A DNA stretch of 50,145 nucleotides from Amanita rubescens. Its lineage: Eukaryota > Basidiomycota > Agaricomycetes > Agaricales > Amanitaceae. The notes below the pieces were generated by a model. The model did no database searches and was not told the origin of the DNA. It was given only the letters and a program-made list of their open reading frames with translations. The translations under genes were made by a program, and so were the position numbers. Location: NCBI GenBank assembly GCA_015039365.1, contig WION01000382.1:1-50145 (forward strand). The letters run 5' to 3'. Shown piece after piece: positions 1 to 50,145 of the stretch. Positions within the stretch are counted from its first letter, which is position 1, and every line of letters begins with the position of its first letter.

Positions 1-1080
1 AAGCCTCTTCACGAGGTCTTGATCCTTTTTCGGGACTTCAAAGACAAAGGGAACGCCAGGCTTTCACGACTTATGATAATGATTCCGTGTGGGGCTCTGT
101 ACCGGCTTCGAGTGCGCGCCAAGCACCAAGCTTTGCCGGAAAGAAAGCTACAAACAAAATCGTTATTGCTCTGCTCATCGCCGTACTTTCAACATTCCGC
201 ACCATGTAATTGTCTGCTTGGCTCATGACCATATTTTGGACATTGTATATGCGATGTGTTTGGTGAGGTTGCGAATGTGCAGCCTTGCAACCAAAGCCTT
301 GGCGCTACACCTGCTGCGGTCGTGTATTTAGCGTGGAAAATCGGACTCGTCGACACTTACATCTCAGATTACTTGTTTGTATCTGTCACAATATGCAACA
401 CCCTTGTATGCAAACTTTGCTTTAAAATTGCCTGGACAAGCTAGCGCGAATTGTATTGCTGATGATCGATGAGGTGGTATGTGTCCCGTAGCTCGTTTGT
501 CAGTTTGTCCATTCAGGACTGATGTGACATTTCGGTGTATGCGAGCTCGGTGCCATTTCGGCCTTCCCAGAGGCTTCGTAGGACGCCAAGGAACCCTTGT
601 TGCCATCTGGAAATCGGCCGCTTTGATGTTGTACGTATGACGCCTCTCCGAATCGAACCAAGCTAAAAATAGAATCGCCCTGATGCCTACATCCGACGCC
701 CCCTTGAATAATCCTCCAGAATTATGCCTGACATATCGACTAAGTATCTGGAAGACCTGTCATGTTTTTTATGAGAGGAAGCTTGCCTTTTCCGAGTTAA
801 CCTCTGCCGCAAATCAAATTTTACGGACGGTGGGCCTTCTTCTGTGCTTTCCGTGAAGAATCATACTTTAGATTATCACGACTCCGGCCACCGCGGCCAC
901 CGTGACACTTCTATTTTCGTCGTTTGTGTTCTCTTGTTGTATACTGCTTGAAAAAAATATCGAGCTGGCCTGTGTATCGTACACAAAATAACAAACCAGA
1001 ACTCGGTGGATGCCGCTGAATGCTAGTTAGGAAGCAAGACATCTTTCCCAGTCATTATCTCTCAGAAACCTTCGCGCCAT
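1..1080. other. No recognisable gene
   Basis: Short open frames occur on both strands, but none has coding character, homology I recognise, or an exon chain I can support. It may include the 3' part of a gene lying outside the window or the promoter of the gene that follows. Confidence 0.4.
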
Positions 1081-1088
1081 CCCCTCGT

Positions 1089-2539
1089 ATGACACCTCAG
1101 GGTCTAGAAGATTTCGACTTCTATTTAGCAAATCTGGCGACCCCCACAGGATCGACAAAAATGTTCACTACTTTCTCTCAATTTTTACCTTCGCTGATTT
1201 TTCGCTTCGCCCAGGAATAGCTCCGAAGCACCACTTTGGCAACCAAGCGTCTTTCAGCTACCCGACGATCTCTTCTCTATAACCAGTTCCGCAGAGGACG
1301 ACCTCGTCTCTGTCCTATTGAGGGACATTCAGTCCAGTAACTTTGATAATCGCATTGGTGACGTGCCGTCGATTTGTGATTTTCTGGACACAGAATTTAG
1401 TCATGAGTTTGACGTGCACGACGTCCTACACTACGAGGACAAAGAGATTAATGCTTCAGTACCGAGCGCCGTGACAGCGGCCGTTGACACTAACGAAAAT
1501 GATACAGAATGGCGACAGCTAGCGTGCCAGTTTCCGGAGGTGGCCTCTGATGAAACTTTGTCAGCGGAAACTGTCCACAATGCAGTTTCCCGACAGTCTG
1601 ATGTCACAGGCCACCATGCAGCAAGGGATCAGTCCTCTGTCAACTCCGACGAAGAGAGAACCCAGCGCGGCATAATTGATGCATCCGTTCCGGCAAAGCC
1701 ACCGCACGGGCGAGAAATCAGTCCTCCTTTGTCTAGGCCACAAACCAGGCGCTCCAATCAAAGACCAACAGATTCGCATGCTGCCACGCACCCTCCTCGT
1801 CCTGACAATGCCAAAGGCGAGCTTTCATCTTATCCTGATTTTAACAGTATTTCAATACCACAACGCAGATACAAGTGACATGGGCGCGCCGAGCCTCCAA
1901 AATATGCATGAAGAGCATGGTGGCGTCGACGAACACCCTCCGAGGTAATTCGACGCGTCTCTCTAGCGGAAACATTCCTTACTGAACGTGGGACAAGCCC
2001 GACGCGTGAAAGTGCGCATATACCCGATACTCCCCCAGTAAACCCCAAATCTGGCTGAAGCCAAGATTAATCAAAACGCCAGCCGGGTGCGAAGTTGCGG
2101 ATGCCACTAGTCCAACATTTCACCCGGCGCCAGTCCAATATCATCTTCTTCCAATTCGCGGTCGTCCTCGTGGCTCAAAGACAGGCGGGAAACAGAATCA
2201 ACTAACGCATCCTCAAGCTCCGGTTTGGGCGACGCGCCACAGCCTTTTGATTATTCCGCACCAACAACGACTCTAGATTCTACAACAGAGAAGCAGAAAA
2301 AGGCTAGAGCCAAGCCAAAGAAAGTCGTCCAACCAAATCCCTATCCAGATTTATCAAAGTATCCTGCGAGAGGCGAAAAACGCACTAATGACGATATTTC
2401 CACTCCACGGTCCCCAACGGCATCTTCTTGTGGCTCCGATTCCATCATCGGTAATACTACATTCTTGCATTCGATAGGGAGTCCACCGACGATGCATTAC
2501 CCTTTGTCGATCCCGGACGATCCAGGTTCTTTGTTCTAA
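1089..2539 (+). CDS. Hypothetical Ser/Pro/Asp-rich protein, multi-exon, boundaries uncertain
   Basis: I do not recognise this gene. The first plausible ATG is at 1089 (MTPQGLEDFDFYLANL). An intron ending at the CCCAG near 1217 would join it to a long open stretch running to 1878, which has no ATG at its own start and so must be an internal exon. That exon is acidic at first (FLDTEFSHEFDVHDVLHYED), then rich in Ser, Pro, Arg and His. A second open stretch, about 2225-2539, contains a basic segment (KKARAKPKKVV) that could be a nuclear localisation signal, followed by a Ser/Thr/Pro-rich tail ending at 2539. The stretch 1879-2224 changes frame several times and needs introns I cannot place, or carries frameshifts. 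A disordered nuclear regulator is possible but is only inference from composition. Confidence 0.3.
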
Positions 2540-3260
2540 CAAACGCTGAATGGGACGCGCGTCTCAGGCACCAGCGCTCGCCCTTATGCCCCGACATGTC
2601 GCGGCGATCGCTTCCTTTGTTCTTCTAATGAAACTTCAGTCCCAGAAGGATCACTGGTCTATCCTGTCCTGATGCCGCCCGACTGACACCTCGTGTGGGA
2701 AGCGGAAGCGGGTTATGGACGACAATGAACTGGTTGAAACAAAGAACAGCCACAAACGATGGGCTGTGAAAGCCTCAAGTTCCTCACGGCAGGGATTGTA
2801 TGGCAATCGTGTCGCGGCTATCTCATCTACACCTACGCGCGTATCTACGAGAAGCATCTCGATTTCATCAGTCTCCGATGACCAAAAAAGATGAAAGCCA
2901 TAGCAGATCTGCAGAGAGATTTGCGAGCTATAACCTTACATTCGTCGTCCCATAGAGAGCATCCAGCGTCAACCCACTGTACCATACACGCCATGTACTA
3001 GGCCTAGTCGGCAGGAAGAGTAAATTAGCGAATGATGTACACTAAATAGTAAATCAAATAAATAACGACGTGCTGCAATTCTTGCCTGTTCCCCTGGGCT
3101 CGATCTTCGTGATGGTATCACAGGGCATCTAACACACCCCGTTCATAGTCTATGGCGAAGATGCGTTACACATTCAAAAGGTCAGATCAAGTGTTGCGAT
3201 CGGAATCACCAACTAACTAACTACGTTCATATAGTACATAGTAGTATACCGGGAGTCATC
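2540..3260. other. Intergenic, nothing recognised
   Basis: No exon chain or RNA gene is visible. It separates the plus-strand gene above from the 3' end of the minus-strand kinase-like gene. Confidence 0.4.
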
Positions 3261-3266
3261 AGGCAT

Positions 3267-4841
3267 TTAGGGTGCTGCGGTGGATGGCGTCGGAACTTAT
3301 GAAGATAAGAAAGAGCAGATGACTTACGGCAAAATTCATATAGGGTGCCGGAAGGAAGATCTACATGCCGTGCACTTGACCAGTCATATATGAACGCCAT
3401 AAGATTGCTTCCCCCAATCCTGTAGTAGGTAAAATATTTATCGGATAGTTTCCTGAGAACCAATTAAGATAAGTATATCCGGCAAAGAACGCCGACACGT
3501 ACGTATTTACCATCTTGTACTCTTTCCTATACTTCTCTATGGCAAGTGTTTGAAGCCTTTCCTTCGTTCCATAATGCAGGCCCAGCTCATTTGCACTCTT
3601 TCCTGGGAACTTGATGATAAGGAATGATATAAGCATAACTCCCTCAAACTCCACCGACCCGCCAGCGATGAATTGGTCAACCATCTTCAAGTTTGAAATC
3701 TCTGCAAAAAGGGACTGCCATTTCCGCATGTTCCCGTGAAATTGGACTTTGAGACCAGCCGGAAAACCTTCGACGGGGAGACGGAATTTGTAATAACTAG
3801 CTTCGTCATTCGCCCATAGAAAATCATAAGCGTCGTGTCTTAAAATGAGTTTTTCAAGCGTAGGAAGCCCCTATGAACATAAGCAAGGATCAAACTGGTT
3901 ATGATAAGTACGATGGGTTTTAGGTACGCACTGATGTCGGGGGGCGATGTACAGGGACCAATCGGGGTGCTGGTGCGCGCGGTGGTGGTGGTCGCGGGAG
4001 GCCCAAAGACCAATAAAATACTTCTAATGCTTCGTACTCGGGAACTTTCTCATATTGTGCACATCCCCAATCCACTAGCTTCAGATGTGAGTCGTCGTCC
4101 TTATCATGAGCAAAATTTTTGATATACGGATCCCTGCGGTCAGTACAAACCAGTTAGCAGAGGGTGAATTATAACGCTATACGCATACATATGAACCATG
4201 CCGTGTTTGAGCTTATATTCGGCCCTAGTAGATTCCTTGAGCTTTTCATGCTTAGCCCTGTCCTCGTCATTTTCCGGATCCAATGCAACACCCATGTTCT
4301 TCAGCAAGAGATACACATCATTCTTCCGTTCAGCGGTTCTTACGAACCCGCCAGCAATATAGTGCTGAACTTGCTTCAGGTTTGTGACTTCGGTGGCAAT
4401 CTCCTTCTTCATCTCTGAGTCGCTCTGGCTTCTGTACACTTTCAGAACGGGATTCTCGTTCCCCATGTAGTTTCCTTTGAGTATTCGCACTTCGGAATTC
4501 TTGCTGTGCACCGTTTTGGCTACTTCCATCTTCATCCAAACAGGAGTAGGGAGGCCACATGGCTGGAGGGAGGGCGCGAGTAAGACTAGTTATACATATA
4601 GGAATGGTGAGAACGTACTTCAGGAGTATGGTTTACGGGTTTAGGAAGGAGTACCCGGGTGTGATGTCTATCGGGAGGCGTCCTTTTCTGGAGAGGACGA
4701 GCGATGTTTAACGAAGTTAGAAGCAACTCGCTGAGGATGGTCAACACTTACGAAAATGTCTGCCTCGCATGCTACGACGTTTACTACAAGCCATGAGCAT
4801 ATGGTGGAGACAAGGACGACAGCGGATGCGAAGAGGCGCAT
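3267..4841 (-). CDS. Secreted kinase-fold-like protein, paralogue 1
   Basis: First of three related minus-strand genes. Exon 1 starts at the ATG at 4841 and encodes a likely signal peptide (MRLFASAVVLVSTICSWLVV, then NVVAC). The next exon (about 4535-4190) resembles a kinase N-lobe with a hinge (EVTNLKQVQHYIAGG, then LLLKNMGVALDPEND). Splicing across the intron that starts near 4186 gives GMVHMDPYIKN, which fits the HxDxxxxN catalytic loop, followed by KLVDWGCAQY, where DWG sits in the DFG position. A second, more divergent domain follows, with an IYDWSSARHVDLP motif near 3370. The last exon follows an intron beginning at GTAAGT near 3325, and I place the stop at 3267. Known of the fold: HxD and DFG bind Mg-ATP. 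Inferred: a secreted kinase-like domain followed by a pseudokinase-like domain. No specific family is recognised. Confidence 0.5.
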
Positions 4842-5250
4842 GCCAGAGGCGTTTCCACGGTTTGAAATACGCCGTACATAGCTGGCATAGCTTGCGGTTC
4901 CGGATCCCTAATCAAAGATGGTCGCCTCCGCGCGCTAAAGTGTTGGTAGCAAGTCTGATCCGCCTCGGCCGTTGCCATTGACGACCTCCCCAGGTGAGAG
5001 TGTCCGAAGGCTTGATCTTGGTGAAAAGATATCTCCCACGACGTTATGTCATGAACTCGAACAGGGAATTCACAACTCCTCATGCTTCAAGCGTTCCCCA
5101 TGCCTCGCCGTGTGTTTTGCGCAGGATCCCGCCGAAAGCTGGGATCCTAGGACAGCGTAAGTCGCAATTACCGAAACGTTGGAATATTTCAAACTCGGAC
5201 AGCAGGTAGAATCTGCAGGAAGCCAACGAGTCAACTCACGCTAGCCGTTA
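4842..5250. other. Divergent intergenic region
   Basis: This 400-bp gap separates the start of the minus-strand kinase-like gene 1 from the start of the plus-strand F-box gene, so it should hold both promoters. I see no clear TATA box or binding site. Confidence 0.4.
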
Positions 5251-7223
5251 ATGAGTGCTCGCGACGAGGTTACTGGAGCTACGTGTCCCGTTGTGACTCG
5301 GATTGCCGTTTTTCAAAAGTTCGTCCGCAACCCCATTTTCCTTTATCTCCTTTTAATCTATCGCAATTAGCGGCCCCGTTACTTTGCTTGCACTCCCCCA
5401 CGATTTGCTCGAACGAATTTTCCTGTATCTAGACGCCCAAGACGTCAGAAGGCGCACCTTTGTATCAAGGCGAATCAACAATTTCGTACCTTCCTCGGTG
5501 ATTCTACGGTATCGCTTGGCCTGTCATGCGGCAGGCGTCGTTGACAACCCGTGTTGCAACCTCTCGTTTGCGGAACGCTACGAGGCTCTAATAAAGCGAG
5601 AAAAGGCGTGGTGGAGGTTTCAGCCAGCTTTTATAAAGACGTTTCATGATGCGTTTAAGGCATCCCCCATATGCAGCTTAACATCGGGTGTCCATCTGTA
5701 CGGCGAAAGCGGGGGCCGTAATCTGCACTATTGCTTCCTTCCATCCACACCAGACGATGTTCTACGATGGACAACCATACCCAGCCATGCTCCAGTCAAG
5801 AACTGGATCGTCCCTTTGCACATATCCGTCAGGTGGGCATGGCCGGTGGTGATAATGATCTCATGGTCCTCGTCATCTCGTGCGTTCGTCAAAACCTAAT
5901 TGATGAATGATGATTCTCACTTTAACACCAGGTCGACGAATGAGGATCAAGCACGCGTCTGGTATTCATTATACATCACTCTTCTTCAATTCTCCACCGG
6001 AGAACACCATCCGTTGGCTCACCGTCCACGAATTGACGTAGGAGAATACGAAATGGGCCAGCATGTTTTTCTGGAAGTCGCCGGCGACAACATTGCTCTC
6101 CTAATTGACACTTACGGGATATCACAACTATCTATTTTTGACTGGAAGACGGGCCTTAAGAAATTGGTACGCAGCTACACTAATCTGTCTCCCATTTCTT
6201 TCCTAAATATTTGCCCCTCTTGAGACAGCAACATCACACTTTAGAGACGGCCTACTGTCGTCTTGCTTTCGTATCACCTGAAATTCTTCTCGTACCCAAC
6301 GCGATCAAGGGCCAATACGAAGTTTGGAGGATCCCATGGAAGCAGATGGCGTTCCATATCAGATGTTAGGTCTTTGTTTTCCTGCTCTATCCAAGGGGCA
6401 TTCTATCATCAGGTTTGAAGATTGCCGTGGTAGACCTAACCCACATAATATGCTGCGAACTTCACCTAAACCATTCCACACTTCTCCGGACGAAACCGTG
6501 ATCATCACCATAGTCAATATCGCTATTTCCCCAAACCAATTTGGCCAAGATTGGCCCTTTTCATCCGCCGCCGATATCTTCTAGAAGCCATTACGAATCT
6601 CACACAGTCAGGCGTGCCTCCCCCATTCGATGTCCGGCATCATTTCAATGATGTGGAGGTCAATTATGACGACTCTGGAACACGTACACCATACTCTTTC
6701 ACTTCACCTCCTCCACCACGGGCTCTCAGGCTGCCTCTAGCCATGGAAAGGGGTATAGCGTGAAATCCATTCCTTGGTCTGAATGGGACCGCCTGTATCA
6801 AGGTGGTTCAGTACTGGGAACGGGGATCAAACCTGGAGTAATACTTCCGGACAAAGATAGGTGTTCCTTGAGCCTGTTGATGATGGTGATGAAAGGTACC
6901 GATTGAGCATAATCGATTTCAACCCTTATAACGTCTACAATCCTCAAGACTATTTACCGGGCGATTTGGTTGTAAGACGAAAAGGAGACTACTTCGATCA
7001 CGGTAATGTTTTTGCGGAGGAGATCGAGATGAGATTGGGCTGTACGATATACACGGCTCCCCAGGCGTATGATCATAATACGTGGTTCATAACGACGAGA
7101 GTGTGTTGGCTTTAAAGGTACGTGCGAGGTATAGCTTTTTTTTGCCTTTTTACTTATGGTTGGCAGACTGTCGCTTACGAAGGGCGTGTGGTTGGAAATA
7201 TGACCTTATTCCATTTTGGCTGA
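5251..7223 (+). CDS. F-box domain protein
   Basis: Agaricomycete-type F-box protein, expected to act as a substrate adaptor in SCF ubiquitin ligases. The ATG at 5251 opens a short exon (MSARDEVTGA) spliced at GTTCGT near 5323 to an exon starting at 5371. That exon carries the F-box (LALPHDLLERIFLYLDAQDV) around residues 30-65. Later exons match the C-terminal region typical of this fungal group: LLQFSTGEHHPLAHR, GDNIALLIDTYG with SIFDWKTGLKK, SPEILLVPNAIKGQYEVWRI, ALFIRRRYLLEAI, and VLALK joined across an intron (from 7117) to TVAYEGRVVGNMT, with the stop at 7221-7223. Several introns are needed (for example near 5810-5925, 6170-6230 and 6350-6400), and I have not fixed every junction. I saw no inactivating lesion, but a degenerate copy cannot be excluded. 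The adaptor role and target are inference. Confidence 0.65.
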
Positions 7224-7439
7224 GAATTAATGTGTCCACTCGTCGTTGCTACTCGTCAGACATATATCACTTCTTGGAACCTGCTGTCTTCAGATCTATA
7301 ACACTATGATAAATGACTAAAATTAAGCTATTTGCTGCTCTACTGACCTCCCCGTTCCCAAAGACGCTAATGAGCAAGCTACCTTTTCCTAGCCCTTGTT
7401 GACTCCACCACGCTAACCGTCACCAGTTCTCCCCACTAC

Positions 7440-7690
7440 GAACCAGTTCTGCCCGCGCTGTCCAAGGATCATTCTATCGTGCTACGCGTTTCGCCCACGC
7501 TCCTACGGATGTATCGCTTTTTTCCCAAACGAATTTGGCCCAACATTTGCTCTTTTCACGCGCCGCCGATCTCTTCTAGAAACCGTTACAAGCTTCACGC
7601 AAACAGATGTGCCGAATGTCCGGGAACATTTTAATAAAGAGGTGAACGACTTGGGGGTTTCCCTGATCTTCGCAACATTTATATAATATC
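7440..7690 (+). pseudogene. Remnant of a second F-box gene (C-terminal part only)
   Basis: A plus-strand stretch reads FFPNEFGPTFALFTRRRSLL, then ETVTSFTQTDVPNVREHFN. This parallels the segment of the intact F-box gene at about 6530-6650 (FPKPIWPRLALFIRRRYLLE and TNLTQSGV). Upstream of it is LSKDHSI, which parallels LSKGHSI at about 6395. No F-box or start is present, and the frame closes soon after, so it is a truncated tandem duplicate. Confidence 0.55.
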
Positions 7691-7902
7691 GCAACATATA
7701 CATAAGTAATTCACGTATTCTCCCTATGCCCTCTCGGTAGAAAAAATGCAGGATAGAGGGTGGAAAAGTAGGTAGGTGTATTAGAGAGTGATATGGGCGC
7801 GGCTCGAACATTGGTGGTAGGCGAGCGCACGCTTGGATCGAGTTTCTGTTGCACGCTCGGAACTACTATATGTCTCGAAATACTCCAGCCTAGTGTGGTA
7901 CT

Positions 7903-9622
7903 TCAGGCCTTCGTATGTTGACTCTTGAGTGCAGCATCTTCCGTGCAATATTCCTTCCCGATAGCCCTAAGGTCCTCGTGGCCCTGGTTAGGCAAAGCTT
8001 TTGACAGAGATTAAACAGAGTCGATTATTCAGCTTGAAACTTACGGCAAATGTAATCCAAGGTGCCGTCTGGGAGATCTACATGCCGTGCGCTTGACCAG
8101 TCGTATATGTACGCCTTGAACTTGTTATCGACGTCCTTGCCGTAGATAAAATATTTATCTATTGGATGCCTGAGCGATATCAAATGATTGACACACTTCA
8201 TCAGCTGAGAGCGACAACACTTACGTATTTACCATCCCGAAGTCTTTCTTATACCGTTCTATTGCTTCTTGTTTCAGCTTTTCTCGCTCTTGATCATCTA
8301 GGCCCTTCACGTCCATCTCACCCTCAAACTTCACAACCAGATACACCACAGTTATGCTGTTCTCATCATTTACAAGCAGCGACCCCCCTGTAAGGAATCT
8401 TTCAACCGCCTTCAAGTTTGTAACCTCGTGTACAAGGTGCTGTTGTTTCCGGGTTCCTTCGACCCAGAATACTTTGAGGGCAGCCGGGAAACCATCAACG
8501 AGGCCACGTAATTTGTAATAATTAGCTTCGGCATTACCCCAAAGATGAACTGGCTGGTCTTTAATGATGAATTTCTCGAGGTCAGGAAGAAGCTAAGAAC
8601 AGGAACAGGTATCAAGCTGAGTATGATAGATACGAAAGTCTTGTGTACGTACTACGTGATCTTTGACTCGGAGGCCTTGCGGTATGGGCTTCGGTGGCGG
8701 TGGAAGTGCTCTGCGGTCGCCAGGCAAATAAAACGTATCTAAGAAGGGCCATTCCAGGCCCGGAAGTTTCTTATACCTCGCATGGGCCCAATCAAGCAAT
8801 CTTAGCGAGTTGGAGGAGCGCGCATCCGGGCCATTAGCATAATTGGCGATATACTTATCCCTGTTGTCGGCACAAACTGGTTAGCGGATATAATACATTT
8901 CAACGCTATACACGTACATGTGAATCATCCCATACTTTTGCTTATATTCTTCCCTAGTCTTCGCCCCCAGCGCTAGAAACTTAGCCCTATCCCCCCCAAT
9001 TTTCGGATCCAATGCAACCCCATGTTCACCATCAGGAGATATGTTCATCTTCAGCGGACCGGCAGGCCATTCGAACACGCCGTCAATATACTGCCCAACC
9101 TGCTTCAGATGTGAGACTTCCGCGAGAATAAATTTCATGTCTTCCTCGGTTTGGTCTGTATACACCTTTACGACGGGATTGATATACTTCTTGACGTGAC
9201 TCTCGGTATATGTTCCTTTGAGAATCAGGACGCATGCATGTTTGCTGAATATAGTTTTCTTTTGTACATTCTTCAAAAGCAGCCAAGCAGGGAACTCATC
9301 ACGACGCTTCTATAAACCCCAGATATAGCAAGATTGGTTATACATCAGGGCACGGTACGTACTAGTTTCGGCATCAGTTGACCGACTCGTTGTCCTGACG
9401 GAGGTCCACAAATAAGAGTACGTTGATCATTTACAGGTGTAGTATTCCCTCTCTCTCCCGCCCTTTTCTGGAAAGATGTAAGGTGAACAAGGTCAAAATG
9501 TCGCAAGAACAGTCGGCACGTACGACGATGGTCATTGGATCATTCTCGCAGGCTAATACGTTTATCGCAAACCACGAACATAGCATGGAGAAAGCGAAGA
9601 CTATGATTACAAGGAGGCGCAT
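7903..9622 (-). CDS. Secreted kinase-fold-like protein, paralogue 2
   Basis: Best-preserved member of the three-gene family. The ATG at 9622 starts a clear signal peptide (MRLLVIIVFAFSMLCSWFAI, then NVLAC). The second exon (about 9276-8912) carries an N-lobe/hinge-like segment (EVSHLKQVGQYIDGVF, then HGVALDPKIGG). Splicing at GTACGT near 8924 joins GMIHM to DKYIANYANG (HxDxxxxN), followed by LRLLDWAHARYKK, where DWA replaces DFG. The next exon starts a second domain (ANYYKLRGLVDGFPAALKVF, HEVTNLKAVERFLTGGSLLV). An intron at about 8226-8166 then leads to KFKAYIYDWSSARH, in which the catalytic His/Asp are not conserved, so the second domain is pseudokinase-like. The last exon follows a GTAAGT intron near 8044 and ends at a TGA at 7903-7905. 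Secretion is inferred from the signal peptide. The target is unknown. Confidence 0.55.
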
Positions 9623-9969
9623 GGTGTGACTGGTGCAGTGAAGACTTCAAAACGTAGAGGTTGCTTGAGTAAAATTGACAAGGGTACTAAAAGATACCAC
9701 ATCTGGTAACGGGCACAGCCCGCGACGTATTACCATCACTTGTGGTCGTTGCCTTGTGATGGTGCCTACCCGTGCCGCCCGATACCTTGACTCGGAGCCG
9801 ATCATGATGTGATGAAGTGGATCCGCCTCGGCAGTTGCAAGTGACGCTTTGCGCGTGCGTAACAAGTTGCGTTCAAAGTAAACTAAACTTCGAAGAAAGA
9901 TGAGGTAGATATGCCAGAGATAACAAAGAGCGCTTGAGCGTTGGTGATGAGCGAGTTGCGATATCAGAA

Positions 9970-11719
9970 CTAGACTACCATGTGTGAGTACCGCCGCCTA
10001 GCGGTGGATTTCACGCTTTGATATGTCGACTCTGCGCGCGGCGTCCTTCGAGCAATATTCTTCTCGATTCTCCTAAGGTCCTCGTAGCCCTTGTTAGGCA
10101 AAGCTTTTGGTAGGGATTAACAGAGTCGATTATTATTTAGCTTGAAACTTACGGCAAATGTAATCCAAGGTGCCGTCTGGGAGATCTACATGTCGTGCAC
10201 TTGACCAGTCATATATGTACGCCTTCAACTTGTTATCGATGTCCTTGCCATAGATAAAATATTTATCTATTGGATGCCTGAGCAATATAAATAATCAGCA
10301 TCCGCTGAGACTCGAGAGCGGCAACACTTACGTATTTACCATCCCGAAGTCCGTCTTATACCGTTCCATCGCTTCTCGTTTCAGTTCTTCACGCCTTTCT
10401 GGAGTCAGGCCCTCTACTTCCATCTCGCCTTGAAACTTCATCACAAAGTACACCACACTTATTTCCCTTGCCCCATCCACCCTTAGCTGCCCGCCTGCAA
10501 GTAAACATTTAACCGCTATCAAATTTGTGATCTCATGATAAAGGTACTGGTGTTTCCGGGATCCTTGGACCCAAGATACTTTGACGACGGCCGGGAAACC
10601 ATCGACGAGTTTGTGTAATTTGTAATAATTAGCTTCGGCATTGCCCCAAAGATAGACAGGCTTGTCATTAATGATGTTCTTCTCGAGCGTAGGAAGAAGC
10701 TAAGAACATGAACGAAATCAAGATAAGTATGATAGATACGAAATGTTGTGTCGTACTGAGAAACCTTTGTTCCAAGGTTTCTGGTATGGGTTTTGGCGGT
10801 AATGGAAGGCCGCCAGACTTTCCGGGCCAATAAAACGCTTCCAACCAGTTAGAGGGTGGGGCCCCAATGCCCGGAACTTTGCAATACCTTGCGTGGGCCC
10901 AATCAAACAGGTTCAGACGTGAATTGGAGTCATAGTCATGAGCGGAATTGGCCATATGTAGATCCCTGACATTGGTACAAACTAGTAATCAGAAATGATA
11001 AAATCCAACTACATGCACGTACTTATGAATCATGCCATACTTGTGCTGATATTCGCGATTAGTTGTCATCATCAGCGCGGAATACTTTGCTTTGTCCTCG
11101 CATTATTCGGATCCAATGCAACACCCATGTTCACAAACAGGAGATATACATTCATCTTCAACTGACCGGCAGGCCATTCAAACACACCGTCAATATACTG
11201 CTCAACCTGTTTCGAATTCGAGACTTCTAATAGGACGGATTTCATATCTTCTTCGGTTAATCCTCTGTACACTTTCAAGATGGGATTGATATACTGCACG
11301 ACACGGCGTCCAATCGCTGATGATTGTATGTTCCTTTGAGAACCAGGACGCATGAATGTTCGGTGAGAATAGTTTTCTGTATGGCCATTTCTAGCCAGGT
11401 GGAAATTGTTTACGACGCTTCTAGAAATCCCGGGCAATAGCAAGACTAGTTTACATACAGAGCAAATAAGTACGTACTAGTTCCGGCATCACATTTCCGA
11501 GTCGTTGTCCTGGCGGAGGTCCACAGAAGATATTGATAGGATTTGATGCTTTCTTTCCTGCCCTTTTCTGGAAAGGTGTAAAGCGAATAAGGTCGAAATA
11601 TCGCAAGGATAGTCAGCACGTACGACGATGAAAACGGCATCATTCTTGCAGGCTAAGGCGTCAGCTACAAGCCACGAGCATAGCATGGAGACAACGAAGA
11701 CCACGGTTGAGAGGCGCAT
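9970..11719 (-). CDS. Secreted kinase-fold-like protein, paralogue 3
   Basis: Third tandem paralogue with the same exon plan. The ATG at 11719 gives a signal peptide (MRLSTVVFVVSMLCSWLVAD, then ALAC). A kinase-like segment follows (EVSNSKQVEQYIDGVF, LLFVNMGVALDPN). The first-domain catalytic loop reads GMIHKDLHMANSA (HxDxxxxN), followed by LNLFDWAHARYCK. The second domain (KLHKLVDGFPAVVKVSWVQG, KFQGEMEVEGL) ends with a YDWSSARHVDLPDG-type motif near 10190. Relative to paralogue 2, a 1-nt deletion in the last exon shifts the C-terminal tail, so the stop moves to about 9970. The exon at about 11100-11340 also looks imperfect around the ALDPNN region and may be frameshifted. It could be a gene under decay. 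Confidence 0.45.
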
Positions 11720-12224
11720 GAGTTGACTAGCGCAGTAAAGGCCTGTACTATCGCAGAACGTTGAACAGTCTAGGAGCCAAGGCAAGTTGAGGAGGAGATC
11801 GCATCTAGCAACGGCCAACGGGCGTCGGGCACAGCCTTGAGCTCGCGATTGGTCGTCAGGGTGGCCCTGTGATCGGGACGGCGCAATCTGCCTGTACTTG
11901 ATGCAATTCATTTTCGGTAAGTAGACACTGGCGCCAGCGTGAAACGACGCCCGACTAGATAACATTTACAGCGCCTTTTCGGTGACCCTTTGCTAAGACC
12001 AGGTTATATGATTTTCGTCAGTTGAGTCGTGGCGGAAAGACGTAACCCTAAACTATGGTCACCGAACTCGTCCACCGGCTAAGTAGCTTCCTCTTCTTCC
12101 ACTACCAGCAATCCACCTTGTCCAACGCAACGTCAAAAAGCTGGCTGACGCGTACGTAGCTTGCTAATTGTCTATAGTAGTCACATGTCACGCGTGATCA
12201 ATCGATCCTCACCAACCTTCTACT
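11720..12224. other. Divergent intergenic region
   Basis: The 500 bp between the start of kinase-like gene 3 (minus) and the 2OG oxygenase gene (plus). I see no gene in it, and it should hold two promoters. Confidence 0.4.
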
Positions 12225-13588
12225 ATGGACACCGACAGTTTGCTGACTTCAGAACAGCTTCAAGCGCTCAGACAGTCTATCTCATCCCATGCGCCATTTT
12301 GTAGCGGCGTCTTGCCAGTGTCCAATCCCGTAGACTTGGCCTTGTACTATGGGAAAGGAGAAAACGCTCGGTGACTTGGGCTCCTTGACATCTCGCTTGC
12401 AATACTTAACAGGCTCTTCATAGCTGGATCGATCTCTATCGCCCTTCAAATGAATCCATATCAAACCTTGTCAACGCATGCGAACCTGCAACATTTGGTT
12501 TCAAGGGCGAGGACGTGTATGATGAATCTTACAGAAAAGCCGGAAAGCTCGACTCCACCTCATTTCGGCCTATGCTCGACATTTTGAGCCTCGGTCTCGT
12601 CGCGATTGTACGCGATGGCCTTTACATGGGATGGAGGCGCAGAAACCTATTCGAGCCGAGCTGTACAATTTGAACGTCTATGGTGTCGTCTTACATCTGA
12701 AACGTGTCGCACACGTACTAATGCGTTTTCGTAGGAGAAGGATCATTCTTCAAGGCACACAGGGATACTCCCCACGGTCAAAAGATGTTCGGATCTCTAG
12801 TCATCTTCTACCCAACTTCCCACCAAGGCGGTAGGTTGCACATCAGGAAAGACGACAAGGAATGGTATTTCGACTCTGAAACATTGACCGAAACCGAGGA
12901 GCCTCACATCGGCTATGTCGCCTTGTACAGCGATGTCGAACACGAAGTTGATTTGGTCAAATCCGGCCACAGAGTATCGATCACCTACAATCTCTTCTAC
13001 GAATCGGACCACTTTGTGCAGCATCCTACTTCCTTGTCTCCTAATGCTCTTGCTTTTAAAAACTTGTTGCAAGGCCTTTTGGATGATCCGACGTTTCTCC
13101 CGGACGGAGGGTGGCTTGGTTTCGGCCTTGAATATCACTATCCGCTACCCACTGCTACCAAACACATCAAACTGGACAAAATCTCCAACAACCTTAAAGG
13201 AAGCGACGCGGAAATCATGCAAGTCGCGGAACAACTTGGTCTTAACGCGTCGCTCTGGTGCCTGGTCGAGTCTGCCCGTGCCAAGGTGGCATGCAAAGGA
13301 ATATTACCTGATATAAGTGGGATGGAATTTGGCGAAAATACAATCGCTCTCGACTCATTCCTCCGCGAAGAAGTCGGGGCCAAGATGTTGCAAGAAAGCG
13401 AGGAAGGAGAGGTTGACGAGAGGTGTTACATCAATTGGGTCACGCGTCCGACTGGTACGAACCGTACCCGGACGGCTTACCTGTATTATGGAAACGAGAC
13501 AACCTCCGAATATGCATATAACACGGTTTGTTTGGTTATACGAGTGGAGAAAAGAGGGCAAAATCAGACCCAGAACCCTAGTGACTGA
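12225..13588 (+). CDS. 2-oxoglutarate/Fe(II)-dependent oxygenase-like protein
   Basis: The ATG at 12225 begins MDTDSLLTSEQLQALRQSIS, then CSGVLPVSNPVDLALYYGKG. An intron of about 65 nt follows (donor near 12371; the exact phase is unresolved). Then come CEPATFGFKGEDVYDESYRK and SFRPMLDILSLGLVAIVRD. The exon from about 12741 carries the metal-binding core: HRDTP supplies the H-x-D pair, GSLVIFYPTSHQGGRL is the strand typical of fungal prolyl-hydroxylase-like proteins, VEHEV gives the distal His, and HRVSITYNLFY gives the Arg that binds 2-oxoglutarate. The C-terminus (LYYGNETTSEYAYNTVCLVI) ends at a stop at 13586-13588. The family couples oxidation of 2-oxoglutarate to hydroxylation; the substrate here is unknown. 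Catalytic residues look intact, but the junction between exons 1 and 2 does not resolve cleanly by eye, so a small lesion there is possible. Confidence 0.65.
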
Positions 13589-13669
13589 TACGCTCCGGTT
13601 TATGCATGTATATATCCCGTCAATGTTCTGTCTATTTCATTTCGTCTACGTTGAATCCAAAAGTCAATT

Positions 13670-14720
13670 TCAAAGTCTTGTAATACTCCACTTCATCCAA
13701 TGGGCTATCTCACCACCTCTATCGACCGGAAAAACTTCCGTCTCTACCTTGACAGTGCCCTTTTCGAATATTTCACCATCCCAAAGCTCATTCCAAGAAT
13801 CGGACGAATGACAAAATATTTGATGCTGCACGCCATCCACGAAGGTATATCTTGCTCCCTTCACAAGTGCCCCGCGATTCGCCCCGAATATAGTTGATCC
13901 AGGAAGCGGTGAGATTAAAGACCCGAATTTCTGTGCGATATCGCGCTGCCCTGCTTCATCAAAGAGATGGAAGAATGAGGATGCGCAAATGGCGGAAACG
14001 TGACCTTGGAGAGGATTCAAGCTGGTTAAGGATTTGAGATTGGCAGGGCGAGGATTGATATTGAGGGGTGGATTGGAGGAGTAGAAAGGAGCGCGTGGTG
14101 TACTAAGCATTGCTGCGTCGAATATGTCACCAGCGATGAATGCCGCTGGGAATGTTTCGGGAGTGCTCCGGAAGAGCTCGTGGCCGTAGTCCCAAAAAGC
14201 TATAAACAACGTCAGTTAAGAGCAAGAAGATTTCGTGGATGCTCGCCTTGACGCAGTTCTAATCCCATTACGTTCTCCGCCGGCCAGCCATCAGCTACGG
14301 CTTTCCTCAGGTCGCATCCGACTTGAAAAAAATAAGATCAGTTGGCAATTAAATAAGGGGGAAATTATCTCGTACAACAACATCCAACGTCGAGTAAAAT
14401 CGCGTCCTTTCTTTCTTTAGCGAGTTCCAAAACACGCGGGTAAACAGATACGTTGGACGCTCGAAATCTTGTCATTCCCAAAGTCAGCAATATATAATGA
14501 CGCAACTTATTTTAAGAGCAACATACTTGGTAAACATGAACCTGCTAATGCAGCCATATGGAAATACACTGTACGCCTTGGCCTGAACTGCGAAGATGTG
14601 GCTCTTCAATTCATCATCGTCATCGATCCTAGTTTGAGCTTTGAAAAAAGCAAGCTCGTCTTCGGCGAGGGAAAGAGTTTCCTCGGTTCCTAGCACGTTG
14701 GGAGGCAGCATGTTTGACAT
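13670..14720 (-). CDS. SAM-dependent methyltransferase, tandem copy 1
   Basis: Start at 14720 (MSNMLPPNVLGTEETLSLAE), chosen by analogy with copy 2; an in-frame ATG at 14738 is an alternative. Exon 1 runs DELAFFKAQTRIDDDDELKS to RFMFTK. Short following exons carry FRAS, YPRVLELAKERKDAIL and the Gly-rich motif I (LDVGC), then DLRKAVADGWPAENVMGLEL. The last exon, from about 14200, reads AFWDYGHELFRSTPETFPAA, GDIFD, ICASSFFHLFDEAGQRDIAQ, and ends GGEIAHWMKWSITRL at 13670. The order (motif I, acidic GLELR strand, GDIFD, SFFHLF) is that of class I methyltransferases. Similar fungal enzymes act in secondary metabolism, but the substrate here is not inferable. It lies head-to-tail with copy 2. Several internal exons are tiny and were placed by comparing the two copies. 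Confidence 0.6.
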
Positions 14721-14939
14721 GGGCGCACTGCGCACCATCTAGCAAGTCATCTTATATAAATAGTAGAACGGTTACGTTATTTCGGCTATGTATGAGTCAA
14801 GACTCGGATATCCTAATCCGCTCAGATTACTGTCACCTCAGATTGTGAACATATCTTGACTACTGACCTGCAAATGAATCGTGTATTTCATTTCGTCTAC
14901 ATTGAACATCCAAGTTTGAACATACGTCTAAAGTCGATT

Positions 14940-15990
14940 TCAAACTCTGGTAACACTCCATCTCATCCAATGGACTATGTCACCGCCTCTATTGACCGGA
15001 ATAAGTTCCGTCTCTACGCGAACAGTGCCCTTTTCAAATATTTCGCCGTCCCAAAGCTCATTCCAAGAATCGGGGGAATGACAAAAGACGTGGCGCTGCA
15101 CGACGTTCGGTGAGGTGAGCCTGGTTCCTTTGACAAGTGCTCCGCGATTCGCCCCGAATATAGTTGACCCAGGAAGTGGTGAAATCAATGATGCGAATTT
15201 CTGGGCGATATCACGCTGCCCTGCTTCATCAAAGAGGTGGAAGAACGAGGATGCGCAAATGGCAGAAACGTGCCCCTGGAGAGGGCCCAAGCTGGTTAAG
15301 AATTTGAGATCAGGGCGAGAATCGAGGGGTGGATTTGAGGCATAGAAAGGAGCATGTGGCGGAAATACTGTTGAGTCAAATATGTCACCAGCTATGAACG
15401 CTGCTGGGAAAGTTTCGGGAGTGCTCCGGAAGAGCTCGTGGCCATAGTCCCAAAATGCTGTAGGCGATGTCAGTTAGATTGAAAGCGGATAAATTGGGCA
15501 GGGACGCTCACCTTGACGCAGTTCGAATCCCATTACGTTCTCCACTGGCCAACCATCAGCTACCGCTTTTCTGAGGTCGCATCCGACTTCAAAAACATCA
15601 ATCAGTTAGATAAGGGAATTGATATTAGGCGTTCTTACAGCAACAGCCAACATCGAGTAAAATCGCATCCTTTCTTTCTTTAGCGAGTTCCAGGACACGC
15701 GGGTAAGCTGGCACGCCGGATGCTCGAAATCTGCCATTTTGCAAGTCAGCGATGGAAGGAAATATAAAATAAAGGCTTGCATAGCAAGCGACATACTTGG
15801 TAAACATGAATCTGCGAATACAGGGATACGGATAGACATTATGCGCTTTGGCCTGAACTGCGAAGATGTGGTCCTTTAGTTTCTCACCATCATCAATCCC
15901 GGTTTGAGCTTTGAAAAAAGCAAGTTCGTCTTCAGTGAGAGAAAGAGTTTCCTCCAAGTCGGGCTTGTTAGGGGGCAGTGAGTTCGACAT
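14940..15990 (-). CDS. SAM-dependent methyltransferase, tandem copy 2
   Basis: Close paralogue of the gene just downstream. Start at 15990 (MSNSLPPNKPDLEETLSLTE). Exon 1 ends around RRFMFTKY near 15795. The next exon has FRASGVPAYPRVLELAKERK and motif I LLDVGCC (around 15640-15730). Then come DLRKAVADGWPVENVMGFEL (around 15510-15590) and a long final exon from about 15460, with AFWDYGHELFRSTPETFPAA, AGDIFDS, SAICASSFFHLFDEAGQRDI and the C-terminal HWMRWSVTRV ending at 14940. Motif I, the acidic residue after strand 2 and the SSFFHLF segment are all present, so activity is plausible. The intron positions match copy 1, indicating recent tandem duplication of the whole gene. Confidence 0.65.
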
Positions 15991-16254
15991 GGGAGTGATG
16001 CACAGCGCAGCGTCTAGCTAGCTGATCTTAAATGCTTTTGGCGTGCCGTGGTGTGTGTCACGATAGATGAGTCAAGACTCGGATATCATCCCGTGCGGCT
16101 GTGGGGATAGACTGATGGGGTACCGTTGGGGAGCAGCCTGGAGCAGCACCTCCTTTCGCGCTAACCCGTTTTGATGATGCCCCAGGCGCCATTCCGAACA
16201 TCTTGTATACTTCATTTCATCTGCGTTGAACATTTGAACACCCGTCCGAAAGAT

Positions 16255-16370
16255 ACAGTGGAAGCTCGAAATCTGTCATTTCCGAAGTCAGCATTGCGAT
16301 GACACGGCTTCAAATTTAAAGAGCAACATACTTGGTAAACATGAACCTGCTAGTAGGGAGTATAGTGCAG
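16255..16370 (-). pseudogene. Methyltransferase exon fragment
   Basis: On the minus strand this short stretch preserves the end of exon 1 (RFMFTK), the following small intron, and the beginning of the next exon (RFRAST) of the tandem methyltransferases. Nothing else of the gene is present nearby, so it is a scrap of a third copy. Confidence 0.55.
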
Positions 16371-16789
16371 GGTGCAGTCGTATTGAAAGGGCTTTGAGTT
16401 GTTGTCCGCTTCTAGCTCCGCTCGGATCCGCTTCTGACGTGCGTCAACCCATCACACCCTGAGAGGCGTGGTGAGAGACTTGGATAGAGTCCCGCATCAT
16501 CAACTCAACCAACACAACTTGTAAGTCCGTCGTTCAACTGCGAGGCCGTTGCCACTGACGTTTACGCCAACAGGCCGTGAAGCATTGACGTGGCAATTCC
16601 TGAAGCGCAAGTTTGTGCTTCCGTTTTTAGGAATCTATGAATGTGAAGATGGAACCACATCATTTGTTTCGCCATATACGTAGAACGGCACTCTAATCCA
16701 GTGGCGTCAAAAGCAAACAAATGTATCAATGGCTGGGATAGAAAAACGCGTACGGCTTCTCTTCCTTCAACTGTTTTTAATGCTTATGT

Positions 16790-17210
16790 CATGGAAGATG
16801 TCGCAAGTGGCTCAAGGCCTTGAATACATTCGTTCAGAAGGCGTGGTTCATGGTGATATCCGTGGGGTATTTCATCTGAATATTTAGCATGTTGAAATCT
16901 TGACCCTTTTCTTTAGGCAAATATTCTCCTGGACGACAACCTCCGACTTTGGATTAACTCACGTCTCAGAAGCTACAAATTCTGTTCGATCGGGAACCCT
17001 AAAAATCAACTTTGCAGCCCCCAAGTTATTCGAATCTTGGAGGACGATGACACCTTTGATGCTTCCTTTAGAACGCAAATGTCGGGCGTCTATGCGTTTG
17101 GATGCCTTTATTATGAAGTAAGTTTCAATAAACATTTCGACAAGGTTCTCGTTTAACCAGTGCCCAGATCTTTTATGCCTTTTGCCGATAAACTTGACAT
17201 TCAAATCTTT
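16790..17210 (+). pseudogene. Protein-kinase remnant with frameshifts
   Basis: The stretch encodes the C-lobe core of a basidiomycete Ser/Thr/Tyr-type protein kinase in pieces. MSQVAQGLEYIRSEGVVHGD gives the catalytic loop HGDIRG. After a 54-nt intron comes ANILLDDNLRL. The frame must then shift to continue DFGLTHVSEA and FAAPKLFE (the DFG and APE positions). It must shift again, near 17035, to read FRTQMSGVYAFGCLYYE, the helix F region. Past an intron near 17118 the frame soon closes. No N-lobe is visible upstream. Two frame changes within about 120 nt and the missing N-lobe mark it as inactive. Confidence 0.65.
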
Positions 17211-18555
17211 GCCCTCGTCGCTCGAGGTGTCAAATCGTAAACCGGTAGTGCTTATCCGTATATGCAGACGGATTCAAACGTTGGGTGCGAGACCTAATAG
17301 CTTTAACTATCGAGTTACTTATACTAAAAATGAATTGGACCGTGACGCTAGTGCTTTGATGATACTTGTACATGCCTCAAATCCCTCAGTTCATCTCGTT
17401 GCCGCGCACAAGTTCACTCTTTTACTCTTTCTACCCACACGCCCCCCCACATTATTCCTCCCTTTACCAAAAAAACGACTGAGTAAAAAGAAAAGAAAGA
17501 GAAGCGGGCGCCATTTGAACAAAAAACAGAGTGTAGCATACGTGTGGACCGGCAGAATAGGTCCAAAGGAATGAAAAAAGTGTCAATGTTTCCATGTCCC
17601 TCGCTCGGGTTCATTGTAAGCATCAGCCGATCCTATGTCGCCATATTTGGATCTATACGCGCGTCGTTAATTCCAGCTCGATCCAGAGAGCGAGGAACGA
17701 AAACGCCCACTCGTATACGCGTCGATATCATTCTGTCGTCCCCTTTCTCTGATAAACCCTCACGATTCTTCGGAGAAGTCTGGGGTCTCTTTCATGGGTC
17801 GCCCCGATATTCGAAGCTTACGAATGATTAGCAAGGAAGGAAGGACGCCCGCGCGCACACGCAGACATACTATGAAAAACCGCACCGCTGCCTTGAAACA
17901 TATCACTCGGCACCTCCGCCAAACTCAACACAGCCTGCTGCAGTGACCGCCTTACCTTTATACATATTCGACCTCGCTCACTCGGCACATTATGAATAAC
18001 AAACTCATCTTGCGTATCGTCCCCAATTGCGCCCGTTGAGAAGCGACGGGTTGACTTTATCTGTTTCAATTCCAAATTTGTATATTTCAGCTGCATCGCG
18101 GCCGGTGGAGGGGGGAGGACTTGTCAGACACTGTCCTCTTCGAACATTGCTTAGACAATGCATATCACTTCGGAAACGCACATCGCGACGTGCGGTGTAT
18201 CGCCTTCGGAAATATTCTTCCGTTTCTCGCTCGAGATCGTATCGTGAGGAGGTACCTGACTTTGTATTGCCTATTTCTAGGACAGTAAAAAAAAGCAACG
18301 ATACTTGTATATAACCTCGCACGTGAATGATCCACTGCCCTTGAAATGATTCCTATCGCGTTGACAAGATGCGCTATTGAGCCCCGTCCTGGACAGCCCC
18401 ATTTCAGTTGAACCAAAACCCGTTCAACTGGTACAATTTTGTGGCCAGCAAGGGCCGACCTCGATTCTTTACCGCGTGCTTCCAAGAGATAAGATATTGC
18501 CGTCATGAGCTCCTCGCCAGCTTGCCCTGGACAAATATCACCTGTAATTCCTGTA
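17211..18555. other. No recognisable gene
   Basis: Open frames on both strands here lack recognisable motifs and overlap one another. A purine-rich/poly-A tract lies at about 17466-17530. I see no RNA gene. Confidence 0.35.
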
Positions 18556-18559
18556 AGTC

Positions 18560-19065
18560 GGGAAAGTAGGTAGCATCATCAGAATTTGCAAGACGCCGAA
18601 TAAGCACGGGAGCAGTCCCTGGAGATGGGTTATTGATGCAAAGGCGCTCAATACTGGCTAGTGCGCGCATAATAATCAAGCCAGGTCGTCATGTCCTCCG
18701 GTACAGCAACATCCAACGTGAAGTAAAATTGTGTTTTTTCTCTCTTCTGAGAGTTTCCGGACACGCGGGTAAATCGGTACGCAGGACGATCGAAATCTAT
18801 GATTGCCAGATTCAACGGCGGAAATGACTATGACAGTGAGGCCTGAAGGAGTGACGTACTCTGTAAACATGAACTATGTTATCTTCATGTCTAATTCACG
18901 ATCGCCTAACATGCCCTGGGGGTTAGACCATTCATATCTCTCTTTTAGTGAAGACGAGCTTGCTCTTAAAACGCTCAAACTAATCTGTATCCCTGTATTC
19001 GCAAAGTTACCGCGCAGAGAGGGTGTTGTTTTTAGCACGCTCAATGTCAAAGAAGATACAATGTA
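18560..19065 (-). pseudogene. Decayed methyltransferase gene (5' part)
   Basis: Minus-strand fragments match the first exons of the tandem methyltransferases. Around 18960-18880 a degenerate N-terminal exon reads SSSLKERYEWSNPQG. From 18870 comes MFTEYV (compare MFTKYV). After a small intron follow FRSSCVPIYPRVRKLSEERK and TILLHVGCC, where motif I reads LHVGCC instead of LDVGCC. The C-terminal half is absent. It is a third, truncated copy on the same strand as the intact pair. Confidence 0.55.
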
Positions 19066-19223
19066 AGTTTCGTCTGGAATGGCAGGTTACCCGGTCGCTT
19101 CAAGCTGACCGAAGTCGAAGCTTTAAAAGCGGTAATTCTCAAAAAGGCGACCCGGTTATTTGCTTAAATTAGAACGCCGTATTTTCTGCACAAACATTAA
19201 ACAAGGTGGCTGACCGTCGAACG

Positions 19224-19230
19224 TATATAA
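19224..19230 (+). promoter_or_regulatory. TATA box of the repeat-protein gene
   Basis: TATATAA lies 52 nt before the ATG at 19282 in a short CT-rich leader. The position fits a strong fungal core promoter, though no transcription start is known. Confidence 0.55.
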
Positions 19231-19281
19231 ACCCACTCACGCGTGTCACACTCCTCTTTCCAGTTAACCACATCCTACATC

Positions 19282-20670
19282 ATGCACGCTATTATCACTT
19301 GCAATGCTGCTACCTTCACCGACGCTGGTCGTCAACCTTTCACCGAAATCCAAAACCTCCCTAATTATTCCTCTAAATTCATCTTCATCGAAGTGTCTGA
19401 CGACATTTTAGGTTGCTTGGACAACGTTCAAGTCAACTCGGCGATGAACTCGCCGGTCGCCCAGTCGCCAGTGCTCATCTCAACTCTTAGGCGTGTCAAG
19501 ACAATCAATAGACTTGAAGGTCTGGCGATGCTTGAACGCAGAAAAATGCACCTCGCCCGGGAAGAATTCACTGTCGCTGTTCCGCTTGCTGGTCTGGCTC
19601 CTGTCTCAAATCTCAAGCGCGTTAAGACCATCAATAAACTTGAAGGTTTGGCGATTCTTGAACGTAGACGTGCCTTACTTGCGGAGAACACGCCGGTTGC
19701 CCAGTTGCCAGTGCCAGTGCCCACTATTAAACGCGTCAAGACTATCAATAGACTTGAAGGCTTGGCTATGCTTGAACGCAGAAAGGCTCACCTCGCCGGG
19801 GAGGAATTTACTGTTGCTCTTCCTCTTGCTGGTCTGGCTCCTGTTTCTACTCTCAAGCGCGTTAAGACCATCAATAAACTTGAAGGCTTGGCGATTCTTG
19901 AACGTAGACGTGCCTTACTTGCGGAGAACACGCCGGTTGCCCAGTTGCCAGTGCCAGTGCCCGTGCCCACTATTAAACGCGTCAAGACTATCAATAGGCT
20001 TGAAGGCTTGGCTATGCTTGAACGCAGAAAGGCTCACCTCGCCCAGGGGGAATTTACCGTTGCTCTTCCTCTTGCTGGTCTGGGTCTTGTTTCTACTCTT
20101 GAGCGCGTTAGGACCATCAATAAACTTGAAGGCTTGGCCATCCTTGAGCGCAGACGTGAAGATGACTCTTTGGCCGCTGGCGAGGCTTCCTCTCTTAAGC
20201 GCGTTAGGACCATCAATAAACTTGAAGGCTTGGCAATCCTTGAACGCAGACGCGCTGGATCTGAAAATGACTCTTTGGCCGTTGGCGAAGTTTCTTCTCT
20301 TAAGCGCGTTAGGACTATCAACAGGCTAGAAGGTCTTTCCAAACTTGAACGCAGAAAAGGCCGATTCGTCCAAGAAGATTTTACTATCACTTTCCCTTTG
20401 GCTGGTCTCGCTCAAGCTCCTGCCCTCAAGCGCGTCCGAACGATCAACAAATCTGCTGGTCTTGCTATTCTCGGTCAACGCTCTGCCAAGGAAGACTCTA
20501 ATGATGATTCAATTGTACTCGCCGAATCTGGTTGTTCTCTCAAGCGCGTGAGGACGATCAACAAGCGCGCTGGACAAAACATCCTTGAACGCAGGAAAGC
20601 TCGTGTCTTTGATCAGTCGGCTGTTCAGGCTTATCTCGCTGCGGCGGCAGCGGGAGAAGCCAGCTCTTAA
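19282..20670 (+). CDS. Intronless tandem-repeat protein, KRVxTINxLEGLAxLERR repeats
   Basis: I do not recognise a family. The ATG at 19282 follows a TATA box; the frame is open further upstream but has no earlier ATG. The product is 462 residues. Residues 1-60 (MHAIITCNAATFTDAGRQPF onward) are non-repetitive and not hydrophobic, so no classical signal peptide is visible. Then come ten copies of an 18-residue block (consensus KRVRTINKLEGLAILERR) separated by variable spacers. Spacers alternate between a hydrophobic type (FTVALPLAGLAPVST) and a Pro/Val type (NTPVAQLPVPVPT). The last two repeats are degenerate, and the protein ends AYLAAAAAGEASS. Each block is bounded by dibasic KR and RR sites, the motif cleaved by kexin proteases in secreted precursors. 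Whether this protein enters the secretory pathway is unclear. It could instead be an intracellular helical-repeat protein. Confidence 0.75.
   Translation: MHAIITCNAATFTDAGRQPFTEIQNLPNYSSKFIFIEVSDDILGCLDNVQVNSAMNSPVAQSPVLISTLRRVKTINRLEGLAMLERRKMHLAREEFTVAVPLAGLAPVSNLKRVKTINKLEGLAILERRRALLAENTPVAQLPVPVPTIKRVKTINRLEGLAMLERRKAHLAGEEFTVALPLAGLAPVSTLKRVKTINKLEGLAILERRRALLAENTPVAQLPVPVPVPTIKRVKTINRLEGLAMLERRKAHLAQGEFTVALPLAGLGLVSTLERVRTINKLEGLAILERRREDDSLAAGEASSLKRVRTINKLEGLAILERRRAGSENDSLAVGEVSSLKRVRTINRLEGLSKLERRKGRFVQEDFTITFPLAGLAQAPALKRVRTINKSAGLAILGQRSAKEDSNDDSIVLAESGCSLKRVRTINKRAGQNILERRKARVFDQSAVQAYLAAAAAGEASS
19487..20610 (+). repeat. Ten-copy coding tandem repeat with two-unit periodicity
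   Basis: The DNA repeats in pairs. The 240-nt segments beginning at about 19487, 19727 and 19973 each hold an AMLERRK-type unit followed by an AILERRR-type unit and are nearly identical at nucleotide level. The last four units are single and more divergent. This indicates growth by unequal exchange of two-unit blocks. Confidence 0.8.
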
Positions 20671-22440
20671 GGGGCTGGCTCGGGCGAGGGTGCCCGAATA
20701 GGATTTGTTTTCTGTTCTTTCTTTTCGCTTTTGGCTGACGTCTTTTGTAGGGTTTTCTCTGCTTTGCTTCCAGGGCAAGACGGCAAGGGCTTCAACGGGG
20801 AACCGGCCGTAATATGTGAGTACTGTCTTAAGCGCATTGAACATCTCTTAACAAGCATTGAAGCGCCACGGTCGACGCCTTCACAGAGTACTTCCGACGA
20901 ATACACGAGAACAGTGAGGTTCGCTTCTTTGCTATGGCGACCAGGCAGAATGATTAATACGCTTCCTTGCAGACGCCTCCCAGCGGCGGGAGCCGGTGAC
21001 GTCTTTTATTCTTCTTTCCGTCTGTTGGGGAGCTTGGCTGATTGCTGGATCATTGTTTTGCATTCCGTCTAGATACCGGGTCTACTTGGACGACAGCGAC
21101 ATTCAACGGTCTCTCTCGCGGCGCGGCTATGCTCAGACACGACCCTGGCCAGGCACGTCGTCTGAGCGGGGATGATGGGCTCTCGTGAACGGGCGGTCCT
21201 GGCCAGGCATGCTATTCACGGTTGCCTTGACCCATGGTTTCGTTTCGTTTTTTCTTTTTCTCTTCATCTTTCTTTTCTTCTCCTCGTAGATAGGTAGATA
21301 GTTCCCAGAGGAGGTGGAGAGGTTATCCTCTCTTCCGCGTGCTCCCTTGCCGTGGGTTCTGGGCTTAAGACCTCTTGGTCGAACTAAACGCACGTTAAAT
21401 CAAAAAGGTTTGGAGTTGTTTCCTCACTTTTTCATAGATATCACTGGCAATGCAAATCATCCCAAGGTTCGTTTTTAGCCTGTTTTTTGTCGACGTCGTT
21501 CACTGACGAGTTTGTCGTTTCAGGTTACTTTTTTCTGTGCCCCCCGTGAACCTTTATGAAAGGTATATGTACCTCTCGCGCCGCTTTCTTTTCTCCTTTA
21601 CTTATATTCTTCAACGCTTTCGTTACAGAATTGTTTAACGTACACGAGCCGTGAACCATTGGGCTTGTTTGAACCTGCTGGTTTTCCGTGTAATTTGCTC
21701 AATTGTATATGCGTTTGACTTTCCATCGTTTGAACTGTGAGAACTCGGATTGAATGTTGAACTTGGAACTGGGGTTGCTTGCAAGTCATATTACGCTTGA
21801 GATCAAGCCGACTCTGAAAGTGCGTTTGGAGGTTAGAACTTGCGACATTCTCGAGAAACACTGATAATCGACGCAGACTCTCAGATGTGCGAATGATGGT
21901 CGTTGCCTCGGCGCAGCAGGCAGCCACTCCACGATATCATGGATAATCTGAGACGAGTTATCCAGAGACTAGGAGCGCGGCACGCAGCGTCGTTCTGAGG
22001 AGACAAAAAATTTATGTGACAACATCACAGTCACATTCATAACCATGTCACGTTCAATGTCGCGCACTTTGAACGACGCTCGGCCTGTTGATCTTTCAGC
22101 TTTCTTCACTCTAAAACGGAATAAAGAACGCAAGGAATATGATTAATCGACTGGTGTGAGTAACAACTGGAAACTGTGTTAATAACTCTGTGAAATGATG
22201 CTGAAGCCTGATAACGTTTTTTCCAGCGGCGCAACCGGCTAGAACAAAGATGAGAGCAAGCTTGGTTGTTTCTGCGCCGAACGCCATTCAGACGAAATCT
22301 TGGGTCCTAATTGGTATCGGGGGCATTATCGAGCACCCCATTGTTGAAGTCATGAAAAACTGGGTTCACGTGGGTCGTCAGTCGGTCTCCATAAAGTTCA
22401 CGTCTGGAACACTAATAGAAAACAGGTTAGCAAACTAAAA
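20671..22440. other. Long region without a supported gene
   Basis: It starts with the 3' flank of the repeat-protein gene. I see pyrimidine-rich tracts near 20707 and 21245-21290 and a CCTGGCCAGGCA motif present twice (about 21144 and 21199), but no convincing exon chain on either strand and no tRNA or rRNA. Confidence 0.35.
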
Positions 22441-22465
22441 ATTCATACTGGACGTCTCTCGCCAC

Positions 22466-23710
22466 TCACCATGTAAGACCAGCAACATACGGTTTCACGT
22501 TTGGGTTTTCCGCAAAATAATAGTTGTTCCAAGAATCCACTTCGCTTGCAACGGGCACAATGATGTTTCGTGTGCGTGAAGGGAAAGGGATGCCGCATAT
22601 ATTTGTAAACTTTTGACTGTGGGGATGACAGACTTCAGGTAACATGTCTTTCATACTTTCTGTCAAGGCGCCTCTCCACTGATGGAGCAAAGAATTTGGG
22701 TGGCTACTACTTAAGTCCACTTCTTGAGCAAGGTGCAAGTTGACAGACCTACCTGTCCGTCGTATCCCAGAGGTCGTACTGGTAATCGGTGAAAATATCC
22801 GGCGGCGCGTGGTTTGCAGTCCCGGGATTCCTTCGTGCGTACGCCGCCTCTTGCTCAATGACAAACACAAATTCCAGGGGGTCGCAAAGAAATGGGTAAT
22901 CGTCGTCGTCTTCTAGCTCAATGCTAGCGTTTTGCTGAGTAAACGGTTAGCGAACGGAGTTGGATGGGATGCTATCACGACCTTACACAGGCATAGGTAC
23001 GACACGTGTCCAACGCGTCGTATGGATGGCTTGCAGACTGGTCTTGTTGCATTTTGAGGCGTGACTGGACCTTTTCGCACCGTAAGCGCCCACGGTTCGA
23101 CTCTTTTTTGAACTTGCGTTAGTGTAAAAAGTCTCGGGTGTGAGAGAAGAACTTGGTAATAGCAAACAAAGCAGAGATTGGAAGAAGGTACTTGGGAAGA
23201 ACAGTCGCGAGGCCAGAGAATAAAAGGGTATTTCCCAAGCCAGTTGTTTGCGCAGACGGCGTAGGCCTGGGAAAAGCAAAAAATGTTGTAATCAGGGACC
23301 CACAACTTTGGACCAACCACGACACACGCTTTTTAGTAAAGGTTTGTAATATACTCGTCTTGTTGAAGATTACCCTGAGACTCTCGCTTCACCAGCCCCA
23401 TCATGATGGTGATGACGTTTGGCTGCACGGTTCAAACGTTCAAGTCGGAACGGTACACAAGCAGGGTCGATTTTGTCCACCGCCAAGTAACGCGATCGGA
23501 TCTCGGTCCATCCGTAACTCAGTGACGCTCGCATCGAAACAGATATCGCGGGAAGGTAATGCATGCCCGGTGGCTTGGAGATATTGTTCGGGATACGCGT
23601 TTTATGATGATCAATGATCATCAAAGCAATTCGCGTTTGTGGCATAGGTAGCCACCATTTGTTCTCGCACGATAACATCCACCCGCGCATTCTCCACAAC
23701 ATAGTAATCA
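22466..23710 (-). CDS. Unrecognised multi-exon gene
   Basis: No family recognised. Several minus-strand stretches look like exons joined by short introns. About 23275-22985 includes AVCANNWLGKYPFILWPRDC and KRVEPWALTVRKGPVTPQNA. About 22922-22758 reads IELEDDDDYPFLCDPLEFVF, then VIEQEAAYARRNPGTANHAP and FTDYQYDLWDTTDR, and ends at a GTAGGT donor. After a 30-nt gap with a CAAG acceptor, a third stretch (about 22720-22470) reads SLLHQWRGALTESMKDMLPE and SWNNYYFAENPNVKPYVAGL. The 5' part (23300-23710) is open over long stretches, but I cannot choose its frame. The acidic patch and sustained coding character of the middle exon support a real gene. The ends are uncertain. Confidence 0.4.
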
Positions 23711-23808
23711 AGACAATACAATAAAAGCTACAATATCAAGACCTGCTGATAATACAACGTTGAACTTTTACTACACATATCCGAGCCCGTTGCCATGCCA
23801 GATGGCTC

Positions 23809-25479
23809 CTAGTGATTTTTGCCTCGCGGTTCACCATCATGGACTTCCTTCCTATGCCTCCCATACGCATCTGTACGGCTGAACCGCTCATCACAATCCT
23901 CACACGTCATCATCAAACTGAGGAGATGCGTTCCGCATATATGCTTGATCAAGCTCTGAACGCTGATCAAAGATCCGTTGGGCTGAACTCCTCTCGACCG
24001 CCCAGCCTTGGCCTCGATTTCCGAGTCCGATTCCTCGCTGGGCGTATCCGAATGTCGGACATGGATATTCCTACCCCAATCACTTCTCTTGACGCCCCGT
24101 CCAAACTTTTTTTGCATTTTCCTTCGCTTCTTCCTCAACATCGCCTCGTGCGTCTTGCTTTCGTACACGTCTGAATAAGGACAAGGAATATCGTCCCTCC
24201 ATCTGCAGTGGGTTTGGCATTTGCTAATTAGCTTGGATTTGGCTGGGCCTTTGAAAGGGCGGCCGTCGCTGCTGGTGAAGAGCAAACCCTGCACGTATAG
24301 ATCTCGGATGTGCTGACGCATGTGATCGTTGACGCTGCTCCTGTCGCAGGCGATGAGCTCGCCACAATGTTCCCACTGGCAATACTCCGATTGGGTTTCT
24401 TCGCCGATCCTGGGCTTCAAATAGCTTCCTTGTCTCTTCCTAATCATGACGGCGGTGCGACCTGCGGGAGGTGACGGTTCTGCTATCGCTGTAGAGTCCA
24501 AGACCACAGGTGATGTATGTGGCGGAGGAGGCGGCGTCTCAAAGTCAGACAAAGAAGACATCGATGGAGAAGAAAGTGGGGGCATATGATCGGCATTGCG
24601 TAGTGGATTTTGGAGAGGCTCCCACCAGTCCGCAGGATCGCAAGGCGGTGCAACCGTAAAGGGAACAGCTGTGGGTATTTCTATATCCATCGGCCTATAC
24701 ATGGCTTGGCCGGGGAACGGTGCTATGGCGATTATTAGACGCGAGAGCATTAGCGGTGGCACGAGTAACTGACCTGGGCAAGAAGCCAGCTGATAATTCC
24801 ACGGGCCTGGCGCATGCATAGTCCCAAGCCTGGCAGTGTTCGTTTGAAATGGCGCTGGGACGCCGAAAACAATGCTAACAAGACGCATTAAGTAAGTAAT
24901 GAGCCGCATATAGAACGGAGTTGATGGTTACTTGCCTTGGTGGCATGGTGGCATTCACGACCCATGGATGGCTCGTATATCCTTGGAACGGCGTGCCACC
25001 GTACATCGGTAAAGGTTGCGGAGGTGCGAAGACTTCATTTCTGGGAAGCGAGATTTGGTCGTTGACAATGGAAACGCCAGGTCCATAATTTAACCTATTA
25101 AAAATATGTAGCTATAGCCCAGTGGAATGTAACAGCATTACAGTAAAGCTCACCAATTTGAAGAATATAAATATTGAGAAGGGACTGGAAGGGATGAAGA
25201 AATTGGCGCAGCCTGTGCGTCGAAGGAAGGAATATATTTGGGCGTAACAAAACCATCGTAAAATGGGTAAGAGTTGGTCTCTGGTTGGTTCGGTAAATTT
25301 GAGAGACCCAGTAGAATTGATGAATGAGGATTCCAGCGGTTCGTATGCAAATCCGACGGCTCCATAGACTGGAACAACAATGATAATAGCTCCTCGTCCA
25401 AAGAGTGGTGGTGGTGGTTTACAACACCGCCTTCAAGGGGGCGCGGCAACGAAGAAGGGTCTTTCAAGGAAAAGTGCAT
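23809..25479 (-). CDS. C2H2-type zinc-finger protein, tandem copy 1
   Basis: Likely nuclear DNA- or RNA-binding regulator. Start ATG at 25479 (MHFSLKDPSSLPRPLEGGVV, then HHHHS). Exon 1 ends at about 25154, a second exon (about 25095-24937) holds RNEVFAPPQPLPMYGGTPFQ, and the last exon runs to a stop at 23809. Near 24400-24310 lies a finger-like Cys/His cluster (YCQWEHCGELIACDRSSVND, then HMRQHI). Near 23890-23830 lies a canonical finger C-x2-C-x12-H-x4-H (CEDCDERFSRTDAYGRHRKE). Between them is a basic stretch (MLRKKRRKMQKKFGRGVKR), a good nuclear localisation signal. The Ser/Pro-rich N-terminal half looks disordered. A paralogue with the same layout lies just downstream. Function beyond nucleic-acid binding is not inferable. 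Confidence 0.6.
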
Positions 25480-26450
25480 GGATATGGATGCAAAGAAAGT
25501 GAAAAAAAAAATTGCAGTGTGCAGTGTGGTCTAGCTACTACAGCTTTATACCGCACATACAGGAAACAAAGAAGGGACTCGTGTAAAGGCCGCTAGCTAG
25601 AGGCGTGATCCCGAGGCCAAAAAAAATCCTTTGTCGTTGTTCTGAGAGGCAGACACGCGATGGCAACAATGACCACATTGAGCGACGGGGGGCTTAGCGG
25701 ACAAAGCCTCTTTACCGTAATAGTCAATCCACCTTTGAAAGGTGGCATATACACAGCAGGTGCGTGGCTTTGCTTAGCACATACATACCCCCAACTTGGA
25801 AATGGCCGTTGCCGGTGTCGTTTTGGAAAGAACCCTGTTTTTTTTGCTGTTTGTTTTGATCTACACGTTGTTTTATAATGATGGTTATGGCAGGGAGGCA
25901 CGGTGTTTGGGGGGTTCCCGAGTCAGAGGCGCTAAAAGCGTCTGGGTTTGAACGTATAGCCGTTTGATGTTTGTAATAAGTTTGAATTGTGGGTTCCTGT
26001 TTTATTTGATGTTCTTTTGTTGGTCCTTGACAAACATTTTCCTATCTTGCGCATAAAACTAATTAATCCTCTCCGTCGCTGTGGGTTGATCTATTTTTAA
26101 AGACCGCGTTTGATCCAGCGGCAACTGTTTCGTTCACATTATCACATCGGAGTTTATGCGGCTGCTGCACGGCGCCCGCCCTTTCTTGGGAACACTGAGC
26201 GTGTCCGCCCCGAAGACGAAACTTTGCAAGAATGATTTAGAGTGTCAATGTGGGTGCATTGTGGATGTGCATATGATGGCCAGGCCAATCATTCGAAGCA
26301 CAGCCACCCGAACCGCCGTTTTGGCCCCCAAATCTCACGGATGACTGCGACCCTTTTTGCACTTTGATCTGAGATTTTGCGGTACGATGAAACATTTTGG
26401 ATAACACTATACTGAGAGTACGCAACAAAAAAAAAAAGAGGCTTGGCCTA
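25480..26450. other. Intergenic between the two zinc-finger genes
   Basis: No gene recognised. It lies between the start of copy 1 and the end of copy 2, and holds A-tracts at about 25501-25510 and 25619-25626 and a run of A at 26427-26438. Confidence 0.4.
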
Positions 26451-26454
26451 CTAA

Positions 26455-27644
26455 TCACGAGAACGTTGTATAGCATCTTGTCGGTAATACTGCACACAGG
26501 AAAGAGTCAGCAGCCCACTCTGCAACAGCATATTTAACGTGACTAGCCACAGCTTTTTCCCTATTCGAGGTTTCCTCAAACACGCACATAATCAATCCAC
26601 CCCCCAAATCAGTCTCGTGGCACAGCATTGAGCTGTTCAGAAAATTATTACCCGACTGGGGGTTCAACGGACAGTCCTTCAAATGCCGATCAAGTACATC
26701 TCTGCGAAAGTAGCCTCGCTGTAGGCAGTGTTCGCAGCCGTGTATGGCTCCAGACAGGTGACCTATCGCGGAAGAGATATGGCGGGCCAACGAATCCGCG
26801 TTCATGAGTCCGGATTGGCAACCAGGCCATAAGCAAGCGATGGGAGGTGCTTTTTTTCGAAGGTCGAGGTGGTGAGCGCTTCGGAGGTGTTCGGAGACCG
26901 AACGACGGTCGGTGTTGATCAATCGGCCGCAATTGCCACGCCAGCGGCAGTAGTCTTTTGGGGTGTTTTCTCCAGATGGGGGGTCGTGGACGTAGTGGTC
27001 GTCTGGTGAGGCTGCGTCGATTTGGATGACTGTGTTTCCTGGAGAACCGCCAGTGGTAGGCGACGCGTCGTGTGGCCGCGGTTGGACCTGGGGTTGAGAC
27101 AACAACAATGGGCTAGAGGGTATCTCCGGTGATGGATCAACCCTACTAATTGTCGCTTTTGGTACTTGTGTTATCGAGTGGATCATGAAATGAACTCACT
27201 GGTGAATTTGAACGTCGTCTGGAATGGGCACGTCAACGACCACACTGCAGGCCCAACGAGGCAATATCGTTAGCGTAAGGCGGGCGAAAGAACCAACTTT
27301 ATAGCCCGTACCCGTAGATCTCCGAGGCTGCAGGGGAAAATATTGGAGAGGCTGCCAAATCCTCGTTCGCTCCTGGATGGAGGAACGGCTCTGGAATTTG
27401 AGGACTTGGAACGCCCGTAGGTCTAGGTGAAGGAGGTTCAGAGACAACATCCATTAGCGTGGTATAGTCGCGAGTAACCAAGGCCAAGTCAACGTCGGCT
27501 TGGGCGTCTTCAATCCGAACTTGCAAGGGATGCTGTAGGCCGTAGGTAAGAAGGCTGTGAAAGCGTTGCTTAGCAATACGTTTTGACCGCCAAAGCAACT
27601 TACACATCGCATATATAGGCGTAATCCTCTGGCGTGAAAGACAT
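26455..27644 (-). CDS. C2H2-type zinc-finger protein, tandem copy 2
   Basis: Paralogue of the neighbouring zinc-finger gene. A likely start at 27644 gives MSFTPEDYAYICDV, ending at a GTAAGT donor. The second exon (about 27530-27305) reads HPLQVRIEDAQADVDLALVT, then RDYTTLMDVVSEPPSPRPTG. A small exon (about 27243-27200) reads VVVDVPIPDDVQIHQ. The long last exon holds YCRWRGNCGRLINTDRRSVS with EHLRSAHH (parallel to CQWEHCGELIACDRSSVNDH in copy 1), ACLWPGCQSGLMNADSLARH, and a C-x2-C...H-x4-C finger (CEHCLQRGYFRRDVLDRHLK, then DC). It lacks the canonical C-terminal finger of copy 1. The open frame ends at 26455, but a donor near 26490 could replace the last residues. It probably arose by tandem duplication with strong divergence. 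Confidence 0.5.
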
Positions 27645-28325
27645 CAGGAGAGGGCAAAGGTAAAGAGCGTCTTCTGGGATTAATAAGGAAGAAAATTGGG
27701 GTCCAAACTTTTCATCAAGTCGAGATAGGGCACAACAGCCTTCTCTCCAAGTATACGTTATGCGGCGTGCCGGGAGGAGAAATATGTAAATGGTGTCATG
27801 CTATCCTATCCGGGCACGAAGAAGCCCAAATCATCCCTTGTGGGATTGTGAAACTGGCCAATCACCCAGTCCAGGATTAGGGAGAGGAAAAAGAGAGAAA
27901 AAGTTTGTCCACTCGCGGGAGAAGGGGGTGGATCTGAGATTGATGTGGAATGTGGCTTTTTGCACCGAACGGACGTTTTGGGACAAATAAAGGGGATGGG
28001 TGGCACAGGCGCGTGCTTGCCAGAGGCAGTTCGGCTCGGCTACAGTGGTTATGTTTGGAATTACTAGATCGGCTGAGCTCGAATTGATGACATGATAGAT
28101 TGGTGTGGCGCTAGGTTGATTAAACGCCCTTCGTCCAAGTAGTGAATTCAAGGGAGGGGAAAGCGTGTGCCTACCTTCACCTTTGTTCACTGGGATAAAA
28201 GAGATTCGATCCTAGAGGCCGCATACGTTAGCTTTCCGTCGTCTCTGAATCGCCGGCGCAACAAAACGACGCATATAAGGCCACCCGCGTGACTGTTGTT
28301 GGACATAAGTATCCCTCTCAAAGTA
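27645..28325. other. Intergenic, nothing recognised
   Basis: Upstream flank of zinc-finger copy 2. No exon chain or RNA gene is visible. Confidence 0.35.
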
Positions 28326-28329
28326 TGAT

Positions 28330-28500
28330 GAGCTCATCGTGGTGTATACGTACATGCGCAGCGCTTGCTCGACCGACTCAACCTTAACTGTGGCAGTGTC
28401 CAATTCCGCCTCGGTCACGCCAGCGGTGTCACGGCCTCCCCGTCCCGGCCGAACCGAGCCTAATTCTGCTTACAACATCCTCCTTGAATTCCGTGCAGTC
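28330..28500 (+). pseudogene. 5' fragment of the DnaJ gene
   Basis: This stretch matches the leader and first codons of the DnaJ gene at about 30047-30215. Shared pieces include ATGCGCAGCGC, the CTTAACTGTGGC block, CAATTCCGCCTCGGTCACGC, CAGCGRTGTCAC, CGAGCCT and CCTTGAATTCC. The similarity stops after about 160 nt, before the J domain, so it is an abortive or truncated duplicate on the same strand as the intact gene. Confidence 0.6.
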
Positions 28501-29279
28501 ACGCCAGCCTCACCAGGTTCTTCGCTATGGGAATGAACCAGTTTCAGAGTTCTGGTTCTACGCGAAGGATCCAAATACGGTGCCTGTTCCTCGAACGCGC
28601 ATCCGTTGGATTAGACGACGGTGTCGTAATAAAGATATCCCAATCCATTTTTTCCTCCCATACCATCCCACTCAATATATGCTAGCTCGGCCGATACAAA
28701 CCCACCTTTAGCATGGAGCCATCCGGGAAACTCATCTACACCCGCACACGAAGTCCTCTCCTTCAACTTCAAAATCCTCCAAGACGCACCAGCCCAACAT
28801 CAGACGATACCTGCATCATCATGCTCTCAAAAATGTGAACGGAGTAGTACGAGTGTATGGGGGAAGCAGCGATGGCAACGACGGGATACGGGTGACCTTC
28901 TTTCGGTATGGCTTCGTCTCTGGTACACCGTCATATGGGGAAAGGGACGGGTTCGCTGAAATTGTTTGTAGTACTAGTACTTTACCCAACCTTTTTGCGT
29001 GAGAATGGTAGCGGCGGTCGAGTACGAGTTTGCGATAGGCAGTGGAAGGAGTGGCTAGACCGATGGGGTGGAAGAGAGTTGCCTTGGAGCGGCGGGAGAG
29101 TTGGGGAAATGGGCGGTGGGGCGGAGGAGATAAGCCTGGGATGGGAAAAGTTGGGCGCACAGAGCACTTCCCACAGTGGGGAGGAACCCACCTCAATCAC
29201 ATCTCTCTCATTCCAAACAAGGGTTCGTACAGCTATTGCTCACTGTCGTTCCCTTTCTGACTTGTTGCTCTGCTATCAG
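28501..29279. other. Intergenic, no supported gene
   Basis: Purine-rich on the plus strand from about 29035 to 29190, which creates open frames on both strands that I judge to be composition effects. The last 60 nt should be the promoter of the small gene at 29280. Confidence 0.35.
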
Positions 29280-29649
29280 ATGGCCGAAATAGGTGGGTCT
29301 AAGCCTCGTGTTCATCTTGCGACTGTCTTTGATCATGCCATGTTTAGACATCGCTCCAATGTCCGGCTTCGATACAAGGCCTAGGGGCTTCACAATCACC
29401 AACAGAACTGAACGTACTGTATACCTGCAGATTCAGGATTCGCCTCCTGAATTTGAGGTAATTACGCCTCAGCAAACTTCAGAGCATCACGTGGACGTCA
29501 AGAGCTATCCTCTCCGTACCGAGCCTACGACCAATGCGTCTGTGTATTTGACCGTCGTCGTTGAATTAGTCACCCCTGTCAGCGTTCGTTTCAAGGTTGA
29601 GCCTGATGCTGTACGCGGCGAATTCACCGTGACTGCCAACTTCAAGTAA
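29280..29649 (+). CDS. Small spliced protein of 104 residues, unknown function
   Basis: Two exons. 29280-29292 (ATG, MAEI) splices at GTGGGT to an exon that starts at 29348 after GTTTAG, restoring frame as MAEIDIAPMSGFDTRPRGFT. The combined coding length is exactly 315 nt including the stop. The sequence alternates polar and hydrophobic residues over long stretches (FTITNRTERTVYLQIQD, SVYLTVVVELVTPVSVRFKV, EFTVTANFK), suggesting an all-beta sandwich. There is no signal peptide, membrane segment or cysteine. No family recognised; small beta-sandwich proteins of this kind occur in fungi as lectin-like or membrane-binding proteins, but nothing here proves either. Confidence 0.6.
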
Positions 29650-30111
29650 TCGGTGAGCTTCATCTGGTTTGCTTTAAACTTGGCCCAATCTCCCACAGGA
29701 TATATCAACTTTGCATCAACTTTGCATGTTTCTTCTGGATCCGCAGATCCGAATTCAACTTCGGATTTTTTTTTTGTAGTTCTACTAGCGTGTACGCATC
29801 GTAGTCCGTTTGAATTGACTCTTGTTGGCCAACGGATTCTCTGACTTTGTAACGACCTAGTGTCTGTTTACTGTTCGATGGGAAGAAAAGGATTCGACTT
29901 TGAAGGGCGCGCAACTGGTTAAATTAACCCTCGTCCTGTCTTGACCTCCCTAGCTTTCCAACGTCGTCTCTGTATAGCTGCGACGACCAGCTTACTTTGT
30001 CCCGTCCCATGCAAGGCCCAACCGTAGTTTTCCACACGCACGGTACATGCGCAGCGCATTTGCTTAACCTTAACTGTGGCGGTGCCCAATTCCGCCTCGG
30101 TCACGCCAGCG

Positions 30112-31774
30112 ATGTCACACAACGGCACGACCATGGACCCTCTACCCTCCCGACCAATCGAGCCTCACCTCCCCACCCGCTGTCCAAATTCTACCTGCAA
30201 CACCCACCTTGAATTCCCTATACCATCTCCACCACCACCACCACGCTTTCCTCTCAAAATCCGCTGCTTCGCTTGCAAAACCATCTTCACCTCTCCATTC
30301 AACCCTACCCAACCCGAACCTCCCCCTCGCCCTCGTTCATCCGAGTCCTCCTCCTCACCTTCCACACCACTCAATGGCTATTCTACAAAACCACCATCAT
30401 CATCATCCACACCCGCGCGTAAATCCCGAATGATCGGCACCCAAGAAAAACCCTTGGAAACCGAATACTACGACCTCCTAGGCCTCACCCCCACTTCCAC
30501 CCAAGACGACATCAAACGCGCCTACCGCCGCCTCGCCATCAAACACCACCCGGACAAAAACCTCCACGACCCCACCGCCTCTGAACGATTCAAGAAAATC
30601 TCCATCGCTTACCAAACTTTATCGGATCCTGAACTCAGGAGGCGTTATAACGAGTTGGGAGCGAAAGCTGGGACGCCGGAGGGAGGGTATGTTGATCCTG
30701 AACAGGTGTTTAGTGCGTTGTTTGGTGGCGACAAGTTTGTGCCGATTATTGGGAGTATTAGCTTGGCGAAGGAGATGAAGGCGGCGATGCAAGAGGCTGG
30801 GGGAGAAGATGATGATAATGAAGAGGATGCCAGTGCTGTTGCTGCGGGTGGAGGTGCGAAGTTGGACGTTAGCAAACAGGCGGCGGAGAAGAATTCGAAA
30901 CGCGATTCAAAGGTGTTGTCTCCAGAGGAACGAGCGGCGCGGGATGAAAAGGCGAGAAAGAAGTCGGCGGAAAGGGCGGCGGTGAGAGAAGAACGGGTCT
31001 CGAAGCTTTTTGAGAACCTCGAACGCAAAGTGGCTATATTCACGGAGATCGCTTCGGGTCCGAACGACAGGGATATGCTCAATGGTTATAAGCAGATGTG
31101 TGAACTAGAAGCCGAGTACGTCTGTCTTCCCGACTTTTTTTTATTACTTAACATCTACTAGCGACCTCGTCCACGAATCGTATGGCTACGAACTTTTACA
31201 AACGATCGGTTTCGTCTACGCCTCCAAAGCCAAACACTTCCTCGCCACCCACCAAACTTTTTTCGGCGTCGGTGGATGGATACACAACGTCCAATCTAAA
31301 TACCACGTCTTTTCCGAAACCGTATCTACCCTCCGTTCCGCAATCGAACTCAAAGCCGTATTTGACCAACTCCAAGCGGCCGAAAAGGCAGGCGGACTTT
31401 CCCCGGAAGAGAGAAAGAAACTCGAAGAGCAAGCTGCGGAAAAGGGCGTTCAAGCCTTGTTCAAAGGGACCAAATTAGAAGTGGAGAGCGTATTGAGGGA
31501 AGTTTGTGATAGGTTATTGGATCTTGGAGCGGGGAGGGACAAGGTATTGTTGAGAGCGATTGCGTTGCAGATTTTGGGGGAGGCGTATATGGCTGTTAAG
31601 AAGGATCCAGATGCGCCTGGGTTGGGTACGGGGTTGGGTGGGATGGCGCAGTCTGGACAGGGTCGGGCGCAAGGGTCGGCGGCGGGTTCGGCGCGCGGAA
31701 ATGGGATGGGAGATGATAGTGAGTATGTCAAGGTAGAGACGAAGGCGAGTAGGGAGCGTTCGGGCCGGAGGTGA
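30112..31774 (+). CDS. DnaJ (Hsp40) co-chaperone with DnaJ-X type C-terminal region
   Basis: Intact copy of the triplicated DnaJ gene. The ATG at 30112 (MSHNGTTMDPLPSRPIEPHL) is chosen because the open frame upstream lacks an ATG. Residues 20-65 contain CPNSTC and CFAC, a C-x4-C...C-x2-C pair that could bind zinc, split by a Pro run. A Ser/Pro linker follows. The J domain starts with ETEYYDLLGLTPTSTQDDIK near residue 118, with the HPD motif in IKHHPDKNLHD and ends FKKISIAYQTLSDPELRRRY. EGGYVDPEQVFSALFGGDKF, IGSISLAKEMK and the Lys/Glu-rich region (SPEERAARDEKARKKSAER) match the CAJ1/DJP1 type. Exon 1 ends at 31115 and exon 2 begins at 31162 (DLVHESYGYELLQTIGFVYA), ending ETKASRERSGRR at 31774. 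HPD stimulates Hsp70 ATPase activity. Related yeast proteins act in the cytosol, including in peroxisomal import. Confidence 0.85.
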
Positions 31775-31879
31775 TGGATCCGATTCGAGATACCGTAGTA
31801 CCTGATGATCATTGTAGATTAGAGTGCATTGTTTAATTTGGACTTGTGAGGTTTAGTATCGGGGTCCATAACGCGGCAG

Positions 31880-32065
31880 TTGGTGCCCTCGGGGTCCGTT
31901 CTGCAGGTTATCGGTTATCTCTCGCGCTCATCTACACGCCTTACACGCCTTTTGGCTACAAAACACCGTTATTCACCTCGGGGTCCGTTCTGCAGGTTAT
32001 CTCTCGCGCTCATCTACACGCCATACACGCCTTTTGGCTACAAACCATCATTATTCACCGATCTC
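31880..32065 (+). repeat. Two-copy direct repeat between DnaJ and GTPase genes
   Basis: A segment of about 85 nt beginning GGGGTCCGTTCTGCAGGTTA and containing CTCGCGCTCATCTACACGCC occurs at about 31890 and again at about 31979. Module B has one copy in the matching place (41130-41215, minus) and module C a decayed one (about 45217-45270). Confidence 0.75.
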
Positions 32066-32148
32066 TCGCCGCCCTACATCATTGTTGTATATCAAATTGT
32101 CCATCTTCCAGTGTATCATTTCTCCAGTGGCGATAAAAGCATCAAGCA

Positions 32149-35100
32149 ATGTCCGAGGCGAATAGCAGTGCGTTCTATGCACGTCGGTACACATAGTAAC
32201 GATGATTAATTTTAAGTCACAGATCTTATTGATATGCTCAAGGAGCGATACAACTGCCCTTATTTTCGCATTCTTGTCATTGGGAGGGCAAATGCAGGCA
32301 AGACTACTATTCTTGAGAAAGTTTGTGGTGTAGCAATGGGCACAAAACCCATTGTCTACCATCAGGATGATAGTGACCTTGAAAGTAATACATCTTTTGC
32401 ACATCAAGCACTTTTTGCTTAAATATAATGTTAGAACCTTTGGACATCCATCTGGCTCCAACAATTGAGGTGAGTCGACTCATTTGGTAGCTAGCCCCTC
32501 CATTGAGACATAATCAATATCCAGAGAGGCATACATGATATTGAAGACCAAATTACATACCCTGGAAGCAATTTCATCTTCCATGACTCGCAGGGGTTTG
32601 AGGCTGGTAATAATAGGGAACTTGAAGATGTCTGGAAATTCATTGAGAGGAGATCTGCTTCAACTACAACAAGGCAGCAGTTGCATATGATTTGGTATTT
32701 TGTACTCTATTTTTATGGGGCTGGCAAGCTTAACTGTCATAGGTACTGCATACCTATGGAAGGATCTCGCCCTATTCAATCTGAAGAACTCAAATTCTTC
32801 ACTAAAGGAATTGGGGAAGGTACTATGCAAACCACCAGGCATAAAATTGGATTACTGACCAGAAGAGGCCCACAGTTCCTTTGGTGGCAATATTCACCAA
32901 ATTTGATGCACAAATTATCAAGGAATATGTGCAATTAAATGACATGGAAGATGATGGAGATAAGTGGTACAAGGCCAAGGAGAATGCTGAAGACACTTTT
33001 CAGAGAGTATATCTCCCCAAGGTCATGAAAACTGGATATCCTCCTAAGACATATGTGCACTTGGAAGGTGAGATTAACAACATTTGATCGTTTAAAGGGA
33101 GAGATAATCATGGTTGGAAGATATGGATATGCCAGAGACAGACTGTCATGAACTGACTGCAATATCAGCTGCTGCAATTGATGACCCCAGTCTTAACAGG
33201 CTGTTTGTATCAACACAAATGAACAATCTTGATCTTTGTGTCAAGTCAGCTGTTAAGTGAGGATCTTATTGTAGGACCAGTTTTAAAGTTTCATGGCTTC
33301 CAGATTTTCCTTGGGTGCAAGTGGTTTGGACTATGTTGTTCATCTTGCATTCAATAGCTTTCCTCATTATTGGGTGAGTTTTGAATACTTTGATATGGAC
33401 AACAACTTACCAATGAGTCAAAGTTCCAAAGAACAGTAAGTATGTATGATCAATGGATAGCAGCACTAAAACTTATTCTCTAGAATGTGAGTATGCTGAT
33501 ACATTATTCCATGATTTTGCTAAATGCTAAAATTAATAGGATGTATGTGATTTGCACATATCTACCATTGAATGCTACTACAAATCTCTAAGCATGTTTT
33601 GATGAAAGTGAGTGTCACTATAGTTGCACCTGCAATAAGTCTGATTCAATTGGTAACAGTGGGTAGGCAAAATTAGACCATATTTTGCAATCACTTATGA
33701 TCATATGAGCAACAGGAAGTGAGTGACACCATCTTTCCCTGGAAGGCAAATTCATCTCATGGCCAACAGGATGTATGTTACATACATTGCACCTTTCTTT
33801 TCAGGTAATTAGCTTATTGTATCTATTCTCAAACAGAGAAAAGTGGGTGAAAACACATCTCTTTAGATCTGCATTTTGAATTTTATGACAAATAGGAAGT
33901 TGGTGACCATGCAATATCATTGGGCAAATTGTTTAATGATTTGGTCCATAAATACATAATAGCGTGTGAGTGACAGTGTATTCTATTCTCTTGGGTAATT
34001 GTGCCCTAACTGGTTGCCAACAGTCTGTGAGTGGAACTACATCTCAGTCTTCATACAGACAATGTCATACATAATATTCATTCCCATCCAACAGTCTGTG
34101 AGTAGCTCTCTCTACACTTCACCTCCAAGGCAGTCTATCATGTGATTCATATGTTATTTTATGACCAACAGAAGGTAAGTAACACAGAAGCTTATTTATA
34201 TGCAGAAAGTCACACCTTATTTCTTCTGGGATCAAAAGTTTGTAAGCAACATTGAACTTCTTTCTCAGAATTCCAACACATTTCTCACCATGACCAACAA
34301 GAGTGTGAGTACACCACAATTTGTTCTACTGATCAGCTTTTCATCTCATACCACAACCAACAGAAAGTGAGTGGATGCTGCACTCTTACCTATCAGAAAC
34401 TTTATCATGCATGACCAAAAGGGAGTAAGCAGCATTTAGTCATATGTATCAAGTGATGTCATAAAATCTTATCTTACAATGAACAGAGTGTAAGTGACTT
34501 TTTCTTCCAGGCATCTCATCAGATCTTATACCATATTTGGCAGGTTGTGAGTAACATTATGCCTTTATCTCTTTATCTTACTTGATTTCATGATAAGGAG
34601 AGTGTGAGTGAAAGCACAGCTTCAACAAGTCTGATCTCTTATCTTCTAATGATAAACAGAAAGTGAGCAATACTGCACTTTCATGTTGGTCTCATGAGTC
34701 ATGTTATCCTATCTCACAGAATGTTAGTAATGCTGCACTTGCTTATCAATGAACAACTCCATCTAATTTCACCTGATTGCTCACAGCCTGTGCATAACAT
34801 TTAATGTTTTCATCCCAAGTAGTCATCTTGATAATAACCAACAGAAAGTGAGTAACATTGTATGTACTGCAATTTTACATATCTCCATAACCAACAGGAT
34901 GCAAGTACATGTCACTTGATGTTTTGTCTCTAATCCAATGATGCCCATAACACCACACCCATGGACAACAGGAAGCAAGTAGCTCTGTACATTACTTGCT
35001 ATTGCCTCTTATCATATTTTGTGTTTACAGAATGTAAGTGTCATGAGACTATCATATGTCATGTGCTTGCACCATGTCTTATTATCAACAAACAGACTGT

Positions 35101-36268
35101 AAGTGAGGCACTGCAATAGCAAAAAAATCATCTGACCTCATCATATCTTCTAACCAACAGGCTGTGAGTGGCCCTGACATTTGTCTGAAAATCAGTTCTG
35201 ATCTTGTAACAACAGTTTGTATGTAATGTTGTATTTCTATCCATTTGTGGCCTGATTTGATGTCCTATTATGACCGACAGGATGTAAGTTGCATTGTATT
35301 TGGCATCCCACAAGCTATCCTAATTTATTTCATGGCTGATAGGATGTGAGTGTTGCCATCATTTATTTGCTATTCAATCTTACTAGATCAATTCCAACAG
35401 GTTGTGAGTGATATGGCAAATTTTCTGCTGATAGATCTGATAATAGGGTCAATAGGATGTGGGCTTGAATGCATCTTTGTTTTTGTACAGATTATTGATT
35501 CAATTATCAATAGAAGGTGAGTAAGATGATATTTCCACATGGAATTTATCTCATAATTAACAGAAAGTGGGTGTTGGTGCAGTCTCATCACCATCACCAT
35601 CTCATGGTCATAGATTGTGAGCAACATTGGATTTCTGAAATAGAATATTTCCATAAGGATATTACAGAATGTAGGGGAAAATATTGTCCTTTCTGGGGTC
35701 AATCTTTATGTTTCCTTCACAGATGGTGCAGCTCTATTTTAATTTTTCCATAGCTGTTCCCTCACCTTTCCTATGTCCTAGGTGAGCAGTGATGTACACA
35801 TCACATCATCAGAGACATTCTAACCTGCTTTAGGTTGTAGGTCATTCACTGAACTGAACTTGGAAATATTGCCTATCATGATTCACCTCCTCAGGGCCAA
35901 CTTTGTGATCTGTTTGACTTTGGAGAACAAGCAAAAGATTTCAGTGAGACAGTGAGACTATCAATACATATCTTGCTGTTTAAAAGTTCTCACCCTTGAA
36001 CCAGCCCACATGCTATCAAATTATAGCAGGTAGTAAGATGCACTGTTCTGTATTTTCCCTCAATTAAGAATTCACAGCAAGTGTCATCATTGCCAAGAAA
36101 TCATTTTGGATAAAAAAGCCACTTATTGAATCAATCCCAGAAGCTTTTAATCACTTCAAGAAAGCTGGAAGTGTTGATAAACTGAAGGCTAGAATCAAAT
36201 CAGAATATCTTCCACATGATCATCAAGATTTAATTGAATTTTTATATGATATAATTAAGGATTTCTGA
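32149..36268 (+). CDS. G-domain GTPase with microexon array (copy A, apparently intact)
   Basis: Agaricomycete G-domain GTPase (AIG1/Era-like P-loop fold). Exons: 32149-32167 (MSEANS), 32223-32384, 32435-32469, 32525-32694, 32743-32819, 32876-33067, 33121-33256, 33304-33373. G1 is GRANAGKT (32281-32304). G3 is FHDSQGFEAG. G4 is VAIFTKFDA. Later come YLPKV, YPPKTYVHLEG and LNRLFVSTQMNNLDLCVKSA; the 33304 exon ends NSFPHYW. The microexon array (33484-35725) follows, then exons at 35754-35781 (LFPHLSYVL), about 35834-35836, 35895-35951 (GQLCDLFDFGEQAKDF), 36005-36029 and 36078-36268 (SVIIAKKSFWIKKPLIESIP to IIKDF, stop 36266-36268). Upstream and array phases agree if the array begins directly after FPHYW. 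Between 35781 and 35895 my exon model is out of register by a base or two, so one junction there is wrong or the frame ends early. Cellular role unknown. Confidence 0.7.
33484..35725 (+). other. Microexon array A: 38 exons, 35 of them exactly 3 nt
   Basis: Each unit is an acceptor (mostly CAACAG), a tiny exon, and a donor (GTGAGT, GTAAGT, GTATGT or similar), spaced about 60 nt. Exon starts: 33484, 33540, 33593 (15 nt), 33660, 33716, 33770, 33837 (6 nt), 33896, 33963, 34024, 34095, 34172, 34239, 34302, 34364, 34422, 34487, 34544, 34598 (6 nt), 34660, 34720, 34787, 34845, 34898, 34972, 35031, 35096, 35161, 35216, 35281, 35343, 35401, 35456, 35514, 35564, 35614, 35668, 35723. All lengths are multiples of three. 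Joined in phase 0 they give 44 codons with no stop, rich in Lys, Asp, Glu, Ser and Asn; the other two frames hit stops. Donors after 34898 and 34972 are GC type (GCAAGT). That these are used exons is inference from splice signals and cross-copy conservation. Confidence 0.75.
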
Positions 36269-37050
36269 TTGCTCAAATGCCACTACAGAATATTGTATTA
36301 ACTGCTTGCTAGTGTGCATCTGCTAGTACCCACCTGTTCTATTTGTGCTAGCATATTTTCCTTCCTACATCATGTGACATGCTTCCATAAGTTTGTACTA
36401 TGAGTCTCATCAATTCTGTAATGTTAGCAGAAACTTCTTTTGATGTAAGTTTTCAATTTCAGGTGAAAAAGGTGGCTAGTTTGAGAGGCCGTTGCTTATA
36501 AATAATGCTGAATGGACCTGTAGTCCCCTGATGGTTCCATGGTGGACTCAAATCCTCCAATTTGTGTATTCTTCTGGGTCCCAACTCCAGTGTTGTACTA
36601 CACCTTGAATGTAAGCCTGCTTTACCAGTTCATCCATTGGGGTTTATTTACACATGATCATGACATGATGAGGGATTATACTACTTGTGCAGATGGGTTT
36701 TGTTGCCCACTGTAGTTATGGGTTACTTTTGGTCTTGTGCTGTGGCATGGTAGTCCACTGTCATCATATGCACCTAAATATCAAATTTGTTTCTTGGACC
36801 CTCCATGAAGTTTTTGCTCAATTTTTCCAAATGTACTGTGAATTCATAGACTTACAGTTCAAGTCTATGACCCCAAATTACTGATTTTTTCACCTCAACT
36901 TGTTGAACAGTGAACTTAGCTATCATCAAAACAAGTATACAAGAGCTAATAAAAGCAAAGTGAAAGAACCAATGAAATGGAAGCATGTAGGAAGGAAATA
37001 GTATCATGGTAAAAACAGTACTGGTAAAGCCCTGAAGTGGCATTGAGCAA
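36269..37050. other. Centre of the inverted repeat, between convergent GTPase copies A and B
   Basis: The 780 bp between the stops of copy A (plus) and copy B (minus). AT-rich, nearly CpG-free, with no gene recognised. It is the tail-to-tail junction of modules A and B. Confidence 0.5.
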
Positions 37051-40000
37051 TCAGAAATCCTTGATTTGATCATATAAAAATGTAATCAAATATTGAGGAT
37101 CAGATGGAAGACATTTGGCATTAATTCTAGTCTTCAGTTTTTCAACATTTCCATCTTTCTTGAAGTGGTCCAAAGCTTCTTGAATTGATTCAACAATTGG
37201 CTTCTTCATCCAAAAGGATTTCTTGGCAATGATGATGGATGCTGACACTTGTTAATTGATGAAGAAATAAGACAGAACATATTACCTGCTAAAATTTGAC
37301 AACCTATGGGCTGGTTAGACAAGTGAGAACTTTTAAGACAGAAGAATACATATGGATGTCCTTACAGTCTTGTGAAATTTCACTGTTTGTTCTCCAAACA
37401 ACTTGCAAAGTTGGTCCTAAGGAGGTCAATAGGTAAGATTCCCAAGTTCAGCTCAGCAAATAACTTACAACCTAACCAGCAGATTAAAACCTTTCTTGAT
37501 ATCACTTGTACATCATTGCTTACCTATGAGATCAGACAGGTAAGTGAATAGCTGTGAAAAAATTGAAATGGTATTGCACAATCTGTGCATGAAATTAGTA
37601 GCAGAACAACAAAATATTTTCCCTCACTTTCTGTGAAATATTTATAGAAATACTGCATTTCAGAAGTCAAGACTTGCTCACAATCTGTGGCCATGAGATG
37701 GGAATGATGAGATTGCACAAGCACTAACTTCCTGTCAATTGTGAGATGACAACCTAGTGGAAAAATGCGGTGTTACTCACATTCTTTTGATCATGAGATA
37801 ATTGACATTGAAGACAAGAATGCAATGCTGCTCACATCCTGTTGATTATAATGGCAGATCATTCAGCAGGAAGGTGCAGTATCACTCACAAGCTGTAATC
37901 ATGATTGATATAATGAGACTATATATACAGGGGCATTGACACTCACAGACTGTTGGTCATGAGATAAATTAAAACAACTTGAGAGACCAAATGCAGTACA
38001 ACCCACCACCTGTATATCATGATGGAACATCTGATAAAACTGGGTTATGAATAGGAATATGTGATATCACATACAAACTATTGGTTATGATGTTGAAACT
38101 AATTTTCAGATGAAATTTCAAGGCCACTCACAGGCTGGATTTTTAAGATGGAATCATTATGGGGTTTCTAATGCAGTATTTCACTCACCATCTATTTGTT
38201 AGCAATGAGACAGAATCACAGATGGTAGTCAGACCATGAAACTTACAGGCTGTTAGCCATGGAATGAGATGAGGTTGCAATACATATATGGAATAATATT
38301 GTAGTATCACTTACTTCCTGTTGGCCAAGGATGGTGAGCATGGATGACAGATGAAATTTCAATGATGCTTACAACCTGTAAGTTGTCCAAATAAGAAAGT
38401 GCAGGGTAGAAAAAGTGTGTGTATAGCATACTAACTTCCTGTTGGTTATGAGATGAAATGGCCACTTGACACAAAAGCTCAATGTCACCCACAATCTGTT
38501 AGTCATTGAATGGGATGAGTTTATCTACAGATAGGTGAAGTGCAGTATTACATACATCCTGTGCCTGGGGTAGAATGGTATAAGATCAATATATGTACAA
38601 ATGCAAGGTTACTACTCACTTTCTGTTCATAGTGGGCGATAGGGATCAAACATGCAGGTAAATTGCAGTCTTGCTCACCATGCCCTCCTTACAACGGGGT
38701 GAACTTGATAAGATTTGTCAGGAGATAATGTGAACTGTTACTCACAATCTGTCAAACATGGGGTGAGACTTCCTGGAAGAAAAATGTCCAATTTAACTTA
38801 CACTCTGTTGTAGGATGAGTTTAGATGATTGACAAAGTACAAGTATGGCCTTCCTACTCACATTCTTTTGATCATACATGATGTTTATTGCATAATAGGA
38901 AAATGCAAAGTGCCACCCACTTTCTGTTGGTCATGGTGTGAGATGGAAAGACTGTCTGACATATATGGTACTGTGATCCCTCACATTCTGTTATTCTTGG
39001 TGAGAATTCTAATGGAACTCTAATACTAAAGTTCAGTGCCACTCACATACTACTTGTCACAAAATAAGATATGAATTCCTGGATATGAACAAATCTTGTT
39101 GCTTACACCACGCTAGCCATGGAATGAGTAGCCTTGGAGGTTGTAGTGAATGGCCACTCACATCCTATTGGATAATAATATGTAGTAAGTACATAGAAGA
39201 GGAAATGTCGATCTACTCACTTCCTGTTGACCATTAATCAGTAATAAATCATGATAGAGACTGTTAGATGATGTTGCAGGACCACTCACACCCTGTTTTA
39301 ACAGAATAAAAATGTTGATAGAGAGAGGTGTAGTGCCACCTACATCTCGCTGTTTAAGGATAGATGCAATCACAAACTACAATCTGGAAAGAAAAGTAAC
39401 TTACATCCTTTGGCCATGCATTAGTTTGCTCTCTGGACAGAACTGTTGCCACTCACTTCCTGTTCCCCATCCCATAAAACTTGCAAAATGTGCACTGGTT
39501 TTGCTTACCCACTGCAATTATATGGATCAGATTTGCTTGCAGGTACATATGAGCATTGGAGTCAGTGACACTCACTCTCATCAAAACATGCTTATTTGGG
39601 ATGATTCCCACATAACCCATTACTAGTGATAAATGCTAGATATTTGGAGAATTACACACATCCTACTCATTCAGACATTCAGCAAGGCATTCATCATGAG
39701 AGGGTGATGTCTCAAACACTCACTCTCTGCAAGAAACTTTTGAGATATCCAGTATGATAAAGCATCCCCCTATACTTACTGTTCTTTTGAACTTTGAATG
39801 ACTCAGCCAAAGCTGCTATCTATATCAACATATTCACAAACTCACCCAATAATGTGGGAAGCTACGTGTTACAGTCATTATAGCCTGTTTCATGCTAATC
39901 CCATCATCAATTTGGAGGCCCAGTCTGGATACTATCAAGGTTTGAAATTGATCATGAAGTATGATGCTTACTGAAGTGCTGACTTGACACAAAGATTGAG

Positions 40001-41070
40001 ATTGTTCATTTGTGTTGATACAAACAGCCTGTTAAGACTAGGGTTATCAATGGCAGCAGCAGATATTTCAGTAAGTTCATGACAGTGTGTCTCTGGCATA
40101 TCCATATCTTCCAATCATTATTACCTCTGCATTTGTAAATGATGCAATGTTGTCATTCTCACCTTCCAAGTGCACATATGTCTTAGGAGGATATCCAGAT
40201 TTCATGACCTTGGGGAGATATACTCTCTGAAAAGTGTCTTCAGCATTCTCCTTGGCCTTGTACCACTTATCTCCATCATCTTCCATGTCATTTAATTGCA
40301 CATATTCCTTGATAATTTGTGCATCAAATTGGTGAATATTGCCACCAAAGGAACTGTGGGCCTCTTCTGGTCAGTAGTCTAATTTTATGCCTGGTGGTTT
40401 GCATAGTACCTTCCCCAATTCCTTTAGTGAAGAATTTGAGCTCTTCAGATTGAATAGGGCGAGACCCTTCCATGGGTATGCAGTACCTATGACAATTAAG
40501 CTTGCCAGCCCCATAAAAATAAAGTACAAAATACCAAATCATATGCAACTGCTGCCTTGTTGTAGTTGAAGCAGATCTCCTCTCAATGAATTTCCAGACA
40601 TCTTCAAGTTCCTTATTATCACCAGCCTCAAATCCCTGTGAATCATGGAAGATGAAATTGCTTCCAGGGTATGTAATCTGGTCTTCAATATCATGTATGC
40701 CTCTCTGGACATTTGTTATGTGAGGTAATAGCTACCAAATGAGTTGACTCACCTCAATTGTTGGAGCCAAATGGATGTCCAAAGGTTCTAACATTATATT
40801 TAAGCAAAAATGCTTGATGTGCAAAAGAAGTATTACGTTTAAGGTCACTATCATCCTGATGGTAGACAATGGGATTTGTGCCCATTGCTACACCACAAAC
40901 TTTCTCAAGAATAGTAGTCTTGCCTGCATTGGCCCTCCCAATGACAAGAATGCGAAAATAAGGGCAGTTGTATCGCTCCTTGAGCATATCAATAAGGTCT
41001 GTGACTTAAAATTAATCATCGTTACTATGTGTACACGTGCGCAGAACGTACTGCTGTTTGCCTCAGACAT
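37051..41070 (-). pseudogene. G-domain GTPase with microexon array (copy B, frameshift in G4)
   Basis: Inverted copy of the copy A gene. Start ATG at 41070 (MSEANS), first intron 41052-40999 (GTACGT donor), then NLIDMLKERYNCPYFRILVI and the intact P-loop GRANAGKT. The DSQG exon and MEGSRPIQSEELKFFTKGIG are present. At about 40330-40336 one base is missing relative to copies A and C, so VAIFTKFDA becomes VAIFTNLM and the frame is lost in G4. Past this point exons again match (YLPKVMKSGYPPKTYVHLEG, LNRLFVSTQMNNLDLCV, NSFPHYW), and the microexon array keeps its splice signals and open phase. The 28-nt exon is 37525-37552. The C-terminal exon (SIIIAKKSFWMKKPIVESIQ to QIKDF) ends at 37051. A sequencing error at the G4 base would make this an intact gene. 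Confidence 0.6.
37580..39726 (-). other. Microexon array B: 37 exons, 33 of them exactly 3 nt
   Basis: Same structure as array A on the minus strand. Lower coordinates of the exons in transcript order: 39724, 39660, 39576 (15 nt), 39509, 39457, 39405, 39344 (6), 39290, 39221, 39162, 39107 (6), 39047, 38985, 38921, 38862, 38802, 38746, 38679 (9), 38620, 38556, 38493, 38436, 38373, 38315, 38247, 38189, 38132, 38075, 38007, 37947, 37890, 37836, 37781, 37729, 37682, 37628, 37580. The 45 codons contain no stop in phase 0. Between the 6-nt exon at 39344 and the 9-nt exon at 38679 there are ten units, against eleven in A and C. After the 9-nt exon there are nineteen in all three copies. Confidence 0.7.
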
Positions 41071-41329
41071 TGCTTGATGCTTTATCGCCACTGGAGAAAT
41101 GATACACCGGAAGATGATGTAGGGCGGCGAGAGATCGGTGAATAACGTAGCCAAAAAGGCGTGTAAGGCGTGTAGATGAGCGCGAGAGATAACCTGCAGA
41201 ACGGACCCCGAGAGCACCAACTGCCGCGTTACGGACCCCGATACTAAGCCTCACAAGTCCAAATTAAACAATGCGCTCTAATCTAAAATGATCATCAGGT
41301 ACTACGGTATCTCGAATCGGATCCATCAC

Positions 41330-42600
41330 CTCGGGCCCGAACGCTCCCTACTCGACCTTCGTTTCTACCTTGACATACTCACTATCATCTCCCATCCCAT
41401 TTCCGCGCGCCGAATTCGCCACCGACCCTTGCGCCGACCCTGTCCAGACTGCTCCATCCCGCCCAACCCCGTACCCAACCCAGGGGCATCTGGATCCTTC
41501 TTGACAGCCATATACGCCTCTCCCAAAATCTGCAACGCGATTCGCTCTCAACAATACCTTATCCCTCCCCGCTCCAAGATCCAATAACCTATCACAAACT
41601 TCCCTCAACACCGCTCTCCACTTCCAATTCGGTGCTTTTGAACAAGGCTTGAACGCCCTTTTCAGCAGCTTGCTCTTCGAGTTTCTTTCTCTCCTCTGGG
41701 GAAAGCCCGCCTGCCTTTTCAGCCGCTTGGAGTTGGTCAAATACGGCTTTGAGTTCGATAGCGGAACGGAGGGTATATATGGTTTCGGAAAAGACGTGGT
41801 ATTTAGATTGGACGTTGTGTATCCATCCACCGACGCCGAAAAAGGTTTGGTGAGTGGCGAGGAAGTGTTTGGCTTTGGAGGCGTAGACGAAACCGATCGC
41901 TTGTAAGAGTTCGTAGCCATACGATTGGTGGACGAGGTCACTGGTTGGACGTTGTGTAAAAAATCAGAAAAAAAGCGACAGACGTACTCGGCTTCTAGTT
42001 CGCACATCTGTTTATAACCATTAAGCATATCCCTGTCGTTCGGCGTCCCAGCTTTAGCGCCCAACTCGTCATAACGCCTCCTCAGCTCAGGATCCGACAA
42101 ACTTTGGTAAGCGATGGATATCGTTCAGCGGCGGTGGGGTCATTGTAGGTTTTTGTCTGGGTGGTGTTTGATGGCGAGGCGGCGGTAGGCGCGTTTGGTG
42201 TCGTCTTGGGTGGAAGAGGGGGGAAGAGGCGGTTAGGCCGAGGTCGTAGTATTCGGTTTCCAAGGGTTTTTCTTGGGTACCGATCATTCGGGTTTTACGC
42301 GGGGTGTGTGGATGATGATGATGAAGGGCCTGGTGGTGGTACCGCTGGTGGTTTTGTACTATAGCCATTGAGTGGTGTGTAAGATGAGGAGGTTGAGGAT
42401 GAACGAGGGCGGGGAGGTTGAGGATGGGTAAGATTGAAGGGAGAGGCGAAGATGGTGTTGCAAGCGAAGCAGCGGATGGTGAGAGGAATGCGTGGAGGTG
42501 GTGGTGGAGATGGTACACGGAATTCAAGGAGAATGTTGCGGGCAAAATTTGGACAGCGTGCGGGGAGATGAGGCTCGATTTACCGGGAGGGCAGAGAGTG
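41330..42600 (-). pseudogene. DnaJ gene copy B, deleted and frameshifted
   Basis: Inverted copy of the intact DnaJ gene. The N-terminal part and the J-domain region (about 42540-42060) carry small deletions that break the frame and disrupt the segment around the HPD motif. The core between GAKAGTP and NDRDMLNGYKQMCELEAEYV is missing, about 400 nt that encode the first part of the DnaJ-X region. The C-terminal exon (SYKRSVSSTPPKPNTS in the shadow frame, STLRSAIELKAVFDQL in the true frame) is preserved but also contains small deletions. It cannot make a working co-chaperone. Confidence 0.75.
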
Positions 42601-42699
42601 GTCGTTATGCGACACCGTTCGTATGCACAGGCAAGAAGGGAGAGCTCAAATATTCTTGTAGTGTCTAGGCTTGAAAATAAAAAACGATGAGCTCATCAC

Positions 42700-44460
42700 A
42701 CTTTACGTAGTAACGAACAGGGGAGGAACTTACCAACTGGATACATCCAATAACGGTCGCGCCGGCGCCGGGTTTCCCGCTCGGGTGCCCATACAATAGT
42801 AATGAAGACCCGCTTCAACCGTCTGCAGGGGGGGAGGTAGCATTCAGCAAGATCATTCGAACCGCAATATACATGTCCAAGTACCATTTGTAGTCTCTCC
42901 GGATGGTCCAGGCAATAGAGGGTGTTTGAGAATGAGGAGACCTTCGACGTTGTTCCCCATAAGTTCATTTCTGGTGAAGGCATCTAAGATTGCAGGTTCA
43001 ATACCGAAGAGGGGTCCGCGGCGGAGCCGGGTTTGCCCTCAATGGCGCATTGTCACCTTCTGACCAGTTTTGCACTTTGGGGTTGATAGGCTCACCTACG
43101 CTCCCTAACACGCAGAGAATGGACAAGCCGAAGTCCTTGACGTGTTTGCCAAAGCGGCGGGGAAGCCTAATCACGGTGGAGACAGTAGAATTGAGTCAAG
43201 GCATGTTCTTGGATGGTTTTTCAGTAGCGAGAGGGGGTGGTGGATGCGCAGCTGCGGGAGACAATGTAGGTGTGGCTGGTGATCCGACCAATGTCGGACA
43301 TGCAGGCGAACTTGTCGTCGGGGTCGACATCAAAGATGTGTTTGACGGTACCAAGAGGAGCGATGATTCAGAACTTCAGGCTAGAACTCATAAGGCGGAG
43401 ACGAGGGAGGGGTGAGTCGGTGACAGTAGAGAGCAAAGTTGGGCTGAGGCGTCCAAAGACTACGGCGGCAGAGGTATGTGCACGTCGTGGCATTTGATGG
43501 GCAGTTAAACCGGTTGCGTGGGCCGGGGGGCCTCGAGCTCCAGAGGATCGGGTCGAGTCTTCGGTGACGAAGGATGTTTCAGAATGGCTGGACCTATGGA
43601 ACTGGAAATCGTCGACCAGGAGGCAACCTTGACTCGGATCTTTGAGTCGATGTTGAGAACGCGCAGGGTATTCATCCTTCCAGTGAGGCGGTGGAGAAAA
43701 GCCTAAACAGCTGTGAGCGCAAAGTCAGTGTCGTGCGCGCTGGTTTGGTTTTGGCTGGAAAGTAGGCTGGAGAGCTTCGTGGCCTGGGGGACGATGAAAG
43801 AGTCTGTCGCATGCGCCGGGCCGATTTGCCGCGCAGGTGCGTTCCACGAGAGGCTGTGCTAACGTTACTATGGCAATTCATCGTACGCGTCCCGCTCTCT
43901 GCCCCGCGTCCTCAAGCAGGGTTCGGCTAGATCGAAGCGGTGGATGATGTGGAGACGAAGGTGATGGATTCTTTCAACTACCACAAACGTTCGGACATTG
44001 CACAAATCACCGTGACGGCTCACACAATTTTTCCTCGAAAATCATCCGCTGACGTAGCAAATACCAACGCATATAGGGCCATCCCAACATTGGGAGGAGG
44101 CTCTGTGCGACTCTTATTGGAGGTGTAAATCCCCTCTCCTGCTCGTTACTACCGGACGAGTGCTACACAATCCGACCCGACCATTACACTCATCTTCATG
44201 TAGAAGGAAAACGGTCTATGAAGAATTCAACTAAATTCCACCCTCGATCTTCCTCCGACCTCTTCTCGCTCTGATGTTACTTTGCCCGCAACCGAATCTC
44301 CACCACAATACAGAACCTTGCAGGCACGGGCAAGGGATAACAGCTCATCGCACGGATAAGATGTCTCTGGGCCTTGAGACGCTTATGACGACTTCATCTA
44401 CGTCCACCACTCTCCAAGGGAAAAGGGAGAGTGTGCCTACCTGCACCTTTGATCGCTAGG
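42700..44460. other. Region between modules B and C, coding-like but unresolved
   Basis: GC-richer and full of CpG, unlike the GTPase DNA on either side. A minus-strand open stretch at 42983-42696 (FSNTLYCLDHPERLQMVLGH, then VYCGSNDLAECYLPPC) and plus-strand frames at 42990-43490 have some coding character, but frames change and stops intervene. It is probably one or more decayed genes that I cannot identify. Confidence 0.35.
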
Positions 44461-44524
44461 AAAGCGCAAATCATTGACTCTACCCTCTGCCGTCGCGCAA
44501 ATGGTTTTACACCCCGACCACGGA

Positions 44525-45100
44525 CCCTCTGGGGAGAAGAAGACGATAATCAAGAGGACGCCGCTGTTGCTGCAGGTCCAAATGCTAGTGGAGGTACGAA
44601 GCTGGATGTTAGCAAACAGCGCGTGGTGGTGGCGGCGGTGGTTTGGAAAGCAATTCAAAGGCGTTGTCTCCAGCGGCGCGGGATGAACACGTGCGGCGGT
44701 GAGGGCGGTGGTGAGAGAAAAACGGGTCTTGAAACTGTTTGAGAACCTCGAACCAAAGTGGCTATATTCAGAGATCCGAATGACAGGGATATGCCAAATG
44801 GCCACTTATAAGCAGAGTGCGTGTGTCCTCCCGACGTTTATGTTTTTACCTAACATTTGCCAGTGACTTCGTCCACGAACCTTACGGCTACGATCTCTGA
44901 CTATGTCTTGGGAGTGGGCGTATATGGCTACTATCAAGAATGATCCGGATGTGCCTGAGCTAAATGCGGGACGGCGCAGCCTGGTCATGGATGGGGAAGG
45001 GGCCGGCCATTTTGCGCAAGGAAATGGGATGGAGATGATAGTGAGGATGTCAATGTCGAGACGAGGATCACGCGCGCTGGAGGTGACGGATCGATTCAAG
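44525..45100 (+). pseudogene. DnaJ gene copy C, heavily truncated
   Basis: Matches parts of the intact DnaJ gene: the GEDDDNEEDA, AAGGGAKLDVSKQ and VREERVSKLFENLE regions (44525-44760), the DRDMLNGYKQ region (about 44780-44815), an intron remnant, FVHEPYGYD (about 44870-44900) and the end of the gene (about 44905-45100). The J domain and most of the C-terminal exon are missing, and the pieces are in different frames. Confidence 0.7.
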
Positions 45101-45454
45101 TACCTACTACCTACCTGATGTTCATTGTAAATTAGAGCCCACGTTTAATGAATCCTGTTCGGCGATAATGCCGAGGCGGAATCGGTGTTCTTGGGTCCAT
45201 CGGATGTGCTAGTTCTTCGGGGTCCATACGCAGGTTATCTCCCGCGCTCATTCTCTTCAGCCTTACAAGCCTTACTCGCCGCACAGTGTGCAACTAACCA
45301 TCATCTCCCTCGACACACCACCTGCAGAGTTACTATTTCTTTGGCTAAGAGTGTCTAGTATCCTACAAGGATTGAGCATGTATGAGGCAAAGAATGGTGT
45401 GTTTATCATCCTATTCATCCAAATTAACAGTGATGATTGATCTCAATGGGTTAA

Positions 45455-48400
45455 AGACCTGCTCAATATACTCAAAGAGCGATATAAATGCTCTCATTTT
45501 CGCATTCTTGTCATTGGAGGGCTAATGCAGGCAAGACTACTATTCTTGAGAAAGTTTGTGGTGTAGCAAAGGGCACAAAACCCATGGTCTATAGTTGGTA
45601 TGATCATGACCTCAAAAGTAATAATTCTTTTGCACATCAGGCATCTTTACTTAAAATATAATCTCAGGACCTTCCAATATCCATCTGGCTCCAACAATTG
45701 AAGTGAGCCAAGTTGTAACTTGTTTGGAAGCTAGTCCTCCATTGATGTATAATAAATATCCAGAGAGGCATACATAATATTGAAGCCCAGATTTCATACC
45801 AAGGAAGCAACTTCATCTTCCATGATTCACAGGGGTTTGAGGCTGGTGACAAGAAGGAACTTGAAGATGTCTGGGCATTCATTGAAAAGAGGAGGACTGA
45901 TTCAACCAGAACAAGGGAGCAGTTGCACATGATTTGGTATCTTGGGCTCTGTTTTTATGGAGATGGAAAACTTAACTACTCTAGGTATTGCATACCCATG
46001 GGGGGATCTCGCCCTATTCAATCTGAAGAACTCAAGTTCTTTACTAAAGGAACTGGGGAAGGTATGCAAACCACCAGGTGCAAAACTAGACTACCAATCA
46101 GATGAGGCCCACAGTTCCCCTGGTGGCTGTATTCACCAAATTTGATGCCGAAATTATTAAGGAATATGTGAAATTAAATGACATGGAAGATGATGAGGAT
46201 AAGTGGTGCAAGGCCAAGGAGAATGCTGAAGACACTTTTCAGAGGGTATATCTCCCCAAGGTCATGAATACTGAATATCCTCCTAGGACATATGTGCAGT
46301 TAGAAGGTGGGAGTCACAATGTTGCATCATTTAAAAGCAGAGATAATCATACATAGCCAAAGATATGGATTTGCCAGAGACAGACTGTACTGAACTGACT
46401 GAAAAATCAGCTTCTACAATTGATGATCCAATTCTTAACAGGCTGTTTGTATCAACACAAATGAACAATCTTGATCTTTGTGTCACAACAGCATTTCAGT
46501 AAGGATGATACCTCATGATCAGTTTCAAACCTTGATATTTCCAGGCATGTCCTTAATAGAGATGGAATCAATATGCGTGATGCTCTATGGCTTGTAACCA
46601 ACAGCTTCCCACATTATTGGGTGAGTTTGGTAAATATGATGATATAGATAGGAGCTGAGGCATTCAAAGCACAAAAGAGTAAGTACTATAAGCTAGTACA
46701 TGATGGCACTGGATAAATCAAAATCATCCTCCAGAACTTAGTCACAGTGAGTCTAAGCTCTGTTGAGACCTCCTTGCATAATGAATGTCTTACTGAATGT
46801 CTAAAGGAGCAAGATGTGGTGATTATGCAATTTTTTTGCATTTACATAACATCATTGAGTCATGTGGCAATTGCCCAAATAGCATATTTTGATGAGAGTG
46901 AGTGTCACTGATGGTACCAGCAAGCAAATCTGATTTGCATGATTGCAGTGGGTAAGCAAAGCCAGTGCACATTTTGCAAGCCTTTATCATGGCATGAACA
47001 ACAGCAAGTGAGTGACACAAGCTCTTTCTGGAAGGTAGACTCACATATGGCTGATTGAAAGGGTGTAAGTTACTTTTCTTTCCAGGTTGTTAGCTTATGA
47101 TTGCATTTATCCTCAAACAGCGAGGAGTAGGTGGCACGATACCTCTCTCTATCAATATTATATGACAAACAGGATGTGAGTGGTCCTGAAATGGCATTCA
47201 ACAGTTACTTTCATGATCTATGTATTGCATCAAATCCTGTGAACAGCCTGTGAGTGCCATGGACTCTATTCTTTCATGGACTCCTACTCTCATACACTAA
47301 TCAATCATCAACAGCATGTGAGTAGATCCACATTTCCTTTTCCATGCAATTTCATAACTCTTATCATTGTTCAATAGTATGTGAGTGACTCTTCACTCCA
47401 ATGTCCAAGGCTATTCACTAGATCCAATCCCATGGATAACAGCCTGTAAGCAATATGCAACACAGATATTTATTTATATGCAGGGACTCACACATTCATC
47501 TCATTTTGTGACAAGTAGTATGTGAGTGGCACTGAACTCTGTTAGAGGTCCATTATATTTCTCACTTGGACTAACAGACTGTGAGGACATCACAATATCT
47601 AATTGCAAAACAGTATTTCCATCTTATACCATGACCAACAGTCAGTGAGTGGCACTTTGCAGTTTCCTATCAGGCAATATTCATCATGTGTGATCAAAGG
47701 ATGTAAGCAGTATTGTACTATACTTGATCAAATGGTCTCATCCAAACTCATCCTACAATAGAGTGTAAGTCACCTTTTTCTTCCCAGAAGCCTCTCTTAC
47801 TACCCCAGATTTAACAGGTTGTGAGTAACAGTTCACATTTATCTCCAGACAGGTCTTATCTTTGTCACAAGGAGGGCCCGGGAATTGTGGTGAGCAAGAC
47901 CACAATTTATCTGCATCTTTGATCTCTATTTATCTTCAATGATGGGCAGGAGGTGAGTAACCCTGCACTTGTAAATTGGTCTTACATATGTCATTTCAGG
48001 GGCAAATTGTATGTAATACCACACTTTACCTATCTATAGAGAAACCTGTCACATTCCATAACTAACAGATTGTGGGTGACATTGGGATTTTGTTTCAATT
48101 ACTGGCCATCTCATCTCTTAACCAACAGGAAGTGAGTGAGCCACACATTTTCTGCCCTGCACTTCCCCAATAACTTACAGAGTGCAAGTATCATTGAATT
48201 TCTATTTGTGATGCATGCTTATTGCCAATAGGAAGTAAGTGACACTACATTATCTTTCCATATATTGTGATCTTACCTGAACTCACAACAAACAGACTGT
48301 AAGTGTCATTGTCTGACCATCATCTGTCATGCTGTTTCAGCCTGTCTTATTGCTAACAAATAGATGGTGAGTGAGATACTGCACTAGAAACCCTATGACC

Positions 48401-49526
48401 TCACTTCATCATACATATTCTCAAAAATCCAGCATGTGAGTTGCCCTGAAACTTCCTTAGAAAGTTTTCATCTCATGGCCAACAGATTGTATGTGACATT
48501 ATCCATCACCCAGCTTTATCAGATGTTCTGTCATGATGAGCAGCTGGTGGGTTGTACTGCATTTGTTACCTTCTAGGCCATTTTAGTTTATCTTATGACC
48601 AACAGCAAGTGAGTCTTACTGCCCTTTATATACAGTTATTAGACCAATTTTAATTCATGAATGACAGATTGTGAGTGATATTGCATGTCTGCTCAATGAT
48701 CTGCCATCATGATCAACAGGAAGTCAGCAGTTTTTCATTTTTGTCTTCCATGTTAAGTATCACATGATCAACAGGAAGTGAGTGAAACCACATTTTCCCA
48801 CCAGGCTATCATCTCATAATTAACAGAAAGTGAGTGCAATCATCAATGTGTCTCATTATTCTCATCTCGTGGTCATACATAGATTGTGAGCAAGTTTTAA
48901 TTTCTGATATGCAATATTTTTTATGGAAACCTGACAGAAAGTGAGGGAGGAATTTTTGTTTTTCCACTACTGATATATTTCATACACAGATTGTGAAGTA
49001 CCATTTCAATTTTTCCACAGCTATTCCCTTACTTGCCTGACCCCATAGGTAAGTGATGATGTACAAGTGATATCAACAAAGATTCTAACCTTCTGGTTAG
49101 ATTGTATGCCATTTGCTGAATTGAGTGTGGGGATCTTGCCAATTCACACCTTTAGGACCAACTTTGCAATTTGTTTGGAGAACAATCAAGGGAATTTCAC
49201 AAGACTGTAAGACCATCCACATGTGTTCTTCTGTCATAAAGATCTCAATTTCCTAACCAGCCCAAGTTTTGTCAAATCTTAGCAGGTAATATGTTCTGTC
49301 TTATTTCTTCCTTAATTAACAAGTCACAGCATGTGTCATTATTGCCAAGAAATCCTTTGGGATAAAGAAGCCACTTGATGAATCAGTTTCAGAAGCTTTG
49401 GATCAATTAAAGAAAGATGGAAGTGTTGAAAAACTGAAGACTAGAATCAATTATGAATCTCTTCCATCTGAGCCTGATATTCAGTGTTTCATTACATTTC
49501 TATCTGATCAAATTAAGGATCTCTGA
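45455..49526 (+). pseudogene. G-domain GTPase with microexon array (copy C, P-loop frameshift, no start)
   Basis: Third copy of the GTPase gene. The MSEANS start exon is not found. Homology begins near 45455 (LNILKERYKCSHFRILVIG). Within the P-loop (about 45515-45530) one base is missing relative to A and B, so GRANAGKT reads GGLMQAR and the frame closes. Later exons are recognisable: the DSQGFEAGDKKELEDVW region, YCIPMGGSRPIQSEELKFFT, VAVFTKFDAEIIKEYVKLND, YLPKVMNTEYPPRTYVQLEG, LNRLFVSTQMNNLDLCV, and an exon reading HVLNRDGINMRDALWLVTNS and FPHYW (ends 46620). The array (46883-48992), the 28-nt exon 49021-49048 (LFPYLPDPI), a DQLCNLFGEQSREFHKT exon and the C-terminal exon (VIIAKKSFGIKKPLDESVSE to DQIKDL, stop 49524-49526) follow. 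The nucleotide-binding site is lost, yet the array is still in phase. Confidence 0.7.
46883..48992 (+). other. Microexon array C: 36 exons, 32 of them exactly 3 nt
   Basis: Exon starts: 46883 (15 nt), 46949, 47005, 47062, 47121 (6), 47173, 47247, 47315, 47378, 47443, 47519, 47578, 47642, 47700, 47762, 47818, 47872 (18), 47950, 48000 (9), 48069, 48129, 48181, 48232, 48296, 48364, 48433, 48486, 48544, 48606, 48668, 48720, 48775, 48827, 48883, 48938, 48990. All lengths are multiples of three, and the 48 codons contain no stop in phase 0. The two short exons that precede the 15-nt exon in A and B are not clearly preserved here (46740-46815). One donor is GC type (after 48181) and one is GTCAGC (after 48720). 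Confidence 0.7.
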
Positions 49527-50145
49527 TTCTTCAATGTCACCATTTCTTCCATTTCTCTTTTTACCTCGATACTTCTCCTTCCTACATGCTTCTATTAGTT
49601 GTCATATATATGTTGAGGTGAAAATATTCCAAGGTTATTTGAGGGCATAAAGTTGGATCCTTGTTTATCATCACTGTATTCACATGACTCAGAATTGGGT
49701 CAGACATGTATGTGATGTCAATAGCTCTGTTATGCTTGGCTCTTGCTTAGCTGGCTCTATCTCTTTGGCTTCAGAGCAGTGATACCAGTTGGTACTAGCC
49801 ATAAATTTCTGGGACAATGATCTACATAAGACTACCACCAGTTATACATTAGACTTAGCCTACACTTTTAGCTACATGAACAGTATAGCTGATAGTCTGA
49901 GCCTACACTATAATATATTTCTAGATTTTCATAGTCTTAGCCTATGTGTAAGGTAGTACAGTTGATTGGTCACAGGCTGGATGTGCTTGTTTGAACATCA
50001 TGATGTCCTAAAATATTCAAGGTCCATCAGCAATTGTCAATGACCATGCTGTAGAGCAAGCAGTCCATCGGCATGGGAGAGTGTAAAAGGTTTCACTATG
50101 CACATGATATTGCAATATTTGACTATCAAGTCCAACAACCCTAAA
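49527..50145. other. AT-rich flank of module C, nothing recognised
   Basis: Low-CpG DNA like the GTPase gene. The phrases TTAGCCTA and AGCCTACACT recur between 49850 and 49960. No gene is visible before the window ends. Confidence 0.4.

Follow-up and report, generated by a model that had tools for sequence, protein, structure and literature searches.

Can the middle of a protein be assembled one residue at a time from exons of a single codon each? The question is raised by a 50,145-nt window of Amanita rubescens DNA (contig WION01000382.1; all positions refer to this whole stretch), which contains three paralogous GTPase genes, each with an array of 37-40 minute exon-like units, most of which measure exactly 3 nt. 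In the first gene, splicing very likely joins the stretch codon by codon into a single mRNA, and the product would be a GTPase loop built residue by residue between the G domain and the C-terminal helices. The whole explanation, comprising codon-by-codon splicing of 38 units, the loop, an exchange of codon cassettes and a probable role in recognition, is given an overall confidence of about 0.85. The exons of gene 1 are as follows.

32149..33256, plus strand: seven conventional G-domain exons (32149-32167, 32223-32384, 32435-32469, 32525-32694, 32743-32819, 32876-33067, 33121-33256), whose joined translation is open
33304..33373, plus strand: phase-0 exon ending in FPHYW, directly 5' of the array region; its counterpart in the open reading frame P0068 is NSFPHYW
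33424..33435, plus strand: 12-nt exon FQRT before the array, absent from the map in the earlier note; P0068 has YRRT
33484..35725, plus strand: array of 38 units, 35 of them single-codon, supported by a parser without exon-length preference, by shuffles and by the phases
35895..35951, plus strand: first conserved exon 3' of the array, GQLCDLFDFGEQAKDFSET, phase 0, matched by eye to ILPELFSVFGEHSTFFSAT of P0037
36068..36268, plus strand: C-terminal exon with a TGA end and an approximate 5' boundary, supported by C-terminal exon matches in the genome

The array was delimited by a parser with separate scores for acceptor and donor, which allows exons of 1-18 nt without length preference and admits introns of 42-80 nt. 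From 33484 to 35670, it found 37 consecutive units about 60 nt apart, of which 33 are 3 nt long. The longer ones are two of 6 nt (RK at 33837 and ES at 34598) and one of 15 nt (HVLMK at 33593); the unit at 34304, called as 1 nt, reads in frame as AGT with an AAG acceptor two bases upstream. With the ATG at 35723-35725, the units add up to 132 nt and 44 codons, which confirms the earlier count of 38 units, 35 of them single codons. Their residues are N D HVLMK W E D RK E R S S K F S K G S V, continued by ES K N P K D E N T A F D D V D K K I N M. When the units are joined, phase 0 contains no stop, as the earlier note had claimed, and the other phases hold 2 and 14. A parsed unit TAA at 33437, before the array, was discarded, as it represents the 5' splice site that follows FQRT. 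When the region was shuffled base by base 20 times, which preserves base composition only, no shuffle exceeded 4 units or contained more than one unit of 3 nt, and an earlier parser found no chain of at least 4 units in the reversed or complemented window; on these controls, a chance origin of the array is rejected. A further exon of 28 nt proposed at 35754-35781 is unsupported, because the conserved exon at 35895-35951 starts in phase 0 and the 28 nt would break the frame. The C-terminal exon is matched by all 150 scored candidates, out of 217 candidates in the genome.

The array is not a single case: two more are present in the window and several hundred are suggested genome-wide. Genes 2 and 3 comprise the following.

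37054..37248, minus strand: C-terminal exon of gene 2 (C-terminal exon match)
37628..39662, minus strand: array of gene 2, the second array (parser chains)
39840..41005, minus strand: G-domain exons of gene 2 (tblastn of relatives)
45441..46640, plus strand: G-domain exons of gene 3 (tblastn of relatives)
46883..48992, plus strand: array of gene 3, the third array (parser chains)
49323..49523, plus strand: C-terminal exon of gene 3 (C-terminal exon match and tblastn of relatives)

The array of gene 2, which leaves out two out-of-frame upstream calls (39783, 39736), reads D HVLMR W E D RD G E D RG Y N K N S I, followed by EGM K D I E V E P M P F V S L D N E I K. The array of gene 3, which leaves out three calls before it (46678, 46735, 46807) and one after it (49049), reads HILMR W Q G RG D P H Y P Y T S D S V, followed by EGPGIV E GQI I E S E T M H I L Q I E E K I K I.

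Genome-wide, acceptors and donors spaced by 3 nt occur 7850 times versus 1218 for a reversed-pattern control. The corresponding numbers are 862 versus 1319 for 4 nt and 1169 versus 1342 for 6 nt, and among the spacings compared only that of 3 nt is enriched. Dividing about 6600 excess strict hits by 15.4 strict hits per array (11 arrays) yields ~430 arrays, and such strict-motif counts suggest several hundred in this assembly; distinct array loci are fewer, because the assembly holds near-identical copies of some regions. Chains of at least 6 units were found at 18 of 20 loci taken around C-terminal exon matches and the array is absent at two, most loci having been chosen through GTPase exons rather than at random. 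One array (L022) is short and mixed, and two loci (L018, L019) are C-terminal fragments only, with neither G domain nor array. In 31 arrays, kept of 54 after copies were dropped, 532 of 560 inner units are 3 nt long and four were called as zero-length, with splice matrices trained on the 3-nt-spacing hits (donor and acceptor scored separately) and a gap-filling step that favors 3-nt exons by 1.5-3 bits; before gap filling, with alleles included, the count is 548 of 575. Repeats (L002-L008, L033, L034, L046, L048, L049, L050) were left out of the 31-array count or merged into one stretch. The 3-nt units of these arrays contain one stop triplet against 32.7 expected, and this one is taken to be the misparsed TAA at 33437.

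Evidence that the codons are used comes from intron-free open reading frames. P0041 is identical to a 46-unit array on contig C1 at 38 of 46 residues, compared with a mean of 4.3 and a maximum of 12 in 2000 shuffles of codon order and with 3-7 when the exons are shifted by 1-2 nt. It has a counterpart for every one of the 46 parsed units, with none skipped; the C-terminal exons of the C1 copy look damaged. With the gene 1 protein as a query, the best match is P0068 (82% identity over 72% of the query), which runs FPHYW-YRRT-N-D-HVLMK-W and shares 10 of the 12 residues from FQRT through W with gene 1 (FQRT-N-D-HVLMK-W versus YRRT-N-D-HVLMK-W). Beyond W it diverges (DSDVNYFTFPVVSL), which may reflect another array or skipped units. 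By eye, P0036 matches L051 at 13 of 15 residues and P0002 matches L016 at 11 of 13; P0002 continues into sequence resembling read-through of the L016 intron 3' of the array. These frames are public and come from other sources, and their own genes may be split differently, the read-through in P0002 notwithstanding. A homolog search with residues 268-377 of the L016 protein gave one protein, P0121, which added little. As the intron-free frames carry residues of separate 3-nt units contiguously and in frame, the assembly of the segment one residue at a time, put forward in the earlier note, gains support, and the array codons are very likely spliced into the protein. In gene 1, all units would be included in the mRNA, as far as can be inferred from the sequence.

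Were the splice sites decoys or relics, the stretch from 33373 to 35895 would be removed as one intron or recursively, and no array codon would reach the protein. Gene predictors act in this way, and P0071 and P0001, two annotated proteins of A. rubescens, have no array peptide. The peptide matches in P0041 and P0068 and the near absence of stop triplets (1/532) nevertheless make this reading highly improbable, and unit lengths held at 3 nt also speak against it. Recursive-splicing ratchet points, which are zero-length exons, were rejected on the lengths of the units as well (532 of 560 are 3 nt with four zero-length calls, and 137 of 143 are 3 nt in the young arrays described below). A stronger competitor is alternative splicing, whereby each transcript would take a subset of the units and one gene would yield many protein variants. 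By analogy with Tuber melanosporum, for which it is reported in the accessible passages of several papers (PMC4986451, PMC10197012, PMC3689799, PMC9815663), it is a real possibility, though short of even odds. Leaving out a 3-nt unit keeps the reading frame intact, and slots of 2 or 4 nt could be avoided by skipping. Such slots occur in the arrays C13, C254, C599 and C1, and these copies may therefore be out of frame if all units are included. The residues after W in P0068, unlike those of gene 1, would also fit, but P0041 retains all 46 units of its array.

Codon-by-codon inclusion leaves the question of how the codons evolve, and here old and young arrays behave differently. The three arrays of the window are old ones with diverged introns. 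Mean intron similarity within the old arrays (window, C1, C46) is 0.52-0.59 and that of non-matching introns 0.53-0.57; constraint on the whole intron sequence is thus unlikely, because the introns of an old array are no more alike than non-matching ones. Diverged paralogs conserve their codons better than their intron cores (e.g., 97% versus 78% for L016/L024, with a baseline of 54%), whereas the closest paralogs do not (97% versus 98% for L039/L042); only the first ten units were compared, and the row for L048 is a repeat of the L017 locus. Near-identical copies of the window arrays show no slot differences (for example, none in 33 units compared with L010 and none in 34 compared with L014). 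Most other allele-like pairs likewise show none; slot hypervariability is not general.

In selected young arrays, a single identical 62-nt sequence accounts for 119 of 143 introns, with 30 edits in 8869 intron nt, and yet 97 of the 143 codon slots differ from the commonest of their own array, compared with 1.5 expected at the intron rate. The combination of identical introns and differing codon slots is regarded as new. Slots of 3 nt number 137 of 143; none of these is a stop and their triplets are far from random. The arrays were not a random sample (C82, C599 and C604 stood out, while C13, C228 and C769 came from a pattern or a C-terminal hit), and the 143-slot count leaves out C769 (a near-copy), C254 and C228b. 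Between the sister arrays C228a and C254, the differences fall on 4 slots in a row out of 36 (probability of this adjacency by chance 0.0006), and between C228a and C769 on 2 neighboring slots out of 36 (0.056). C228b is less uniform: compared with C228a, it has 26 paired and 10 unpaired units, 19 differing slots and 21 edits in 1612 intron nt. The intron junction pattern, ACCAACAG N(0-8) GTGAGTGACATTGCACAT, has 809 copies in the genome and none in the control.

These arrays could be the tandem minisatellites of dead gene copies, that is, non-coding repeats. Frame-shifting slots in C13, C254 and C599 and the existence of C-terminal fragments without G domain or array (L018, L019) are in line with this, but C82, C604, C228a and C769 contain only 3-nt slots and no stop, and P0002 holds such a G/R/Q/L-rich segment in frame, which renders decay quite improbable. 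A slot-directed process in place of ordinary mutation and selection, for example the addition of untemplated nucleotides where intron copies are joined end to end, is unlikely but deserves somewhat more weight. It would account for the excess of differing slots, for slots of 2 and 4 nt amid otherwise perfect introns and for a whole triplet that differs between sister arrays (CGA/ATC). The changes between sister arrays adjoin one another, however, which points to exchange from other arrays, and the non-random triplets without stops (0/137) point to selection. Whole-unit shuffling as the sole source of the slot differences was rejected, since it moves codons and leaves the identity of the introns unexplained; neutral introns and codons should reach equal diversity, and selection or slot-directed mutation is therefore considered beside shuffling.

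Short fungal introns are recognized by intron definition. Every intron of the arrays has its own splice signals, a GTRAGT donor and a GACCAACAG-like end with a presumed branch point; judging from general knowledge, a 3-nt exon therefore need not be recognized as an exon. Because a unit consists of one intron and one codon, its gain, loss, exchange or skipping keeps the frame. Codon cassettes are likely exchanged between arrays through the identical introns by gene conversion or unequal crossing-over, and the codon variety would be kept by selection or made by slot-directed mutation. Tentatively, the arrays might form a diversification system in which many GTPase genes carry copies of one 62-nt intron in tandem, the introns serve as homology arms and single hypervariable codons are shuffled, added or lost in frame between arrays. 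If so, splicing would delete the homology arms, the loop would change in steps of whole codons, at a far higher rate than point mutation allows, and the system would act as a generator of recognition diversity. The loop probably serves the recognition of a partner or nonself, a guess from the hypervariability of young arrays, the size of the family and the fold, for which the best matches are immunity-related GTPases. The IRG proteins (Irga6, Irgb10, GM4951) are counted among the closest known systems. Young arrays make both the role of introns as recombination arms for codon shuffling and a receptor-like diversity in fungi testable.

Codon-sized microexons of the nank genes of Tuber melanosporum were reportedly described by Iotti et al. 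in 2012 (Fungal Biol 116:261). Contrary to the earlier note, which knew of no gene with so many single-codon exons, arrays of 3-bp exons were thus already known: according to the passages available, the NACHT-ANK (nank) family of this fungus has dozens of them and is alternatively spliced (PMC4986451, PMC10197012, PMC3689799, PMC9815663). As far as these passages go, both cases share tens of 3-bp exons, an expanded fungal family and an affected C-terminal part of the protein; the Tuber genes encode ascomycete NACHT-ankyrin proteins, whereas the Amanita arrays lie in basidiomycete GTPases, and the identical introns of the young arrays go unmentioned in the passages on Tuber. A Pfam scan of five relatives at E up to 1 gave no NACHT and no ankyrin, but sub-threshold GTPase models and weak unrelated matches. 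In a literature search with most subscription papers beyond reach, nothing was found on such arrays in Amanita, and single-codon exon arrays appeared only in papers citing the Tuber work. Judged by sequence signals, consecutive 3-bp exons of the Tuber type are present here (33 of the 37 gene 1 units, 532 of 560 in 31 arrays), and Amanita would be a second fungal lineage, with a second gene family, to have them, probably by the hundreds in one genome.

Introner-like elements insert into many unrelated genes, often with target-site duplication. In the parts of the sources at hand, introners of fungi and other eukaryotes are single introns multiplied genome-wide (PMC4457414, PMC9860276); near-identical introns in many copies per genome are common to both, including the 809 copies of the exact junction pattern here, but in the sampled Amanita arrays the copies follow one another head to tail, with a single codon between them. 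Hypervariable repeat arrays of fungal NLRs, including Podospora HNWD, combine high internal similarity with repeat reshuffling, according to the passages available (PMC9815663), and resemble the Amanita arrays in the exchange of repeats and in diversity at few positions; homogenization affects coding sequence in the NLR repeats, while in Amanita it affects the intron, with one codon as the cargo.

For splicing research, the arrays offer a natural example of a transcript that would lose some 40 introns flanking 3-nt exons. Surveys that impose a minimum exon length will overlook this segment of the protein, and it is the array that the annotated proteins P0071 and P0001 omit.

The window corresponds to contig 313 in an assembly of 75.7 Mb and 786 contigs. 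The region 33484-35725 of gene 1, described in an earlier note as a run of consecutive tiny exons, parses into 37 units and a final ATG when no exon length is preferred (exons of 1-18 nt and introns of 42-80 nt permitted), in agreement with that description. Exactly 3 nt were found in 33 of the 37 units, the introns between units span 47-74 nt, and no more than four units were recovered from any of 20 shuffles of the region. Two further arrays of like make-up, one per strand, lie within paralogous GTPase genes of the window (3-nt units: 31 of 37 and 32 of 40 called). Alignment by eye reveals landmarks that the three arrays have in common and that come in the same order: first HVLMK/HVLMR/HILMR on a 15-nt exon, followed by W, E/Q, D/G, and R-x on an exon of 6 nt; then, in mid-array, a longer exon (ES/EGM/EGPGIV); and E/K-I-K/N near the end. 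That lengths and residues follow the same succession in all three arrays is consistent with coding use. The assembly contains three near-identical copies of the window locus (C154, C190, and C313), so counts take in alleles or duplicates. Tandem repeats of 240- and 105-base period occupy 19446-20355, and a direct repeat starting CGGGGTCCGTTCTGCAGGTT occurs at 31890 and 31979, immediately upstream of gene 1.

Comparison with short public ORFs indicates that the array codons are very likely used. These ORFs (contigs of 1.2-1.9 kb, source listed as JGI only) run across the G domain without the introns that split the A. rubescens genes there, and then into or through the array region; most simply, they would represent spliced transcripts of related fungi. 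One of them, P0041, includes WFESADDAAGKEREYYDDGIHSGGYGYYGGKKISEKERDHRRDFVE, while the 46-unit array at C1:31250-33974 encodes WFESADNAAAKERQYYDDGVH-x-AGYGYYGGEKISEKERDKRKDFVE: 38 of 46 residues are identical if a 4-nt unit is read by its first three bases, whereas shuffled codon orders (n=2000) score 4.3 on average and 12 at most, and shifted exons 3-7. Because of this 4-nt unit and damaged-looking C-terminal exons, the C1 copy may be a decaying gene. P0068 is 82% identical to window gene 1 over 72% of the query, and its FPHYW-YRRT-N-D-HVLMK-W corresponds to FPHYW-FQRT-N-D-HVLMK-W, carried by separate exons in gene 1; the two diverge after W. By eye, P0036 matches the locus L051 at 13 of 15 positions and P0002 matches L016 at 11 of 13. 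Past this match, P0002 contains ~40 G/R/Q/L-rich residues followed by IVRFHF, which equals read-through of the L016 sequence after the array (7944 on) and suggests that the source gene has an intron there; reading through its start is likely intron retention in a relative.

Codons are more conserved than introns in diverged paralogs, with 93-100% identity for the first ten codons vs 75-83% for intron cores (non-matching introns give a baseline of 53-57%). For L040, which is more distant, the values are 78-81% and 60-63%, respectively; the closest copies are 96-100% alike in both, and are uninformative on constraint.

Across the genome, the pattern YAG-NNN-GTGAGT has 7850 matches vs 1218 for its reverse. 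Spacings of 4 nt (862 vs 1319 in the control) and 6 nt (1169 vs 1342) are not enriched; among the spacings tried, enrichment is confined to the single codon. Chains of at least six units were found in 18 of 20 loci fetched around C-terminal matches. Parsing of these loci, 20 loci at the pre-array exon, and a few more gave 54 arrays, 31 once copies were removed. In these 31, 532 of 560 inner units are 3 nt long, the median intron (counting those up to 100 nt) is 59 nt, and one stop triplet is observed vs 32.7 expected from base frequencies; we attribute it to misparsing of the donor that follows FQRT, the exon preceding the array. One of 532 triplets ends in C; in young arrays (those with near-identical introns) 10 of 137 do, and 108 of 137 take the form xRA or xYT. 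In our interpretation, the bias avoids creating an additional YAG acceptor or GT donor.

Young arrays on C82, C599, C604, C13, and C228 provided 143 units whose intron differs from one 62-nt sequence by at most three edits; 119 introns match it exactly, and edits total 30 in 8869 nt (0.34%). Its exact junction pattern has 809 copies in the genome (control: 0). The slots, i.e., the codon positions between two introns, differ from the commonest triplet of their own array in 97 of 143 cases vs 1.5 expected at the intron rate. Of the 143 slots, 137 are 3 nt long, three are 4 nt, and three are 2 nt; none of the triplets is a stop. Slot hypervariability is not general: with units screened for two 45-nt flanks each at least 41/45 identical, the window's arrays, old ones with diverged introns, show no changes against their near-identical copies L010 (0/33) and L014 (0/34), and the old-array pairs L024/L025 and L017/L023 show 0/47 and 2/32. 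Strong divergence is limited to locus pairs involving C82, C599, or C604 (pairs with at least five screened units).

The sister arrays C228a, C769, and C254 align across 36 units without gain or loss. Relative to C228a, C254 differs at the consecutive slots 4 to 7 (five intron edits in 2232 nt) and C769 at slots 33 and 34 (two edits in 2232 nt). Adjacent changes point to block replacement, with another array as the probable donor in gene conversion; C254 has the triplets CGA CTA CTA, which recur in the same order in C13. In our reading, arrays arise by unit duplication, with identical introns permitting block exchange and the codon as the cargo of the exchanged unit. Exchange alone leaves diverse codons beside uniform introns unexplained, so either diversifying selection keeps the codons or mutation targets the slot. 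The absence of stops and the non-random triplets favor selection, while frame-shifting slots favor mutation. Slots of 2 or 4 nt are scattered amid otherwise regular introns in the C13, C254, C599, and C1 arrays; skipping one such unit would bring the reading back into frame, which means that the gene is not necessarily inactivated. As arrays age, introns would diverge (similarity is at baseline in the window, C1, and C46 arrays) and a peptide could settle, as exemplified by the C1 peptide, 83% identical to a counterpart from another source.

Excerpts of published accounts describe tens or dozens of codon-sized exons in Tuber melanosporum NACHT-ANK genes, where alternative splicing diversifies the protein (PMC9815663, PMC4986451, PMC10197012, PMC3689799); this kind of array is therefore already known. 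As far as those excerpts go, the Amanita arrays differ in gene family, lineage, likely scale, and the combination of identical introns with variable codons.

P0009, an annotated protein of Amanita brunnescens, ends with FPHFWVFIFAKLHISI, an ending similar to read-through past FPHxW in L024 and L027; the gene structure may therefore be shared by this species and have been overlooked by its annotation. C-terminal GTPase fragments, with no array, lie downstream of long helicase-like ORFs in L018 (C321:131100-139900) and L019 (C557:151600-160400). By eye, these ORFs look Pif1/Helitron-like from their motifs; parts of the GTPase family may have been captured by elements of this kind.
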